Shown here: piece after piece, positions 1 through 64,000 of the stretch
Numbering within the stretch: the stretch's first letter is position 1
Layout of the letters: every line of letters starts with the position of its first letter
NCBI GenBank assembly: GCA_003222195.1
Contig: QHVB01000032.1
Span: 1 to 64,000 of the forward strand
DNA length: 64,000 nucleotides
Direction of reading: 5' to 3'
Source: Gemmatimonadota bacterium
GTDB taxonomy: Bacteria > Gemmatimonadota > Gemmatimonadetes > Gemmatimonadales > GWC2-71-9
Notes under the pieces: model-generated
The model's input: only the letters and a program-made list of their open reading frames with translations
What the model was told of the DNA's origin: nothing
The model's database searches: none
Made by a program: the position numbers and the translations under genes

Positions 1-1472
1 TCCGTGTAGAGCAAACCGGTGAGGTCTGTCTGATCCGGCCCAGCGCTAACGGTGGGCGCCGTGTTGGGCGGCGTGACCGTCACTGACTGCGTCTTGGTGC
101 TCGTGCCGCCCGCATCCGTCACGCTGAGCGTCACGCTGTAGGTCCCCCCGGCCCCATACGTATGCGAGGTCGTCTTGCCCGTACCGGTCGTGGCGTCACC
201 CCAAGTCCAGCTGTAGGTCGCACTGGCCTGCGCCGTCGAGCTGCTCGCATCGACGCTGCACGTCAGCCCCGCACAGCTCGACGTAAAGTTCGCCACCGGC
301 GCCGGGGGCGGGGGCGGGGGCGGGGGCGGGGGCGGGGCCGTGGCCGTCACTGACTGCGTCTTGGTGCTCGTGCCGCCCGCATCCGTCACGCTGAGCGTCA
401 CGCTGTAGGTCCCCCCCGCCCCATACGTATGCGAGGTCGTCTTGCCCGTACCGCTGGTGGCGTCACCCCAACTCCAGCTGTAGGTCGCACTGGCCTGCGC
501 CGTCGAGCTGCTCGCATCGACGCTGCACGTCAGCCCCGCACAGCTCGACGTGAAGTTCGCCACCGGCGCCGGGGGCACGCCCCCTGATCTCACGCTTAAC
601 CGCACGTCATCGTACCAGAAGAAGTCTTCTTCAGTCTTGGAGCTGCCGATGCCGCCCCACGTCGGACTGAAGTCGAACTCTTCAAAGGGATGGGCGGCGT
701 CGAAATTCACCGTGGTGTAGTCCCCGACCGGCGTGCCGTTCACCCACCACCGGATGGTGCCGTCTCGCGAGGTGCTCGTCGTGCTCATGTTGAAGTACAC
801 TTCGATCTCGTACCATTGGCCTGGCGTTACGACGTAATTCCCACCGTTCACATTGCCGAATAGATAGCGCGCGCCGGGATCGTCACCCGTGCTATTGTCG
901 AGGTGACCGTTGCTGGTGGTGAACTCCGCATTCACGATCAGGTGGTACGGTCCCCCGGGCGTGCCGTTCATCTCCACCACGAGGATGTTGCCTTGCGCGA
1001 TCACGAAGGAAATTTCGTTCACGCCCGTCGGATGTCCCTCCCACGGGTTACTCGCCTTCCACGAGTAGCGGAAATACATCTCCCCGCGCGGCACGCCCAG
1101 GTCGCGGTACATCGTCGCCGGTGCCGCGCCGCCGCCGAACCCCACGGGATAGCGCCACTGACCGACGTTCGGCGGCGAGACCGGCGCCCCCGGATCCGCC
1201 GTCTGTGTCGCGAAGCCATCGGGGTTATAGAGGTACCATCCGTCGCTGAGGGGCACGCCGTCGCCCACGGACATGGCATCGTCGAATCCGTAGTCGGACA
1301 GTAGTGTGAACCCCGCCGGCTCGTTCGCCCAGGCGCTGCTGCTGAACCGCGGTGGCTCGACCGGCGCTTCGGCTCGATCGCAGCTGGCGGCCACAACGAG
1401 GAGAACGAAGAGAGCCCTCCGACAGGATCCACCACCCCATGCTGGTGACCGCAGAGAAAGGCGCGAGCGCAC
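1..1472 (-). CDS. PKD-domain surface lipoprotein with N-terminal lectin-like module (partial, C-terminus outside window)
   Basis: The frame is open to the left edge, so the C-terminus is missing. Translation gives a lipoprotein signal (RRALFVLLVVAASC, Cys after a VAAS lipobox), then about 260 residues resembling a concanavalin-A/LamG beta-sandwich (GTIRWWVNGTPVGDYTTV and SSKTEEDFFWYDDVRL), then two PKD repeats with SYSWGD-type cores joined by a short poly-proline linker, and the start of a third (PTVSAGPDQTD). GTG at 1472 is chosen as start because AAGAGGA lies four bases upstream; no in-frame ATG precedes the lipobox. It belongs with the three lipoprotein genes to its right, although a 266-base gap separates them. 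Cell-surface attachment or glycan binding is an inference from the domains. Confidence 0.75.
   Translation of the reverse strand, partial: MRSRLSLRSPAWGGGSCRRALFVLLVVAASCDRAEAPVEPPRFSSSAWANEPAGFTLLSDYGFDDAMSVGDGVPLSDGWYLYNPDGFATQTADPGAPVSPPNVGQWRYPVGFGGGAAPATMYRDLGVPRGEMYFRYSWKASNPWEGHPTGVNEISFVIAQGNILVVEMNGTPGGPYHLIVNAEFTTSNGHLDNSTGDDPGARYLFGNVNGGNYVVTPGQWYEIEVYFNMSTTSTSRDGTIRWWVNGTPVGDYTTVNFDAAHPFEEFDFSPTWGGIGSSKTEEDFFWYDDVRLSVRSGGVPPAPVANFTSSCAGLTCSVDASSSTAQASATYSWSWGDATSGTGKTTSHTYGAGGTYSVTLSVTDAGGTSTKTQSVTATAPPPPPPPPPPPAPVANFTSSCAGLTCSVDASSSTAQASATYSWTWGDATTGTGKTTSHTYGAGGTYSVTLSVTDAGGTSTKTQSVTVTPPNTAPTVSAGPDQTDLTGLLYT
79..575 (-). repeat. Near-identical tandem DNA duplication of a PKD-encoding unit
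   Basis: The segments 79-308 and 346-575 match almost base for base, with an offset of 267 bases (89 codons) and only a handful of substitutions. They encode two successive PKD repeats of the partial lipoprotein. The spacer between them carries an expanded GGGGGC run that is absent after the second copy. Confidence 0.85.
304..333. repeat. (GGGGGC)5 hexanucleotide repeat
   Basis: Five perfect GGGGGC units lie in the coding sequence of the partial PKD lipoprotein. On the coding strand they give a poly-proline linker between PKD repeats. The unit is two codons long, so changes in copy number keep the frame. Confidence 0.9.
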
Positions 1473-1738
1473 ACGGTCCTCTTGGAGGGGCTGGACGTCA
1501 ACAGCTCCTCGGGGTGGGGGCAACACGATGAGGGGCGATCTTTGGCCCAGCCGTGGTGAACGGGGGGCAGCCATGGCCGCGGGCGGTGCAACGGCCGTGC
1601 CTGACAACGCAGAACGCAAACGGCGGCTTGGCTCGCTGGTGTCACCCGCGCTCCGCCGGGCGTTCGTCGGACACCCGCAGCACTTGTCGCGTCGCCGCTA
1701 CAGTCCTTGGCGCACCTCAGAAGAACTAGACGGGGCGC

Positions 1739-4459
<2,721 letters not shown>

Positions 4460-4461
4460 AA

Positions 4462-5601
4462 TTACATCACGCCGATATTGAAGGCGGAGCTTTCCACGCG
4501 CAGGTTCAGCGCTGGGACCGTGGCCTGCAGCGTGTATCCATTACCTGGCAGGTTCGGCTGGTCAATACACAAGTCGCTGAACCGAGCGACCCCATTCAGT
4601 GCATGGACCGTCAAGGTGCCGGACAGGTTGCCATTCATGAGGGCCCCACCGTTGTGCCCGATGGCGATCGTCACGTCTCCGTTATACGTCGTGACTCTGT
4701 TGCCCTCGGCGTTCTCCGCGGTCACTTCCACCGGCCCCATCGTCATGGGGCATGGCAGCGAGGTACTCGGCTGCGCGGTGAAGGCCAACTGCGTGACCGC
4801 CTCGCCGAGTGTGAGCACAGAAGCAAGCCACGTCCTGGGCGCGTTGAAGTCCCAGGTCCATTGCGGATTGACCGGTCCTGTCGCTGCCGGCACGACGTCC
4901 TCCCCATCGGCCCACATCGACGCGTCGGACATTGTGAGGATGTTGGTGAAGCCGGCAGGCGGCGCGAAGAGACCCGACCCGTTCGACATGCTTACGCCAT
5001 ACACGAGCGAGCCGGCGCCAACCGATATCGCGCCGGGACTGGCGGTCGTGATGGACAAGCCGGAGCCAAATGCCGAACTGTGTTGGCCCAACGCCTGCGT
5101 GTAGATCGGATAAACGCCGCTGTACGACTTCATCATCATTCCGCCGTCCGTCACCGGTTGCGAGAGGGTCGCTCTGACCGCCAGGATCGAGTCTCCATGG
5201 ACCGGGTCCGAGTACGGGTCGGGGAACCCTTGGACGTTCGTCGCGACATACGTCGCCATCGAGACGCCGCCCGAGGTGACGTACTCGACGAGGTTGTAGG
5301 TGTTGCCGACCACAGGAAACCCGGGCAAGGTCAGCACGTCGGTCACCGATTGGATGATGTTGGCCGAGCCGAGCCAGAAGAAGCTCACGACGATCGCGTC
5401 GCCGTGGTGCGGGTTCGTGGGATTGAACCCTTTGATGAGCACGGTCCCGCTTTCCTGCAGCGTGCCGTTCAATTGGTTGCCCACAACGCGGAACTCAGGA
5501 GCCCCCGGGTACGCAGGCGCGACGGGCTCAGCGCAGGCCGCCCCCAGCAAGCTGGCTCCCACGAGTGCCGCAAGCCTCACGATCGTCGTCCGCTTCACCA
5601 T
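4462..5601 (-). CDS. Surface lipoprotein, paralogue (beta-rich module + Ig-like domain)
   Basis: 379 residues. The lipoprotein signal ends LGAAC (Cys 23). One copy of the repeated module (about residues 42-265; NPHHGDAIVVSFFWLGS, GNTYNLVEYVTSGGVSMAT) is followed by an Ig-like domain (about 270-379; GNLSGTLTVHALNGVARFSD). It lacks the poly-Pro linker and PKD repeats of its downstream neighbour and has no long G tract. ATG 5601 is preceded by AGAGGGGG at good spacing. It lies two bases upstream of the 906-residue gene and 78 bases downstream of the third paralogue, so the three are probably co-transcribed. Exact function is not recognisable. Confidence 0.85.
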   Translation of the reverse strand: MVKRTTIVRLAALVGASLLGAACAEPVAPAYPGAPEFRVVGNQLNGTLQESGTVLIKGFNPTNPHHGDAIVVSFFWLGSANIIQSVTDVLTLPGFPVVGNTYNLVEYVTSGGVSMATYVATNVQGFPDPYSDPVHGDSILAVRATLSQPVTDGGMMMKSYSGVYPIYTQALGQHSSAFGSGLSITTASPGAISVGAGSLVYGVSMSNGSGLFAPPAGFTNILTMSDASMWADGEDVVPAATGPVNPQWTWDFNAPRTWLASVLTLGEAVTQLAFTAQPSTSLPCPMTMGPVEVTAENAEGNRVTTYNGDVTIAIGHNGGALMNGNLSGTLTVHALNGVARFSDLCIDQPNLPGNGYTLQATVPALNLRVESSAFNIGVM

Positions 5602-5679
5602 AACGCCCCCTCTTCTTGTGGCCCAAACTGAACCTCAGACGAACAAAACCCGCGGCAAGCAGCCTCCCTCAGGTGCGCG

Positions 5680-6837
5680 TCACCACAGCCCGATATTGAA
5701 AGGAGCGCTCACGGCACCGCTCAAACCGGCGGCGGCACCCTGCAGCGTGTATCCGTTCCCGACCTGATCGATGCTCAAGTCCGAGAACGTTGCCACACCG
5801 TTGACCGCAGTCACGGTCTTTGTGCCGGACAATTTGCCGGGCAGGAGCAAGCCGCCGTTGTTCGCGATCGCGATCGTCACTTGACCATTGAAACTCACCG
5901 CCGGATTGCCCAACGCATCTAGCGCCGTGACTTTCACGGGCGGCTGGATGGTCAGGAACGGCATGGTGGTACTCGGCTGGACTGTGAACGCCAGCTGTGT
6001 CGCCGCCGGGTGGAGCACCAACGCGCTTGCCAGCCAGGTGTGCGGTGCGTTGAAGTACCACGTCCACCGCGGATCGACCGAGCCCGCGCTGGTTTGCACC
6101 GCGTAGTCGGTCTCGACCCACAGCGTGGGGTCTGTCAACACGCCGATGGTGGTAAAACCCGCGGGACGGTCAACGCCCTGGCCGTCCGACATCGTGACGC
6201 CATACGTGAGCGCGCCCGCTTCGACCGCAAGCGCGCCGGGATCGGCGATCGTGGGATACGAGGAACCGGAGCCGGAGGCTGACTGGTGAGGACCCAGCGC
6301 CTGTGCGGTCACTGAGCTCACGCCAGTAAACGACGACAGCGAAATCCCGCCGTCCTGAATCGGCGCTGCCAGGTCCGCATGGACCACGAGAGTTGTATTG
6401 CCGTTGGGATCCGTCCCCTCGGGGAAGCCCTGGACGTTGGTGGCGACATAGGTGGCCATCGAGACGCCGCCGCCCGTGACGTACTCCACCAGTGTATAGG
6501 TGTTGCCCACGGGGGTGCCGTCGCCCAAGTGGTCGTAGACCCGCGCGATGATGTTCGTCGAGCCGACCCAATAGAAGGTCACCACAACCGCGTCCCCGAG
6601 GTGGGGATTGGTGGGGTGAAACCCTTGCCAGATCGTCGTCGTCTCGCCGAGCTTGCCGTTCTGCTGGTCGAGCGCGATACCTCCACTCGCCGCAACGGCG
6701 AACCGCGGCAGTCCCGGTCCCTGGTGTTCGGGAGAGGGCCCGACGGGCTCACGACAGCCTGCCGCGAGCACTACAGCTCCCAGCAGCGCCGCAAGGCCAG
6801 CAATCGTTGTCCGGTTCTTCAAGACTGTGGAGCGCAT
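5680..6837 (-). CDS. Surface lipoprotein, paralogue (beta-rich module + Ig-like domain)
   Basis: 385 residues. The signal ends LAAGC (Cys 28). It carries the same module (NPHLGDAVVVTFYWVGS, GNTYTLVEYVTGGGVSMAT) and a C-terminal Ig-like domain (LSGTKTVTAVNGVATFSDLS). It has the same architecture as the next gene and probably arose by tandem duplication. ATG 6837 has GGAGGGG seven bases upstream. It is the first gene of the lipoprotein cluster, and the 241 bases upstream (6838-7078) should hold its promoter, although I see no convincing -35/-10 pair. The short GC-rich palindrome at 6971-6985 has no T tract. Role: exported beta-sandwich protein of unknown ligand. Confidence 0.85.
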   Translation of the reverse strand: MRSTVLKNRTTIAGLAALLGAVVLAAGCREPVGPSPEHQGPGLPRFAVAASGGIALDQQNGKLGETTTIWQGFHPTNPHLGDAVVVTFYWVGSTNIIARVYDHLGDGTPVGNTYTLVEYVTGGGVSMATYVATNVQGFPEGTDPNGNTTLVVHADLAAPIQDGGISLSSFTGVSSVTAQALGPHQSASGSGSSYPTIADPGALAVEAGALTYGVTMSDGQGVDRPAGFTTIGVLTDPTLWVETDYAVQTSAGSVDPRWTWYFNAPHTWLASALVLHPAATQLAFTVQPSTTMPFLTIQPPVKVTALDALGNPAVSFNGQVTIAIANNGGLLLPGKLSGTKTVTAVNGVATFSDLSIDQVGNGYTLQGAAAGLSGAVSAPFNIGLW

Positions 6838-7078
6838 CGTGGCCCCCTCCGAGGCAAGGCTCAGGCCAGCGCATTGCTGACACGGTTGCGGGCAGGAGCG
6901 TTCCGTTCCGGGCCCCTAGCGTTGCGCGACTGCCATGGCGGCGCCTCCCCGCCGTTGCACCCCTACGTCAGGCGCCCCGGGCGCCACGCGACCGTGCCCC
7001 GAGCGTCGGGAAGTCTCTGAGAGACGAGTATTAGATCTGCAAAGTGGGCGGGTTCTGCCGGAGACCAGCGACTACGTC

Positions 7079-8332
7079 CTACGCCTCTTGTCGAGCGCGT
7101 TGGCGTTCACCTGCCGCTGCGTTCGCGACGGTCGCGCGCCTTGGCGTCGTCCGGGCGCGTGCGACACGTGTTCGCCCGACAGAACTCGCAACGCGATGTG
7201 CCGCAGCTGTACAACCTGCGACGAAACGGAAGAGCGGACCGAAGGCGCGTAACGAGGTGAGCCCAACGAAGTAGAGCCCGGGGATACTGCTCTCAAACCC
7301 GTGACTCAGGATCGGAACCGCTACGTCGGTCTTGAGTTCCCGTCGGAGCGCCGGATGAATCATCTTCAACCTGTTGACATCGACCTTATAGCCAGTTGCC
7401 AGCATGACGTGATCCGCGCGCAACTTGGCGCCATCCGAGATGGTGGCATCGAGTTTCCCTTCCCGCACCGCCAGGTTCGCCACCGTCTGGGCCTCGCGGA
7501 GTCTGACCTTGCCGATGACTCGATCCCTCAACCAGTCCGACGCTCCAGAGTGGTATTGCCTGTTGTACGCATCCTTCCACGCTTGCGGAAAACGGTAGAA
7601 GAAATAGGGCATACGGTCCAACACCCAGTTGTCCCAGCCTGCCGCGATGGTCGCCCTGGGAGCGCGGATTCGTTCCAGGATGCTGCGCGCGTCCATCCGA
7701 TCAGGAGCCAGCCACGAAATCCGCCGCCGCGATACCACTTGCACAGCGGCGCCGGCTTCGTGCAGCAGGGCCGCATATTCTATCGCGCTCTGTCCCCCAC
7801 CGATCACCACGACGTCCTGTCCCTCGAATCGCTTGAAGTCGCTGTGGTCAGAGGAATGCGAGACGAATTCAGCTGGGAGCTCGTTATACTGTTCCGGCCG
7901 ATGGGCAAAGTGATAAGGTCCGATCGCCATCACAACCACACGGCTGGTTACCTCACGCCCGTCCTCCAGCGTGATAGCAAACTGACCGTCCCGGCGCTCG
8001 ATCGACGCGACGTACGTCTCATCCACGTTGGGCACCGCCCGCCGCTGGAACCACAGGCCGTAGTTGATGAACGTCTCGAGCGGCACGGGATGACCCTTCG
8101 CGTATCCCGCTTCCTCGAAGAACTGCCCAAACCCGTAGGCTTTACGGGGATCGGAGAGGTTGGTGGCCCACCAGTGAGACCGTAGCCACATGCCTTTCGG
8201 CATGCGCTCGCGCCACAATTCCAACGTCCTGCCGAAGACTGCTACGTTCAGCCCTCGACCCAGGAGATGCGCGGCAGTTGAGAGGCCGTACGGACCTGCG
8301 CCGACCACCACGGCATCGTAGCAGGGCGTCAT
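7079..8332 (-). CDS. FAD-dependent oxidoreductase, flavin monooxygenase-like
   Basis: 417 residues with two Rossmann motifs: VVVGAGPYGLSTAAHL at the N-terminus (FAD) and DVVVIGGGQSAIEYAALL near residue 170 (NAD(P)H). The layout matches flavin-containing and N-hydroxylating monooxygenases or related disulfide-type reductases. LATGYKVD near residue 310 is the usual ATGY motif of this fold. No signal peptide is seen, so it is likely cytosolic. Its ATG overlaps the stop of the ATP-grasp gene (ATGA at 8329-8332), indicating translational coupling. A substrate cannot be named; the pairing with an ATP-grasp ligase-like protein suggests tailoring of a small molecule or amino-acid derivative. The C-terminal ~35 residues are basic and low complexity. 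Confidence 0.8.
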   Translation of the reverse strand: MTPCYDAVVVGAGPYGLSTAAHLLGRGLNVAVFGRTLELWRERMPKGMWLRSHWWATNLSDPRKAYGFGQFFEEAGYAKGHPVPLETFINYGLWFQRRAVPNVDETYVASIERRDGQFAITLEDGREVTSRVVVMAIGPYHFAHRPEQYNELPAEFVSHSSDHSDFKRFEGQDVVVIGGGQSAIEYAALLHEAGAAVQVVSRRRISWLAPDRMDARSILERIRAPRATIAAGWDNWVLDRMPYFFYRFPQAWKDAYNRQYHSGASDWLRDRVIGKVRLREAQTVANLAVREGKLDATISDGAKLRADHVMLATGYKVDVNRLKMIHPALRRELKTDVAVPILSHGFESSIPGLYFVGLTSLRAFGPLFRFVAGCTAAAHRVASSVGRTRVARARTTPRRATVANAAAGERQRARQEA

Positions 8333-9537
8333 GAGAGGTCTCTTTTCACGCGCGACAGGAATCTGCGGATAACACCGTGCGTGAAATCAGTGGTAGCCCG
8401 GACCGCCGGAAGCGGATCTTTCCAATCCAGGTAGTCGTAGCGCATCGGCTTGAAAAACGAGAGGCCGAAGTCCAATACCGTCCGCACTGGCGGTGTGATC
8501 CCAGGCCTGCCTCGCTCCCCGAGGGCAGTGATCAGCCTCTCGATGTCTCCACCCAGATGACGCATCCAGCCTCCGACACGATACCGGCTCACCTTATCAA
8601 TGGGCCCGCCGCTCGCCCACTGATAGACGAGGTATGGGAAGTCGACGCCAGCTCGGACCGCGACCTCGACTGACGCGGACAGTCGCGGGTTGATCTCCAT
8701 CAAGTACGGGACGCCGGCATGGTCACGGCGGAACTCAACCTCGGAGTACCCCTCGAGGTTGATCTCGCGCACGAGCGATTCGGCTTGACGCCCGATGTCA
8801 GGCGGAATGGCGATGCTCTGCCGCACGACCGATTGCCCGCCCAATGGGGGTCTGGTTCGCTTTGCCCATTGCGCGAAGCGCGCGCAGACCTCGCCATTGG
8901 CGTAAAGAAAACTCACGGCCTCGCGTTTACCGGTGAGAAATTGCTGGAACAAGGCAGCGTCCCCGAAACGCGTCACTGCCTCGACTGCGTGCCTAGCCTC
9001 ATCGGAATTGACCACGAGTCGCGGACCGACCCATGTTCCCTCGCGTCCGTCCGACACCCACGACTCGCTCGGCTTGACCACGGCTGGGAGTCCAATTTCG
9101 TTCAGCGCCCTTGGCACGTCCTCCACTGCCCGAACGACTACCTCGCGTGGGACGTCCAACCCAAGGCGCCTTGCCGCCTCCAGCGTCCGCTCCTTGTTGA
9201 CCGCAATCGAGAGTGCCCGTTCGTCCGCGAGTGCAAGCCGCACTCGTTGCTCGAGCCGCGCACGATGCGCACGCAGCAAAGCAATCGTGCCATCATGCGA
9301 GGAAACGACCACTCCGGCGCCACTGCAGTCCAGCAACTCCTCCAGCATGGCACGGTAGGCGTCCGTCGCTTCCATGGTGGGGAACAAGAACCCTTGCTGA
9401 CACCACCGGGACGAAAAAGCCGGTGCGTTGGGGGCGGTTCCCACGGCCGCGACCCGCAGTCCCCGCCGACCGAGGGATCGCACCGTCACCAACGACTGCC
9501 TCGTTGATGCATCGAGCACCAAGGCGTCGAATCTCAT
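8329..9537 (-). CDS. ATP-grasp domain protein (carbamoyl-phosphate-synthase-like ligase)
   Basis: 402 residues. The N-terminal ~110 residues form a pre-ATP-grasp Rossmann-like domain (LVTVRSLGRRGLRVAAVG). The ATP-grasp fold follows, with GLPAVVKPSESW as the nucleotide-binding strand and a metal-binding segment PYLMEINPRLSAS (E and N coordinate Mg in the family). Family members form amide or ester bonds through acyl-phosphate intermediates. It is the middle gene of a three-gene minus-strand set with the FAD enzyme (4-base overlap) and the tyrosine phosphatase 86 bases upstream. The substrate is unknown. The phosphatase and the nearby UDP-sugar epimerase make a surface-polysaccharide or secondary-metabolite role plausible, but this is inference. 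Confidence 0.8.
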   Translation of the reverse strand: MRFDALVLDASTRQSLVTVRSLGRRGLRVAAVGTAPNAPAFSSRWCQQGFLFPTMEATDAYRAMLEELLDCSGAGVVVSSHDGTIALLRAHRARLEQRVRLALADERALSIAVNKERTLEAARRLGLDVPREVVVRAVEDVPRALNEIGLPAVVKPSESWVSDGREGTWVGPRLVVNSDEARHAVEAVTRFGDAALFQQFLTGKREAVSFLYANGEVCARFAQWAKRTRPPLGGQSVVRQSIAIPPDIGRQAESLVREINLEGYSEVEFRRDHAGVPYLMEINPRLSASVEVAVRAGVDFPYLVYQWASGGPIDKVSRYRVGGWMRHLGGDIERLITALGERGRPGITPPVRTVLDFGLSFFKPMRYDYLDWKDPLPAVRATTDFTHGVIRRFLSRVKRDLS

Positions 9538-9623
9538 GAGTGGCCAAACTGCCCCGCAAATACTGGGCCTTGATCGGGATCCCGGTTCGCGCCTGGCGAG
9601 GCAGCGGTGATGCCGCTCGTGGG

Positions 9624-10181
9624 TCAGCCGACGGCGCTCCCAAGCACGCGCCCAAGCTCTTGCACGCAGCGCGCAATCCGCTCGTAGACTTCGTCGAATA
9701 CCTGCCTGCTCTGATCCACGGGGTCGTGAATCGCCCGGGTCTCGACGGCTGCCGGGTCAAGGTCGCCCAGCACGATCACATCGCTCGGCAGACGTCCGAA
9801 CCGTTCACAGACGAGACGTCGCTGGATCACATCCATCACGACGATCAGATCGGCAGCACGGGCGACGTCAGCCGTGACGGGACGCGAGCGGTGACTCGTG
9901 AGGTCCACGCGGTGGCTCTGCGCCGCCGCGATCGCCTCGGCAGGGGCGGGCCGGTTGAAGCCGATGAAACCGGCGGACTGCACGGCGATGCCGAGCGGCC
10001 TGAGCTCGCGGGCCAGCAGGGCCGCGGCGAAGGGACTGCGGCAGATATTGCCGTGACACAGGACCAGCAGGGTCCTCGGCCGGAGTCGTTCCGGCAGCGC
10101 CTCGAGCGCCTTCCGCCGTCGAAACGGGTGGAGCAGGCGTTCGGGGGTCCGGCGCACACGCAACAGAAGGTCAGCCATCAC
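9624..10181 (-). CDS. Low-molecular-weight protein-tyrosine phosphatase family protein
   Basis: 185 residues. The P-loop CHGNICRSP (about residues 42-50) is the C-x5-R-S/T signature, with Cys as nucleophile, and IHDPVDQS supplies the conserved DP general-acid motif near the C-terminus. A 35-residue arginine-rich N-terminal extension precedes the fold. In other bacteria such enzymes dephosphorylate BY-kinases or UDP-sugar enzymes in exopolysaccharide pathways; the divergent UDP-sugar epimerase 161 bases away fits this. The start is GTG 10181 or the adjacent ATG 10178. No partner tyrosine kinase lies in the window. Confidence 0.85.
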   Translation of the reverse strand: MMADLLLRVRRTPERLLHPFRRRKALEALPERLRPRTLLVLCHGNICRSPFAAALLARELRPLGIAVQSAGFIGFNRPAPAEAIAAAQSHRVDLTSHRSRPVTADVARAADLIVVMDVIQRRLVCERFGRLPSDVIVLGDLDPAAVETRAIHDPVDQSRQVFDEVYERIARCVQELGRVLGSAVG

Positions 10182-10342
10182 TTGTTACTCCCTATGCGAA
10201 ACGAAGACGGGCCGCGCCGTGGCGACACGGCTGTGGTCGCAGCGCTGCAGCGCTGACGCGCCGGTCGCGCGCGCGCGGTGTGTCGCCAGCGGCAAGAAAT
10301 ACACCGGCTCCGGTGGCCCGGTTCGTGCCGCAGCCAGCTGGC

Positions 10343-11317
10343 GTGCGATACCTCGTTACGGGCGGCGCCGGATTCATCGGCTCCCATATCGTCGAGCGCC
10401 TCGTGCGCAAAGGCGCCGAGGTCACCGTGCTCGACGACCTGTCGACGGGCCGGCGCGAGCATCTGCGTGCCGTGCGCGATCGTATCCGATTCATTCGGGG
10501 CGACGCGGTGCGGCTCGAGGTCTGTCGCCGGGCGATGCAGGGCGTGGACTGTGTCTTCCATCAAGCCGCCGTGACCTCCGTGCCGCAGGCGACGCGAAAC
10601 CCGCTCGGCGCCCATCATGCCAACGTGACCGCCACGCTCAATATCCTCATGGCGGCCCAGGAAGCCAGAGTCCGTCGCGTCGTGTATGCCGGATCGACCG
10701 CCGCGTACGGGGACGCCGCCGTGCTGCCCAATCACGAGTTGCTCCTGCCGCGCCCGCTCTCCGCTTACGCCGCGGCCAAACTCGCAGGAGAAGCGTACTG
10801 CCAGGCCTTCTTCCGAACCCACGGGCTCGAGACGGTCGTGCTCCGGTACTTCAATGTCTTCGGACCGCGTCAGAGCCTGGACTCGCAATACGGCGCCGTC
10901 GTCCCGCTGTTCATCGCTGCCGCGCTCCGCGGCGAGGCGCCCGTCATCTTCGGAGACGGCGGGCAGACGCGTGACTTTACGTTCGTGACGAATGTCGTGG
11001 ACGCGAATCTGCTCGCGTGTCATGCACCCGCGGAGCAGGCCGCCGGCCAAGTCTTCAACGTCGGGTGCGGCGCGGCGACCAGCGTTCGCGAGCTGTGGCG
11101 ACGCATCGCCGACATTGTGGGCATCGACCTGGAGCCGCAGCACGACGCCCCTCGCGCGGGCGACGTACAGCACTCGCTCGCATCGATCGCCAAAGCGCGG
11201 GAGCATTTCGGCTACATCCCTGAACTGAGTCTCGACGAGGGCCTCCGCCGCACGATCGAGCATTTCCGCGAGCGCTTGCGGGTACCCGTGCAAGAACGTC
11301 TGCGCGTCGCGCTCTAG
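10343..11317 (+). CDS. NAD-dependent UDP-sugar 4-epimerase/dehydratase (extended SDR)
   Basis: An extended short-chain dehydrogenase. The NAD-binding GGAGFIGS opens the protein (VRYLVTGGAGFIGS), the catalytic Ser lies in YAGSTAAYG, and the Tyr-Lys pair is YAAAK. Length and motifs fit UDP-GlcNAc or UDP-Glc 4-epimerases of the WbpP/GalE type, which make sugar nucleotides for surface polysaccharide. GTG 10343 is chosen because the fold starts there; a GTG at 10280 would add a 21-residue tail with no family counterpart, and neither has a strong ribosome-binding site. It is divergent from the tyrosine phosphatase cluster and convergent with the aldose epimerase gene 18 bases downstream. Confidence 0.85.
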   Translation: MRYLVTGGAGFIGSHIVERLVRKGAEVTVLDDLSTGRREHLRAVRDRIRFIRGDAVRLEVCRRAMQGVDCVFHQAAVTSVPQATRNPLGAHHANVTATLNILMAAQEARVRRVVYAGSTAAYGDAAVLPNHELLLPRPLSAYAAAKLAGEAYCQAFFRTHGLETVVLRYFNVFGPRQSLDSQYGAVVPLFIAAALRGEAPVIFGDGGQTRDFTFVTNVVDANLLACHAPAEQAAGQVFNVGCGAATSVRELWRRIADIVGIDLEPQHDAPRAGDVQHSLASIAKAREHFGYIPELSLDEGLRRTIEHFRERLRVPVQERLRVAL

Positions 11318-11335
11318 ACGTCGTCACGAACTCGA

Positions 11336-12481
11336 TCAGGAGCCGGTCACTCGGAAAGCGATCACCGTGCGTGAGTGATAGCGCTGGCCGGGGCGGAGGA
11401 TCGTGGATGGAAAGTTGGCGTGGTTCGGTGAGTCGGGGAAATGTTGCGTTTCCAGACACAGCCCCGCGCGGTGGGCGTAGGTGCGTCCCCCTTTCCCCCT
11501 GAGGGTTCCGTCGAGGAAGTTGCCAGAGTAGAACTGCACGCCAGGCTCCGTGGTGCTGATGTCGAGCGTCCGTCCGCTCAAGGGATCTTCGAGTCGCGCG
11601 GCGGGCGCCAGCGCCCCCGCTCCCGGCCCCCGGCTGCCCTGGTCGATCACCCAATTGTGGTCGTAACCGCGCCCGAAGCGCAGCTGCTCGTTCGCGGCGT
11701 CGATCCGCGCGCCGATCGCGATCGCCGTGCGAAAATCGAACGGTGTCCCCGCCACGGGGGCGACTTGCCCGGTCGGAATCAAGGTCGAATCGACCGGCGT
11801 AAATGCCGAGGCCTTGAGCGTCAACACGTGAGCGAGGATGTCGCCGGCGCCGTGGAGATTCCAGTAGGTATGCTGCGAGAGATTGATCGGAGTCGCCTTG
11901 GTCGTTGAGGCTTCGTATTCGATGATCAAGTCGTCAGCGTCCGTCAGCGTGTAGGTCACCTGGACCGATACAGCTCCGGGATATCCTTCCTCTCCATCCG
12001 GGCTCTCGTAGCGCAGCGTGACGCCCGCCGTGCTGTCGCTTTGGAACGGCGTGCCACTCCAAACGACTTTGTCGAATCCTCGTTCGCCGCCGTGCAGGCT
12101 GTTCGGCCCGTTGTTGCGGGCAAGGTGGTAGGTGGCTCCATCAAGGGTGAATTGGCCGCGCGCGATCCGGTTCGCGTAGCGTCCGACGACGGCGCCGAAG
12201 TACGGCGATCCCGCGACGTAGCCGCCCAGGCTGTCGAAGCCGAGCACGATATCCGCCCGCTTGCCGCTGCGATCGGGCGTTTGAATCGAAGTGATGATGG
12301 CTCCATACGTCATAGCGCGGACCTCGATGCCATGCGCGTTCGTCAACGTGAACAACTCCACGCGGCGACCGTCAGCTAGCTCGCCGAACGGCGCGCGGGA
12401 GACGCGATCACGATGCATGGTGCATCCCGAAGCCAGAATGAGCAGCGCGCTGATGCTGAAGGAGCGAAGCACAGGCTGCAT
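11336..12481 (-). CDS. galM: Aldose 1-epimerase (galactose mutarotase), lipoprotein-anchored
   Basis: About 381 residues from ATG 12481, which sits one base after the stop of the GH2 gene and begins a lipoprotein signal (MQPVLRSFSISALLILASGC). Active-site features of the family are visible: NGPNSLHGGERGFDK with the first catalytic His, SQHTYWNLHG with the second, and EPGVQFYSGNF with the glutamate base. It interconverts alpha and beta anomers of hexoses. Anchoring in the envelope and the adjacent glycosidase suggest it equilibrates sugars released in the periplasm. A longer frame to 12556 would bury the signal peptide and is rejected. Gene symbol by family, not by proven orthology. Confidence 0.9.
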   Translation of the reverse strand: MQPVLRSFSISALLILASGCTMHRDRVSRAPFGELADGRRVELFTLTNAHGIEVRAMTYGAIITSIQTPDRSGKRADIVLGFDSLGGYVAGSPYFGAVVGRYANRIARGQFTLDGATYHLARNNGPNSLHGGERGFDKVVWSGTPFQSDSTAGVTLRYESPDGEEGYPGAVSVQVTYTLTDADDLIIEYEASTTKATPINLSQHTYWNLHGAGDILAHVLTLKASAFTPVDSTLIPTGQVAPVAGTPFDFRTAIAIGARIDAANEQLRFGRGYDHNWVIDQGSRGPGAGALAPAARLEDPLSGRTLDISTTEPGVQFYSGNFLDGTLRGKGGRTYAHRAGLCLETQHFPDSPNHANFPSTILRPGQRYHSRTVIAFRVTGS

Positions 12482-12482
12482 G

Positions 12483-15245
12483 TTATCGCAGCACGAAGAT
12501 GACCGTGGGATCGACGGGATAGCGCCCGAACCGCGCGCCGTAAATCGCCAATCCACCGGGAAGTGTCTCGTCGACTTCCAATCGGACGACGATTTCCTTC
12601 GTCCGCGCCGCCGCGCTCAGCGCCTCTGGCGGCACCGCAACCCGCAGCAGCTCGCCGTACGACCCCGCTTCATACAGGTGGCCGTCGTGCGGCTGAGCCT
12701 GCCAGCTGAGGATGCCGCGTGAATCCGCCGGATCATCGGCCAGCGGGTAGTGCCCGGCCACAACGCCGTTCACGCGCACGGTGACAGCGCTCGGGAACGG
12801 GTGTTCGCCGGTCATGGGGTAACTGTTCGGATTGCGACTGGGATCGTGGAAGCCGCCGCCCCGCATGTAATCCCCGTTGTCGGCGAGCGTCGAATCGCGG
12901 TCCTTGCCATTCAACCGCTTCGCGGACGCCTCGACGATGAACATGGCCCGCTCCACGGTGCGCGGATCGAGTCCCGCCGGCCATGGCATGCGGTACTCGA
13001 AGTAGCCGCTGCCGGCCCCGTCCAATTTGCGATCGCCGAGGACCGCCCACTGCTTGAGACTCCAATGCGCGTCGTGTACCGCCGTCGCGGGAACGTGCAC
13101 GATGCGTGCGCGACGCCCATCGGCCAGCCGGACCGTGTCAGGCGGCGTTCCTGCCGGGACGAATGTCGTGAAGTTGCGGTGCAACACCGCTCCTGTGCTG
13201 TCCTCGAGGCTGACGCTGAGCACGACTGTGGCCGGTTCATCAGGCATCGTGACGGACAACGGTGCCAGCGGCTGGGACATCCAGGGCCGATAAGGTATCC
13301 GGGAAGTGGAGGAACTGTATCGCTTCTCTTCACCGAGCGCATTCCAGCCGCGCAGCTCGGTGCGCAGCGTGAGCGAGTCGCCGTACGCGGTGCTGCCGGT
13401 CAGGAACGACGCGTACAGCGGCACTTCCACGCGCTCCCCGGGCCACACCGCGCGACTCAGCTCCGAATCACCGACGGCGATGTAGAGTGGAGCGTGCAAG
13501 TCACGCAGCGTCATCCCTCGGGCGATGTCGCCGAAGCCGGTCTCCTTGCGTGACCGGTCGAACCGCCAGTAGCCGTTCCATTCGTTGATGACGTCGTGGT
13601 GCTCCGTATACAGCCAGCCCGCCAGCTTGGGGTGGCGTCGAAACGCGTTGATGGCCCGGTGATAATCCCAACTCCAGTCGACGTCCCCCGTACTCCCCTT
13701 ATAGCCCCACACATTGCCGAATTCGGAATTGAGCATCGGCTGGTGCGCCTGCCGCCACGGCGTCTCGAAATTCCATTGCGAACCGGGATAGGTGCTATCG
13801 CTGATCTGCCGCACGCGTCCTTCCCACCGCCAGCCAGGCAGGTACTCGTGCCACGAGTTGAGATCGGTCTCGGTGTGGCCACGGCCACAGCACGGCGAGT
13901 TGTCCTCGACCAAGCGGGTCGAGTCCAGTGACTTTGCCAGTGCGTAGTCGCGCGCGACGCGCGCCCGCGTCTCCGGCAGATACCGCTCGCTGCTGCTGTC
14001 CCGCGTGAGCAGTCCCCACGTCTCGTTGAACAACACCCACGAGAAGATCGCCGGGTGGTTGTAATCGCGGTCGATCATCCCACGCAAGGCGGCATCGTGT
14101 TCCTGGAACGCCGCCGAGTCCGGCGGTCCCCACCAATTCGGGATGTCGGCCATGATCAGCACGCCGAGGCGGTCGGCCCAGTAGAGTTTGCGCGGGGTTT
14201 CGATCTTCACGTGCTCGCGGAGGCCATTCAGGCCGATCTGTCGCGCCCGCAGGATCTCATCCCGCAGCACGCTGTCAGTCGGGAATGTGTAATAGCCGTT
14301 CGGATGGTACGCCTGGTCGAGCGCGAGCTGCAGGAAGACCGGTGTGCCGTTGATCGCGACGTAGGGATAATTCGTGCCCGGCAGGTCGACCACCGAGATC
14401 GTGCGCATGCCGAAATACGTATGCACGCGATCTTGCAGCACGCCGTTCCCGCTGACACTCACCGTCACCTCATGGAGAAACGGATCGTCGAGGGACCAGC
14501 GATGCGCATTGGAAAGCGGGACCTCGAGGTGTGCGGCCGTTGCGCCGCGCGCAATGCGGCTCGTGACCACCGGCTTCCCTTCCCGATTGTCGAATGCGAC
14601 GCTGAGCGTCAGCGCGCGCGGCGCCGGTTCGAGTAAGCGGGCATCGACGCGCACGCCCTCCAGGTCGCGCCAGGGCGTGAAGTGGACGGCCGCCAGTGGT
14701 GCGCTGCCTCGCGCTTCCACGTACAGCGTTTGCCAGATGCCGCGTGCCGGGCCGTAGCCCTGCTTGCCTTCGAGCTTGAACGGGTGCGGCGTGTCATCGA
14801 CGCGCAGCACGAGCCGATGCGGGCCGCCCTGCAGCCGGCGCGGCAGCTCGAATGAGAAGGGCATGTAGCCGCCCTGATAGTCTCCCAATTTCGTGCTGTC
14901 GAGCCAAACGGTTGTGCGCCAATCGCACGCTCCCACAACGAGGAAGACTCGGCGCCCGCGCCACTCCGCCGGCACCGTAATCTCGCGCGCATACCAACCG
15001 ATGTTCGCGCTGTCGGGCACACCCGAGAGCGGCGCACCCCAGGAGAACGGCACCACAATCTCGCGGTTGCCGGGAAGCGAGCCCCCGGGCCAGCCGAGGC
15101 GTAGACCTTCGTCTCGTGGATCAAAAGCGAATCGCCAGGTACCGTTGAGACTCAGCCAATCGGCGCGTTGAAAGTCGGGGCGTGGATGCTCGGGAAGAGG
15201 GATTTGAACCGTGCGCAAACAAGCGAGAATCAGGAGCAATGACAT
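12483..15245 (-). CDS. Glycoside hydrolase family 2 protein (beta-galactosidase/glucuronidase/mannosidase-like)
   Basis: 920 residues with a short hydrophobic N-terminus that may act as signal peptide (MSLLLILACL). The order is the GH2 sugar-binding jelly roll (about 25-170; SLNGTWRFAFDP, GWYAREITVP), an Ig-like domain, the TIM barrel (about 290-600) and C-terminal beta domains. The acid/base Glu is in FSWVLFNETWG and the nucleophile Glu in MLNSEFGNVWG, the usual GH2 pair, so the enzyme should be active with retaining chemistry. It hydrolyses terminal beta-linked sugars; specificity is not readable. One base separates its stop from the galM-like start, so the two form an operon for glycan use. 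Confidence 0.9.
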   Translation of the reverse strand: MSLLLILACLRTVQIPLPEHPRPDFQRADWLSLNGTWRFAFDPRDEGLRLGWPGGSLPGNREIVVPFSWGAPLSGVPDSANIGWYAREITVPAEWRGRRVFLVVGACDWRTTVWLDSTKLGDYQGGYMPFSFELPRRLQGGPHRLVLRVDDTPHPFKLEGKQGYGPARGIWQTLYVEARGSAPLAAVHFTPWRDLEGVRVDARLLEPAPRALTLSVAFDNREGKPVVTSRIARGATAAHLEVPLSNAHRWSLDDPFLHEVTVSVSGNGVLQDRVHTYFGMRTISVVDLPGTNYPYVAINGTPVFLQLALDQAYHPNGYYTFPTDSVLRDEILRARQIGLNGLREHVKIETPRKLYWADRLGVLIMADIPNWWGPPDSAAFQEHDAALRGMIDRDYNHPAIFSWVLFNETWGLLTRDSSSERYLPETRARVARDYALAKSLDSTRLVEDNSPCCGRGHTETDLNSWHEYLPGWRWEGRVRQISDSTYPGSQWNFETPWRQAHQPMLNSEFGNVWGYKGSTGDVDWSWDYHRAINAFRRHPKLAGWLYTEHHDVINEWNGYWRFDRSRKETGFGDIARGMTLRDLHAPLYIAVGDSELSRAVWPGERVEVPLYASFLTGSTAYGDSLTLRTELRGWNALGEEKRYSSSTSRIPYRPWMSQPLAPLSVTMPDEPATVVLSVSLEDSTGAVLHRNFTTFVPAGTPPDTVRLADGRRARIVHVPATAVHDAHWSLKQWAVLGDRKLDGAGSGYFEYRMPWPAGLDPRTVERAMFIVEASAKRLNGKDRDSTLADNGDYMRGGGFHDPSRNPNSYPMTGEHPFPSAVTVRVNGVVAGHYPLADDPADSRGILSWQAQPHDGHLYEAGSYGELLRVAVPPEALSAAARTKEIVVRLEVDETLPGGLAIYGARFGRYPVDPTVIFVLR

Positions 15246-15323
15246 GGTGCCCTAGACTACAGAGCCTTGGAAACGATGCAACTGGTCACCGGGGCTCTCG
15301 AAACCTGAGCCATGGGCCTGTGC

Positions 15324-17192
15324 TCAGACGCCGTGCAGTTGTTTCACCGCGCGATCGGCTTCGCGAATCGAGTTCCGATGATCGCTGGCCCCAGCGAGGT
15401 CCGTATTCGCAAACGCGATCCGCCCGTGCGGACGATTCCGCAGGACGTCCCGCGGCGCCGGCTGGCCATTGATGCCGAAAAAGAATCCCGGCTGCGGATT
15501 CACGTACGCGTGGCCCCAGCGATTGAGAATGATGCCGGCGATGTCCCGGCGCGGATCGAACCCACCGGGCGCAAACATGTCGGCGAGCTGCTCGCGGAAT
15601 GCGCGCTCGTACTCCGCGAACGACGTGCCGAGCAGCTGCGCGCGTCCCCGGCTCCCTTGCTCGGCGATCGAGAGGCCGGGCTGGGCGAAGAGGACCTTGA
15701 TGGTCAGCACGGTCGGTGAGTCAGGACCGATGGTGCGGGGCTCGTGGCCGACAAGCGCCATCTTCCGTACCGAGAGGTAGTCGCCGAGTCCGCCGAACCA
15801 GCGGCAGCCGGACAATCCCATTTTGTAGAGGAAGCGCCAGTTCCGGACGGCGATGTTGGCCATCAAGCACGGCGATCGATAAAACTGCGCGTACGCGTCG
15901 CGATGGCTGGCGGGGAGGTCATGCACGATATGCTTCGCGGTCCAGCTACCGCCCGCCACGACGACCGACCGCGCCCTGACGTTGTAGACTTTCTTGCCCT
16001 TCGCGTACGTGACGACAACGTGCGACGCGCTCGCGGGATCGCCGGCGTGCTCGACGCGGACGACTGTGGAATTGAGCCGAAGCCGTGTCGCTTGGCCAGC
16101 GCGATCGAGCGCGCGGAAGTTGACCCGATTTTGCCACACCGCGTCGACGGTGCGCGGGCCGGCGAAGGCGTCGGCGATGAGCGTCTTCACCATCAGCCGC
16201 GCGAATCCGCCGTTGCCGTCGGGGAACATCTGGTCGCCGAGCTGGTCGCCGCCGTCCTCCGGAAATTGGTTCTCGATGGCGTAGTTGCAGTAGGCCGACA
16301 GCACGTCGGGGCCAAGGCCGTAGCCACCGCCCTCGACTGGCGACAGAAACGTGCGCACGGTCTCGCGGCTGAGGTTGTATCGCGCCATCAAGTGATCTTC
16401 CAGTGTGATCGCGTCGAGCTGGCGCGAGATGGCGTCGCCCTCGGTCTGTGGGCGCGGTCCGTCGACGCCGCCCGTCCGCCAGCGTAGCAACTCCGCTCGC
16501 GTGGTTTCACTGATCGGAGCGCCTTCGAGCTTCCGTCCCCACGGGTCCAGGACCCATACGCCGGGTCGCTGGCCGAACCGCGGTCCGAAGTAGAAGCCAT
16601 AATTCCTCGGCGTCTCGTACGGCGAGTGAGCCAGCGGCATCTCGGGCGACGGCCCGCCCCACGTCTGGTAGGCGAACGTGGAGCGATCCATGCCGATCAT
16701 CTCGTAAAAGCGATCGGTATAGCCACCTTTCCCCGGGACGAGGAAGATCGCGGAGCCCTGGTGCGCGGTCAGCCGCTGCCCGTCGACGAGGAACTCGTTG
16801 CGCTTTGCTTCACCGCCGAAGATCGGGTGGTTGTCGATGACGAGGCAGCGACCGCCTTTGTATTTCTGGAAGAAGATCGCGGCCGCGAGTCCGCTGATTC
16901 CGCCGCCGACGGCGACGAGGTCGTACGTCTCGCCGGTGTCGATGGCGTTGGCGACACGCGTTTCGAACGCGCCATCGCGCAGCGCGTGTCCGGCGCTCAG
17001 GACATCCCAGGTGTTGCCGTTCGAGTGTCGGTAGTCGCCAATGCCGCCGTAGCCGTTGAAGGCGTCGGCCGGGGAGATCGTTGGCGCTTGACCGGGGAGG
17101 AGGAACCCGGCGCCGGCGAGGAGCGCGCCGTTGAGAAAGTCGCGGCGGGAGATCGGCTCGCTCAAGCCGAGGCTATCGTGGGGAGTGCGCAT
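15324..17192 (-). CDS. Tat-exported FAD oxidoreductase, spermidine dehydrogenase-like
   Basis: 622 residues. A twin-arginine signal is clear (PISRRDFLNGALLAGAG), so the folded flavoprotein should be exported. FAD-binding VAVGGGISGLAAAIFFQKY follows near residue 90, then FGGEAKRNEF and the conserved opening NGYGGIGDY. This arrangement resembles the periplasmic spermidine dehydrogenase family (SpdH of Pseudomonas), which cleaves polyamines and passes electrons to the respiratory chain; similarity is recalled from motifs, not measured. AGGA lies directly before the ATG. It is downstream of the tRNA terminator with no partner gene in operon distance, and the GH2 gene starts 78 bases further on. 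Confidence 0.7.
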   Translation of the reverse strand: MRTPHDSLGLSEPISRRDFLNGALLAGAGFLLPGQAPTISPADAFNGYGGIGDYRHSNGNTWDVLSAGHALRDGAFETRVANAIDTGETYDLVAVGGGISGLAAAIFFQKYKGGRCLVIDNHPIFGGEAKRNEFLVDGQRLTAHQGSAIFLVPGKGGYTDRFYEMIGMDRSTFAYQTWGGPSPEMPLAHSPYETPRNYGFYFGPRFGQRPGVWVLDPWGRKLEGAPISETTRAELLRWRTGGVDGPRPQTEGDAISRQLDAITLEDHLMARYNLSRETVRTFLSPVEGGGYGLGPDVLSAYCNYAIENQFPEDGGDQLGDQMFPDGNGGFARLMVKTLIADAFAGPRTVDAVWQNRVNFRALDRAGQATRLRLNSTVVRVEHAGDPASASHVVVTYAKGKKVYNVRARSVVVAGGSWTAKHIVHDLPASHRDAYAQFYRSPCLMANIAVRNWRFLYKMGLSGCRWFGGLGDYLSVRKMALVGHEPRTIGPDSPTVLTIKVLFAQPGLSIAEQGSRGRAQLLGTSFAEYERAFREQLADMFAPGGFDPRRDIAGIILNRWGHAYVNPQPGFFFGINGQPAPRDVLRNRPHGRIAFANTDLAGASDHRNSIREADRAVKQLHGV

Positions 17193-17220
17193 TCCTGGTG
17201 AGACAAAGGAACGACGTCAC

Positions 17221-17256
17221 AAAGCCCCGTCAACCGCGTGACCGGCTGACGGGGCT
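17221..17256 (-). terminator. Intrinsic terminator downstream of tRNA-Ile
   Basis: Reading leftward, AGCCCCGTCA (17256-17247) pairs perfectly with TGACGGGGCT (17232-17223) across a 14-base loop and is followed by TT and G. It lies 15 bases past the tRNA 3' end and separates it from the flavoprotein gene. Confidence 0.8.
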
Positions 17257-17270
17257 CGTGTTTTCGACCA

Positions 17271-17344
<74 letters not shown>

Positions 17345-17350
17345 TACTGG

Positions 17351-17436
17351 GGGACTAGGGGTTTGGCGTTCGGGGCTGGGGAAAACCCGCTGGACTCAGC
17401 ATCTCGGGTGTTCCCTAACCGCCAACCCCGAGTCCC
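17351..17436. repeat. Imperfect G-rich inverted repeat upstream of tRNA-Ile
   Basis: The arm at 17351-17375 (starting GGGACTAGGGGTTTGGCG) and the reverse complement of 17412-17436 (starting GGGACTCGGGGTTGGCG) match with one substitution and small indels, separated by 36 bases. It fills the space between the tRNA promoter side and the acidic-protein gene and resembles the purine-arm inverted repeat at 54364-54454 in composition. Confidence 0.7.
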
Positions 17437-17681
17437 TATTCCCATTCTCTTTTCGGTCCCTTCTTGGGCCGGAAGTCGTCCTCATCCCCCTCGTCGAACT
17501 CGTCGTCGAGATCGTCGTAATCGTCTTCGTCCAGATCGTCTTCGTCGAGCTCATCCTCGTCCAGCTCATCATCGAAGTCTTCGTCGAGTTCCTTGTCCTC
17601 TTCGAATTCTCCGAACTCCTCGTCGACGTCGTCGCTCCTCCGCTTGAGCGACCAGGCCATCGACGTCTCGCGGGCCAGCAT
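17436..17681 (-). CDS. Small, extremely acidic protein of unknown function
   Basis: 81 residues from ATG 17681, which has GGAGG six bases upstream; a GTG two codons earlier overlaps that site and is less likely. After about 18 residues, one of them a basic KRR, the chain is almost entirely Asp and Glu with a few Leu, Phe and Tyr (DEDELDEDDLDEDDYDD), ending in a basic PKKGPKREW. There is no signal peptide or membrane segment. Such composition predicts a disordered polyanion, possibly a nucleic-acid mimic or a chaperone for basic proteins, but no family is recognised. It lies 52 bases downstream of typA on the same strand and is probably co-transcribed with that ribosome-associated GTPase. Confidence 0.7.
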   Translation of the reverse strand: MLARETSMAWSLKRRSDDVDEEFGEFEEDKELDEDFDDELDEDELDEDDLDEDDYDDLDDEFDEGDEDDFRPKKGPKREWE

Positions 17682-17733
17682 TGCCACCTCCGGCTGAGGT
17701 TTCGCCGAACGACCGAACTTCAGGGACTCGGGA

Positions 17734-19584
17734 CTACTCCTCCAACAACGCCCGCTTCTCGCTGCGGGCCAGCTTGCGGCGCTCGGTCGCGCCCAGGAGG
17801 CGCTTGCGAAGCCGCACCGACGACGGTGTCACCTCGATCAGCTCGTCGTCCTCGATGTACTCCAACGCCAGCTCCAAGGTCATCTGGCGCGGCGGCTCCA
17901 AGATAATCATCTCGTCCGCCGCCGTCGTACGCATGTTCGTCAGCTTCTTTTCCTTCGTCGCGTTCACGTCCAGATCGCCCGGCCGCACGTGCTCCGCGAT
18001 GATCATCCCCTCGTACACCGGATCTCCCGGCTGTACGAACATCGTACCGCGCTCCTGAAGATTGAAGAGGGCGTACGCGACCACCACCCCCTCCCGGTCC
18101 GCCACCATGACACCGCGGTTCCGCCCCGACAGCGGACCGGCCCACAAATCATACTCGAAGAAGCGGTGGTGGATGATTCCCGTCCCCCGAGTATCCGTCA
18201 AGAACTCCGAACGATACCCCAGCAGCCCGCGCGCCGGGATCTTGAACCGCATCCGCACCATCCCCAGGCCGGGGTTCTTCATATCCAGCATGGTCGCGCG
18301 GCGCGGGCCCAGCTTCTCCATCACGACCCCGACGTACCCCTCCGGGCAGTCGATCATCAGCTCCTCGTACGGCTCGAGCCGCTCGCCGTTCGGCCCCTCG
18401 CGCGGGATGATCCGCGGCCGGCTCACCTGGAACTCGTATCCCTCGCGCCGCATCGTCTCCATCAGGATGCCGAGGTGCAGCTCCCCGCGACCCGACACGG
18501 TGAAGGCGTACGGTGTGTCCGTGTCCTCCACACGCAGCGCGACGTTGCGCTCGAGCTCCCGGTACAGCCGCTCGCGCAGCTGCCGGCCGGTCACGAACTT
18601 GCCTTCCCGCCCGGCGAGCGGCGAGTTGTTGACCAGCATGTCGACCGAGATCGTCGGTTCCTCGACCGCGATGCCGGCCAGCCGGTCGAGGTGATCGGGC
18701 GCCGTCACCGACTTCCCAATTTCGACACCGGCCAGGCCCGCCACGGCGACGATCTCGCCGGCGGCCGCCGTCTCGAGCTCGGCGCGCTCCAACCCCTCGA
18801 AGGCGAACAGCTTCACGATCTTGGCCTGCTCGAACGCCCCATCGCCCACAGGACCCGGCTCGCCGATCGGCAGTAACGCGACCGTGTCACCGACGTGCAC
18901 CTGTCCACGCTCGATTCGACCGATCCCGATCCGTCCCAGGTAGGACGAATAATCGAGCGTCGAGATCAACATCTGGAACGGTCCAGCGGGATTCGCCTTG
19001 GGGGGCGGAATTGTGCCGAGGATGGTCTCGAACAGCGGCTTCAGGTCCTTTCCTTCTTTTGCCAGGTCCAGCGTCGCGGTCCCCGCCCGGCTCGATGTAT
19101 AAAGGAAAGGGCAGTTGAACTGCTCGGGCGACGCATCGAGATCCATCAGCAGCTCCAGCACCTCGTCGTGCACCCGCAGCGGCTCGGCGTCAGACCGGTC
19201 GATCTTGTTGACCAGCACGATCGGCTTGAGCCCCAGCGCCAGCGCCTTGCCCGCGACGAACCGCGTCTGCGGCATTGGACCCTCGGCGGCATCCACCAGC
19301 AACAGGAAGCCGTCGACCATGCGCAGAATGCGCTCGACCTCACCGCCGAAGTCGGCGTGTCCGGGCGTGTCGACGATATTGATCTTCGTATCGCCCCACC
19401 GAACCGAAGTGTTCTTCGCCAGGATCGTAATGCCGCGCTCACGTTCGAGCGGGTTGGAATCCATGACGCGCTCCGCCACCTGCTGATTGGCGCGAAACAC
19501 CCCTGCCTGGCGGAGCATCTGGTCCACCAGCGTGGTCTTCCCGTGGTCGACGTGGGCGATGATGGCGATGTTACGGATTTTCAC
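17734..19584 (-). CDS. typA: Ribosome-associated translational GTPase TypA/BipA
   Basis: 616 residues, the usual length for the family. G motifs are intact: [10 protein letters not shown] (G1), DTPGHADF (G3), NKIDR (G4) and SSRAG (G5). EF-G-like domains II, III and V and the TypA-specific C-terminal domain follow ([19 protein letters not shown]). It binds the 70S A-site region and supports ribosome assembly and stress growth. The start is GTG 19584 with CAGGAC upstream and a sigma70-like promoter 40 bases away (19623-19651). The acidic-protein gene follows in the same direction. Confidence 0.97.
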
Positions 19585-19622
19585 GGAATTACGTCCTGTG
19601 CAGTCCCCGAAATGAGGCGCGC

Positions 19623-19651
19623 AGTATAAATGGGTGGCTGGACAGGAACAA
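19623..19651 (-). promoter_or_regulatory. sigma70-type promoter of typA
   Basis: On the minus strand a -35 TTGTTC (19651-19646) and a -10 TATACT (19628-19623) are 17 bases apart. The predicted start of transcription leaves a leader of about 30 bases containing CAGGAC before GTG 19584. Confidence 0.65.
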
Positions 19652-19656
19652 GGGCG

Positions 19657-20544
19657 TCAGTCACAGATAGGCTCCCGCTCCACCTGCACCGTCACATGCT
19701 GGATTCCCATAGCTCGCATACGCCGCTGCACGGCCTCCAGCACCGGCTGATTATCGGTCGGATTCTTCACCACCAGGTGGCCGCTCATCGCGACCACCCC
19801 GCTCGTCACGGTCCAGAGATGCAAATCGTGAACCGATTCGACGCCCGGAACTGACACAATCCGATCGTGCACGTCGGAGAGCGCGATATGCGACGGCGCG
19901 GCCTCGAGCAGCACGTCGGCGCTTTCCTTGACGAGCCGCCACGCGCTCCCCAGCACCAGCAGCCCGATCAGCACCGAAATGAGCGGGTCGGCGAGCAGCC
20001 AGCCGGACGCGAGAATGATCACGCCGGCGACCAGAGCACCCACCGAGCCGAGCAAATCGCCCAGCACGTGCAGGTACGCGCCGCGCTGATTGAGGGAGTG
20101 CTGATGTCCGCGGTGCAGCACCAGCGCGGCGGCCAGGTTCGCCACGAAGCCCACCGCCGCGACGCCGAGCAGCAGCGGTGCGTTCACCAGCTGCGGAGCC
20201 CGCAGTCGGTGCCAAGCTTCGACACCGATGCCGATCGCGATGGCGAACAGCACCGCGCCGTTCACGAGGGCCGCGAGAATTTCGAGACGCATGAAGCCGA
20301 ACGAGCGCTCGGGCGTGGCGGGCCGCTGCGCGATCCACGCGGCAATCAGCGCCAGACCAAGCGCCGCCACGTCGGCGAGCATGTGGGCGGCGTCCGCGAG
20401 CAGCGCGAGCGAGCCAGCCAGCCAGCCGCCGATCAGCTCGACCAGCATGACGACGGCGGTGATGGCCAGCGCGAGCGTCAGGCGCCGTCGAGTCTCGACG
20501 TTGATCGGCGCGCGATAGGTGCAGTGGGCTTCAGCGGGCAGCAC
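19657..20544 (-). CDS. Cation diffusion facilitator (CDF) family metal exporter
   Basis: 295 residues with about six membrane helices. Metal-site signatures DAAHMLAD in helix 2 and HVLGDLLGS in helix 5 give the 2His-2Asp zinc site typical of CzcD/ZitB-type proteins. The cytosolic C-terminal domain ends with HVTVQVERE. It exports Zn or a similar divalent ion against protons. GTG 20544 has GAGGA eight bases upstream. It is divergent from the CNNM/CorC-type gene, sharing a 37-base region with a perfect palindrome. Symbol not given because orthology to czcD or zitB cannot be decided. Confidence 0.92.
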   Translation of the reverse strand: MLPAEAHCTYRAPINVETRRRLTLALAITAVVMLVELIGGWLAGSLALLADAAHMLADVAALGLALIAAWIAQRPATPERSFGFMRLEILAALVNGAVLFAIAIGIGVEAWHRLRAPQLVNAPLLLGVAAVGFVANLAAALVLHRGHQHSLNQRGAYLHVLGDLLGSVGALVAGVIILASGWLLADPLISVLIGLLVLGSAWRLVKESADVLLEAAPSHIALSDVHDRIVSVPGVESVHDLHLWTVTSGVVAMSGHLVVKNPTDNQPVLEAVQRRMRAMGIQHVTVQVEREPICD

Positions 20545-20565
20545 GGATGTGTCCTCGGCGCAAAT

Positions 20566-20578
20566 CTAATAGTATTAG
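20566..20578. promoter_or_regulatory. Palindrome CTAATA-g-TATTAG between divergent cation genes, overlapping a -10
   Basis: A perfect 6+1+6 palindrome is centred at 20572 in the 37-base space between the CDF exporter and the CNNM-like gene. TAGTAT (20570-20575) within it is a plausible -10 for the rightward gene, six bases before its GTG. It could be an operator, or simply two back-to-back -10 elements. Confidence 0.5.
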
Positions 20579-20581
20579 GCC

Positions 20582-21922
20582 GTGAACGGCCTCGGTCTGC
20601 GCCTGCTGGCGGTCGTCGTGCTCGTCGCGGCCAACGCCTTCTTCGTCGCGGCGGAATTCGCGCTCGTCGCGGCGCGCCGGACGCGGATCGAAGCGATGGT
20701 CCGACGTGGCGACCGCAAGGCGCGAACGGTCCGCAAAGCCCTCCGCGACCTGTACCGCCAGCTTTCCGCCGCACAGCTTGGCATCACGGTTGCCTCGATT
20801 CTGCTCGGCTACGTCGCCGAGGACACGGTGGCGCATCTGTTCCGCGACTGGTTCTCGTCGCTGCCGCAAAGCCTCGACTTCCTGACCCGCGGAGGCATCG
20901 CGTCCGTCACCGCCGTCGCGCTGATTTCGTTCCTCCACGTCGTGTTCGGCGAGCAGGCGCCGAAAGCGTGGGCCATCACCTACCCCGAAGCGACGAGCCG
21001 CTGGGTGGCGGCTCCGCTGATCGTGTTCTCTTGGATCACGCGGCCCTTCACCGAGCTGCTCAACTGGAGCTCGAATCTCCTGGTCCGCACGCTCGGCATC
21101 AAAAGCACCAGCACCGAGCATGACCGCGTGCACTCTCCCGAAGAGATCCGCATGCTGGTCGAACAGAGCCGCAAGACCGGCGGCCTGGGCGCCGGCGACG
21201 CGCGGCTCCTGGAAGGCGTCTTCGAGTTCAGCGAAAAGAATGCGCGCGAGGTGATGACGCCGCGGACGCAGATCGTCGCGCTCCCCGCGGAGGCATCGCT
21301 CGCGGAAGCGGCCGACCGCGTCGCGGCCGCGGGGCGTTCGCGCTATCCCGTCACCGGCGAGTCGCTCGACGACGTCGTCGGCATCGTGCACGCGAAAGAC
21401 ATCTTGCGCGGGCTGCTCTCCGGCGCCGACGCGCCGGTGCAGGACATCGCGCGGCCCGCGTTCTTCGTGCCGGGCACGCGCGAGGTCGAGGACGTCCTGG
21501 CCGACATGAAACGCCAGAAGGTGCACCTCGCGATCGTGCTCGACGAATTCGGCGGCACCGCTGGACTCGTGACGATGGAGGATCTGCTCGAGGAGATCGT
21601 CGGGCCGATTTACGACGAGTACGACAAGCCGCCCGTGGCGGCATCGGCCGCGCCGGCGAGCGGCGCGGGAAGCGGTGTGCCGATTCTCGCCGGCAGTACG
21701 GAAATCAGCGACGTCAACCGCGCGCTGAAGCTGCAGCTCGACGACACCGATTACACGACGATTAGCGGGCTGCTGTTCGGACGGCTGGGCCGCCTGCCGA
21801 AGGTCGGCGACCGCGTGAACTTGCAAGGGGCGACGTTCGAAATTCTAGAGATGGACGGCCGGCGCGTCGGGCGGGTGCGGGTGTGGCCGGCGACCAGCCA
21901 CGTGCCGGAGCCCTCGAGCTAG
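20582..21922 (+). CDS. CNNM/CorC-type transmembrane protein (DUF21, CBS pair, CorC_HlyC domain)
   Basis: 446 residues. The N-terminal DUF21 region has about four hydrophobic segments (LRLLAVVVLVAANAFFVAAE, ISFLHVVFGEQAPKAWAI). A CBS pair follows (about 215-335; REVMTPRTQIVALP, VHLAIVLDEFGGTAGLVTME), then a C-terminal CorC_HlyC domain. Relatives include magnesium/cobalt efflux proteins and the misnamed hemolysin C family. GTG 20582 starts only six bases after a TAGTAT box, so the mRNA may be leaderless. Its stop shares the CTAG palindrome with the convergent pdxA stop. Confidence 0.9.
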   Translation: MNGLGLRLLAVVVLVAANAFFVAAEFALVAARRTRIEAMVRRGDRKARTVRKALRDLYRQLSAAQLGITVASILLGYVAEDTVAHLFRDWFSSLPQSLDFLTRGGIASVTAVALISFLHVVFGEQAPKAWAITYPEATSRWVAAPLIVFSWITRPFTELLNWSSNLLVRTLGIKSTSTEHDRVHSPEEIRMLVEQSRKTGGLGAGDARLLEGVFEFSEKNAREVMTPRTQIVALPAEASLAEAADRVAAAGRSRYPVTGESLDDVVGIVHAKDILRGLLSGADAPVQDIARPAFFVPGTREVEDVLADMKRQKVHLAIVLDEFGGTAGLVTMEDLLEEIVGPIYDEYDKPPVAASAAPASGAGSGVPILAGSTEISDVNRALKLQLDDTDYTTISGLLFGRLGRLPKVGDRVNLQGATFEILEMDGRRVGRVRVWPATSHVPEPSS

Positions 21923-22785
21923 TTCCCTTTCGCCTGACGCGCGGCCGCGAGCTGCACCGCCAGCTCGAGCGACGCGCGCATCGAACCGGGGTCCGCGATG
22001 CCCTTCCCCGCGATGTCGAACGCCGTGCCGTGATCGGGTGACGTCCGGATGAAGGGCAGTCCCAACGTGACATTCACACCCGTCCCGAATCCCGACACTT
22101 TCACCGCCGTCATCCCCACATCGTGATAGGGGGCGAGCACGGCATCGAACTCACCGCGCAGCGCCCGCACGAAGACGGTGTCGGCGGGAAGCGGCCCCGC
22201 CGCCTCGAGCGCCGCCGCGGCCGGCTCCAGAATGCGCTCATCCTCGTCGCCGAACAGCCCGCCTTCCCCGGCGTGCGGATTGAGCGCACACAGCGCCAGC
22301 CGTGGCGTGGCCACACCCCACCACCGTTGCAGCGCGTCCAGCGCGATACGCCCCGCCTGCACGACGCGCTCAGTGGTCACCGAGGCGATGGCTTCACGCA
22401 ACGAGAGATGGGTGGTGACGAGGACGACGCGCAGCCGGCCGGTCGTCAGCATCATCGCGACCGGGATATCGCCGGCGATATGTGCCAGGAACTCGGTGAT
22501 TCCCGGGAACCGATACCCGGCCGCGTGCAGCGCGGCTTTGTTGACCGGGCCCGTGACGATCGCATCGACTTCGCCGGAGAGCGCGAGCCGGGCGGCAGCT
22601 TCGATGCCCTGCGCCGCCGCGCGACCGGCCTCGACCTCATTCGCCGGTCCGTCTTCCAAACCTCCGCCCCCGACGATCCGCACTTCGGCATCCAAGGGTT
22701 GGCGCAGGGCTTTGCGCACGACCTCAGGGCCAATCCCACGTGGGTCCCCCACAGCAACCGCCAGGCGCGGCCGGTTAAGTGCCAC
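21919..22785 (-). CDS. pdxA: 4-hydroxythreonine-4-phosphate dehydrogenase, short form
   Basis: 288 residues against about 330 in E. coli. It oxidises 4-phosphohydroxythreonine in DXP-dependent pyridoxal phosphate synthesis. Conserved parts are GDPRGIGPE, TGPVNKAAL, and the three metal-ligand histidines in TTHLSLREA, LNPHAGEGG and APYHDVGM; LGLPFIRTSPDHGTAFD closes the core. Against the E. coli protein, roughly 35-40 residues of the variable N-terminal domain are missing after the first strand. GTG 22785 starts two bases after the surA stop, so this is the last gene of the mfd-surA operon. Confidence 0.92.
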   Translation of the reverse strand: MALNRPRLAVAVGDPRGIGPEVVRKALRQPLDAEVRIVGGGGLEDGPANEVEAGRAAAQGIEAAARLALSGEVDAIVTGPVNKAALHAAGYRFPGITEFLAHIAGDIPVAMMLTTGRLRVVLVTTHLSLREAIASVTTERVVQAGRIALDALQRWWGVATPRLALCALNPHAGEGGLFGDEDERILEPAAAALEAAGPLPADTVFVRALRGEFDAVLAPYHDVGMTAVKVSGFGTGVNVTLGLPFIRTSPDHGTAFDIAGKGIADPGSMRASLELAVQLAAARQAKGN

Positions 22786-22787
22786 CG

Positions 22788-24086
22788 CTACAGTCTGATG
22801 TCGATGTAAATCTGCCGGCGCAGCTGATCGATGAAATGCCGGATCGCGAGCTGATCACTGAGCGACTGGCGGATTCGCAGCTTCACATCGTCGAACGACA
22901 GCTCGCCGGCGGCATGGCGCGCCGTGACTTCGAGCACGATGAACTTGATGCGCGGCGTGTCCGCCCCTTCTGTGAACACGGGCTTCAGTCCGAGGGTCGT
23001 GTCGGCAGCAACGGCCTTCTGATACTCGGGAGGCATTTCTGTCAGCGGAGCATCTTCCGCCAGCTTCGGCTCCAGCGGATCGGCGTACCGCTTCGCCAAT
23101 GAATCGAACGACACCTGGGGCGACCCTCGCGCGAGCACTCCATGCAGCGAATCGGCCAGGCGGCGAGCGATCGCGATTTGCCCCTGACTGATTTCGGGCG
23201 TGATCAGGATATGGCGCGCGAGGATCTCGGCCGGCTGCGTCCGTTCCACATTGATGATGTGGAAGCCGAACGATGTTTCCACCGGAAAGGAGATCTCTCC
23301 GGGCCGGAGCCGGAACGCCACGTCCTCGAACTCCTTGACCATGACGCCGCGCCGGAACCAGCCCAGCTCACCGTCCTGCGCCGCGGACGCGCTGTCGTTC
23401 GAGAATCGCTTCGCCGTGGCGCCAAAGTCCCCGCCGTGCCGCAGCTGGACCACCAGCGACTCGGCGCGCTCGAACGCCCGCAGCCGCGCGGCCGAATCCG
23501 CGACCGGCTTGATGACGATCTGCCGGAACGAAACCGCCGCCGGCCGCTTGGGCTGCTGATCCTTGTTCTGCTGCCAAAACTCCCGCATCTGCGTTTCTGT
23601 GGGCGGGATGGGCCGGAGCTTGCCCTTCTGCCGTTGCGCTTCGATCAAACGCTGCGCGAGGAGCTGCCGGCGCTGCTGGTCGCTCAACCACCGCCGCCAT
23701 TCCTCTACCGATCCAAACCGCGCCTGCCGGATCTGATCGCGGAAATCGTTTTCGGAGGTGAACTGCTTACGGACATTCTGGTAGGTCTGCTCTACCTGAT
23801 CGAGAACCTCCTGATCAGTGACTTTGATCGACGTATCGCGCTCCGCCTGCTGCACGAGGATTTCTACCTCGACCAGGCGATCCAGAATCTGGCGCCGCAG
23901 CGTCGCGAGACCGGCGGAGTCGGTCGGGAGCGGCTGCCCCTGCGCTTGCTGCTGGACCATTTCTTCATCGATTTGCGACGCCAGGATCGGATGCGTGCCG
24001 ACGACGGCGACGATCCGGTCCAGCGTCTGCGCCGTGGCGCTCGCCGAGAGCATGGAAGCGGCGAGGAGTAAGGCGAGAGCTCTCAT
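22788..24086 (-). CDS. surA: Periplasmic peptidyl-prolyl isomerase/chaperone SurA
   Basis: 432 residues with a cleavable signal (MRALALLLAASMLSASATAQ). The SurA N-domain (about 21-165) includes VAVVGTHPILASQIDEE. The first PpiC parvulin domain (about 175-275; GELGWFRRGVMVKEFEDVAF, FGFHIINVE) is complete, and a second (about 278-380) is degenerate. SurA carries unfolded outer-membrane proteins to the BAM complex. The ATG overlaps the stop of the upstream PpiC lipoprotein gene by four bases. The placement directly before pdxA is also seen in E. coli (surA-pdxA), which supports the call. Confidence 0.93.
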   Translation of the reverse strand: MRALALLLAASMLSASATAQTLDRIVAVVGTHPILASQIDEEMVQQQAQGQPLPTDSAGLATLRRQILDRLVEVEILVQQAERDTSIKVTDQEVLDQVEQTYQNVRKQFTSENDFRDQIRQARFGSVEEWRRWLSDQQRRQLLAQRLIEAQRQKGKLRPIPPTETQMREFWQQNKDQQPKRPAAVSFRQIVIKPVADSAARLRAFERAESLVVQLRHGGDFGATAKRFSNDSASAAQDGELGWFRRGVMVKEFEDVAFRLRPGEISFPVETSFGFHIINVERTQPAEILARHILITPEISQGQIAIARRLADSLHGVLARGSPQVSFDSLAKRYADPLEPKLAEDAPLTEMPPEYQKAVAADTTLGLKPVFTEGADTPRIKFIVLEVTARHAAGELSFDDVKLRIRQSLSDQLAIRHFIDQLRRQIYIDIRL

Positions 24087-25570
24087 CGCGGCGACCGCAC
24101 TCTTCCCGGCGCGGGGTGCCGGGCGGTATCGATTGGCGGAGGTCCAGGGGCCGGCGTCATGCGTGGTGCCCCCCCCCCCGCCCCCCCCCCGACTCCACCT
24201 GCCTGGGTCGAATCGGCGCGCAGCTCCTCACCGCGCTCCGCAGCGCGTCGGATCCCCGCTTGATCCACGCTCCAGTTGCCTTGCTCGCGCAGCCTCTCGG
24301 CCAGGAACATCGGGACCGGGAAATAGCGCGCCCGCTTATGAAGCACGCGGTCCAGATAGTCGTTCACGCGGGCGGCGGCAAAGGTGACGCGCTGTTGAGC
24401 GGACGTCCCGGCCGAATCCCGCAGTGCCTCGGGCGTGAGGTTCAAAATCGTCGTGAGCGTGGCGATCGTGGAATCATGCTCTTCGCGAACCTGCCGCCAG
24501 TCGTCCGGGCTGAGTGTGACCTTCGCGGAGTCTGCCTGTTCCAGCAGCAGCTGCCGCTGCGTGATCGCCTTGAGGAATTGGTTGATTTGCTGATCGCTGG
24601 CCGATGGCAGCGACTGCAGCAGCTGGGGGTTGAGGGCCGCGAGCCAGCGCATCAAGTCCCGGACCTTGAGCGAGCCGCCGCGGAACTTCACGAGCACGCG
24701 AGTACTGGTGCGCGCACCGTCGATATCCTGCACGGCCGTGCGCACGTAGTCGGGCGCGCGCCCCACGGGCTGGATGCGACGCTTGATATCGAGGCTGTCG
24801 ACGTACACGGAGTCCAGCTCGCGGGTAATTTGGGACTCGAGGCCCACGCGGAACGAATCCCGCACCTCAGCCAGCGGCGGCCGCCGGATGATGTGATAGC
24901 CAAATTGCGTTCTGACCACGGAACTGACGCCGCCGGGCGCGAGCTGCCATGCGGCCTCCTCGAACTGCGGGACGAACTGGCCGTGGGTCGCGAGCCCCAG
25001 TGAGCCGCCCGCTGTCTTGGCGCTGGGATCTTCTGAGTAACGCACGGCCAGCTGGGAAAACCGCACGCCGGCGGCGCGGGCCTGCGGCAGCAGCTGCTCG
25101 GCTTGCCGATGTTTGCGGTTGTCGATGCTGTCCGCGGCGTTCTGGGGCACCTGAAACAGAATGTGCTGGAACACGCGAACCTGGCCTGTCTGATAGGCCG
25201 AGTCCACCTGCTGCGGCGTGAGACTCTCGCGGGCGGTGATGCGGTTGTGGAGCTTTTGCCACTTGATCTGCGACACCATTGGCCACATCGTGGCCGCCGC
25301 GGTCGCGGAATCGTGGAGGTCTTTTCCGCCTGCCAGCGCTTCCGCAAAGAGCGTGTAATCCACCCAGGCGTGCGACACGCGGCCAAGCGTCTGCGGATCG
25401 AGCGGCAGATCTCGGTTCACACCCGCCCACCCGGCGAGCCGGTCCACCGTCAGAGTCTGGCCGTTGGCGCGCGCCACGACATCGGCGCGCGACGAGAACG
25501 CGTCGCGCAGCGCGTCGCATCCAACCAGCGTGAGTGTCAACGCCACGAACACCAGACTCGAACGTCGCAT
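24083..25570 (-). CDS. PpiC-type peptidyl-prolyl isomerase lipoprotein
   Basis: 495 residues from ATG 25570, preceded by AAAGGA at good spacing; an upstream frame to 25762 only duplicates the end of mfd. The signal ends TLVGC (lipobox, Cys 18). The parvulin domain lies at about 125-240 (GQVRVFQHILFQVP, GGSLGLATHGQFVPQFEE, FGYHII). The rest is helical and SurA/PrsA-like. It should act as a membrane-anchored folding catalyst beside SurA. The C-terminal ~50 residues are low complexity and contain a G10-C-G11 coding-strand tract (24169-24190), so the reading frame there could slip. It sits 13 bases after mfd. Confidence 0.88.
   Translation of the reverse strand: MRRSSLVFVALTLTLVGCDALRDAFSSRADVVARANGQTLTVDRLAGWAGVNRDLPLDPQTLGRVSHAWVDYTLFAEALAGGKDLHDSATAAATMWPMVSQIKWQKLHNRITARESLTPQQVDSAYQTGQVRVFQHILFQVPQNAADSIDNRKHRQAEQLLPQARAAGVRFSQLAVRYSEDPSAKTAGGSLGLATHGQFVPQFEEAAWQLAPGGVSSVVRTQFGYHIIRRPPLAEVRDSFRVGLESQITRELDSVYVDSLDIKRRIQPVGRAPDYVRTAVQDIDGARTSTRVLVKFRGGSLKVRDLMRWLAALNPQLLQSLPSASDQQINQFLKAITQRQLLLEQADSAKVTLSPDDWRQVREEHDSTIATLTTILNLTPEALRDSAGTSAQQRVTFAAARVNDYLDRVLHKRARYFPVPMFLAERLREQGNWSVDQAGIRRAAERGEELRADSTQAGGVGGGAGGGAPRMTPAPGPPPIDTARHPAPGRVRSPR
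24169..24190. repeat. C11-G-C10 homopolymer tract
   Basis: Eleven C, one G and ten C on the plus strand form an almost uninterrupted 22-base tract inside the last 40 codons of the PpiC lipoprotein gene, encoding a glycine-rich segment. It is the longest G/C homopolymer of the window and prone to slippage as well as to sequencing error. Confidence 0.9.
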
Positions 25571-25583
25571 CCGTTTCCTTTCC

Positions 25584-28500
25584 CTAATTACGATGATGAT
25601 CGCGGAGTACGGCCGTGAGCGCCCGGACGAGGCCGGGGCCGATCGACTCTCCGCCGAGCCGGCGGAGCCTGAGGGAGAGCGGCACCGCGCGCCGCACATC
25701 CGCTTCGAACTGCACGGCTTCGAGCGCCACCTGCAGGCCCGCCAGCCGCGGCGCTGCATCACGCCGGAATGTCAGCCGCGCCTCGTCGCCCTTGATCAGG
25801 ACCGTCTCCAGGCCCGTCCGCGCGCCCAGTGCGCGCAACTCGGCGACTAGCAACAGGCGCTCCGCGTCAGCCGGCAACGGCCCGAAACGGTCACGCAGTT
25901 CGTCACGGACGGCTTGAATCTCACCTGGTTGCTCCGCCCGCGCCAGCCGCCGGTAGAAATCCAGCTTCGTGTCGTCATCGGTGACGTACTCATCCGGCAA
26001 ATGCGCCGGCGCATCCAATGTCACGTCGGGAGGGGCGAACTCTTCCCGCTTCCCCCGTCCCCTCTCCCCGCTCTTCAGCCCGCGCACTGTCTCGTCCAGC
26101 CACCGGAGATACATGTCGAAGCCGACCGCCTGGACGTGCCCCGACTGCTCGCCACCCAGCAGGTTCCCGGCTCCGCGCAGCTCGAGATCGCGCAGCGCAA
26201 TCCGGTACCCGGATCCCAGATCAGTATGATGCTCGAGCACCTGCAAACGTTCCTCTGCCTGGTCATCGACCAGGTCGGGCACGAGCAGATAACAGAAGGC
26301 GCGTCGATGGCTGCGCCCGACCCGTCCCCGCAGCTGGTAGAGCTGCGCGAGCCCGAGCCGATCGGCGCGATCCACAATCATGGTGTTGGCGTTCGGCACA
26401 TCGAGCCCCGATTCGACGATCATCGTGGATACGAGAATGTCCACCTCGCCGCGCACGAATCGCCCCATCACGGCCTCGAGATCCGGTTCGCGCATCTGCC
26501 CGTGCGCGACCGCGAAGCGCGCGCGCGGCGCAAGCGCCTGCACGCGCGCGGCGATCGTGTCGATCGTCTCGATCCGGTTGTGCACGAAGTAGACCTGGCC
26601 GCCGCGGTCGAGCTCGCGCGCCATTGCTTCCTCGAGCAGCGCATCGTCCCAGGGCTCCACGAATGTGAGAATCGGTGAGCGGTCTTTGGGCGCCGTCTCG
26701 AGCAGCGTGAGATCGCGCAGCCCCGCCAGCGACAGATGCAGCGTTCGCGGAATCGGTGTTGCGGTCAGCGTCAACACATCGATGCTCAGCTTCAGTGCCT
26801 TGAGACGCTCTTTGTGTCGAACGCCGAAGCGATGCTCCTCGTCGACAATCAGCAGCCCCAGGTCCTTGAACGTGACGTCCGCGGACAGGAGCCGGTGGGT
26901 TCCGATGACGACGTCCACCTCCCCACCGGTAAGGCGCTGGACGATGGGCCCGGCCTCTTTTGCGCTCCGAAAGCGCGAGAGCACTTCGATGCGGACCGGG
27001 TAATCGGCCAGCCGCTCGCGGAATGTACGGCCGTGCTGCTCGGCGAGGATCGTGGTCGGCACGAGGACCGCGACCTGCTTGCCCGCCTGCACCGCCTTGA
27101 ACGCGGCGCGCACCGCTACTTCGGTCTTGCCGTAGCCGACGTCCCCCACGAGCAGTCGGTCCATCGGACGGGCGCGCTCCATGTCGCGCTTGACCTCGTC
27201 CGACGCGCGCCGCTGGTCGGGGGTGTCCTCATAGAGGAAGGCAGACTCGAGCTCGCGCTGCCACGGCGTATCGGGCGGGAAGGCATACCCGTGGGCGAGC
27301 TGACGCCGCGCATACAAGTCCAGCAGCTCCGCCGCCATCGCCCGAATCGCGGCCCGCGTCTTGTCGCGCTGACGCTGCCAGGTCGTTGCGCCCAGACGAT
27401 GGAGACGCGGCGGGGGCGCGTCGCCATCTCCCGCGGTGCGATAGGGCTCGAGCTGATCGATCCGGTAGAGGGGGACGTTGAGGCGATCACCCCCCTCGTA
27501 TTCCACCACCGCAACCTCGAGTGTCGCGCCATCCGAACCGACGGAGATGGTCTGCAAACCGCGGTAGATGCCGATCCCATGCTCGAGGTGCACCACATAC
27601 CCGCCCGGGGTCAGGGGCCGGGACGCGGCCGTCGTGACCGCGCTGCGGTAACGGCGTGGGCGCCGCAGTCGGCGCGCGCGCCGGAAGACCTCGTGATCGG
27701 TCAGGACGCGCAGCGTCGGCAGGATGAATCCGCCCTCGAGCGCCCCCACAACGAGCGTTGCCCGGTCAGCGCCAAGCAGTTCCTCTAGACGTTCGAGCTG
27801 GCCTTCGTTGTCGCACAGAATCACCGTCGGCGGTGGCTCGGCGACAATCTGGCGAAGGCGTTTCATGTCGCGGTCGATGTGCTCCGGCGGAGCGAGCGGG
27901 AACCGCTGCTCCGTCTCGGCGTCGGACAGCGCAATGCGAGGGAGGGTAAGGAGTCTCGCTCGCCACTGCGCCGGATCCTCGAGCAAATCCTCACGCGCCG
28001 GCGGTTCCTCTCCCATGCGGCGCGCGACCTCGAGATGATGGGCCGCATCCGCCCAGGCGCGTTCGACCTCTCGGTCGACGGCCGACTCTTGATCGGTGAC
28101 GACGATCGTGTCGGTGGGAAGCAGCTCGAGGAGGTTGCTGCGGCGCGATCCCGTGGGAGCGGGCGTCTTGAGCTGTTCGGATTTCACCGGGAGGATAGTC
28201 ACCCGACTCAGGACCTCGCCGGACCGCTGCGTGTCCAAGTCGAAGCTGCGCACCGACGCAACCTCGTCGCCCCACCATTCGATCCGCGCGGGCGTCGCCA
28301 TCCCGAAGCCATACACGTCGAGAATGCCGCCCCGGACGCTGTACTGCGCGACTTCCGTCACTGTCGGCACACGCGCGTACCCCATCCCAATCAGTCGCTC
28401 CGCGGTCTCGGACAGACTCCTTGCTTCTTTACTGACTTCGATGACGAGGCGCGCCTGCTCGAGCGCAGCCGGGACGGCGGTCCGCTCAGCGGTGGCTCGT

Positions 28501-28868
28501 GCGGTGGTGATCAGAACGCGAACGGCTCCGCGCAGTAGCGCCTCGATCGTTTCGATGCGCTCGCCGGCGAGCTCGTAGTGCGGCTCTTCGGCACCCAGCG
28601 ACTCGCGTTGCGGATATAACGCGGTCACGTCGGATCCGAGCAGGGTCTGCAGATCTGCGAGCCAGCGTTCGGCATCCGCGGGCGTGGGCGCCACGATGGC
28701 GAACACGCGTTGCGGCAGCCGGCGAGCCAGCGTGGAGACCAGCACCGCCGGGCTTGACCCGGGCAGCCCCCCCACACCGACGCGCATCCCGGAAGCTGGC
28801 AGCCGCTCGATGAGCGAGCGCGTGGCGGGAAGTTCCTGGAACCTCTCGAGCAGGAAGTCGAGTGCCAT
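25584..28868 (-). CDS. mfd: Transcription-repair coupling factor Mfd
   Basis: 1094 residues, slightly short of the 1148 of E. coli. The UvrB-homology region (1-~330) is followed by the RNA polymerase interaction domain (YRIDQLEPYR, near 480), the translocase with Walker A GDVGYGKTEVA and DEEH box (IVDEEHRFGV), the TRG region and the C-terminal D7 domain. Mfd removes stalled RNA polymerase and recruits UvrA. The ATG shares one base with the stop of the BatA-like gene (TGATG). A short linker before D7 (KSGERGRGKREEFAPP) is encoded by a pyrimidine-rich repeat relative at 26041-26076. Confidence 0.97.
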   Translation of the reverse strand: MALDFLLERFQELPATRSLIERLPASGMRVGVGGLPGSSPAVLVSTLARRLPQRVFAIVAPTPADAERWLADLQTLLGSDVTALYPQRESLGAEEPHYELAGERIETIEALLRGAVRVLITTARATAERTAVPAALEQARLVIEVSKEARSLSETAERLIGMGYARVPTVTEVAQYSVRGGILDVYGFGMATPARIEWWGDEVASVRSFDLDTQRSGEVLSRVTILPVKSEQLKTPAPTGSRRSNLLELLPTDTIVVTDQESAVDREVERAWADAAHHLEVARRMGEEPPAREDLLEDPAQWRARLLTLPRIALSDAETEQRFPLAPPEHIDRDMKRLRQIVAEPPPTVILCDNEGQLERLEELLGADRATLVVGALEGGFILPTLRVLTDHEVFRRARRLRRPRRYRSAVTTAASRPLTPGGYVVHLEHGIGIYRGLQTISVGSDGATLEVAVVEYEGGDRLNVPLYRIDQLEPYRTAGDGDAPPPRLHRLGATTWQRQRDKTRAAIRAMAAELLDLYARRQLAHGYAFPPDTPWQRELESAFLYEDTPDQRRASDEVKRDMERARPMDRLLVGDVGYGKTEVAVRAAFKAVQAGKQVAVLVPTTILAEQHGRTFRERLADYPVRIEVLSRFRSAKEAGPIVQRLTGGEVDVVIGTHRLLSADVTFKDLGLLIVDEEHRFGVRHKERLKALKLSIDVLTLTATPIPRTLHLSLAGLRDLTLLETAPKDRSPILTFVEPWDDALLEEAMARELDRGGQVYFVHNRIETIDTIAARVQALAPRARFAVAHGQMREPDLEAVMGRFVRGEVDILVSTMIVESGLDVPNANTMIVDRADRLGLAQLYQLRGRVGRSHRRAFCYLLVPDLVDDQAEERLQVLEHHTDLGSGYRIALRDLELRGAGNLLGGEQSGHVQAVGFDMYLRWLDETVRGLKSGERGRGKREEFAPPDVTLDAPAHLPDEYVTDDDTKLDFYRRLARAEQPGEIQAVRDELRDRFGPLPADAERLLLVAELRALGARTGLETVLIKGDEARLTFRRDAAPRLAGLQVALEAVQFEADVRRAVPLSLRLRRLGGESIGPGLVRALTAVLRDHHRN
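26041..26076. repeat. Pyrimidine-rich segment related to the envC inverted repeat
   Basis: This 36-base C/T tract in mfd shares CTTCCCGCTTCCCCC exactly (26042-26056) with the right arm of the inverted repeat in the envC-like gene (54428-54442), and the flanking composition is similar. It encodes a variable linker of Mfd. Confidence 0.55.
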
Positions 28869-30634
28869 CAGCGCGTGCGAGTGGCGACCACCAGCTCGGT
28901 CGCCGCGAGCAGCAAGGCGAGGATGAGCAGCAGCATACTCGCATCCGCGCGCCGCGTCCCCGAGAACCGCTCGATGGCGAAGTCGTTCGCGCTCAGCACC
29001 TCGGCGCGATCCCTTCCCCCCAAAGCCGCCGTCGCGAGCGCCGGCGTGGCGGGCGTGAGATCCGATTCGCGTGGGTCGGGACCAAACACCGTCGCGCCCA
29101 CGGTATCAGCGCCGCGCGTGCGAAACTGGACGTGCGGCGCACCTTCCGCGGAACTCACCTCTGCCTGCCCGATCGCGATTCGATTGACGAGTGCGTCGAT
29201 GAAGGGCACGAACCCCGGCGTCGTGGGCAATGTGGTCCAGGCCGTGTCGAGCCGGCTGCCCAGCAACACGACATTCCCGGAGCGAACCAGCCAGGGCTCG
29301 CCGTTTACTGTCGCGAGTACCCCGTCTGAAGCGCCCCCCCCTCCTCCCCCTCCCCCTCCCCCTCCCCCCTCGAGCCGGTAGCGACGCGCGACCGGTGTAC
29401 CGTCGAGAACCGGGACCTGCGGTGCCGTAATGCTGCCCGGCGTACCCGGCTGTCCCCAGTGCCAGGGCACTCCGCGCGACGCGAGTGTGCGATTCGCCTG
29501 GCCGACGAGCGCCGCATCAGCCGGCGGCTGCACGATCGCAGCTCCTGCTGATGCGGGAGACGCCTCGCCGCCACTGATCACGACATCACGGCCCTCGCTG
29601 ACCCGCCGTCCCTCCTGCAGGACGGCAAGTGCAGCCGCTACGAACGAGCCCGCTCCCGACGTCGCCGTAACGCGTGCCGGTGGCGCAACACGCCAGGTGA
29701 AAGGTCGACGGTCGTCGGCCCGCAGCTCGTCGGGTTCGAGTGCCGCCTCGCCGATCCACCAGCCCGGCGCCAGCGATTGTGCCGGCAGGGACACAGTGAC
29801 CGCCGACCCCAGCGTCGCGAGACCACGCGCGGCGATTTCGCCGCGGTCGCGTTGCCCGCCGCCGATGTGAATGGTGACAGGCACCGGTTGCGGCGAGTCG
29901 TTGCCGCCTGCCCCCGAGCCGCTGAGCGCGATGATCGCCGCGCCTTCCGACACGGTGATCGACGCGATCCCCCGGTTGGCGACCGCACGCCCTGGTTCGA
30001 GGGCGAGGACACGCACGCCTGGTGGGACAGCGGCACGCCCTGAGATCAGCGCGGTGCGCTGCAGGTCACTCAAGACGTGTACTTCGCGTCCCTGCAGCGG
30101 CTGCGCGTCGACCATGCGGGCGGCGCGTTCGACGGCTTGCACGAGGTCCAGCCGTTGCCAGCCACTGTGCGTGCTGTCGACGATCGCGAGCAGTGCTTCG
30201 CGAGTGCCGCCACGCAGCACGCCGTCACACAACATCAGCCACAACCGATCGGCGGAGGTCGTCCGCGCGAGCGAGGAACGTGCCGCGACGCGGAGCCGGT
30301 CCAGCACGAGGCCGCCGTCCACAACCGCTCCGGAGGACGGGGAGTTGTCGAGAATGATGACCGCAGCGGTCGGTTGATGGGCCCCGCCGCCCCGCAGCGG
30401 CACGAGCGGTCGCGCCGCAGCGAGTACGATCATCACGATCAACGCGGTCCGCAGAACCAGTAGGAGTAGGTGCCGCAGCTTCAACCGTCGAGCGCTTTCC
30501 CGCTCGGCCGCGCTCAGGTAACGGACGGGCGGGAAATCGAGCTCCGGGGGAACGCGGCGCTGAAGGAGGTGGAGCAGCGCCGGGATCGCCGCGGCAGCGA
30601 GCCCCAACAAGGCCAGCGGGTGAAGGAAGCTCAC
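28868..30634 (-). CDS. BatA-type membrane protein with VWA-like domain
   Basis: 588 residues from GTG 30634, which overlaps the stop of the DUF58 gene by four bases (GTGA); a longer frame is rejected because the BatA N-terminal motif starts here (SFLHPLALLGLAAAAIPALL). Two N-terminal membrane helices are followed by a VWA-like region with a DxSxS metal-site motif (ILDNSPSSG, near 95) and a final hydrophobic segment (MLLLILALLLAATELVVATR). Relatives sit in Bacteroides aerotolerance (Bat) and MoxR-DUF58 clusters. A poly-glycine run (residues ~460-475) comes from a CCCCCT repeat at 29334-29369. Confidence 0.85.
   Translation of the reverse strand: MSFLHPLALLGLAAAAIPALLHLLQRRVPPELDFPPVRYLSAAERESARRLKLRHLLLLVLRTALIVMIVLAAARPLVPLRGGGAHQPTAAVIILDNSPSSGAVVDGGLVLDRLRVAARSSLARTTSADRLWLMLCDGVLRGGTREALLAIVDSTHSGWQRLDLVQAVERAARMVDAQPLQGREVHVLSDLQRTALISGRAAVPPGVRVLALEPGRAVANRGIASITVSEGAAIIALSGSGAGGNDSPQPVPVTIHIGGGQRDRGEIAARGLATLGSAVTVSLPAQSLAPGWWIGEAALEPDELRADDRRPFTWRVAPPARVTATSGAGSFVAAALAVLQEGRRVSEGRDVVISGGEASPASAGAAIVQPPADAALVGQANRTLASRGVPWHWGQPGTPGSITAPQVPVLDGTPVARRYRLEGGGGGGGGGGGGASDGVLATVNGEPWLVRSGNVVLLGSRLDTAWTTLPTTPGFVPFIDALVNRIAIGQAEVSSAEGAPHVQFRTRGADTVGATVFGPDPRESDLTPATPALATAALGGRDRAEVLSANDFAIERFSGTRRADASMLLLILALLLAATELVVATRTR
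29334..29369. repeat. C-rich hexanucleotide repeat (CCCCCT-type)
   Basis: A C7 start followed by CCT and several CCCCCT units lies in the coding region of the BatA-type protein and gives a run of about a dozen glycines on the minus strand. Confidence 0.85.
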
Positions 30635-31551
30635 GTCAACAGGCGCAGCGCGAGACCAAACGGCATGTCGGTCTGTACGTGATGGTAGCTGATGCCATGC
30701 CGGCGGCAGGCTTTCCGCCACGCCGCGATTTCTCGCCGCACTGTCTCAGCGTAGGCGCGCGCCAGCTCCCGGGGCCGCACGACGACGCTCAGCGACGACT
30801 CGGGGTCGCGGAACCGCACCTCCGGCGGACCACTGAGGTCCACTTCAGCTGGATCCATCAGATGAAAGACGACGACTTGATGCCCGCGGTGGCGCAAATA
30901 GCGCAGCGCGGCGAGTGCCAGCTCTCGATCAAACAGCAGATCGGAGAGCAGCACGACCATCCCGCGGCGCGTGAGCAGCGCGGTCAGTCGTTGGAGCGCC
31001 GCATTGGCCGCAGTCCCCTGCCCGTCCGGCGTGTCCAGCAGGCCGCGCACGATGCGCGTCCACTGACCCGCTTTCACGCGCGCGGGGACCACTTGACGGA
31101 CCTGGTCATCGAAGGTGACGAGGCCCGTCGCGTCACGCTGCCGTAACAGGATCAGCGCCAGCGCGGCGGCCAGCCGGTCGGCATATGCGCGCTTGGTGAG
31201 ACGTTCCGGCGTCCCCTGCCACGCCATCGAGCGACTGACATCGACGAGGACCATGGCGCGCAGATTGGTTTCTTCTTCGAATTGCTTCACGAATAGCCGA
31301 TCGGAGCGACCCAGAATCCGCCAATCCAGATACCGCAGCTCATCGCCCGCCTGGTACGCCCGATGCTCGGTGAACTCGACGGAGAATCCGCGGAAGGGTG
31401 ATCGATGTACGCCGGCCAGAAAGCCCTCCACCACCCCCTCAGCGACGATTTCGATGCCGCCGAGGCGGGCGACCTCGGCAGGATCGAGAAGATCTAGACG
31501 TTGAGCCAAGAAATGTCCTTGCCGTGGGACAGCCGGGATGGATGGTGACAT
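30631..31551 (-). CDS. DUF58 domain protein (VWA-like)
   Basis: 306 residues from ATG 31551. The DUF58 core GDELRYLDWRILGRSDRLFV lies near residue 75, followed by a VWA fold with the metal-site motif DVSRSMAW. DUF58 proteins usually pair with a MoxR AAA+ ATPase and Bat-type membrane proteins; here the BatA-type gene follows directly but no MoxR gene is present. The gene heads the operon DUF58-batA-mfd-ppiC-surA-pdxA. TATAAT lies nine bases before the ATG, leaving at most a few bases of leader, and no ribosome-binding site is seen. A TTG two codons upstream (31557) is less likely. Confidence 0.88.
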   Translation of the reverse strand: MSPSIPAVPRQGHFLAQRLDLLDPAEVARLGGIEIVAEGVVEGFLAGVHRSPFRGFSVEFTEHRAYQAGDELRYLDWRILGRSDRLFVKQFEEETNLRAMVLVDVSRSMAWQGTPERLTKRAYADRLAAALALILLRQRDATGLVTFDDQVRQVVPARVKAGQWTRIVRGLLDTPDGQGTAANAALQRLTALLTRRGMVVLLSDLLFDRELALAALRYLRHRGHQVVVFHLMDPAEVDLSGPPEVRFRDPESSLSVVVRPRELARAYAETVRREIAAWRKACRRHGISYHHVQTDMPFGLALRLLT

Positions 31552-31589
31552 GGCCAAGTCATTATAGCAATATAATTTAGGCGTATTCG
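31545..31589. promoter_or_regulatory. Interleaved divergent promoters (DUF58-mfd operon / DUF4384 gene)
   Basis: Two TATAAT boxes lie back to back: 31566-31561 on the minus strand and 31571-31576 on the plus strand. The plausible -35 elements (GTGACA 31545-31550 for the plus strand with a long 20-base spacer; TCGAAT near 31589-31584 for the minus strand) each lie beyond the other -10, so two polymerases could not bind at once. The -10 boxes are clear; the -35 boxes are weak. Confidence 0.6.
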
Positions 31590-31632
31590 ACCTATGGCAT
31601 AGTCTCTGCCCTAGGCGGGGCCGGGAGGCTTC

Positions 31633-33030
31633 ATGTTCACAACCATCGCTTTACTCAGCTTGGGCTTCGTGTCCACGCCGGCCGTTCGGGCGCCGAGTCT
31701 CTACCGCCCGCGCATCGAGCTGTGGGCCAACCGCGGCGACGCGGCCGTTTATACCCGCGGTGAGCGCGTGCGGCTGTTTTTCCGCCTCGATCAGGACGCC
31801 TATGTCACGATCTTCCGTGTGGATACGGACGGTCGTGTGCGTGTGTTGTTCCCGCGCGATCCGTGGGAAGACAACTTCGCGCGTGGCGGCCGGGACCTCG
31901 CGGTCGACGGCCGCGAGTTGGGGAGCGATGCCTTCACGATCGACGACTATCCCGGCGTCGGTTACCTGTTCGCGGTCGCGTCGGCAGACGCATTCGTCTA
32001 CGACCAGATCGAGAGCGGCGATCACTGGGATTATCGCTCCATCGCAGATGGCCGTGTCCGTGGCGATCCATACGTCGCGATGACCGATCTCGCTCAGCGC
32101 ATCGTCCCGGAGGGGTACTCGGACTGGGACTATGACGTCATCTCGTACAACGTCGGTCAGCACTACGACTATCCCCGCTTCCTGTGCTACGACTGCCACA
32201 GCTATGTGAGCTATTCCTCCTGGGATCCGTACTACACCTCGTGCGTTCGTTTCCGCATGTTCGTGTACGACGATCCCTCGTACTATCCATATCGCTACTA
32301 TGGCGGCGGCCGTGTCGTGTTCGTGCGCCCCTACCGCCCGCAGCCGCGCTTCATCTTCAAGGATTGGGGATCGGAGCGGCCCAGCCGCGAGGGCTTCGTC
32401 TCGCGCGAGCGTGAACGCCCGGTCAACGACAATGGGCGCCGCGGGGTAACAGGCCGCGACTTGGGTGGCCTCGGCATCATCCCGCCTCCCAATGTGCGCG
32501 ATCGCCGCGATCGTCCCGGCGACAACCGGAACAATGGAAACAACGGGAACAACGGGAATAACGGGAATAACGGCAACAACGGTAACAACGGCAACAACGG
32601 CAACAACGGCAACGACGATCGCGGTCGGCGTGAGCATCCGGATCACCCGGATCACCCGCAGCACCCGGACAATCCGGGTCGCCGCGAGCGGCCCGAGGAC
32701 AGCAGGTCTTCGGATCGGCCCATGGTGCTCCCTCCGTCGGACCGGGCGCGAGGGAATCCTGGACTGCGAGCGGTGGAGCCTCGGCGCGACGAGCCACGGC
32801 GCATCGAACCGCGGACTGTCGAGCCGCGAAATGAGCCTCGGCGTGAGGAGCCACGGCGCGTCGAGCCGCGGAACGAACCGCGCAATGAGCCGCGGAGTCA
32901 GCCGGCGCGGACTGAGCCCCGGAACGAACCGCGCAGCCAGCCGCAGCCGCGGGCGGAACCAAGTCGCGATCCGCCACGCGAGTCCTCGAAGCCGCGTAAC
33001 GAGCCTGAGGTGCGGCGGCGCAAGCCCTGA
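31633..33030 (+). CDS. DUF4384 domain protein with Asn/Gly and Arg/Glu/Pro repeat tail
   Basis: 465 residues. A signal peptide is followed by a DUF4384 domain (about 25-160; RVRLFFRLDQDAYVTIFRVD, GRVRVLFPRDPW). A Tyr-rich central part (YDYPRFLCYDCHSYVSYSSW) precedes a low-complexity tail: about nine N-N-G units (32521-32620) and many EPR-type units (32770-32990), with net positive charge. DUF4384 is found in secreted or membrane proteins of unknown function, often in Gram-negative soil bacteria. GGGAGG at 31623-31628 serves the ATG. Transcription likely starts at TATAAT 31571-31576 and ends at the terminator after the gene. It is monocistronic. Confidence 0.85.
   Translation: MFTTIALLSLGFVSTPAVRAPSLYRPRIELWANRGDAAVYTRGERVRLFFRLDQDAYVTIFRVDTDGRVRVLFPRDPWEDNFARGGRDLAVDGRELGSDAFTIDDYPGVGYLFAVASADAFVYDQIESGDHWDYRSIADGRVRGDPYVAMTDLAQRIVPEGYSDWDYDVISYNVGQHYDYPRFLCYDCHSYVSYSSWDPYYTSCVRFRMFVYDDPSYYPYRYYGGGRVVFVRPYRPQPRFIFKDWGSERPSREGFVSRERERPVNDNGRRGVTGRDLGGLGIIPPPNVRDRRDRPGDNRNNGNNGNNGNNGNNGNNGNNGNNGNNGNDDRGRREHPDHPDHPQHPDNPGRRERPEDSRSSDRPMVLPPSDRARGNPGLRAVEPRRDEPRRIEPRTVEPRNEPRREEPRRVEPRNEPRNEPRSQPARTEPRNEPRSQPQPRAEPSRDPPRESSKPRNEPEVRRRKP
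32521..32620 (+). repeat. Nine-base repeat encoding (Asn-Asn-Gly)n
   Basis: About nine imperfect copies of a 9-base unit (AACAACGGN/AATAACGGN) occur in tandem in the DUF4384 gene and give an Asn/Gly linker. Variation is almost all at third codon positions, so the peptide repeat is kept while the DNA drifts. Confidence 0.85.
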
Positions 33031-33049
33031 ACGTTCAGACTGAAACCTG

Positions 33050-33095
33050 ACGCGCCCGATCGTAGTCGCACACGGTCGGGCGCGTTAGTTTTTGC
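33050..33095 (+). terminator. Intrinsic terminator of the DUF4384 gene
   Basis: ACGCGCCCGA (33050-33059) pairs perfectly with TCGGGCGCGT (33076-33085), followed by TAG and TTTTT. It lies 20 bases after the stop codon, between this gene and the M28 peptidase. Confidence 0.85.
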
Positions 33096-34624
33096 CTTCT
33101 CCTCACTCCCTCAGAGGTTCGCTCGTGGTCGCGCTGCTGCTGGTCATGCTTACGCAATCGCCCACCTCCCTTCAGCGGGCGGCTCAGACGATTTCCCCTG
33201 ACGATATCCGCCGGCGCATCAACATCATTGCCGACGATTCGATGAAGGGCCGGGATACCCCGAGCCCCGAGCTCGATAAAACCGCGGCTTACATCGCCGG
33301 TGAGTATCGGCGGTTCAGCCTGAAGCCGGCCGGGGACGGTGGCACGTTCATTCAGAGGTATTCACTCGATCGCGTGCAGGTTCTCGCCGAGAGCTCGGTA
33401 GCGTTCGTGCACGGCACGGGAGACGAGGTGACCCTGCGGCATGGCGTGGAGTTCCGGTTCGCCGACAATACGTTCGAGAGCGGAGATTACGCCGGGCCGC
33501 TGGTGCTGATTGCGGGGCCGCTTTCGGGTGCACTGTCCGCCGACACGGCGAACCTGACGGGCAAGATGCTGATCATTGCCGCGGGACCTCGCAATCGGGG
33601 AGAGCGCCAACGCATTTTTGGCTGGAAACCAGCTGGTGTCGTCTATGTCAGCCGGCAGCCGGATTCGCTCTGGGCGCGAGCGCTCGAGCGAGCCGCGCCG
33701 CCGCAGGTGCGCGACCCCAACCGCCCAGCCGGCGTGCCTCTCCAGATGGCGATCCGCGAAGGCGCGCTGACGCCGCTTCTCTCCAAGCTCGGGGGTGATC
33801 TCGCCGCTGCCCAATCGTCCACCGTGTTCCAGGCAAGAGCGCTGGGTAATGCGCTGTTCCACGTCCATGCGCGCCTGCGGACAGTTGCGAAGAGCTCCGC
33901 GCCGAATGTCGTCGCCATCCTCGAGGGCTCCGATCCAACTCTCAAGAACGAATACGTGGTGTTTAGTGCGCACATGGACCACATCGGGGTGGCGGGACCA
34001 CGTGGCAGTGGCGGCTGCCGCGCTCGAGGCGCGGACTCTATTTGCAATGGCGCCGATGACGATGGCTCGGGAACGGTGGCGGTGGTGGGAATCGCCGAAG
34101 CATTCGCCACCATGAACCCGCGGCCAAAGCGCTCGCTCATTTTCTTGAACGTGAGTGGCGAGGAGAAAGGCCTGTGGGGAAGCGAGTACTTCTCCAACCA
34201 TCCCGCCGTCCCCATCGGCAAAATCGTCGCCGATCTCAACATCGACATGATCGGGCGCAACTGGCGCGACACGATCGTCGCGATCGGCAAGGAGCACTCA
34301 GACCTCGGGGCGACGTTGAACCGCGTCGGCGCAGCCCACCCCGAGCTGAACATGCGGCCGATCGACGACATCTGGCCCCAGGAGAACTTCTACTTCCGGT
34401 CCGATCACTACAACTTCGCAAAGAAGGGCGTGCCGATCCTCTTCTTTTTCAGCGGCACCCACGAAGACTACCACCAGGTCGGCGACTCCCCGGATAAGAT
34501 CGACACCGAAAAGGAGTCGCGCGTCGCGCAGCTCATCTTCTATCTCGGCGCGGAAGTGGCGAATGCCGCCGAGCGCCCGAAATGGAATCCCGACAGCTAC
34601 CGCACCATCGTCGGCAGCAAGTAG
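33092..34624 (+). CDS. M28 family zinc peptidase (exported)
   Basis: 510 residues with signal peptide. A protease-associated (PA) segment is inserted before the catalytic part. The M28 two-zinc ligands are visible in order: VFSAHMDHIG, NGADDDGSGT, VSGEEKGLWGS (catalytic Glu pair), NIDMIGR and FRSDHYNFAKKG. It should act as an aminopeptidase or glutamate-carboxypeptidase-like enzyme in the envelope. The start is unsettled: TTG 33092 gives a signal with an Arg but sits in the preceding terminator T-run; GTG 33125 has AGAGG seven bases upstream but a shorter n-region. The gene appears to stand alone. Confidence 0.9.
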   Translation: MPSPHSLRGSLVVALLLVMLTQSPTSLQRAAQTISPDDIRRRINIIADDSMKGRDTPSPELDKTAAYIAGEYRRFSLKPAGDGGTFIQRYSLDRVQVLAESSVAFVHGTGDEVTLRHGVEFRFADNTFESGDYAGPLVLIAGPLSGALSADTANLTGKMLIIAAGPRNRGERQRIFGWKPAGVVYVSRQPDSLWARALERAAPPQVRDPNRPAGVPLQMAIREGALTPLLSKLGGDLAAAQSSTVFQARALGNALFHVHARLRTVAKSSAPNVVAILEGSDPTLKNEYVVFSAHMDHIGVAGPRGSGGCRARGADSICNGADDDGSGTVAVVGIAEAFATMNPRPKRSLIFLNVSGEEKGLWGSEYFSNHPAVPIGKIVADLNIDMIGRNWRDTIVAIGKEHSDLGATLNRVGAAHPELNMRPIDDIWPQENFYFRSDHYNFAKKGVPILFFFSGTHEDYHQVGDSPDKIDTEKESRVAQLIFYLGAEVANAAERPKWNPDSYRTIVGSK

Positions 34625-34677
34625 CCTACCAACCGCGCCTCTGGCGCCGCCGTCGCGCATTTGCGCATCTTGACTGC

Positions 34678-35379
34678 GTGAGAGTGCTGATCGTCGAGGA
34701 CGACCCGGAGCTGGCCGGATTACTGCGCGACGGCCTGCGCGAGCACCGCATCGACCCGACGGTCGCGACGACCTTTGCTGCTGGACAGGCGCGCGCGCAG
34801 GCAGGCGACTACGACGTCATCATTCTCGACGTCCGCCTGCCGGGGGGAACCGGATTCGACCTGTGCGCGCAGTTGCGCCGCAACGCCGTCGACACTCCCG
34901 TACTCATGCTGACCGCGCTGGACGCCGTGGACGATCGGGTGCGCGGCTTGACCGCCGGTGCAGACGACTACCTCACCAAGCCATTCGCGTTTCGAGAGCT
35001 GGTCGCGCGCCTGCAGGCCCTCGCGCGCCGGCGCGCGCTGGCAGTCACACCGGCCATCCTGCGTGTGGCGGATCTCGAAATGGACGTGGGAGCACGCGTG
35101 GTACGACGCGCTGGCCGTCCCATCGCGCTGACCGCGAAGGAGTTTGCGTTGCTGGAGCTCCTGCTACGGCATTCGGGCCAGGTCGTCGACCGCGGCGCGA
35201 TTACAGCGCACATCTGGGACGACAATCACGATCCGTTCGCGAACGTGTTGGAGGTCCTGGTCCGCCGGTTGCGCAGCAAGATCGATGATGGGTTCGAGCC
35301 GAAGCTCATTGTGACAGTCCGCGGCGCCGGCTACCGGATCGAGGGGACGGCGGGGAAGGCAGGGAGAGCGCTCCCGTGA
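34678..35379 (+). CDS. OmpR-family response regulator
   Basis: 233 residues from GTG 34678, where the receiver fold begins (VRVLIVEDDPELAGLL). The phospho-acceptor Asp is in VIILDVRLPGG and the switch Lys in YLTKPFAF. The C-terminal winged helix (ALTAKEFALLELLLRHSG, RGAGYRIEG) binds DNA. It overlaps the sensor kinase gene by four bases and precedes a TolC-RND efflux set, so it most likely controls that pump. A longer frame to 34582 reads only the end of the peptidase gene. Confidence 0.95.
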   Translation: MRVLIVEDDPELAGLLRDGLREHRIDPTVATTFAAGQARAQAGDYDVIILDVRLPGGTGFDLCAQLRRNAVDTPVLMLTALDAVDDRVRGLTAGADDYLTKPFAFRELVARLQALARRRALAVTPAILRVADLEMDVGARVVRRAGRPIALTAKEFALLELLLRHSGQVVDRGAITAHIWDDNHDPFANVLEVLVRRLRSKIDDGFEPKLIVTVRGAGYRIEGTAGKAGRALP

Positions 35380-36626
35380 CGCTGGGACGGCTGCGGGTCC
35401 GGCTGACGCTCTGGTACGCCGCCACATTAGCCATCATTCTGCTGTTGCTCGGCGCCGGCGTCTTCGTGGCCATTGGCGTACAGGTCGCCAGGCGCCTGGA
35501 CGCCTCATTGATCGCGGCGACCGCGGCGGTGAAGACCGCGACCGCCCAGCTCGAGGCGGAGCGCGCCGCGGGCCGCCCGGCGGATGCGGTCGAAGAGCTG
35601 CAGATCCCCGATCGCTCGCTGTACCTCTTCGATGCGACGGGCAAGGCACTCACGCCCGCGCAGGTCGCCGCCTGGATAGACACCGCGGCGCGCGGCGCGG
35701 CGGTGGCGGGTCGCGTGAACCTCCAGCGCCAGGCACCCGACGGCGGGCAATTCCGGCTCCATGCCGAGCGATTCACGACTCCCTCAGGCACGTCGTACGT
35801 GGCGGCGGCGGTTGCCGAGCGGCCCCAGATCGCGGATCAGTACGCATGGCTGATCGGCACATTCGGCGCGGCGACGCTGGGCGCGCTGATTCTCGTAATC
35901 GCCGGCGGCTCCTTGCTGGCCCGTCAGTCCACCGTTCCAGTCGAGCGCTCGATGGAGCAGATGCGGCGCTTCATGGCGGACGCCGCGCATGAGCTGCGCA
36001 CGCCGGTCACCCTGCTGCGCACGCGAACGGAGGTTGCGCTCGCCCAGCCGCGTGACCCGGCGGGCGATGCCGCCGCCTTTCAGGCCATCGAACGGGAAGC
36101 GGATCGACTGGGCGGGATTGTCGGCGACCTCCTCATGCTGGCGCATGCCGACGCCGGAGAGCGCCGCGTGGTGCGGGGCGCTCTCTATCTGGACGACGTC
36201 GCTTCACACGCGGTCGCCGCCGCCCGCGCGCTCGCCGAGCGCAAGGGAGTGTCGTTGGTCGTAGGATCGTTTGAAGAGGCACGGATTCTTGGCGACCCGG
36301 AGCTCGTCGAGCGGCTGCTGCTCATCGTGCTGGACAACGCGATCAAGTACACCCCGCAGAGTGGGCGCGTACGGCTCGACGTTACAGCTCGCGACGGCAA
36401 GCGCTCCGTGATTGTGTCCGACAGCGGCGTTGGCATTTCCGCCCAGGAATTGCCCCGGATTTTCGAGCGCTTCTATCGGGGTGACAGCGCGCGCAGCCAG
36501 GCAGAGGGCTCCGGGCTTGGTCTTCCGATCGCGCGCTGGATCGCCGACCTCCACAACGCCCGGATCTCGGTCTCCTCCGACTCCTCCGGCACGCGTGTCC
36601 AGATCGATTTCCCACCGGGGTTGTAA
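35376..36626 (+). CDS. Sensor histidine kinase
   Basis: 416 residues. Helix 1 (about 10-35) and helix 2 (about 165-185) flank a periplasmic sensor of ~130 residues without recognisable fold. Unlike CusS-type kinases there is almost no room for a HAMP domain between helix 2 and the H-box (MADAAHELRTPVT). The catalytic domain has LDNAIKYTP (N), SDSGVGIS (G1), FERFYRGDSAR (F) and GSGLGLPIA (G2). It autophosphorylates and passes phosphate to the partner regulator upstream. The 4-base GTGA overlap indicates coupled translation. Confidence 0.93.
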   Translation: MTLGRLRVRLTLWYAATLAIILLLLGAGVFVAIGVQVARRLDASLIAATAAVKTATAQLEAERAAGRPADAVEELQIPDRSLYLFDATGKALTPAQVAAWIDTAARGAAVAGRVNLQRQAPDGGQFRLHAERFTTPSGTSYVAAAVAERPQIADQYAWLIGTFGAATLGALILVIAGGSLLARQSTVPVERSMEQMRRFMADAAHELRTPVTLLRTRTEVALAQPRDPAGDAAAFQAIEREADRLGGIVGDLLMLAHADAGERRVVRGALYLDDVASHAVAAARALAERKGVSLVVGSFEEARILGDPELVERLLLIVLDNAIKYTPQSGRVRLDVTARDGKRSVIVSDSGVGISAQELPRIFERFYRGDSARSQAEGSGLGLPIARWIADLHNARISVSSDSSGTRVQIDFPPGL

Positions 36627-36648
36627 GCATCCTGTAAGGTCGCCAGAC

Positions 36649-36654
36649 TAGTTT
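36649..36654 (+). promoter_or_regulatory. Candidate -10 (TAGTTT) of the tolC-like gene
   Basis: TAGTTT ends six bases before ATG 36661, the spacing expected for a leaderless transcript. No -35 or ribosome-binding site stands out in the 34-base gap after the kinase gene. Confidence 0.35.
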
Positions 36655-36660
36655 CCCGCC

Positions 36661-37842
36661 ATGCTGCGGTTGCTACTGGCATTGCTCGTTCAACAGCCCG
36701 TGACGCGCGCCGATGCCGCTGCCGCCGCGCTTACGCGTGGCGCGCGCGTGGCGCTGGGTCGCGCGGATACCACCGCGGCGCTGGGGGCGGTGCGAACCGC
36801 CCGGGCGTTTCCCAATCCCACGGTGTCGGGCAGTTATAGCAAGGACACCCCCAACTACCATGCGCTCGGCGATCTGCCACTGGACCTGCCGTGGCTGCGG
36901 GCGCCGCGCATCGGAGCGGCGGAGGCCGCCCGCGACGCCGCCCGCTATCAATTCGCGTATGACCGCGCGGCGATTCTGTTCGATGTCGACACCACGTACA
37001 CCCGCGCACTGGCCGCGGGCATGCACGCCCGACTGTCGCACCGCACGGCGGACGATGCCGACAGCCTGCTGAAAATCGCCCAGCTGCGCCGCGACGTCGG
37101 CGACGTGAGCGAGCTGGACGTGCGGCTCGCGGCTGTGAATGCGGGCCAGCTGCAGAATATCGCCATCGATGACTCGCTGACCGCGCTGGGGACGCTGCTC
37201 TCCGTGCAGCTACAGATGGGACTGAGCGGCGACAGTACCGCGATCGCGCTCGCCGATTCGCTCGCGGCGGCGAAAGACACCGCGGCATTGCCGGTGAGCC
37301 CCCCACCCGGTGAGTATCTGCCGGTTGCGGCGGCGACGGCGCGCTTGCGCTCCGCCGAACGTTCGCTGACGTTCACCCGCGCCAGCCGTTTCGCGCCAAG
37401 CTTCGAGTTCGGTTTCGACAAGGGAGATCCGACGAGCCCGAACCCCAACCAAGTGCTCCCGGTGATCGGATTCTCGCTTCCTTTTCCGCTGTTCAACTGG
37501 AGCGGCGGCGAAGTGACCCGCGCCATCGCGGAGCGGGACCGCGCGCGCGTGGAGCTGGATCTGACGCGCCGCGAGACCAACGCCGCGGTGGCACGCGCGC
37601 GCCGAGAGCTGATCGCTGCGGGTGATCGCGTGCGGCGATCCTCGCAGCTCGTCGCGAGCGCCAATCGCATCGCCGCCATGTCGCTGCAGGCCTACGGTGA
37701 AGGCGCAGTCGCCCTGGCCAACGTGCTCGAAGCACAACGGAACGCGCGCGAAATTCTCGCGCGCTACATCGACGATCTCGCCGCCGCCGACGCCGCGCTG
37801 CGCACGCTGCGTTGGCTTACGGCAACATCAGGTCAGCCATGA
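36661..37842 (+). CDS. TolC-family outer-membrane efflux protein
   Basis: 393 residues with a short signal. Two internally similar helical halves with the OEP pattern are visible, the first with ARAFPNPTVSGSYSKD and QLRRDVGDVSELDVRLA, the second with FPLFNWSGGEVTRAI and LEAQRNAREIL. It is somewhat shorter than CusC/TolC (about 420-490). It should form the outer-membrane channel for the adaptor and RND pump encoded next; its stop overlaps the adaptor start (ATGA). Confidence 0.92.
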   Translation: MLRLLLALLVQQPVTRADAAAAALTRGARVALGRADTTAALGAVRTARAFPNPTVSGSYSKDTPNYHALGDLPLDLPWLRAPRIGAAEAARDAARYQFAYDRAAILFDVDTTYTRALAAGMHARLSHRTADDADSLLKIAQLRRDVGDVSELDVRLAAVNAGQLQNIAIDDSLTALGTLLSVQLQMGLSGDSTAIALADSLAAAKDTAALPVSPPPGEYLPVAAATARLRSAERSLTFTRASRFAPSFEFGFDKGDPTSPNPNQVLPVIGFSLPFPLFNWSGGEVTRAIAERDRARVELDLTRRETNAAVARARRELIAAGDRVRRSSQLVASANRIAAMSLQAYGEGAVALANVLEAQRNAREILARYIDDLAAADAALRTLRWLTATSGQP

Positions 37843-38882
37843 CACGTCCGTGGAAGTCGCTAGCGGCGCTCGTCCTTCTCGCGCTGAGCTGCAGGAGCGA
37901 GGCGAAACAGGCCAACGAAGCGGCGGGACTCGTCGGCGTCCGGACTGCGCTCGCCGCCCGCGAACCGTTTCACCAGACCGTGAGCGCCATCGGGATGGTG
38001 AGCGCACGACCGGGTCGCTATGCGGCCCTCGCGGCGCCAGGCCCCACGCGTGTGGCCGGCATCTTTGTCGTCGCGGGCCAGCGGGTTGCGAAGGGGGACT
38101 CGCTGGTCGAGTTCGAGCGTGCGCCGTTCGATGCGGCGGCGCAGAGCGCCGCCGCCACGCTGGCCAACGCGGAGCGGAACTCCGCGCGTGCCGCGCGACT
38201 CGCCCAGGCGGGCATCCTTTCGCAAAAGGAGGCCGACCAGGCCGCCGCCGATCTCGCCGCGGCACGGGCGGCGGAGGTCACCGCCAGGCGCGCGCAGGAG
38301 CTCGCGACCTTGCGGGCGCCGCTGGGCGGTATCGTGACGCGCATGACGGCGGTGCTCGGCGCTTCGGTCGATCAGAGCCAGGCGGTCGTCGAGGTGGCCG
38401 ACCCCACGGCACTCGATATCCTCTTCAATGTTTCGCCCGGCGAGGCGGGAGGGATTCACGCGGGCGACACGCTCTCCTTGAGCGCCGGCGAGGGCTCCCG
38501 AACGGAACCGCTTGGCACGGCAACCGTCGTCAGTGTAGCGGTCGCCGTGGACTCGGCATCACGCGCGGTCGCGGTCCGGGCACGGGTTGGTCGAGCCACG
38601 CGCGTGCTGCGAATCGGCGAATCGGTGTTCGGGCGCATCGTGACCGGCGTCCACCCGGGGGCCATCACCGTGCCGGTCGAGGCGCTCGTCCCCGAGGGCG
38701 AGGGATTCCGCGTGTTCGTCGTCGACTCGGCGGGCATCGCTCGCGCTCGCCCCGTCGTCGTCGGCGGTCGCTCTGAGGCGCGCGCGGAAATCCTGCAGGG
38801 GCTTGCCGCCGGTGAGCGCGTCGTCACGACCGGTGCCTATGGGGTGACCGACAGCGCAAAGGTCCAGCTCGACCATCCGTGA
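37839..38882 (+). CDS. RND efflux periplasmic adaptor (membrane fusion protein), lipoprotein
   Basis: 347 residues from ATG 37839, which overlaps the TolC-like stop. A lipoprotein signal ends LLALSC. The barrel-sandwich hybrid starts near 50 (FHQTVSAIGMVSARPGRYA), a short alpha-hairpin lies at about 95-150 (SQKEADQAAADLAAARAAEV), then the lipoyl half (LRAPLGGIVTRM) and beta-barrel (GVHPGAITVPVEALV). It links the inner-membrane pump to the outer-membrane channel. The next gene starts in its stop (GTGA). Confidence 0.93.
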   Translation: MTRPWKSLAALVLLALSCRSEAKQANEAAGLVGVRTALAAREPFHQTVSAIGMVSARPGRYAALAAPGPTRVAGIFVVAGQRVAKGDSLVEFERAPFDAAAQSAAATLANAERNSARAARLAQAGILSQKEADQAAADLAAARAAEVTARRAQELATLRAPLGGIVTRMTAVLGASVDQSQAVVEVADPTALDILFNVSPGEAGGIHAGDTLSLSAGEGSRTEPLGTATVVSVAVAVDSASRAVAVRARVGRATRVLRIGESVFGRIVTGVHPGAITVPVEALVPEGEGFRVFVVDSAGIARARPVVVGGRSEARAEILQGLAAGERVVTTGAYGVTDSAKVQLDHP

Positions 38883-41800
38883 CGCTCTTCGAGCTGCTCA
38901 GCCGCCAGCGGCGGTTCGTCTATCTCGTCGTCGGCATCGTCAGTGCGGCCGGGATCTGGGCCGCACTGCGGCTCCCTTCCGCCATCTACCCTGAGCTACG
39001 GTTTTCGCGCATCACCATCGTCGCGCAGGGGTCCACGCTGGGCGCTCGGCAAATCGTCTTCAGCGTCACCCGCCCGTTGGAGGAAGCGGTCAGCATCGTT
39101 CCCGGCGTCATCCGCGTGCGCTCGCACACCATTCGCGGCGCAACCGAGATCTCCGTGACCTTCGCCCCCGGCACCGACATGGATCGCGCGCTGCAGCTCG
39201 TGCGCGCGCGCGTCAATCAGATCCAGGGCTCGTTGCCGACCGATCTGGACGTGGAGGTGGAGCAGCTGACGCCGTCCCTCTTTCCGGTGCTTTCGTACAA
39301 CGTCGAAGGCGGCGAACCGGCAACGCTCTATGACCTCGCGCGCTACGACATCAAGCCGCTGATCTCGCGCGTGCCCGGCGTGGGCCGGGTGGACGTCCAG
39401 GGCTCGGACGTGCGCGAGATCGAGGTGATCGCCGATCCCGCCCGGCTGATCGCGCATGGCATCTCGTATGGCGAGCTCGCCGACGCGATCCGGCGGGCCA
39501 TCACCGTTCAGGCCGTCGGTCGCGTCGCCCAGGACTACCGGCAATATCTGATCGTCACGGACCAGGAAGCGCACGCCGTGGCCGACATCGGCGACGTGGT
39601 CGTGCGTGGTGGATTGCACGTGCGGGATGTGGCCACCGTCCAGATCGGGACCGAAGACCATGTGCGCATCATCGCCGGCGACGGCCGGCCGGCTGCGCTC
39701 ATCAACATCACGCGCCAGTTGGGCGGCAACAGCGTGGCCATCGCCGACAGCGTCGCGCGGATCATGGCCGCGATCGCCCCTACGCTTCCGCCGGGCGTTC
39801 ACCTCAAGCCGGTTTACGATCAAGCCGAGCTCGTTCGCGCCGCGGTCCATTCCGTGCGCGACGCGATGCTCGTCGGCGCCGCGCTGGCGGTGCTGGTCCT
39901 GCTCGCGTTTCTGCGGCACGGCCGAATTACCGCCATCAGTGCGACCTCTATTCCGCTCACGCTCGCCATCACGGTGTTCGTCATGCGGATGCTCGGTCAG
40001 ACCTTCAACCTGATGACGCTGGGTGCAATGGCTATCGCGATCGGCCTGGTCATTGACGACGCGGTGGTCATCACTGAGAACATCGCCCGTCACCTGCGGC
40101 TGACGGGAGATCGGGAACAAGCGATTCGGAGCGCGGTGCAGGAGCTCATCTGGCCGGTCACGACGTCCACGCTCACGACGGTGGTCGTGTTTCTGCCGCT
40201 CGGTCTCTTACAGGGAGTCGTCGGCCAGTTCTTCGCCGCCCTGGCAACCACGCTGACGGTCGCCGTGCTCGTTTCGTTGATCCTCGCCCTCACGATCATC
40301 CCGCTGCTGGCCGAGCAGTTCGTGACTGCGCATGAAGTCGAGCCGACACGCGCCGGGCCGCTCGCGAGAGCGCAGGCGGCACTGGATACCCTGGGCGACC
40401 GCTATGAAGGGGCTTTGAGATCGGTGCTGCGGCATACGCGCCGGATCGTCATCGCGGCGGTCGCACTCGTCGTCGTCGGCATCGGACTGTGGCGTCTGGT
40501 CGAGACCGGCTTTCTCCCCGAGATGGACGAGGGAGCCTTCGTGCTCGACTACTTCACGCCCGGTGGTACGGCGCTGAACGAGACCGATCGGGAGGTGGGC
40601 ATCGCCGAGCGAGTCCTGGCGGCGACGCCGGAAATCGAAGCGACGTCCCGCCGCACCGGCGCCGAGCTGGGGCTGTTCGCCACGTCGCAGAATACCGGCG
40701 ATATCGTGGCCCGGCTCAAACCGCCCAGTGCGCGTTCACGGGACATTTTCGCCGTCATGGACGATGTGCGCGACGAAGTCACCGAAGCCGTGCCGCGGCT
40801 GCACATCGAGTTCGTGCAGATTCTTTCGGACGTCATCAATGACCTCGCGGGCGCCGCGAGGCCGGTCGAGATCAAACTGTTCGGGGAACGGCTGGACTCG
40901 CTCGAAGCCTATGCGCGCCGGCTGGAACCGGGCCTCGACAGCGTCGCGGGGCTGGCGGACTTGTACAACGGGGTGAGCGAGCCGTCGCCCGAGCTCTTGA
41001 TGCGCGTGAATCAGGCGGAGGCGGGTCGCGTCGGTCTGACGCCGCAGGAGATCGGCGATGTGGTGAGCGGCGCGCTGCTCGGTACGCACGCGGGCGAGAT
41101 CCGGAGTGGGGACCGACCCGTCGCGGTGCGCGTGCGGGCGCCCGACTCCGTGCGCTTCGATCCGTTGCGCCTCCGCGCGCTGCCGATCACGGGCAGCACA
41201 CCACTCGGCAGCGTCGCCACGTTCACGCCGGCCGAGTCGCGCATGAGTCTCGAGCGCGAAAATCAACAGCAGATGATCGCCATGACGGCCGACGTCAGCG
41301 GGCGCTCGCTCGGTGGAGTGATGACGGACGTCCGCCGGGTGTTGGCGGCGGCGCCCCCACCGCCGGGCATCCGACTCGCCCTCGGTGGGCAGTACGAGAG
41401 CCAGCAGCAAGCCTTTCGGGCGCTGCTCCTCGTGCTCTTCCTCGCGGCGGTGAGCGTCAGCGCGGTGATGGTCGTTCAGTTCGAGTCGTTCGTCGAGCCG
41501 CTCGTCGTGCTGCTCGTCGCCCCTGTCTCGTTCGTCGGCGCGCTCGTCCTGTTGCTGCTCACCAAGACGGCGCTGAACGTCGCCTCATTCATGGGGCTGA
41601 TCTTGCTCGTCGGACTGATCGTCAAGAACGGCATCATCCTGCTCGACTTCACGCGCCTGCGGATGCGGGGCGAGGGGGTGCCGCTGGAAGTGGCGATTCG
41701 GGAAGCGGCGCGGGTTCGGCTCCGGCCCATCCTGATGACCACGCTGTGCACGCTGTTCGGCTTGCTGCCGCTGGCGCTGGGCATCGGCGCGGGCAGCGAG

Positions 41801-41920
41801 CTGCAGCGGCCGCTGGCGCTGGCCGTCATCGGCGGCTTAGTCCTCTCGACGCCGATCACCTTGTTTGCCGTGCCCACCCTGCTTGTCGCGATCAGGGGTG
41901 CGGACTTCCGGCTGCGGTGA
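38879..41920 (+). CDS. RND-superfamily efflux pump permease
   Basis: 1013 residues with the 12-helix, two-porter-loop design of AcrB/CusA. Helix 4 carries the proton-relay Asp pair (GLVIDDAVVITENIAR) and helix 10 the matching Lys (GLIVKNGIILLDF), the pattern of HAE-type drug pumps rather than the CusA heavy-metal type. SVTRPLEEAVSIVPGV and VEVEQLTPSLFPVLSY mark the first porter domain. It expels hydrophobic compounds or metals using proton force. It is the fifth gene of the RR-HK-TolC-MFP-RND operon; the substrate is not readable from sequence. Confidence 0.95.
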   Translation: MTLFELLSRQRRFVYLVVGIVSAAGIWAALRLPSAIYPELRFSRITIVAQGSTLGARQIVFSVTRPLEEAVSIVPGVIRVRSHTIRGATEISVTFAPGTDMDRALQLVRARVNQIQGSLPTDLDVEVEQLTPSLFPVLSYNVEGGEPATLYDLARYDIKPLISRVPGVGRVDVQGSDVREIEVIADPARLIAHGISYGELADAIRRAITVQAVGRVAQDYRQYLIVTDQEAHAVADIGDVVVRGGLHVRDVATVQIGTEDHVRIIAGDGRPAALINITRQLGGNSVAIADSVARIMAAIAPTLPPGVHLKPVYDQAELVRAAVHSVRDAMLVGAALAVLVLLAFLRHGRITAISATSIPLTLAITVFVMRMLGQTFNLMTLGAMAIAIGLVIDDAVVITENIARHLRLTGDREQAIRSAVQELIWPVTTSTLTTVVVFLPLGLLQGVVGQFFAALATTLTVAVLVSLILALTIIPLLAEQFVTAHEVEPTRAGPLARAQAALDTLGDRYEGALRSVLRHTRRIVIAAVALVVVGIGLWRLVETGFLPEMDEGAFVLDYFTPGGTALNETDREVGIAERVLAATPEIEATSRRTGAELGLFATSQNTGDIVARLKPPSARSRDIFAVMDDVRDEVTEAVPRLHIEFVQILSDVINDLAGAARPVEIKLFGERLDSLEAYARRLEPGLDSVAGLADLYNGVSEPSPELLMRVNQAEAGRVGLTPQEIGDVVSGALLGTHAGEIRSGDRPVAVRVRAPDSVRFDPLRLRALPITGSTPLGSVATFTPAESRMSLERENQQQMIAMTADVSGRSLGGVMTDVRRVLAAAPPPPGIRLALGGQYESQQQAFRALLLVLFLAAVSVSAVMVVQFESFVEPLVVLLVAPVSFVGALVLLLLTKTALNVASFMGLILLVGLIVKNGIILLDFTRLRMRGEGVPLEVAIREAARVRLRPILMTTLCTLFGLLPLALGIGAGSELQRPLALAVIGGLVLSTPITLFAVPTLLVAIRGADFRLR

Positions 41921-41979
41921 CGGCTGCGGCTATTGCATGGTCTCAACAAGCGACGACCACCTTCTCAGGAGCCTGAAAT

Positions 41980-42309
41980 ATGCGCCTGCTTACCTCACTC
42001 ATGCTGGCGGCCGCCTTCTCCCTCGCCGCCGGAAATCTCGCGGCTCAGGATCGCAACGTTCCTGACAGCCTCGTTGCCAAAGCGAAAATCAGCGAAGACT
42101 CGGCCAGGGCGATTGCGCTCAAGCGCGTCCCCGGCGACGTCCAGGGCGTTACGCTCGCGAAGATGAAAACCCGACTCGTGTATACGTTCAAGGTTCAACG
42201 GAAAGGCCGGCCCGGTTTGACTGACGTCCAGGTGAATGCCGCGAGTGGCCACGTCATCGGCGTGCGGCGTGAGAGCACTAAACGCTCAACAACTCGGCGT
42301 TCGTCTTAG
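41980..42309 (+). CDS. Small secreted PepSY-domain protein
   Basis: 109 residues with a cleavable signal (LMLAAAFSLAAGNLAAQ). One PepSY unit follows (SEDSARAIALKRVPGDVQGV, VYTFKVQRKG, TDVQVNAASGHVIGVRRE). PepSY proteins are often periplasmic inhibitors or stress sensors tied to two-component systems. AGGAG lies eight bases before the ATG, 59 bases after the pump gene. It is probably the last gene of the efflux operon and could modulate the kinase. Its last 32 bases overlap the convergent rho gene. Confidence 0.85.
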   Translation: MRLLTSLMLAAAFSLAAGNLAAQDRNVPDSLVAKAKISEDSARAIALKRVPGDVQGVTLAKMKTRLVYTFKVQRKGRPGLTDVQVNAASGHVIGVRRESTKRSTTRRSS

Positions 42310-43336
42310 CGCGCTTCATTAGTTGCAAGAGACTGTGCATGGCTTGCTCCGGCGGGAGATCCACCAAACCCCGCCGGAGTTTTTGCTTGGCCTCGATTGT
42401 CTTGGCATCGCCGAGGAGCTCCTCGCGCCGGGTCCCGCTCGCGGCGATGTCGACCGCCGGATAGATCCGCCGGTCGGCGAGCGCGCGCGATAGCCGCAGC
42501 TCGGCGTTCCCTGTTCCCTTGAACTCCTCGAAGATGATGTCGTCCATCCGGCTTTCGGTTTCGACGAGGGCCGTCGCAATCACGGTCAACGATCCACCCT
42601 GAGGTACGGCGCGCGCCGCGCCGAACAGGGCCTTCGGCTTGGCCAACGCATTGGCATCGAGCCCGCCCGACATCGTGCGGCCACTCCCCCGCCCCGTGGT
42701 GTTGTGGGAGCGCGCGAGCCGCGTGAGTGAGTCGAGCACGATGACGGCATCCCGGCCGAGCTCCACTTGGCGGCGGGCGTGATCGAACACCATTTCCGCC
42801 GCGGCCACGTGGCGCTCGTGCGGCAGGTCGAAGCTCGAGGCGACGACCTCGCCCCTGCCCCAATCCACCATCTCCGTGACCTCCTCGGGCCGCTCGTCGA
42901 CGAGTAGAACCAGCAACAGCGCTTGGGGATGATTCTCGGCCACCGCTTCCGCAATCGCCTGGAGCATCATCGTCTTCCCCGCTTTGGGAGGCGAGACGAT
43001 GAGCGCACGCTGCCCGAAGCCAAACGGGCAGATGAGATCGACGACGCGCTGGATATCCGCGGTCCGTGGGCTGGAGGCACGTGGCGTCTCGAGGGTCAGC
43101 GGCCGGCTGGGATGGACGGCGCCGAGCGATGCGAACTCCGGACGCCCGTCGAGCTGCGACGCCGGGAGACCGTTGACCGTCGTCACGCGACCGTTTTCGA
43201 GGACGATCAGGTCGCCGCGACGGAGGCCCGGCACCCGCACCGCCGGGTCACCCTTTGCGGGCAGATAACTGTTCGCCGCAAGACGGAGCGCGCCGCCTTT
43301 GGGCGAGGGATCAAACCATCCGGTGACGGGGAGCAT
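42278..43336 (-). CDS. rho: Transcription termination factor Rho, short form
   Basis: 352 residues against 419 in E. coli. The N-terminal helix bundle is absent and the CSD-like RNA-binding part is reduced and divergent ([20 protein letters not shown]). The motor domain is intact: Walker [10 protein letters not shown], Walker [18 protein letters not shown]-loop region [14 protein letters not shown]-loop [13 protein letters not shown], and SGTRREELL. It should therefore be an active RNA-dependent ATPase, but with altered primary RNA binding. ATG 43336 is only 20 bases from the divergent lepA ATG, and an in-frame TGA just upstream excludes a longer form. An intrinsic terminator for the opposite strand lies inside the 3' part. 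Confidence 0.92.
42348..42385 (+). terminator. Intrinsic terminator of the efflux operon, inside the rho coding region
   Basis: CTCCGGCGGG (42348-42357) pairs perfectly with CCCGCCGGAG (42371-42380) across a 13-base loop and is followed by TTTTT on the plus strand. It lies 38 bases past the PepSY stop codon, within codons of the convergent rho gene that encode LRRG and PPEQ. Confidence 0.85.
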
Positions 43337-43342
43337 GGAGGC

Positions 43343-43348
43343 TATATT
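43343..43348 (+). promoter_or_regulatory. Candidate -10 (TATATT) of lepA
   Basis: TATATT ends eight bases before ATG 43357 in the 20-base space between rho and lepA. A weak -35-like GTGACG lies at 43322-43327 inside rho. A GGAGG at 43337-43341 is too far from the ATG to act as ribosome-binding site. Confidence 0.45.
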
Positions 43349-43356
43349 TCCGCGCG

Positions 43357-45156
<1,800 letters not shown>

Positions 45157-45164
45157 GAGGTCTC

Positions 45165-47333
45165 ATGCGCAGCGCAATCCTCGCAGCGGCTCTCGGCGTG
45201 CTTTCGTCGTCCGCGGTTGCTCAAGCCTCGCGCACGGCGGGGTTCACGCTGGAGCAAGTGCGTTCCTACCCGTACCCGACCGAGCTGACCGCCAGCGCCA
45301 GCGGAGGGGGGGAGCGCATCGCATGGGCGTTCAACGAGCAAGGCCGGCGCAACATCTTCGTCGCCGAAGGGCCCGCGTTCTCGGCGCGCCAGCTCACGCA
45401 CTACGACCGGGATGACGGGCAGGAGCTGAGCAGCGTCACGGTGTCGGCGAACGGACGATGGGTCGTCTACGTTCGCGGCGGCGATCACGGGTCGAATTGG
45501 GATGACGCGCTCCCGGTAAACGTCGGCTCGAATCCTACGCCGCCCAAGGTCCAGATCTTCAGCGTGCCGTTCGACGGCGGCGATGCGAAAGCCATTGCCG
45601 ACGGCGATGAGCCCGTCGTTTCGCCGCGCGGCGAAGTGGTCGCGTTCGTCAAAGGTGGCCAGATCTGGACCGCGCCGATCGACGGATCCACTCCAGGCAA
45701 ACAACTGTTCACGGTGCGCGGCGAAGTCGGCGACCCGCGCTGGTCGCCGGACGGTTCGCGGCTCGCGTTTGTCGCGAACCGCGGCGATCACGCCTTCATC
45801 GGCGTGTATACGAATGACAGCACGCCGGTCACTTGGCTCGGGCCGGCGTTCGCCCGTGATCGATCGCCGCGCTGGTCGCCTGATGGGAAACGGATTGCGT
45901 TCGTCCGGCTGCCAGGCGCCGGCGGCGCGCCGGATTCCTTGCTCCCCCCGCGGCCCAATCCGTGGGAGATCTGGACCGCCGATGCAACGAGCGGCGTAGC
46001 CGAGCGACTCTGGAAATCGCCCGAGACGCTCGCCGGCTCGGCGCCGACCACCGACGGGGGCACAAACCTCGGGTGGGGCGCGAACGAGCGCATTGTCTTC
46101 CTTTCATATCAGGATGGTTGGCCCCACCTGTATTCGATTCCAGCAACCGGCGGACAAGCGCTGCTGTTGACGCCCGGCCGGTACATGGCCGAGCACATTT
46201 CACTCAGCAGCGACGGCAAGTGGCTCGTGTTCGCGGGCAACATGGGGAGCGACTCGCTCGATATCGATCGACGTCATGTCGTGCGCGTTCCCGTCGATCG
46301 CGCCGCCCCCGAAGTGCTGACACCCGGCAACGGGCTGGAATGGGCGCCGACGATCACCGGCGATGGTACGACGCTCGTCTTCATCAGCGCGACACCGCAG
46401 CGCTCACCGTTGCCGACGACCAAGGCGTTTGGCTCCCCCTCCGCCCGCGGCCCGAGTCATACGATCGCGGCCGATCACCTTCCTGGCGACTTCCCCTCGG
46501 GCCTCGTCACTCCGCGGCAGGTTGTCTTCCGCTCCGCCGATGGCTTGACGATTCATGGGCAGCTGTTCGAATCGAGCACAGGGGGTGGGGGTGCCCGCAA
46601 GCCCGCCATCGTCTACGTCCATGGCGGACCACCGCGGCAAATGCTGCTCGGTTGGCACTACTCGGACTATTACTCCAACGCGTACGCGCTCAATCAGTAT
46701 CTCGCAAGCCGCGGATTCATCGTCTTGGCGGTGAATTACCGGTTGGGGATCGGCTACGGCTACGATTTTCACCAACCCCCCAGCTCAGGCGCGCACGGCG
46801 CCGCCGAGTATCGCGACATCCAGGCCGCGGCCGCCTATCTCCGTTCGCTGCCGCGCGTGGACGCGAGTCGGGTCGGCATCTATGGCGGGTCGTACGGCGG
46901 CTACCTGACCGCGTTGGCGCTGGCGCGCAACTCCGATCTGTTCGCCGCCGGTGTCGATATCCACGGTGTGCACGACTGGTCGGCCTATTCGCGAGCATTC
47001 GACCGCCAGCGTTATGAGCAGGCTCCCGACGCTGACTCGGCAGTCGCCACCGCATGGCACTCGTCACCGGTTTCTTCGGTGGCCAGCTGGCGATCACCCG
47101 TACTGTTGATTCATGGCGATGACGATCGCAACGTACGATTCTCACAGAGCACCGACCTCGTCCGACGCCTCGCGGCAGCCAAGGTCCCGTTCGAGACTTT
47201 GGTGATTCCGGACGATACGCATCATTTCCTGCGGTATGCGAACATTCTGGCGGTCGACAAGGCGGCGGCGGCGTTCCTGGAGCGCCAGCTCCTGCCGTCG
47301 TCGAGTACCACGCCGAGAGCAACCGGTCGGTGA
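45165..47333 (+). CDS. S9-family prolyl oligopeptidase/dipeptidyl-peptidase-like serine peptidase (exported)
   Basis: 722 residues with signal peptide (AILAAALGVLSSSAVAQ). The first ~450 residues form a beta-propeller with TolB/PD40-type blades (GDPRWSPDGSRLAFVANRGD, SPRWSPDGKRIAFVR). The alpha/beta-hydrolase part has the nucleophile in GIYGGSYGGYLTALA, the acid in IHGDDDRNVRF and the His in PDDTHHFLRY. It likely cleaves peptides in the periplasm. AGGAGG at 45155-45160 overlaps the lepA stop, so the gene is co-transcribed with lepA. Confidence 0.92.
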   Translation: MRSAILAAALGVLSSSAVAQASRTAGFTLEQVRSYPYPTELTASASGGGERIAWAFNEQGRRNIFVAEGPAFSARQLTHYDRDDGQELSSVTVSANGRWVVYVRGGDHGSNWDDALPVNVGSNPTPPKVQIFSVPFDGGDAKAIADGDEPVVSPRGEVVAFVKGGQIWTAPIDGSTPGKQLFTVRGEVGDPRWSPDGSRLAFVANRGDHAFIGVYTNDSTPVTWLGPAFARDRSPRWSPDGKRIAFVRLPGAGGAPDSLLPPRPNPWEIWTADATSGVAERLWKSPETLAGSAPTTDGGTNLGWGANERIVFLSYQDGWPHLYSIPATGGQALLLTPGRYMAEHISLSSDGKWLVFAGNMGSDSLDIDRRHVVRVPVDRAAPEVLTPGNGLEWAPTITGDGTTLVFISATPQRSPLPTTKAFGSPSARGPSHTIAADHLPGDFPSGLVTPRQVVFRSADGLTIHGQLFESSTGGGGARKPAIVYVHGGPPRQMLLGWHYSDYYSNAYALNQYLASRGFIVLAVNYRLGIGYGYDFHQPPSSGAHGAAEYRDIQAAAAYLRSLPRVDASRVGIYGGSYGGYLTALALARNSDLFAAGVDIHGVHDWSAYSRAFDRQRYEQAPDADSAVATAWHSSPVSSVASWRSPVLLIHGDDDRNVRFSQSTDLVRRLAAAKVPFETLVIPDDTHHFLRYANILAVDKAAAAFLERQLLPSSSTTPRATGR

Positions 47334-47361
47334 CACGAGTCTGGGCCGTGGCTGAGCTCCC

Positions 47362-48387
47362 TTGAGCTCGGCCACCCTCGTCGTTCAAACCGCATTCCTG
47401 GGCGACGTCGTGCTGACGACGCCGCTGCTTTCCGCCGTCGCGGCCCATCATGGTCCGGTCGACGTGGTGACGACGCCGCTCGCGGCGCCGCTGCTCGAAA
47501 CGCACCCGTCGGTCCGGAACGTGATCGCCTACGACAAGCGCGGCGGCGACCGTGGCTGGACGGGCCTCCGGAAACTCGCGCGGCGGCTGAGGGCCGAGCA
47601 GTACAAGCGTGCCTACCTGCCCCATCGCTCGTTACGTACTGCTGCGCTCAGTGTGCTGGCGCGGATTCCCTCCCGGATCGGGTTTTCGGGCAGATGGTCC
47701 TTCCTCTATACAGTCGCTCGCCCAAAGCCAGCTCTAGGCCATGAGAGCGACCGACTTTTGGCCCTCGCGGACGAGGCTCCGGGCGCCTATCCTCCCCACC
47801 TGCGGCCCACGGCAGAGGACGAGCGGGTCGTAGCTGACGTGCTGGCGGAGATCGGCCTCGACGGCGGTGTGCCGTTCGTGGCATTGGCGCCGGGCTCCAT
47901 TTGGGGGAGCAAGAGGTGGCCGTATTATCCGGAGCTGGCGCACCGGTTAGCGGCCAAGGGTATGCCGGTGGTGGTCGTGGGCGGTCCGGCCGACGCCGAC
48001 GAGGGATCGCAGATCGTGGCGGCAGTGGCGGCGGCACAGCGCGTTGTGGCGACAAGCACGTGCGGACAGCTCACCCTCCGCCAGTCAGCGGCGCTCATCG
48101 CGCGGGCCGCGCTGCTGGTGACGAACGACAGCGCACCGCTGCATCTGGCGACGGCGATGGGGACGCGGATCGTCGCACTGTTCGGCCCCACCGTGACGGA
48201 ATTCGGGTTTGGGCCGCTCCGCGCGGGAGACGTCGCGCTGGGGCTCGACGGGCTGCAGTGCCGGCCCTGCTCGCCACACGGGCCGCAGCGGTGTCCGTTG
48301 GGACATCACCGCTGTATGCGTGAACTCACGGTTGAAGCTGTGACCCGAGCGATCGAGGATCTTGGTGCGCTACGTCGTCGGAGTTGA
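47362..48387 (+). CDS. Glycosyltransferase family 9 (heptosyltransferase-like)
   Basis: 341 residues, GT-B fold. The N-terminal domain opens TLVVQTAFLGDVVLTTPLL and the C-terminal nucleotide-sugar domain has VALAPGSIWGSKRWP and LLVTNDSAPLHLATAMGTRI. WaaC/WaaF-type enzymes of this family add heptose to lipid A-core. A Cys-rich tail (LQCRPCSPHGPQRCPLGHHRCM) is common in the family. The start is TTG 47362 with weak ribosome binding, 28 bases after the peptidase. Its 3' end overlaps the ROK kinase gene by 23 bases. It supports an LPS-type outer membrane. Confidence 0.92.
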   Translation: MSSATLVVQTAFLGDVVLTTPLLSAVAAHHGPVDVVTTPLAAPLLETHPSVRNVIAYDKRGGDRGWTGLRKLARRLRAEQYKRAYLPHRSLRTAALSVLARIPSRIGFSGRWSFLYTVARPKPALGHESDRLLALADEAPGAYPPHLRPTAEDERVVADVLAEIGLDGGVPFVALAPGSIWGSKRWPYYPELAHRLAAKGMPVVVVGGPADADEGSQIVAAVAAAQRVVATSTCGQLTLRQSAALIARAALLVTNDSAPLHLATAMGTRIVALFGPTVTEFGFGPLRAGDVALGLDGLQCRPCSPHGPQRCPLGHHRCMRELTVEAVTRAIEDLGALRRRS

Positions 48388-49327
48388 CGTTGGGGGAACG
48401 AATCTCGTCGCCGGGGTCCTCGCCGAGGACGGCTCGGAGATTCATGGCGTCGTTTCGGAGCCGACGCTCGCGGCGCAGGGTGCGGATGTCGTCACCTCTC
48501 GCATCATCAAGCTTGCCAAGGCATCGATTGCGGAGTCCGGTAAGAAGGTCGAAGGCGTCGGCATCGGCTCGCCTGGACCGCTCAATACCAAGACCGGCGT
48601 CGTGCTGCTCACACCCAATCTCGGCTGGACCAACATGCCGTTGCGCGATCGCGTCGGCGAGGGGCTCGGTCTTCCGGCCACGCTCGACAACGACGCGAAC
48701 TGCGCGATTTTCGGCGAATGGTGGCGCGGCGCGGCGCGCGGCGCGAACTACGTCATCGGTCTCACGCTCGGCACGGGGATTGGGGGCGGCATCGTCATCG
48801 ACGGTGAGATTTACCACGGCGTGACCGACGTCGCCGGCGAATTCGGCCACGTCACGATCGATGCCAACGGACGCCGCTGCAAATGCGGCAACTACGGCTG
48901 CATCGAGGCGTACGCGTCAGGCCCGGCGATCGCGGAGCGTGCGATCGAAGGTATCGAATCGGGGGTCGAGACGTCGCTGTCGCAGTACGTGAAGGGCGAC
49001 CTCTCAAAAATAAGCGCGCAGATCGTGTACGAAGCCGCAAACGACGCCGACGAATGGGCGCTCGAGGTCGTGCGCGAGACCGCGTCGCTGCTCGGCGCGG
49101 CGGTAGCGAGCTTCCTGAACATTTTCAACCCGGAGGTCGTCGTGATCTGCGGCGGCGTCACGCAGGCGGGGGACAAGCTCTTCAATCCGCTGCGCAGCGA
49201 GGTCAAGCGCCGCGCGTTCAAGCCGGCGTGGGAAGCCTGCAAGATCGTCCCGGGCACACTCCCCGGCACCGCGGGCGTGTTCGGCGCGGCAGCGGTCTTC
49301 ATCCAAAAACATTGGGGACTGCGCTGA
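48365..49327 (+). CDS. ROK-family sugar kinase (glucokinase-like)
   Basis: 320 residues from GTG 48365, preceded by GAGGA five bases upstream; TTG 48362 is also possible. ATP-binding VGVDVGGTNLVAGVL, the ROK signature with DVAGEFGHVTID, and the zinc-site CKCGNYGCIEAYAS (C-x-C-x4-C) are intact. Such enzymes phosphorylate glucose or N-acetylated hexoses in the cytosol. It overlaps both neighbours (GT9 by 23 bases, PfkB by 16), so translation is coupled. It could supply hexose phosphate for the sugar enzymes encoded here. Confidence 0.93.
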   Translation: MRYVVGVDVGGTNLVAGVLAEDGSEIHGVVSEPTLAAQGADVVTSRIIKLAKASIAESGKKVEGVGIGSPGPLNTKTGVVLLTPNLGWTNMPLRDRVGEGLGLPATLDNDANCAIFGEWWRGAARGANYVIGLTLGTGIGGGIVIDGEIYHGVTDVAGEFGHVTIDANGRRCKCGNYGCIEAYASGPAIAERAIEGIESGVETSLSQYVKGDLSKISAQIVYEAANDADEWALEVVRETASLLGAAVASFLNIFNPEVVVICGGVTQAGDKLFNPLRSEVKRRAFKPAWEACKIVPGTLPGTAGVFGAAAVFIQKHWGLR

Positions 49328-50247
49328 AGCGACTCGGCGTCATCGGGTCCATGGTGTGGGACACGATTTACGGCCGCGATCCCGCCCAACCCGCCGTGCA
49401 AGAATGGGGCGGGATCTCCTACGCGCTCGCCGCCCTCGATGCCACGCTGCCCGAAGATTGGCAGATTGTCCCGTTGATCAAAGTCGGGCGCGACCTCGCG
49501 CCAAAAGCCAACGAGTTTCTCCGCAGCCTCCGACGCACGACGCACGACGTACGATTCCTGGAAGTTCCTCAGCCGAACAATCGGGTGACGCTACGCTACG
49601 AATCGGCGGAGCGGCGCTGCGAGCAGATGACCGGCGGCGTGCCCCCGTGGACCTGGGGCGAGCTCGGTCCCCTCGTCCAGGATCTCGACGCGCTATACCT
49701 GAACTTCATTTCGGGATTCGAAATGAGTCTCGAAACCGCCCGGCTGCTCCGGCACGGATTCCCGCGCACCATCTACGCCGACCTGCATAGCCTCTTTCTC
49801 GGCAAGGAGCCGGATGGCCTGCGCGTCCCTCGCGCGCTTCCACAGGCGCCGGCGTGGTTCGGCTGCTTCGACATCGTCCAGCTGAACGAAGACGAGATGC
49901 ATCAGCTCGGCTCCGATCCGCTCGCGATCGCCGCCGATGCACTGGGGCAGGGCTGCACAACCCTGTGCGTGACACTCGGGAAGCGCGGCGCGGCCTACTT
50001 CACCGGGACTCCGATCCGGACCGAGCTGATCCCCGCGCCGGCCATGCACCCACCCGCATTCGACCAGGTGATCGATCCGACGGGGTGCGGCGATGTGTTC
50101 GGCGGGGCGGTCACCGCGGCGTTGTTGGCCGGCGCCCGCCTCGAGGACGCGATCCGTCTCGGCAATCAGCTCGGCGCGCGCAATGTGAGTCACCGCGGAG
50201 CGACCGGGCTGCGCGATCACCTGCTGGGCAAGCTCTCGCTGGTATGA
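49312..50247 (+). CDS. PfkB/ribokinase-family carbohydrate kinase
   Basis: 311 residues from TTG 49312 (CTG 49324 also possible); the fold opens LKRLGVIGSMVWDTIYG. The PfkB C-terminal signature DPTGCGDVFGGAVTAALLAG contains the catalytic Asp and anion hole; LCVTLGKRGAAYF precedes it. The usual N-terminal substrate loop is unusual (EWGGISYALAALDATL). The substrate may be a sugar, nucleoside or sugar phosphate. The stop overlaps the next ATG (ATGA). The start is uncertain because neither codon has a good ribosome-binding site. Confidence 0.85.
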   Translation: MGTALKRLGVIGSMVWDTIYGRDPAQPAVQEWGGISYALAALDATLPEDWQIVPLIKVGRDLAPKANEFLRSLRRTTHDVRFLEVPQPNNRVTLRYESAERRCEQMTGGVPPWTWGELGPLVQDLDALYLNFISGFEMSLETARLLRHGFPRTIYADLHSLFLGKEPDGLRVPRALPQAPAWFGCFDIVQLNEDEMHQLGSDPLAIAADALGQGCTTLCVTLGKRGAAYFTGTPIRTELIPAPAMHPPAFDQVIDPTGCGDVFGGAVTAALLAGARLEDAIRLGNQLGARNVSHRGATGLRDHLLGKLSLV

Positions 50248-51167
50248 CCCGCCTCATCGAAGTGCCCACGCAGTTCGACGACCGCTCCTTCGATCAATTC
50301 GCGGCGGCCTACGCGCAGGCGGCCGATGGGGGGGACGAGCGTCTCCTGTTCGACGCACACGCGGCCGAGTGGGCATCACCGTACGGTCTCGTGGGCCTGC
50401 TCGCCGCGGGCGAAGCAGCCACGCGCAAGGGGGAGCGTCCGCTGCTCACCGCCCCGGCGAACCCGGACGTGGTGAGCTACTGGGCCCGCGCCGGTTTCTT
50501 TCGCGAAGCCGCGGACCTGTTCGAGGTACACGGCAAGGTGCCGAAGGCGAAGGTCGCGACGGAGAGTGAGGTCCTGCTCCCGGTCACGCCGGTCCGGGCG
50601 GCCGAGGACGTGCACGCGGTGGTGAGCACCATCCAGCAACGCGCGTCCGCGATTCTCAGCTCGGAGTTGGGACTCGATCCGAAGGCGACCATGGGTTTCG
50701 CTATGGCGCTTTCGGAGTCTTGTCAGAATATTGTGGAGCACGCCGGCACCGGGGGCTGGGTTGCGGTGCAGGCGTACAACTGGCGGCGCAAGCTGGCGCG
50801 CCGCGTGGTGGTGATCGCGGTCGCAGACGCCGGTGTCGGCTTCCGGCATTCATTGGAACCCACGCAGGCCAAGCGGTTCGGCGAGCGCTGGGGCGATGCC
50901 GCGGCGCTGGAGGCGGCGTTGATTCAGGGCGTCAGCCGCTTTCGCGACCCGGGACGCGGACAGGGGCTCGCCGGGATCCGTCGCTACCTCGCGCGCTGGG
51001 AAGGGAAGGTCGCCATTCGCAGCGGTACGGCGCGGATCGCGATCGTGCCGCGCTGGGACGACGATGTTCCGCTCAAGGAAGGGTTGCCCGCGTTTCCAGG
51101 GTCGCAAGTGCTGCTCATCATTCCGGAACAGGTGTCGGAGAAAGCAGGGGGGTCGTCGAAGCAGTGA
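50244..51167 (+). CDS. GHKL ATPase protein with N-terminal STAS-like region (anti-sigma/partner-switch type)
   Basis: 307 residues, no signal peptide. Residues ~1-100 resemble a STAS-type domain (LLFDAHAAEWASPYGLVGLL). The rest is an HATPase_c (GHKL) domain of serine-kinase/anti-sigma type: N-box SESCQNIVEHAG, G1 VADAGVGFRHS and G2 GRGQGLAGIRRYL. There is no dimerisation His, so it is not a normal sensor kinase. It is linked by a 4-base overlap to a STAS-like gene, a pairing that suggests a SpoIIAB/SpoIIAA-style switch. No sigma factor or PP2C phosphatase is nearby. It lies in the operon leading to ftsEX. Confidence 0.8.
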   Translation: MTRLIEVPTQFDDRSFDQFAAAYAQAADGGDERLLFDAHAAEWASPYGLVGLLAAGEAATRKGERPLLTAPANPDVVSYWARAGFFREAADLFEVHGKVPKAKVATESEVLLPVTPVRAAEDVHAVVSTIQQRASAILSSELGLDPKATMGFAMALSESCQNIVEHAGTGGWVAVQAYNWRRKLARRVVVIAVADAGVGFRHSLEPTQAKRFGERWGDAAALEAALIQGVSRFRDPGRGQGLAGIRRYLARWEGKVAIRSGTARIAIVPRWDDDVPLKEGLPAFPGSQVLLIIPEQVSEKAGGSSKQ

Positions 51168-51595
51168 TTCCACACATCATGGTGCATGCCGTCCTGCAGC
51201 AAGCGGTCGCCGGGTTCTACACCGACCTCGTCACGCGGCCCACCGGGCGCGCGGTGCGCGAAAACATCGAGCGGGATCTGCCCGCCGGCACGATCGCCGT
51301 GATGGACTTTACCGGCGTCGGCTGCCTCGACTATTCCTGCGCAGATGAGATCGTCGCCAAGCTCGTCCGCGATAAGGTCAAAGTGCTGCTGCTGCGCGGG
51401 CTGACGGATGCCCATCGCGAGGCGATCGAGCCGGTGCTCGCCGGTGCCGGGCTCGCGGTGCTGTGCGAGCGAGCCGACGGCGTGCTCGAGGGGCTCGGCG
51501 CCAGTGAGCCGGCGCCGGCGCTGCTCGATGAGCTCATCGAGCGGCGGCTGGCGGCACGCATTCCGGGAGGCTCCATCCGACTCACCGCGGCGTGA
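51164..51595 (+). CDS. STAS-like protein (DUF4325-type), likely partner of the GHKL ATPase
   Basis: 143 residues from GTG 51164 (overlapping the ATPase stop) or 138 from ATG 51179. The core AVMDFTGVGCLDYSCADEIV matches the STAS strand-helix that carries the regulatory Ser in anti-anti-sigma factors (Ser 58 here, in DYSCAD). It is followed by VKVLLLRGLTDAHREAIEPV and a C-terminal helix. It is cytosolic. It is coupled on both sides (GTGA with the ATPase, GTGA with the PLP enzyme). The anti-anti-sigma role is an inference from the pairing. Confidence 0.75.
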   Translation: MIPHIMVHAVLQQAVAGFYTDLVTRPTGRAVRENIERDLPAGTIAVMDFTGVGCLDYSCADEIVAKLVRDKVKVLLLRGLTDAHREAIEPVLAGAGLAVLCERADGVLEGLGASEPAPALLDELIERRLAARIPGGSIRLTAA

Positions 51596-52749
51596 AACGC
51601 CGCCGTCTGGGCCTGTCCACTCGCGCCATCCACGGCGATCCCAAGGCGCGCGCCGACTGGTCGGCCGTCGTTCCCCCGCTCCACCAAAGCGCCACATTCA
51701 CCAATCCCGTCGGCTCGACCGCCGAAGTCCTGTACAGCCGCTACGGAAACAATCCCAATCAGGTCGACATCGGCAAAAAACTGGCGCTCCTCGAGGGCGC
51801 CGACGCCGCGTTGTTCCTGGCGAGCGGGATGGGTGCCTGCGCGCTGGCGCACCTCGCCGTGTTGCGCCCCGGCGATCACCTGCTGGCGAGCGAGTGGATT
51901 TACGGCGGCGTGTACCGGCTGTTCCGCGAAGAGTTCGGCAAGCTGGGGATCGAGGTCTCGTTCGTAAATCCCACGCAGCAGCGCACCTGGAAGAAGGCGA
52001 TGCGCAAAACGACGCGCGCCGTCTTCCTCGAGACGCCGACGAATCCGGTCATGCGTGTGATCGATCTCGAGCCCGTCGCGACGTTGTGCAAGGCCGAGGG
52101 CCTCGCGCTGATCGTCGATTCGACGTTCGCGTCACCGGTGAATTTCCGCCCGCTGGAGCACGGCGCCGACCTCGTGATCCATTCGGCGACGAAATACCTG
52201 AACGGCCATACGGATGTGATCGCGGGAGCGGTCGCGGGAACGGATCAAGTGGTGGAAGAGGTCCGCCGGCTGATGCAGGTCTGGGGACAGGCGATCGATC
52301 CATTCGCCGCCTGGCTGATCGATCGCGGCATGCGGACGCTCACCGTGCGCGTCCGACGCCAGAACGAGATCGGGCTGGCCGTGGCGGAATGGTGCGCCAA
52401 GCAGGACGCGATCTCCAAGGTCCACTACCCCGGCCTGCCGTCGCATCCCGATCATGAGCTGGCGAAACGCATCCTCGGCGGCTTCGGCGGCATGCTCGGC
52501 ATCGAGCTGAAGGGCGGCGTGCGCGCCGCCGAGCGGTTCCTCAAGGCGCTGACGATCGCGGCGCACGCGCCCAGTCTGGGCGGTGTGGAGACACTGGTCT
52601 CGGAGCCGCGGCTCACCTCACACGCCAGTCTCACGGCGGAACAGCGCGCGCAGGCTGGCATCCCGGACGGATTTCTGAGATTTTCCCTGGGACTGGAGGA
52701 TCCCGATGATCTCATCGCGGACTTCGCCCAGGCCCTGGCGCGGCACTAG
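51592..52749 (+). CDS. Cys/Met-metabolism PLP-dependent enzyme (cystathionine synthase/lyase family)
   Basis: 385 residues. The PLP-Lys is in HSATKYLNGHTD, the phosphate-binding part in ALFLASGMGACALA, and the family motifs YSRYGNNPNQ and VFLETPTNPVMRV are present. The family includes cystathionine gamma-synthase, beta- and gamma-lyase and methionine gamma-lyase; the exact reaction cannot be chosen from sequence alone. GTG 51592 overlaps the STAS stop by four bases, and ftsE follows with no intergenic base (TAGATG). Its place between a regulatory pair and cell-division genes is unusual. Confidence 0.92.
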   Translation: MKRRRLGLSTRAIHGDPKARADWSAVVPPLHQSATFTNPVGSTAEVLYSRYGNNPNQVDIGKKLALLEGADAALFLASGMGACALAHLAVLRPGDHLLASEWIYGGVYRLFREEFGKLGIEVSFVNPTQQRTWKKAMRKTTRAVFLETPTNPVMRVIDLEPVATLCKAEGLALIVDSTFASPVNFRPLEHGADLVIHSATKYLNGHTDVIAGAVAGTDQVVEEVRRLMQVWGQAIDPFAAWLIDRGMRTLTVRVRRQNEIGLAVAEWCAKQDAISKVHYPGLPSHPDHELAKRILGGFGGMLGIELKGGVRAAERFLKALTIAAHAPSLGGVETLVSEPRLTSHASLTAEQRAQAGIPDGFLRFSLGLEDPDDLIADFAQALARH

Positions 52750-53502
52750 ATGATCAAGTTCACCAACGTGTTCAAGGCCTTCCCCAAGGGCGGCCTGGCG
52801 CTCAAGGACGTCTCGTTCCATGTCGCCAAAGGGGAGTTCGCCTTCCTCACCGGCCACTCCGGCGCGGGCAAATCGACGGTCATGAAGCTCATCTACGCCG
52901 ACGAGCGCCCCACGTCGGGCGAGGTGCGCGTTTCGGGATACAACGTGAACGAGATGCGCCCCCGCGATGTCCCCATGCTGCGCCGCAAGCTCGGCATCGT
53001 ATTTCAGGATTTCCGGCTGCTCGAGGACCGCACCGCCGAAGAGAACGTCGCGTTCACGCTCGAAGTGACGAGCGCGCGCTCCTCGACAATCGCGGCGCGC
53101 GTGATGCGCGTGCTCACGCAGGTCGGCCTCGCGGCGAAGGCGCAGGCGTACCCGCGCGAGCTGTCGGGCGGCGAGCAGCAGCGCGTCGCCATCGCGCGGG
53201 CACTGGTCAATGAGCCGACGGTGCTCCTGGCTGACGAGCCCACCGGCAACCTGGACGAGCGCGCGACGCGCGGTGTCTTCCAGCTGCTCCGAGACATCAA
53301 CGCGAGCGGCACCGCCGTCGTGATGGCGACGCACGATCTCGATCTCGTGCGCCAGGCACCATACCGAGTGATCGAGCTGCAGGAAGGCGCGCTCGTGTAC
53401 GACTCCGCGGTCGACGAGGCGGGCACACACGACCAGGCGACCAGTGGGGGTGGGGGTGGGGGTGGGGGTGGGGGTGGGGGTGCGGGGGGGGGGGCGTCAT
53501 GA
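52750..53502 (+). CDS. ftsE: Cell-division ATP-binding protein FtsE with poly-glycine tail
   Basis: 250 residues; the family is usually about 220-230. Walker A is GHSGAGKST, the signature LSGGEQQRVAIARAL, and Walker B VLLADEPTGNLD. FtsE powers FtsX to activate septal wall hydrolases through a periplasmic coiled-coil factor. The extra ~20 residues at the C-terminus are almost only glycine, produced by (TGGGGG)6 and a G11 run (53445-53494). The stop overlaps the ftsX ATG. Slippage in the G11 run would alter only this tail but would also move the ftsX start context. Confidence 0.96.
   Translation: MIKFTNVFKAFPKGGLALKDVSFHVAKGEFAFLTGHSGAGKSTVMKLIYADERPTSGEVRVSGYNVNEMRPRDVPMLRRKLGIVFQDFRLLEDRTAEENVAFTLEVTSARSSTIAARVMRVLTQVGLAAKAQAYPRELSGGEQQRVAIARALVNEPTVLLADEPTGNLDERATRGVFQLLRDINASGTAVVMATHDLDLVRQAPYRVIELQEGALVYDSAVDEAGTHDQATSGGGGGGGGGGGGAGGGAS
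53445..53494 (+). repeat. (TGGGGG)6 and G11 homopolymer at the ftsE-ftsX junction
   Basis: Six perfect TGGGGG units (53445-53480) are followed by TGC and eleven G (53484-53494). The G11 run ends four bases before ATG 53499 of ftsX and is the only purine-rich candidate ribosome-binding region for that gene. Confidence 0.92.
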
Positions 53503-54356
53503 ACCTCACGCTGCGCGAATCGATGTTGACGTTCAAGCGCGCCCCGTTGCTGTCGGCGCTGTCCGTCACCACCATCGCGTTTTCCCTGTTCGTGCTGGGA
53601 CTGTTCGGCCTCGTCGTCGTGAACCTGCAGGATGCGTTGCGCGGCGTCGAAGAGCGCGTCGAGGTCGTGGCCTACCTGCTGCCGGGCGCACCGGTCGAGG
53701 CGGTCGCACAGGCGCTCAAGGACATCGAAGCCTTTCCGGAGGTTCAGTCGGCGATGTACGTCTCCGAGGACGACGCGCTCGCCCGCGCCCGCGCCGAGCT
53801 GGTCGAGCTCCGGGATGTGATGCAGGAGCTCGAGCGCAATCCGTTACCTGCCTCGATCGAGGTGAAGCTCAAGCCGGGCTTTCGCGATACGGATCACGTC
53901 AGCGCCGTCGCGGAGCGGCTGCGCGGCTTCGGGTTCGTGGACGATGTGCGTTTCGGACGCGATTGGGTCGAGAAACTCGACCGCCTGCGCGGCCTGGCGG
54001 CTGCCGTCGGCATCGTCGTGGGCGCGGCGTTCGCAGTGGTCGCGATCATCATCATCGGCACGACGATCCGGATGGCGGTGCTGCAGCGCAGCCGGGAAAT
54101 CGCGATCATGCGGCTCGTGGGGGCCACCGATGGTTTCATCCGCCGGCCGTTCCTGTTGCAGGGCGCCATCAAGGGACTGCTGGGGGGTGCTGTCGCGATC
54201 GGCCTGTCGTTCGCGGCGTATCTCCTGATCAATCGGTACCTGCTCCAGTCGGCGTTCTTCACACGGGAGCAAGCGGCCGCGATCGTGGCGTTCGGGGCAC
54301 TCATCGGATTGTTGGGTAGCGCGATGAGCGTGGGGCGGCACTTGAAGCGCGTATGA
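53499..54356 (+). CDS. ftsX: Cell-division ABC permease-like protein FtsX
   Basis: 285 residues, four membrane helices: one near 25-45 (TIAFSLFVLGLFGLVVVNL), a periplasmic domain (~50-150) that contacts the wall-hydrolase activator, then three helices with the FtsX-family segment LQRSREIAIMRLVGATDGFI and C-terminal AIVAFGALIGLLGSAMSVG. It couples FtsE ATP hydrolysis to the periplasmic activator encoded next. Overlaps of four bases occur at both ends. Confidence 0.95.
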   Translation: MNLTLRESMLTFKRAPLLSALSVTTIAFSLFVLGLFGLVVVNLQDALRGVEERVEVVAYLLPGAPVEAVAQALKDIEAFPEVQSAMYVSEDDALARARAELVELRDVMQELERNPLPASIEVKLKPGFRDTDHVSAVAERLRGFGFVDDVRFGRDWVEKLDRLRGLAAAVGIVVGAAFAVVAIIIIGTTIRMAVLQRSREIAIMRLVGATDGFIRRPFLLQGAIKGLLGGAVAIGLSFAAYLLINRYLLQSAFFTREQAAAIVAFGALIGLLGSAMSVGRHLKRV

Positions 54357-55588
54357 AAAACAGGGGAAGGGGGACGGGGGACGGGGGAAGGGTACTTCGA
54401 GCTGTGACGGTCGCGGTGTGCCTTACCCTTCCCGCTTCCCCCCTCCCCCTTCCCGCTCAGCGCCCCACCTACCAGCAGCAAATGCAGGATAATCAGCACC
54501 GGCTGGAAGGCATCCGCCGCGAGCGCTCCGAGGTCGAACAGGAGCTCGAACGGCTGCGCACCCAGGCCCATTCGCTCTCCGACGAAATCGCCAACATCGA
54601 GCAGCAGAAGCAAAGCACCAACCGCATCGTGAACGAGCTCGACCGCCAGATCACGGGACTTGGCGGGCAGATCGACCAAATCACGATCGACTTGTTGATC
54701 GCCCAGGACGCGCTGCTCGAGAAGCGTGCGGTCCTGGAGCGGCGGCTCGTGGACATCTATAAGCGCGGCGCGCTCTACGGCTGGCAAGTGCTGCTGGCGG
54801 CGGAGAGCTTCGGCGACCTGCTGTCGCGCTACAAGTACCTGTTTCTCGTCAGCCGGCAGGACCGCCTGCTCACCAACGACATGAACAAGCTACGCGACCG
54901 CGTTGCGCGGCAGCGGCAGCTGCTCGTGGATGCGCGCGAGACGCTCGGCCGTCGCCGGCAGGAGCGGACCGACGAGCTCGGCCGCTATCTCGCGCTCGAG
55001 CGCGAACGCGAAACCAACCTGCGCGCGACGCGACGCAGCGCGCGCCAGGCGGAGCAGCGGCTGACGCGCCTGGATCGCGATGAGCGAGCGCTCAACGACC
55101 GGATCGAAGCACTGGAGCGCGCGCGGCGCGAGGCCGAGCTGCGCGGCGTCGCCTCCGGAGCGGGGGCAATCACGACCGCCAATCTCGGCGGTCTCGACTG
55201 GCCGGTCGAAGGCTCCATCATCTATCCCTTTGGGACCACGACGGGCCCCAATAACACCCGTATTCCGCGGCACGGCATCGGCATCAAGGCGCCCGTCGGC
55301 ACGCCGGTGCGGGCGGTCGCCGCGGGTACGGTGAGCCTCGCGGGACCGCTCGGCCTCTATCTCACCTCGGTGCTGATCGACCATGGCGGGGGCTACTACA
55401 CGTTCTACGCCTACCTGAACGACGCGAGCGTCCGGAAGGGCGACCGCGTCATTCGCGGCCAGCTGATCGGACACGTCGGCGGTGAGTCGAGCGACGAGGG
55501 CCCGCACCTCCATTTCGAAATTCGCGGCCAGGGCGGCATCGCGCTGGATCCCGGCAATTGGCTGCGTTCCCCTCGTCCACGGCGGTAG
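54353..55588 (+). CDS. envC: EnvC-type murein hydrolase activator (coiled coil + degenerate LytM domain)
   Basis: 411 residues with a signal peptide, a long coiled coil (about 40-270; LEGIRRERSEVEQELERLR) and a C-terminal LytM/M23 fold. Zinc ligands are partly lost: the HxGxD motif reads RHGIGIK and the YAHL motif reads YAYL, while PHLHFEIR remains. As in E. coli EnvC this predicts a non-catalytic activator of amidases rather than an endopeptidase. It is the last gene of ftsEX-envC and couples to ftsX by ATGA. The signal peptide is encoded by a 31-base inverted repeat (54364-54454). Confidence 0.9.
   Translation: MKNRGRGTGDGGRVLRAVTVAVCLTLPASPLPLPAQRPTYQQQMQDNQHRLEGIRRERSEVEQELERLRTQAHSLSDEIANIEQQKQSTNRIVNELDRQITGLGGQIDQITIDLLIAQDALLEKRAVLERRLVDIYKRGALYGWQVLLAAESFGDLLSRYKYLFLVSRQDRLLTNDMNKLRDRVARQRQLLVDARETLGRRRQERTDELGRYLALERERETNLRATRRSARQAEQRLTRLDRDERALNDRIEALERARREAELRGVASGAGAITTANLGGLDWPVEGSIIYPFGTTTGPNNTRIPRHGIGIKAPVGTPVRAVAAGTVSLAGPLGLYLTSVLIDHGGGYYTFYAYLNDASVRKGDRVIRGQLIGHVGGESSDEGPHLHFEIRGQGGIALDPGNWLRSPRPRR
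54364..54454. repeat. Inverted repeat (31-base arms) encoding the EnvC-like signal peptide
   Basis: The purine-rich arm 54364-54394 and the pyrimidine-rich arm 54424-54454 are reverse complements with three mismatches, separated by 29 bases. The left arm encodes the Gly/Arg-rich n-region and the right arm the LTLPASPLPLPAQ part before the cleavage site. In mRNA it would form a long GC-rich hairpin that starts 11 bases after the A of the ATG. Confidence 0.85.
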
Positions 55589-55598
55589 CGCTGCTCGC

Positions 55599-56999
55599 CT
55601 AGCTCTCGCCGATCACCGCAATTCGGTCCGGAGCACCGCTTTTCGCTTTTTGCAGCGCGCTCTCGGCCAGGGTGAATAGGTCCTCGGGTCGCAGCGCTTC
55701 GCTGTGCGGATACGCGACGATGCCCGCCGAGATCGTCGGCGCATTCGCGGGGCCGAGATCGCCGAACGTGTGGCGCGCGAATACTTGCCGCAGCCGCTCG
55801 ATGAAATGCCGGCCCCCCGGCCCATCGGTCTCGGGCAGCACACAGGCAAATTCGTCGCCGCCATAGCGGGCCACGAAGTCGGGCGCGCGCAGCTCGCGCT
55901 GCACGATAGCGCCGATCTCGCCCAGGACGCGATCGCCGGCGGTGTGTCCCAGCCGGTCGTTGATCTCGTGCAAGTGATCGATATCGATCACGACGAGCGA
56001 GAAGTGGAGCGAGTAGCGCCGCGCCCGCTCGAACTCATCGCGCAGGCGCCGGTCGAGCGCATCAAGCGACGCACACCCGGTCAGCTCGTCGGTCGTGCCC
56101 GCGCTGATCTGGCGGCGGTACATCGCCGAGCGGCGCTCTTCGTTCTCGAGCACGCGGGCGGCCGCTTGCGCGATCGTGTTGGCGAACGCGACGTCCTCCG
56201 GGCGAAGCTGCGGATCACCTTTTTGGGTCCGCAGGAAGAACACTCCGGCCGCGCGTCCCTGCACGAACACCGGCAGCGCCACCGCCGCCTGCACGTTGAC
56301 CTCGATCTGTTGCTGGCTCCAATGCTGGCGAATCGCGGCGAACAACGGATGATTGTGCACGTCCTGGATCACGACGGGGCGTTCGGTGCGGATGGCCTCC
56401 TGGATTTCGGGGTAGCGGCTGAGGTCGACGCGGAGATCGCGGATGGCAGGATTCTCGTACACGGCGACGACGCGACCTTTGTCCTCGCCCGGTGCGGTCA
56501 GCACGAAAGAGCAATGCGAGAGTCCGAACGCCTGGCCCACGCGACGCACCAGAGTCTGAAAGATTTCGTCCGGCCGCAGCGCCGATGACACCTCCTGGAA
56601 GATGTCGAAGAGCAGGTCGCGCGCCCGCAACGCTTCCTGGGCTTCTCGCACATCGGAGCGCGCGCGGATGTACGCGTCGAGCCGGGCGCGAAGCTCGGGC
56701 AGGTGCACGGGCGCAATGAGGACATCCCGTGCTCCCGCGAGTAGCGCTTCCGCGGCTGCCTCCGGGCCGCCTTCCAGCAAGATCACGAACACCGGTGTGT
56801 CGCCATACATCGGGCGAGTCACCAGCGCGTGCACCTCCGAGGCGAGACTGTGGAGGTCGAGACCTGGGGTGTAGAGCACCAAATCGGGCGGCGTCGGTGT
56901 GGCGGCTTCGGTTACCTGAAAACCGCCGCGCACCAACAGTCGCTCCAATCCCTCGGGACGGCCGGCGGGATTTCCGATCAGAAGAATGCGGTGACGCAC
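55599..56999 (-). CDS. Diguanylate cyclase with receiver-like, GAF and GGDEF domains
   Basis: 466 residues. Residues 1-115 have a response-regulator-like fold (RILLIGNPAG, TPVFVILLEG) without a clear phospho-Asp in the standard place. A GAF domain follows (about 135-290), then GGDEF (about 305-460) with an intact active site YGGDEFACVLPE. The inhibitory I-site RxxD (RAPD) lies five residues before GGDEF, so product inhibition is expected. It makes cyclic di-GMP, which controls adhesion and surface growth. GTG 56999 has no clear ribosome-binding site. It is convergent with envC (10-base gap) and divergent from pcm. Confidence 0.92.
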   Translation of the reverse strand: MRHRILLIGNPAGRPEGLERLLVRGGFQVTEAATPTPPDLVLYTPGLDLHSLASEVHALVTRPMYGDTPVFVILLEGGPEAAAEALLAGARDVLIAPVHLPELRARLDAYIRARSDVREAQEALRARDLLFDIFQEVSSALRPDEIFQTLVRRVGQAFGLSHCSFVLTAPGEDKGRVVAVYENPAIRDLRVDLSRYPEIQEAIRTERPVVIQDVHNHPLFAAIRQHWSQQQIEVNVQAAVALPVFVQGRAAGVFFLRTQKGDPQLRPEDVAFANTIAQAAARVLENEERRSAMYRRQISAGTTDELTGCASLDALDRRLRDEFERARRYSLHFSLVVIDIDHLHEINDRLGHTAGDRVLGEIGAIVQRELRAPDFVARYGGDEFACVLPETDGPGGRHFIERLRQVFARHTFGDLGPANAPTISAGIVAYPHSEALRPEDLFTLAESALQKAKSGAPDRIAVIGES

Positions 57000-57044
57000 C
57001 GAGTCCGGCAGGAGCGGTCTCCCGCGCTGGGGGCCGCGCCAAGG

Positions 57045-57050
57045 TATAGT
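57045..57050 (+). promoter_or_regulatory. Candidate -10 (TATAGT) of pcm
   Basis: TATAGT ends seven bases before ATG 57058, leaving no room for a leader; no ribosome-binding site is present. No -35 is evident in the 58-base divergent region. Confidence 0.45.
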
Positions 57051-57057
57051 TCAACCA

Positions 57058-57744
57058 ATGCCCCGGCAAGCACATCCGGCACCCGAGACGCTCGGCCCGC
57101 GGACCCGCATGGTCATGCGACAGCTCGCCGGTCGCGGCATCCGGGATCCGCGCGTGCTGGCCGCCATGCGCTGGGCGCCCCGCGAGTGGTTTCTCCCGCC
57201 GCATCTTGCCGGCGACGCCTATAGCGATGCGCCCCTGCCGATTGGGAACGGACAGACGATCTCGCAACCCTATGTCGTCGCACTGATGACCGAGCGCCTC
57301 ACGCCGAAACGCACGCACCGGATTCTCGAGATCGGCACGGGCTCCGGCTATCAGACCGCGATTCTTGCCTATCTCACGCCAAATGGGAAAGTCTTCACGA
57401 TCGAGCGGCTGCCGGATCTCCTCGTGGAGGCAGAGGAACGATTCCGGCGACTCGGCCTCACGAACATCGCGACGCGGTTGGGCGACGGTGCCGCCGGCTG
57501 GCCGGAGGAAGCACCGTTCGACGGCATCATCGTTGGCGCGGCGGCTCCGCGGATCCCCGAGCCGCTTACTGCCCAACTGGCGCGGGGCGCCCGGCTGGTG
57601 ATCCCCGTCGGTGACCTCGCGTCGCAAGAGCTGGTCATCCTGGAACGCGGTGCGCATAGCGAGCTGCTGCCACGCTACGCGGGGGGCGTTCGTTTTGTCC
57701 CGCTGATCTCGCGGCTCGCGTTCACCGAGGAACCCTCGCCGTGA
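57058..57744 (+). CDS. pcm: Protein-L-isoaspartate O-methyltransferase
   Basis: 228 residues. SAM-binding motif I is ILEIGTGSGYQTAILAYL; the PIMT-specific IGNGQTISQPYVVALMTE precedes it, and FDGIIVGAAAPRIPEPL marks post-I. It methylates isoaspartyl residues to start repair of aged proteins. The gene heads the rightward set pcm-nfo-secreted protein-barrel-metal ABC, and its stop overlaps the nfo start. Confidence 0.95.
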   Translation: MPRQAHPAPETLGPRTRMVMRQLAGRGIRDPRVLAAMRWAPREWFLPPHLAGDAYSDAPLPIGNGQTISQPYVVALMTERLTPKRTHRILEIGTGSGYQTAILAYLTPNGKVFTIERLPDLLVEAEERFRRLGLTNIATRLGDGAAGWPEEAPFDGIIVGAAAPRIPEPLTAQLARGARLVIPVGDLASQELVILERGAHSELLPRYAGGVRFVPLISRLAFTEEPSP

Positions 57745-58607
57745 TACTGGGGGCGCATGTCTCGAGCCAGGGCGGAGTGGTGGCCGCGCCGCAGCGCGGC
57801 GCAACGCTGCGGGCCACCGCGATTCAGCTCTTCACCAAGACGCCGAATCAATGGCGAGAAAAAGTGCTGAACGCGGACGACGTCGCGCGATTCCGCAGCG
57901 AAGTGAGGCGTCACAAGCTGGAGGCAGTCGTTGCGCATGACAGCTATCTCATCAACCTGGCGTCGCCCGACCCGGCGCTGCGCACGCGCAGCATCGCGAG
58001 CTTCACGATGGAATTGGAGCGGTCGCGGGCGCTGGGCTTGCGCGCAGTCGTTTCGCATCCCGGGAATTACATGGACGACCGCGAGGCGGGACTCGAACGC
58101 AATGCCCGTGGATACGCCGAGTGCCTGGCGGCGGTGCCCGGCGACCTGCAGGTGTGGATTGAAGGAACCGCAGGTTCGGGAACTGCGCTCGGCGCGCGGT
58201 TCGAAGAGCTACGGGATTTGCGCAACGCGCTGCCGGACGGAATCCGGACGCGCGTCGGGTTCTGCCTGGACACCGCCCACCTGCATGCGGTCGGGTACGA
58301 CCTGTCACGGGTGGAGGCGGTGTGGGAGGAGTTCGATCGCGTGATCGGCTTGGGGCTGCTTAAGTGCCTACATCTCAATGATTCTCGTGCCGCCGCCGGA
58401 TCGCGCGTGGATCGGCACGAGTGGATCGGCGAGGGCAAGATCGGCCCGGAGCCGTTCCGGCGGATCATGCGCGACCCACGCTTGGCCGAGGTCGTTAAGA
58501 TTATCGAGACGCCGAAGCGGGATGATCCGCTGCGGCACGATCGCCGGATGCTGCGGCGGCTGCGGGCCTATGCCCGGGGCAACACCAGGGCGCCAGCCAG
58601 CGTATGA
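57741..58607 (+). CDS. nfo: Deoxyribonuclease IV (AP endonuclease IV)
   Basis: 288 residues, TIM-barrel of the Nfo/APN1 family. Zinc-site segments are present: VVSHPGNYMDD, VWIEGTAGSGTALG, GFCLDTAHLHAVGYDL, CLHLNDSRAAAGSRVDRHEW and GEGKIG. It cuts 5' to abasic sites in base excision repair. It starts with GTG 57741 overlapping the pcm stop by four bases and its own stop overlaps the next ATG (ATGA). Confidence 0.95.
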   Translation: MILGAHVSSQGGVVAAPQRGATLRATAIQLFTKTPNQWREKVLNADDVARFRSEVRRHKLEAVVAHDSYLINLASPDPALRTRSIASFTMELERSRALGLRAVVSHPGNYMDDREAGLERNARGYAECLAAVPGDLQVWIEGTAGSGTALGARFEELRDLRNALPDGIRTRVGFCLDTAHLHAVGYDLSRVEAVWEEFDRVIGLGLLKCLHLNDSRAAAGSRVDRHEWIGEGKIGPEPFRRIMRDPRLAEVVKIIETPKRDDPLRHDRRMLRRLRAYARGNTRAPASV

Positions 58608-58939
58608 AGGAGATCATGCTGAAACGGCTCCCGCTCGCGATTCTGCTGGCTCTCCAGGCCCTGGGCGGCGGCGCCATTTCGTTGGCGCACGCCCGCGACG
58701 TCGTCGTCGCGCCACCCGGTTTCGAGGCGAGTCACACGGCGCGCTGCTCGATCCTGCACGATGAGATGCGCTGCGCGCTGTGCCACTACGCGAGCGCGCG
58801 CGTGGTCACGCAGCACGCATTCACCCTCGCGGCACCTGCGACCGCGGTCCGCGTCGCGCCCGTGCAGCGGGTCGTTTTCGTCGCGGCCGCCGTCCCGCCC
58901 ACCGCCCCTGCTCGAGCACCTCCGCTGTTCCTCTCCTGA
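58604..58939 (+). CDS. Small secreted Cys/His-rich protein with CxxCH motif
   Basis: 111 residues from ATG 58604 (overlapping the nfo stop) or 107 from ATG 58616, where the signal peptide proper begins (LKRLPLAILLALQALGGG). The mature part has H44, C48, H52, C57, C60 and H61; C57-A-L-C60-H61 is a CxxCH sequence, which can bind heme c or a transition metal. The tail is Ala/Pro/Val rich. It weakly recalls DUF2946-type proteins found with metal transporters, but I do not claim membership. The barrel and metal ABC genes follow, suggesting a metal-handling role. Confidence 0.65.
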   Translation: MKEIMLKRLPLAILLALQALGGGAISLAHARDVVVAPPGFEASHTARCSILHDEMRCALCHYASARVVTQHAFTLAAPATAVRVAPVQRVVFVAAAVPPTAPARAPPLFLS

Positions 58940-58950
58940 CGCACCAGCAC

Positions 58951-58971
58951 CCGCTCCGCACGTGGCGGAGC
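58951..58971 (+). promoter_or_regulatory. Perfect 8-bp hairpin in the leader of the outer-membrane barrel gene
   Basis: CGCTCCGC (58951-58958) and GCGGAGCG (58964-58971) form a stem with a 5-base loop, 37 bases before ATG 59008 and 20 bases before its AGGAGAGG. Only GGGTTT follows, so it is a weak terminator or a processing or regulatory stem. Confidence 0.5.
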
Positions 58972-59007
58972 GATCGGGTTTCGCACACACAGGAGAGGAT
59001 ACTCAAC

Positions 59008-60258
59008 ATGAGACGCACGTTGTGCGCGCTGCTGCTCGCGGTGGCGTTCTTCGCCGCCCCGGCAGTCAGCCAGCAACCGACGCAGCGCCAGGTGGATTCG
59101 CTGGCGGCGCAGGTCCGGCAGCTGCGCGCCAGGCTGGACAGCTTACTTCGCGTATTGGGCCGACAGCCTGCCGCACCCGCAGCGGCGGCGCCGGTCGGTG
59201 ACGAGCTCGCCGCGTTGCGCGCGGCCGCGAGCCAGGCCGCGGGCGGCGGGCTGAGCGATACCACGCGGGCCGCTGATACGCTGACGCAAGCGGTGGGCCG
59301 GGAGCGCAACCAGGCCCAGCTCAATCCCGAGATCGGCGTCACGGGCGATATCCGCGGCTACGCAACCGGGCGCGGCGTGCAGCGCGATAACTTCGATCCG
59401 CGAGAGTTCGAGGTCGGCTTTCAATCCGCCCTCGACCCCTACTCGCACACCAAGATCTTCATCAGCCTCGAGGGCGGCCATATCAGTGTCGAGGAAGGCT
59501 ACGCCTACTGGACCGGGCTGCCCGGCCACACTCGACTCGATGTCGGCAAGTACCGGCAGCAATTCGGCGAGCTCAACCGCTGGCATCTCCATGCCGTGCC
59601 CGAAACCGAGTATCCACTCGCGATCACGACCTTCCTCGGAGAGGACGGTCTCTCCGGGACGGGGCTTTCGCTCTATCGCGCGTTTGGGGGGCTGGGAACT
59701 CACGAGCTTACCGCGCAGGTGACCCGGAGCGCGAGCGACTCGGAGCTGTTCGGGAACAGCGGCAGACCGACCTATCTGCTGCACCTGCTCAACTTCTGGC
59801 AGCTCAATCATTCGACGTATATGCAGATCGGCGGCACGGCGCTCTATGGCACCGATCCGGACTCGGCCTTGCGCACCAAGGTTGGCGGGCTCGAGTTCCG
59901 CCTCACGTGGCGCCCGCCGTTGCGTGCGATGTACCACGAATGGACACTGCGCGGCGAGCTGCTCGCGCTGCAGAAGCAGGTTGCCGGCACCGGGCCGACG
60001 CGCCTCGGCGGCTACGTCAGCTCGACCTACAAGCTGAACCAGCGATTCATCCTTGGTGCTCGTTACGACTACGTCGAGTCACCGGATTTCGGGGTGATCA
60101 CGAGACAGTTCGTCCCCTCCCTCACGTTGTGGCAGAGCGAGTGGGTTTTCCTTCGCGCTCAATATCAGTGGCAGCGAGTCGCCAATGCTACGGCGAACCA
60201 TCAGATCGCCCTTCAGGCTGTCTGGGCCATTGGACCTCATAAACACGAGACCTACTGA
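59008..60258 (+). CDS. Outer-membrane beta-barrel (porin-like) protein with N-terminal coiled coil
   Basis: 416 residues from ATG 59008 with AGGAGAGG nine bases upstream. A signal peptide (LCALLLAVAFFAAPAVSQ) is followed by a short coiled coil (QRQVDSLAAQVRQLRARLDS) and then amphipathic beta strands alternating with turns (THELTAQVTRSASDSELFG, FILGARYDYVESPDFGV, WQRVANATANHQIALQ), ending in an aromatic-rich strand. This is the layout of trimeric OprP-like or general outer-membrane porins. It lies directly before the metal-binding protein gene with a one-base gap, so it may let the metal through the outer membrane; this is inference. Confidence 0.75.
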   Translation: MRRTLCALLLAVAFFAAPAVSQQPTQRQVDSLAAQVRQLRARLDSLLRVLGRQPAAPAAAAPVGDELAALRAAASQAAGGGLSDTTRAADTLTQAVGRERNQAQLNPEIGVTGDIRGYATGRGVQRDNFDPREFEVGFQSALDPYSHTKIFISLEGGHISVEEGYAYWTGLPGHTRLDVGKYRQQFGELNRWHLHAVPETEYPLAITTFLGEDGLSGTGLSLYRAFGGLGTHELTAQVTRSASDSELFGNSGRPTYLLHLLNFWQLNHSTYMQIGGTALYGTDPDSALRTKVGGLEFRLTWRPPLRAMYHEWTLRGELLALQKQVAGTGPTRLGGYVSSTYKLNQRFILGARYDYVESPDFGVITRQFVPSLTLWQSEWVFLRAQYQWQRVANATANHQIALQAVWAIGPHKHETY

Positions 60259-60259
60259 C

Positions 60260-61306
60260 ATGCTATCGATCATTGCTCTCTTGCTGGGTGTCGTCGGCCC
60301 GTCGCCCGCGCGTCCCGCAGCCCCGGCGGCGCCGGTGAAGGTCGTCACGTCGCTCACCACGTACGCCGCCATCGCCATCGAAATCGTGGGTGATCGTGGC
60401 AAAGTCAGCTCGATCGCGGTGGGCGACGAGAACCCGCACTACGTGCAGCCCAAGCCGAGCTTCGTGCCGACCTTGGCGCAAGCCGATCTGTTCGTCACGA
60501 CTGGGCTCGACCTCGAGCTGTGGGTGCCGGCGCTGCTCGACAAGGCGAACAACGCAAAGATCACTGAAGGCGGACCAGGATACGTCGCTGCGTATCAGGG
60601 CTTGCCACTGCTCGATGTCCCTGTCAACCTGTCGCGCTCACAGGGCGACATCCACGTCTACGGCAACCCACACATCTGGACGGATCCGCTCAACGCCGTG
60701 CTCATCGCCCGCAATATCCTGCGCGGGTTGAAGCGCGTCGCGCCGCAGGACGCGGACTACTTCACGACTCGCGAAAAGGATTTCGAGGACCGGATGTACC
60801 GCGCGCTGTTCGGCGACGACCTGGTAAAGTTGATCGGCGGCGAGACGCTGGCCGACCTCGATCGCCAGGGCAAGCTCTTCAACTTCCTCGGCCAGCAGCA
60901 GTATCAGGGCGCGCCACTCATCAACCGGCTGGGCGGCTGGCTCAAGCAGGGGATGCCGTTCCGGGGAAAACTGGTCGCGTGCTACCACAAGGAATGGGAC
61001 TATTTCTCGCGCGAGTTCCAGGTCACCTGCTTCGATTACATCGAGCCGAAGCCCGGCATTCCCCCCACGCCGCGCCACGTGCAGGAAATCATCACCGCCA
61101 TGCGGGACCAGCACGTTCAGGTGTTGCTGTCGACGAACTACTATGATCGCAATCAGGTCATGGACGTGGCGCAACGTACCGGTGCGAAAGCAGTCATCGT
61201 GCCGTCCAACACCGGAGGTCAGGCTGGCGTGAATACCTACTTCGACCTCATGAATCTCTGGATCACGGAGCTCGCTCAAGCCTTCGGCGCGAAGGAGGTT
61301 CCGTGA
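60260..61306 (+). CDS. Metal ABC transporter substrate-binding protein (ZnuA/TroA family)
   Basis: 348 residues from ATG 60260, one base after the barrel gene stop, with a signal peptide (LSIIALLLGVVG). Cluster A-I ligand positions are visible: GDENPHYVQPKPSF, VYGNPHIWTDPLN, and ACYHKEWDYFSREF; a fourth is probably in STNYYDRNQ. It captures Zn or Mn in the periplasm and delivers it to the permease, whose GTG overlaps its stop. The His-rich loop typical of ZnuA is absent. Confidence 0.9.
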   Translation: MLSIIALLLGVVGPSPARPAAPAAPVKVVTSLTTYAAIAIEIVGDRGKVSSIAVGDENPHYVQPKPSFVPTLAQADLFVTTGLDLELWVPALLDKANNAKITEGGPGYVAAYQGLPLLDVPVNLSRSQGDIHVYGNPHIWTDPLNAVLIARNILRGLKRVAPQDADYFTTREKDFEDRMYRALFGDDLVKLIGGETLADLDRQGKLFNFLGQQQYQGAPLINRLGGWLKQGMPFRGKLVACYHKEWDYFSREFQVTCFDYIEPKPGIPPTPRHVQEIITAMRDQHVQVLLSTNYYDRNQVMDVAQRTGAKAVIVPSNTGGQAGVNTYFDLMNLWITELAQAFGAKEVP

Positions 61307-62163
61307 GCGGCTTTGAGCTGATGCTGCCGCCGTTCGTCGCCTGCATGATCCTGGTGGCCATGCTGTCCTACCTCGGTCTGCACGTGATCGCGCGCGAGGT
61401 GATCTTCGTCGATCTCTCGCTCGCGCAGATGGCCGCGCTGGGCAGTTTGTCGGCGCTGCTCTTTCACGTGGCGCCGGAATCCCCGATGACGTACGTCTTT
61501 GCGCTCCTCGCCACCGCGATCGGCGCATTCCTGTTCGCGCTGACGCGGACGTCGGGGCACGGCGGAGCCAGCCGGAGCCGAGTGCCGCAGGAAGCGTTCA
61601 TCGGCATCGTGTACGTCGTCGCGTCGGCGGCGGCCGTACTGGTAGCGAACAAAGTGCCCGGCGGCGGTGAGGCGGTGGAGAAGACGTTGGTGGGCAGTCT
61701 GCTGTGGGTCACCTGGCCGACAATCGTGAAGCTGGCGATTGCATACGCCGCGCTGGGTGTCTTTCAGTTCGTGCTACGCCGCCGCTTCCTCACGATTTCC
61801 TTCCATCCTGACGAGGCCGAACGCCAGGGGTGGAAGATTCGGGCGTGGGATTTCCTGTTCTATCTGTCGTTCGGCGTCGTTATCACCCTCGCGGTGCCCA
61901 TCGCCGGCGTGTTGATGGTTTTCAGTTTCCTCGTCGTCCCCGCGGTGATCGCGAACCTGTTCACCGCCGACAAGCGGCGGCTCACGATCATCGCATGGAG
62001 CTCGGGAGCGCTGGCGTCCATCCTCGGGCTGTGGGTCTCCTATACGAAGGACCTGCCGACCGGCCCACTGGTGGTCTGCATGTACGGCCTGCTGCTCGTC
62101 GGCGCGGCCGTGCTGCGCAAGGCGGGCGTCGGCCGGACCTTACCGAATCCGCAACACGATTAG
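61303..62163 (+). CDS. Metal ABC transporter permease (ABC-3 family)
   Basis: 286 residues with about eight membrane helices; the family segments VIFVDLSLAQMAALGSL, VPIAGVLMVFSFLVVPAVIA and AFIGIVYVVASAAAVLVANK are clear. It forms the membrane channel for the binding protein encoded upstream (4-base GTGA overlap). The expected ATPase gene is not found in this locus or anywhere else in the window. The last 24 bases overlap the convergent metallopeptidase gene. Confidence 0.92.
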   Translation: MSGFELMLPPFVACMILVAMLSYLGLHVIAREVIFVDLSLAQMAALGSLSALLFHVAPESPMTYVFALLATAIGAFLFALTRTSGHGGASRSRVPQEAFIGIVYVVASAAAVLVANKVPGGGEAVEKTLVGSLLWVTWPTIVKLAIAYAALGVFQFVLRRRFLTISFHPDEAERQGWKIRAWDFLFYLSFGVVITLAVPIAGVLMVFSFLVVPAVIANLFTADKRRLTIIAWSSGALASILGLWVSYTKDLPTGPLVVCMYGLLLVGAAVLRKAGVGRTLPNPQHD

Positions 62164-63825
62164 CCGCGGCACGATCGCGGGCGAAACGGGCGCTCCGCCG
62201 GGGGAGGGGCCGCTGAAATGCAGCGTAAACGCCGCGCTGTTGGGCGGCTGCACCGCCCGCACATATGCGCCTGAGCCAGACCAGAGCGTGCCGCTGAGGT
62301 TGACCGCACTGCCTGCCGAGAACGTGGGCACCAGGGGATAGGCGAGCGGAAAGTTGGTTGGGTTCTGGTTGTGGAGTGAGCCAAACGTCGTGCGGAAGTG
62401 CCAGGACGTGTACTGCAGCTCACTCGGCGCCGTGAAGCCGGGCAGGTCGGAGACCCAGTTCGCGAGCGCCCAGCGGCTGACCGTTTGCGGGAACGGCTGA
62501 CCAGTCTGCGCCGCGACGTTCGCGGCCCCCGTCATCGCCGTCCGCACCAGACGCCCGGCCAGCGAATCGCCGAACTGATCCACGATATAGCGCGTGAAGA
62601 GCCAGCTGGCCCCCACCTCGGCGAGCGAGCCCGTGTCTTCGGGAATCAGCAGCGGCGAGCGCCCGGGATTCAGCAGGTATTGATAGCCGTCGTACACCGC
62701 GCTGATGGCGAACTGGCTGAAATGCGCGTTGTCGCCGAAGCTGCGGCCGGAGATCTCTTCCGCGTACTTCGAGAGCCCCTCGTCCAGCCAGCCCTCCTCG
62801 GTGTTGCCGCCCTTCACGAGCACATGCTCCACGAAGTTGATCATGTGCTGGAACTCATGCGTGAACGTGACCGGCGTGACATCGTTGACCTCGGAAGGCT
62901 TGTGGGCACAGCTCAACGTGCCGGCCGAGTCCGCGACGACGGAGTAGAAGATTTCGCCGTTGTTGTAGTTCTGCGAGATGCCCGGAGCCAGATCGGCCGG
63001 GAAGAAAAAGCCGGCGACGTAGGAGTTCGTGCTGTTGCAGTCCGCTTTGGTGACGAGCTTGTTCACCGTATTCGTCATCAGCACGATGACGACCGTGTTC
63101 GTGTCGATGTCCGACACATGGCCGAACGCGACCGTGTCGACGGTATACAGCTTGGTGTCGAACACGTTTCTCAGGGAATCGAGATTCGCCGTGGTGAGCC
63201 CCGGGGAGGGCGCGAGCGTGTCCACGTAGATCGCGATGTGCGTGCCAACAGAGCGCGCGACTGCTCCTACGTTGTCGAAGGACGTGCACTTCACGTTGGC
63301 GCACACCTTGAACGTGCGGGCGCTCCCCACCGTGGGCGGACCGCTTAGAGCTGCTGAGGGCACCGCGGTCGCCGCCGCTGCGGAGCGTACGGGAATGGTG
63401 TAACGGTGAGCTCGCGCTGATGCACGCAGGAAGCGATCGAACGCCACTGCCAGCGGCCCATGGGGACTCGGCGCACCGCCCGAGAGCGACGGTTCCAGCG
63501 ACGAAACCGACTGCATCGCTATTGTCGGTAGCGGCGTGGCCGACTGCAGCGTGAACTGCGTCGAGGATCCCGGCGTGCCGCCGCCTGACCACGGCAACAC
63601 CAGATACTCCGCGGTGTCGACGGCCGTGTTGGCGGGGAAGGTCACGCACCCGGAATCGGTCGCCGGATCGATCGACGTATAGGCGGCGGCGACCGCAAGG
63701 GAGAGCTGCGTGCCGCGAGCGCCGCACGACGGCAGGCCTCCTGGGCCCGCCGAGTTGCTGCACGCCGCGGTCAAGGCCAGGCTTCCGAAAATGGTGCTCA
63801 TCGTCAAACCAGATTGCCAATTCAC
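62140..63825 (-). CDS. Secreted HEFQH zinc metallopeptidase lipoprotein (M30/hyicolysin-like)
   Basis: 561 residues. A lipoprotein signal ends LTAAC. The middle holds VTFTHEFQHMINFVEH, an HExxH site, with EEGWLDEGLSKYAEE supplying the likely third ligand 25-30 residues on, as in M30-type gluzincins. The N-terminal third is beta-rich (FTLQSATPLPTIAM) and the C-terminus another beta domain (FTLHFSGPSPGG). GTG 63825 has GAGGAG ten bases upstream. It should be an outer-face protease; the target is unknown. Confidence 0.8.
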   Translation of the reverse strand: MNWQSGLTMSTIFGSLALTAACSNSAGPGGLPSCGARGTQLSLAVAAAYTSIDPATDSGCVTFPANTAVDTAEYLVLPWSGGGTPGSSTQFTLQSATPLPTIAMQSVSSLEPSLSGGAPSPHGPLAVAFDRFLRASARAHRYTIPVRSAAAATAVPSAALSGPPTVGSARTFKVCANVKCTSFDNVGAVARSVGTHIAIYVDTLAPSPGLTTANLDSLRNVFDTKLYTVDTVAFGHVSDIDTNTVVIVLMTNTVNKLVTKADCNSTNSYVAGFFFPADLAPGISQNYNNGEIFYSVVADSAGTLSCAHKPSEVNDVTPVTFTHEFQHMINFVEHVLVKGGNTEEGWLDEGLSKYAEEISGRSFGDNAHFSQFAISAVYDGYQYLLNPGRSPLLIPEDTGSLAEVGASWLFTRYIVDQFGDSLAGRLVRTAMTGAANVAAQTGQPFPQTVSRWALANWVSDLPGFTAPSELQYTSWHFRTTFGSLHNQNPTNFPLAYPLVPTFSAGSAVNLSGTLWSGSGAYVRAVQPPNSAAFTLHFSGPSPGGAPVSPAIVPRLIVLRIR

Positions 63826-64000
63826 GGGCTAACGCTCCTCGTTACGTGCCATCGGTACCGGGGGGGACGAGATTGATACCCCGATCGGCAAAAAGCATGC
63901 GCAATCTCTCGTCCCTCCCGATGTAACCTTCCTCACGTACCGATGGTCACCCTCAACTGCAGGCTACGGGGGCGTCCCACCGAAGCGCCGCTGAAGAACG

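Follow-up and report, generated by a model that had tools for sequence, protein, structure and literature searches.

A predicted sigma-54 promoter and a genus-specific pair of opposed TATAAT boxes in a divergent Gemmatimonadota locus

How is transcription divided between two divergent gene sets when the DNA that separates them carries two perfect TATAAT hexamers pointing in opposite directions? An earlier note on this stretch, a window of 64,000 nucleotides from the 3.5-Mb genome of a Gemmatimonadota soil bacterium (G000), had read the hexamers as interleaved back-to-back promoters, one for a DUF58-mfd-surA operon and one for a DUF4384 gene, with polymerase on either blocking the other. Our comparison of the window with related genomes points to a partly different arrangement. 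The locus is best seen as an enhancer-dependent sigma-54 promoter in which a pair of -10 sequences, specific to the genus, lies between enhancer and promoter. The genes and hexamers are as follows.

22788..25762, minus strand: two PPIC/SurA-type proteins, at 24083-25762 (start uncertain) and 22788-24086, both with a Rotamase domain and the second with SurA_N
25584..28868, minus strand: Mfd, with TRCF, CarD_TRCF_RID and UvrB_inter domains
28868..30721, minus strand: protein with a BatA N-terminal domain (PF07584), second gene of the putative operon
30631..31509, minus strand: DUF58 protein (PF01882), likely start TTG at 31509 rather than 31557
31566..31561, minus strand: TATAAT box preceded by TGC, as in an extended -10
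31571-31576, plus strand: TATAAT box
31633..33030, plus strand: DUF4384 protein of 465 aa (PF14326, E 1.7e-12), with asparagine/glycine repeats and a hydrophobic N terminus

The two opposed boxes, separated by four bases (31567-31570) and both held in CATTATAGCAATATAATTTA (31560-31579), are just as the earlier note had described them. They are the only exact copies of TATAAT in the window, for which shuffled sequences gave an expectation of 1.43. As a pair (ATTATA-N4-TATAAT) they occur once in G000, with an expectation of 0.0004 per 3.5 Mb from a first-order Markov estimate, and a search of 61 genomes recovered the exact pair in five, each time at this locus and in no genome outside the genus; the reversed control pattern matched in one of the 61 (G003). 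The low expectation, the single copy and the restriction to one locus together indicate that the pair did not arise by chance.

The locus is present in nine of the ten genomes of the genus. Across eight of these (L001-L008), 20 of the 25 positions of the block 31555-31579 are invariant; the spacers on either side have 1 of 23 and 1 of 15. All six positions of the plus hexamer are invariant in all eight genomes, and four of six in the minus hexamer, which reads TATAAT in five genomes and AATAAT, TGTAAT and CATAAT in the others. One base ahead of the minus box lies TG in L001-L005 and L007, AG in L006 and TC in L008. The ninth genome, L009, lacks the plus box and reads AATAAT on the minus strand. 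We rejected a full consensus sigma-70 promoter because a consensus scan of 31000-32200 returned no complete -35/-10 combination, and the genus alignment contained no TTGACA-like or conserved -35 at 17-bp spacing in either direction.

A sigma-54 element with a phased palindrome upstream

Three further elements lie between the genes, among them a sigma-54 element shortly ahead of the DUF4384 Shine-Dalgarno sequence.

31514..31531, no strand: palindrome TGTCC-N8-GGACA, putative UAS of an enhancer-binding protein, 81 bp upstream of TGGCA
31595..31610, plus strand: -24/-12 element TGGCATAGTCTCTGCC (GG-N10-GC, TGGCA...TGC) for DUF4384, predicted transcription start near 31621
31623-31628, plus strand: Shine-Dalgarno sequence GGGAGG of DUF4384

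GG-N10-GC was kept in 29 of the 30 DUF58 loci that we examined first, the remaining locus (L023) having N at the element. Across the order GG-N10-GC is constant but the letters in the middle of TGGCA...TGCC are not, and we therefore rejected the reading of this sequence as a hairpin or operator. The -12 consensus for sigma-54 is TTGCA/T, from which the CTGCC of the window differs. A gene for rpoN (PF04552) is present in G000 (G000:C85) and in 37 of 41 genomes. Six sigma-54-like matches occur in the window, and only the one at 31595 is accompanied by a palindrome (10 of 10 positions, with 7 or fewer at the others).

The half sites of the palindrome are invariant at all ten positions in L001-L008, and across the order they mostly follow [TC]GTC[CA]-N8-GGAC[AG]. 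TGGCA stands at a distance of 81 from it in every one of the nine genus genomes; in the 37 remaining DUF58 loci with both elements the figure is 90-94 or 100-103, so that the steps come to about one helical turn (~10.5 bp). Over 52 modules of palindrome and sigma-54 element (L001-L008 counted as one, L009 counted apart, palindromes scoring below 9 excluded, and a few members such as L065 chance-like), the phase concentration at 10.5 bp was R=0.71, which 0 of 20000 simulations reached. For 30 modules at other genes it was R=0.51, with 7 of 20000 random sets as high; this set had lost L241 and L247 from an original 32, TGGCA being followed there by a base other than C or T, and its uniform null is slightly too wide because the 200-genome phylum search that contributed to it covered the shorter spacing range. 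Neither test allows for relatedness among the loci, which are not independent, and the phasing is therefore less significant than these figures suggest. A second exact TGTCC-N8-GGACA occurs in the window at 16987-17004, with no sigma-54-like match nearby.

The module is also linked to DUF4384. The comparison took in 128 DUF58 loci, 112 of them distinct after removal of repeats of the same stretch, and we called a locus DUF4384-linked when a tblastn match to the DUF4384 domain of the window lay within the same fetched stretch. Palindromes were accepted at 8 of 10 positions, and 42 of the 46 accepted scored 9 or 10. DUF58 identity refers to the best local segment, and L031-L049 were fetched for the first part of DUF58 only, so the group at 60% identity or above includes some more distant genomes. 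In that group both elements accompanied 40 of the 42 DUF4384-linked loci (the exceptions being L043 and L047), whereas among the 19 loci without a detected DUF4384, 6 had both elements, 1 (L022) had the sigma-54 element only and 12 had neither; these 12 include L032, L033, L035 and L036, which belong to the same family, and L023 with its N. Below 60% identity (51 loci, mostly from other phyla), one locus had a sigma-54 motif and none had both elements. That one, L153, is a distant Gemmatimonadales locus with DUF4384, a sigma-54 element and a palindrome below threshold.

These comparisons suggest that DUF4384 most probably owes its activation to a sigma-54 promoter that is older than the TATAAT boxes and separate from them, with an activator site of its own. 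The assignment of the plus TATAAT as the DUF4384 promoter is not supported: the element conserved across the order is the sigma-54 promoter with its upstream palindrome, and L009, in the same genus, has no plus box. The reading from the TATAAT boxes alone was plausible yet incomplete, and the sigma-54 promoter, which it had missed, corrects it. The plus box itself, genus-specific and without a -35, may contribute a weak sigma-70 start, or may be no more than the AT-rich flank of the neighboring mid element described below.

A candidate DUF58 promoter and a possible bending site

At the likely DUF58 start (31509), the aligned codon is TTG in five, CTG in two and ATG in one of eight genomes, and the homologous part of DUF58 in more distant genomes mostly sets in around residue 16-20 of the longer frame. 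The corresponding Shine-Dalgarno sequence, AAGGA (31516..31520, minus strand), overlaps the palindrome. Near this start and next to the palindrome, TTA[GC][CG]TT stands in all 18 of the close loci other than L001-L008 (L009 being among the 18) and in none of the eight loci L001-L008, a count restricted to module-bearing loci of 82% identity or more. We had widened the pattern by eye from TTAGCTT, the exact form of which occurs in 15 of the 18 loci and in none of L001-L008. The sequence lies 8-11 bases ahead of a start codon in the 15 loci measured, and it may be a -10-like element, which has been lost in eight of the nine genus genomes; L009 combines the older-looking TTA[GC][CG]TT element with a partial new minus box. 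The DUF58 promoter thus seems, from this alignment, to have moved within the genus, and the locus offers an example of activator site and housekeeping promoter being rearranged within a single genus.

With the TTA element lost and the start codon placed at 31509, the strongest candidate for a promoter is the minus TATAAT upstream, and the leader then takes in the palindrome. The minus box is plausibly the -10 of the DUF58-mfd-surA promoter in this genus, with a predicted start near 31554. In L009-L013 and L130-L143, TTA[GC][CG]TT stands 8-11 bases ahead of DUF58 and, if it is a -10, would yield leaderless or nearly leaderless transcripts. We also considered a leader peptide beginning at the ATG of the minus-strand TATAATG, which is open by eye in eight genomes, and rejected it on account of its unconserved middle and its start inside the -10 box. 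One CTA leucine codon in DUF58 (31494-31496, minus strand) is invariant in L001-L008; in another frame it gives a conserved TAG, the stop at which a frame begun in TATAATG would close after 22 codons.

The minus box overlaps one more element.

31555..31564, no strand: CAAGTCATTA, a YAAN4TTR element 40 bp before TGGCA that resembles an IHF core; putative bending site

This sequence is invariant at all ten positions in L001-L008. The IHF core site is WATCAANNNNTTR, and YAAN4TTR is part of the IHF consensus; CAAGTCATTA fits CAANNNNTTR, and the bases that precede it do not fit the WAT of the core. Two HU/IHF-family proteins are encoded in G000, and their best models are IHF subunits, both below the curated cut-offs: one scores 93.1 bits for IHF beta (cut-off 115), the other 79.1 for IHF alpha (cut-off 111), with HU beta close behind at 77.4.

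Because the minus TATAAT overlaps CAAGTCATTA, a bending site is a real rival explanation for part of the conservation of the block. We consider it possible, though clearly the less probable reading, that the whole AT-rich block at 31555-31579 is a site for an IHF/HU-like or other regulator serving sigma-54, and that the TATAATs are simply its AT-rich sequence. The concentration of invariant positions in the block relative to its spacers would fit such a site, as would the IHF-like proteins of G000 and the presence of TAACTCATTG between the activator sites and the promoter of E. coli glmY. The position of the core is likewise suggestive, with YAAN4TTR lying at -40/-41 from TGGCA in 16 of 52 modules and at any other offset in at most 5; however, the same figure means that just 16 of the 52 have the exact core at that place, and among the 32 modules of the other-gene set it falls within -44..-27 in only 7. 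Moreover, the AT-rich extension was seen in L001-L008 only, and a block devoted to bending would leave the DUF58 operon of this genus without a recognized promoter.

A possible conflict between the two transcription units

We regard as the probable arrangement an enhancer-dependent sigma-54 promoter for DUF4384 opposite a housekeeping promoter for DUF58-mfd-surA. An enhancer-binding protein would bind the palindrome at 31514-31531, DNA bending at 31555-31564 would bring it to the sigma-54 polymerase waiting at 31595-31610, and DUF4384 transcription would start near 31621 once that polymerase was activated. In this genus the DUF58 operon would be read from the minus TATAAT (31566-31561). A start near 31554 would place the activator site 24-41 bases inside the transcript, overlapping the Shine-Dalgarno sequence, and because this site covers both leader and Shine-Dalgarno sequence, the bound activator could block the operon, acting as a roadblock. 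Conversely, sigma-70 polymerase on the minus box would crowd the sigma-54 site. The main conflict is more likely to set the activated sigma-54 promoter and its bound activator against the DUF58 promoter. Any exclusivity of transcription, or inverse regulation of the operon and DUF4384, is inferred. Two features fit this arrangement poorly: the TGTAAT of L006 would make a poor -10, and the plus box is better conserved than the minus box.

Much of the back-to-back reading is compatible with these results, in that the pair is not accidental, is conserved in the genus and has a minus box that fits the DUF58 operon, and the footprints overlap in principle, such that polymerases could hardly occupy both TATAATs at once. 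The further proposal, that the boxes form two sigma-70 promoters that block each other and make the operon and DUF4384 alternate, seems unlikely. Perfect boxes 4 bp apart in single copy, with a plus box invariant in eight of eight genomes, are what it would lead one to expect, but neither direction has a conserved -35, and the pair is confined to the genus whereas the sigma-54 element is order-wide. Known symmetric -10 bidirectional promoters do resemble the locus in having opposed -10 sequences within the same few bases (PMC10268837, PMC12825309). There, however, the -10 sequences reciprocally overlap and the class is defined by divergent starts 7-25 bp apart (PMC10268837), whereas the window has two separate hexamers whose starts, predicted by the usual -10 spacing, are 31554 and 31583, 29 bp apart and outside that range. 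In addition, PMC12825309 reports no polymerase competition at basal activity for five E. coli bidirectional promoters, with repression only once one direction was substantially activated.

Still less probable is that the palindrome is a repressor operator of the DUF58 operon, unrelated to sigma-54: it does overlap the DUF58 leader in the genus and adjoin TTA[GC][CG]TT in close relatives, but it recurs at phased distances before the sigma-54 elements of other genes. Finally, that the TATAATs are accidents of a GC-rich genome is scarcely credible, since the 1.43 expected per 64 kb applies to single boxes and neither the expectation for the pair nor its conservation in eight genomes agrees with chance.

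The preferred arrangement, a sigma-54 promoter with an upstream activator site, has a close parallel in E. coli glmY. According to PMC6075780, QseF, assisted by IHF, binds TGTN12ACA; it drives rpoE as well, and glmY has in addition a weak sigma-70 promoter that overlaps. The QseF/GlrR consensus from that source is fitted by TGTCCTTGCCGTGGGACA at 31514-31531. As a sequence control, the glmY region of E. coli K-12 contained three TGTC-N10-GACA sites and TGGCACAGTTACTGC at -27, with TAACTCATTG between them. The glmY sigma-54 promoter matches 13 of 15 letters of TGGCACAGTCTCTGC (L003, L004, L005, L007 and L008) and 12 of 15 of the window, and the likeness extends to the TGT-N12-ACA sites, a possible role of IHF, sigma-70 activity in the region and an envelope theme. 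In contrast to glmY, the window has one activator site rather than three, placed closer (81 bp to TGGCA) and within the leader of a divergent operon, and no protein passes the GlrR cut-off. The likeness in sites and target classes is close; the scores of the G000 activators against the GlrR model do not support membership in a QseF/GlrR regulon.

A second parallel is the E. coli pspF/pspA region, where a sigma-54 and a divergent sigma-70 promoter share one enhancer region and the activator can repress the divergent gene. There the divergent gene encodes the activator itself, whereas in the window it is an envelope/repair operon.

A candidate envelope regulon

The strict combination of palindrome and sigma-54 pattern occurred in 18 of 61 genomes at the shorter spacing, in 17 of 61 at the longer spacing and in 24 of 200 genomes of the phylum search, some of the last identical with those of the 61-genome searches; the reversed strict pattern had no match in any of the three. 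Within the genus, a looser pattern matched in 9 of 10 genomes (5 of 10 for the reversed control) and found no new place. Downstream genes, chosen by a simple rule rather than from annotation, include OMP_b-brl barrels (L059, L067, L239), LpoB (L066), TonB (L246), DUF3300 (L237), OmpA (L249) and, by eye, lipoprotein-like genes (L060-L064, L235 and others), of which L060 and L243 have no Pfam match. ECF sigma genes are among the classes preceded by a module across the phylum: in other Gemmatimonadota genomes L097, L240 and L242 have sigma-70 region 2 domains, the latter two with region 4 as well, recalling the control of rpoE by QseF (PMC6075780). Some matches look like chance (for example L065, L241 and L247).

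The DUF4384 gene looks, by this shared module, like one member of a larger group of outer-envelope genes that answer to the same sigma-54 control. We would tentatively extend this to a Gemmatimonadota envelope regulon in which one TGTCC-N8-GGACA-binding activator might serve outer-membrane barrels, lipoproteins, LpoB, TonB, DUF4384 proteins and ECF sigma factors, and might at this locus turn DUF4384 on and DUF58-mfd-surA off through the leader. Were that so, the likeness to enterobacterial glmY/rpoE control by QseF/GlrR would be a convergence on both the site and the kind of envelope target. In a shallow literature search, which judged the papers listed by title and opening of the abstract, no account of such a regulon in this phylum turned up; the phylum goes unmentioned in passages of PMC12316311 and appears once, in a reference, in those of PMC3162934. 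Because the module is recognizable from sequence, it offers a direct route to predicting and testing such a regulon in the phylum.

Which protein might bind the palindrome? G000 has 15 matches to PF00158, 10 of them strong and belonging to full enhancer-binding proteins, and none of these ten passes the GlrR model cut-off of 763, the highest score being 371.9 (L070), with 349.4 for L074 and 335.6 for L077. Among six E. coli proteins, GlrR is the best match to the C-terminal region of both L074 and L077, although full-length L074 is closest to ZraR. A GlrR-type helix-turn-helix (E<=1e-6) was found in 42 of 61 genomes, comprising 24 of 32 with the strict module and 18 of 29 others, a weak association, and was absent from the module-bearing genomes G003, G016, G020, G025, G027, G041, G054 and G060. 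With the cut-off unreached and the association weak, we rejected a GlrR orthologue as the activator. L070- and L072-type activators occur in all five genomes compared (G000, G027, G037, G039 and G041; 4 of 30 loci returned no protein and 6 of 36 matches had no locus) and so are still candidates. Palindromes near the activator genes were uninformative, the one GTCC-N8-GGAC among 15 loci (at L077) being judged not meaningful. In Desulfovibrio, according to PMC4641369, three groups of activator motifs have TGT/ACA half sites separated by 9, 11 or 12 bp, and likeness of motif does not always parallel likeness of DNA-binding domain, so that a motif alone cannot name its activator.

The PEP-CTERM/PrsR regulon is likewise comparable, with a conserved activator motif and a sigma-54 motif before surface-protein genes and a regulator usually encoded near exopolysaccharide genes (PMC1569441). 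It differs in that L074 and L077 fall below the PrsR-type model TIGR02915 (365.9 and 364.2 bits against a cut-off of 502.6). L074 (G000:C79) and L077 (G000:C13) have similar GlrR-type helix-turn-helix domains, and their neighbors resemble exopolysaccharide genes by eye.

Follow-up and report, generated by a model that had tools for sequence, protein, structure and literature searches.

A Conserved Gene Pair of Gemmatimonadota Probably Encoding a Kinase-Target Switch Built Like CapK/CapS

Results and Discussion

Gene Content of the Locus

The window, that is, the whole stretch of 64,000 nucleotides analysed here, carries two intact reading frames encoding a predicted GHKL-type protein kinase and a STAS-domain protein (Table 1). 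Four-base overlaps were found on both sides of the pair and within it (pfkB/kinase at 50244-50247, kinase/STAS at 51164-51167, and STAS/MetC-like at 51592-51595), ftsE starts one base after the end of the MetC-like gene, and an M23 gene also lies among the downstream neighbours. The description of the two genes in an earlier note on this DNA, as a GHKL ATPase and a STAS-like protein coupled by four bases, was borne out by the domain matches and by the overlaps. The same note had set the pair between sugar kinases and cell-division genes, embedded in the ftsEX operon. The upstream part of this description stands, with pfkB overlapping the kinase gene, but the gene for the MetC-like PLP enzyme separates the pair from ftsE; the pair does not lie directly in ftsEX, and the description omits a gene.

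Table 1. Features of the gene pair and its neighbourhood in the window.
Feature	Position	Strand	Remarks
ROK-family kinase, glucokinase-like	48362..49327	+	PF00480 E 1.6e-68
pfkB-family sugar kinase	49330..50247	+	PF00294 E 1.9e-18; start approximate
STAS-GHKL protein kinase gene (CapK/VapK-like)	50244..51167	+	307 aa; CapK profile match
STAS-domain target gene (CapS/VapS-like)	51164..51595	+	143 aa, GTG start; CapS profile match
Candidate phospho-acceptor Ser58 codon (TCC), STAS protein	51335..51337	+	Invariant in 46/46 orthologues
C-terminal winged-helix remnant, STAS protein	51500..51592	+	Last helix and wing; boundary approximate
Cys/Met metabolism PLP enzyme (MetC-like)	51592..52749	+	PF01053 E 1.8e-123
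ftsE and ftsX	52750..54356	+	TIGR02673 E 2.3e-88 (over cut-off); FtsX TIGR00439 E 2.1e-69

Neither a sigma factor nor a PP2C phosphatase gene was found next to the pair among the neighbours scanned or read, in agreement with the earlier note. No immune operon adjoins the pair, and no gene for a VapC-like PIN nuclease is present beside it, the neighbours being the MetC-like gene, ftsE, ftsX and the M23 gene. The 3' end of ftsE (53446-53499) is made up of successive (GGGGGT)-like repeats, which encode a tail of poly-glycine directly ahead of ftsX and are possibly prone to slippage.

The Kinase

The kinase comprises a STAS-like region (residues 1-97) and a C-terminal GHKL ATPase domain (residues ~110-295), the latter matched by PF13581 (E 9.9e-7) and PF02518 (E 3e-6), both over cut-off. 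The STAS-like character of its N-terminus, already proposed in the earlier note, was confirmed by matches of STAS_2 to eight of the 39 kinase orthologues (best E 4.4e-5), by a match of the family profile to the STAS-type structure 4hyl (E 0.017), and by an AlphaFold2 model (mean pLDDT 87.8) in which residues 1-97 form a confidently predicted alpha/beta domain ahead of the GHKL domain. All 39 orthologues are identical at E158, N162, D195-x-G197-x-G199 and G237-R-G-Q-G241; E158 and N162 show the E-x-x-x-N spacing of SpoIIAB. The loop of the STAS-like domain that corresponds in position to D-S-S-G of SpoIIAA contains an invariant Pro46, typically within [SD]-P-Y-G, so that this domain is unlikely to be a phospho-acceptor itself.

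A fold search with the kinase model placed CheA P4 on top and RsbW lower down, and the family gave weak matches to RsbA and RsbW. In PADLOC, the GHKL stretch matches DrmA (E 1.9e-9), and so does CapK, more weakly; this match is not read as an indication of defence.

The STAS Protein and Its Winged Helix

The STAS protein matches the STAS-like family DUF4325 (PF14213) with E 0.0086, below cut-off. The match is centred on an S-[FC]-A-D-E motif and falls mostly under the family cut-off among the orthologues too, and the DUF4325 model covers no winged helix, unlike most STAS-protein orthologues. The motif surrounding the candidate phospho-acceptor reads D56-x-S58-C-A-D-E62, with D, S and E invariant in all 46 orthologues (Ser58 is S61 in the numbering of L104). 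Elsewhere in the phylum, a 417-aa single chain (L159:508-1761, +) appears to fuse a STAS-like region, a GHKL domain and DUF4325, as a one-piece version of the pair.

Outside the clade of the window, the orthologues are mostly 175-200 aa long and possess an extra C-terminal domain. Winged-helix families match this domain (TrmB in 14 and MarR_2 in 12 of the 46 members, the latter with a best E of 2.3e-5), and in most orthologues it is a winged helix of TrmB/MarR/ArsR type. Winged-helix regulators were also the top PDB matches of the target profile, and in the model of a full-length orthologue (mean pLDDT 92.6) a STAS-like domain leads into a winged-helix domain of three helices. In a fold search with this model against a copy of the PDB to April 2026, which predates the CapS entries, the top matches were Csa3, RsbS and winged helices.

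The winged helix is present in 65 of the 93 tree rows. In the window the STAS protein is cut to 143 aa, the first two helices of the winged helix being missing and its last helix and wing kept. On the kinase tree, 27 of the 28 short STAS forms fell into one clade with 99% SH-aLRT support, and most of the winged helix was lost once, by deletion, in this clade. A separate shortening was observed in L061 (L061:8957-9406; 149 aa), outside the window clade. The short tail that remains is constrained, its pairwise identity being about 0.57-0.69 per block versus 0.49-0.96 in the rest of the protein. Where present in full, the winged helix is less conserved than any other part of the target: its blocks show a pairwise identity of 0.23-0.37, versus up to 0.82 for the STAS blocks. 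This poor conservation is the main ground for caution about DNA binding.

Comparison with Known Kinase-STAS Systems

The earlier note had seen in the pair a resemblance to the SpoIIAB/SpoIIAA partner switch. This holds for the general type, since a GHKL kinase of the serine kinase type and a STAS target are encoded by adjacent genes, as in SpoIIAB/SpoIIAA and RsbW/RsbV, but not for the details. The kinase has an extra STAS-like domain relative to SpoIIAB and RsbW; the target, with its extra winged helix in most orthologues and the phospho-site D-x-S-C-A-D-E instead of D-S-S-G, is not a single-domain antagonist of the SpoIIAA or RsbV kind; and no sigma factor or phosphatase lies beside the pair. 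CapK/CapS is closer.

CapK (HTH-STAS-GHKL) and CapS (STAS-wHTH) are encoded upstream of immune operons (EMBO J 2026; PMC13373217). Single-stranded DNA activates CapK, which phosphorylates CapS at Ser54, whereupon the CapS dimers dissociate and leave the DNA; the kinase-repressor pair was shown to turn on bacterial immune genes after DNA damage (PMC13373217). The main text of that paper does not mention Gemmatimonadota, and no paper was found on the present pair in this phylum.

For comparison, profiles were built from CapS WP_001567865.1 and the product of the adjoining CapK gene (from a plasmid record), with the addition of two relatives having both genes and two having a CapS-like gene only. 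With hhalign, the kinase profile matched the CapK profile with E 1.1e-13 over 264 columns and the target profile matched the CapS profile with E 1.5e-9 over 145 columns, the phospho-site motifs being in register; both alignments extend across most of the respective protein. Single sequences gave E 5.1e-8 over 214 columns for CapK and 6e-4 over 144 for CapS. The controls from the same genome gave E 7.8e-4 over 51 columns for RsbW and 5.7e-3 over 25 for RsbV, values not strictly comparable with those for CapK/CapS because the profile sizes differ. The target profile also matched the CapS crystal sequence 9z71 (E 0.015) across both domains. CapK/CapS is thus the closest characterised system.

The pair shares with CapK/CapS a STAS-GHKL kinase gene followed directly by the gene of a STAS protein with a conserved serine. 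D56, S58 and E62 correspond to D52, S54 and E58 of CapS in the pattern D-x-S-x-x-x-E, and, as in CapK, a STAS domain stands ahead of a GHKL domain in which the N-box and the glycine boxes are intact. Unlike CapK, the kinase has no N-terminal HTH and begins at the STAS domain, with the upstream gene overlapping it by four bases; the HTH of CapK is dispensable (PMC13373217). The winged helix differs from that of CapS as well, since it is truncated in the window copy and its clade, although present in most orthologues, and lacks in these the N-A-S-T and GG residues of CapS. The pair further differs in having no immune operon downstream and in being a class-wide core locus beside sugar kinases. 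The aromatic residue that senses ssDNA is Trp68 in CapK, where it stacks on the ssDNA, and Phe54 in VapK (PMC13373217). Trp68 aligns to a gap beside Phe11 of the present kinase, a position occupied by Leu in 14 of the 39 orthologues, so that ssDNA sensing is unsupported across the class.

VapKSC provides a second comparison, VapK having no HTH and VapS a short C-terminal region, as in the window clade, whose domain order is therefore the same as that of VapK/VapS (PMC13373217). The pair differs from VapKSC in that no VapC/PIN gene lies next to it and that its short tail is a winged helix shortened by deletion in the clade. That the pair is an immune regulator or a toxin-antitoxin module, CapKS or VapKSC proper, is thus highly improbable in spite of the shared domain order: neither an immune operon nor a PIN-domain gene adjoins, searches of plasmids gave no relatives of either protein, and the pair forms a near-universal core locus and not an island.

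A classical partner switch, in which the kinase would, as an anti-sigma factor, sequester a sigma factor encoded elsewhere and be antagonised by the STAS protein, could be argued from the anti-sigma kind of the GHKL and STAS domains and from the weak matches to RsbA and RsbW. We consider it improbable. The profile similarity to RsbW and RsbV of the same genome is short and weak beside that to CapK/CapS, the winged helix of most orthologues gives the STAS protein an output of its own, and canonical modules with phosphatases sit elsewhere in the genome, namely a complete RsbV-RsbW-PP2C module on contig C8 (L173, C8:7500-12500) and an RsbR-RsbS-RsbT-RsbX-like module on contig C48 (L174, C48:214500-219500). 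An association with sigma-factor genes in relatives, which the earlier note had named as contrary to its proposal, was not found, the loci read showing no such gene next to the pair.

Conservation and Gene Order in Gemmatimonadota

The kinase gene is present in 146 of 151 relatives (105 of the 106 good genomes), nearly always as a single copy, and the STAS gene in 190 of 200 genomes of the phylum, with nearly all families of the class covered. The STAS gene was found in none of six genomes of another class of the phylum; a search with the kinase profile, which included no positive control, gave no match in that class or in the ten genomes that lack the STAS gene. The conservation of the pair goes far beyond chance; the pair is a near-universal core locus of one class.

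Gene order was compared at 84 loci of the order Gemmatimonadales, many of them closely related, and 15 loci of other orders, a phylogenetically non-independent set; each count below comprises only the loci whose flanks permit the respective test. Downstream of the kinase gene, the STAS gene was present in 82/82 Gemmatimonadales loci and 15/15 loci of other orders, at a distance of at most 1.6 kb in all 97 and mostly with an overlap. Directly upstream of the kinase gene, pfkB was found in 77/77 and 13/15 loci, respectively, and is the most constant neighbour of the pair; the ROK kinase gene is upstream in 67/68 and 13/14. Downstream, the MetC-like gene is present in 67/69 Gemmatimonadales loci versus 4/15 of other orders, and ftsE in 62/62 versus 0/14. 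In the other orders the pair keeps the company of lepA-ROK-pfkB, the genes on its 3' side vary, and close ftsX orthologues, detected in 13 of the 15 genomes, are separated from it by 19-28 kb or by hundreds of kb, or lie on different contigs. From these counts, the sugar kinases represent the older association and ftsEX an order-level neighbour. Conservation of the pair with ftsEX in relatives, the check proposed in the earlier note, thus holds within Gemmatimonadales and fails outside this order.

A gene resembling cyclophilin-type peptidyl-prolyl isomerases was noticed by eye between the kinase and STAS genes in two family f6 genomes (L131:7911-8456, +; L134, reverse strand, 8827-9300 after reverse complement). 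Many Gemmatimonadaceae (L104, L107, L195, L201, L203, L204, L207, L208 and L212) carry a conserved gene of about 100 aa between the STAS and MetC-like genes, with a molybdopterin-dinucleotide-binding-like domain (PF01568 E 4.6e-7). An operator was sought in the corresponding gap of 300-440 bases after the STAS gene in this family, where palindromes and words were in excess over shuffled sequences; since the gap holds this gene in many species, the excess is most simply explained by coding conservation, and no operator is claimed. Rfam detected no RNA element in the gap.

The earlier note had suggested a switch acting on division or wall metabolism. In such a switch the STAS protein would bind FtsE, or a neighbouring enzyme, in a manner gated by phosphorylation. 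In MlaFB, the STAS protein MlaB binds the ABC ATPase MlaF (PMC7367683), so that regulation of an ABC ATPase by a STAS protein has a precedent. Consistent with this are the position of ftsE downstream in every Gemmatimonadales locus that could be scored and the STAS protein of the window clade, which is without a DNA-binding core. Nevertheless, a metabolic gene intervenes between the pair and ftsE, the association is limited to one order, with ftsX orthologues elsewhere in the others, and the winged helix of most orthologues points to transcription, and so to an output at the DNA instead of a switch directed at division. The suggestion is therefore unsupported and, for the pair as a whole, very improbable.

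Control of the adjacent ROK and PfkB kinases, in expression or activity and tuned to sugar status, is somewhat less improbable, although still unlikely. The genes for these kinases are the neighbours that recur most constantly, both within Gemmatimonadales and beyond it, and pfkB overlaps the kinase gene by four bases, but adjacency can reflect mere shared transcription and no operator was found in the gap after the STAS gene. A role of this kind is compatible with the explanation favoured below, for which it names a target.

Proposed Function of the Pair

The pair probably forms a kinase-target switch of the CapK/CapS build, located on the chromosome and inherited vertically. The first gene would encode a GHKL serine kinase of the anti-sigma type, which would phosphorylate Ser58 of the STAS protein; the N-terminal STAS-like domain of the kinase probably helps to sense a signal. 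The unphosphorylated STAS protein would be the active form, probably a dimer, which phosphorylation would break up. In most of the class the STAS protein has a winged helix, and the switch there probably controls transcription through DNA binding.

In the window clade, with the winged helix reduced to a short conserved tail, a weakened output or one moved to a protein partner is more likely; the truncation suggests that the partner there may be a protein, as in VapKS. A more specific version, put forward only tentatively and considered doubtful here, is that a CapS-like repressor was rewired in place, so that the present target of the switch is a protein, either FtsE or a neighbouring enzyme; it derives from the single deletion of most of the DNA-binding domain, with full conservation retained in the kinase and at the phospho-site.

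Conclusions

The 2026 description of CapK/CapS presented a regulator carried by immune operons. With a class-wide, non-immune core version, the kinase-repressor unit would also serve as a housekeeping switch, and this version would give a second entry point to what the STAS-GHKL sensor detects. The clade in which the winged helix is mostly lost provides a natural test of a change of output in such a switch and, if the rewiring is true, Gemmatimonadota would offer, within a single core operon, a natural series that leads from transcriptional to post-translational output.
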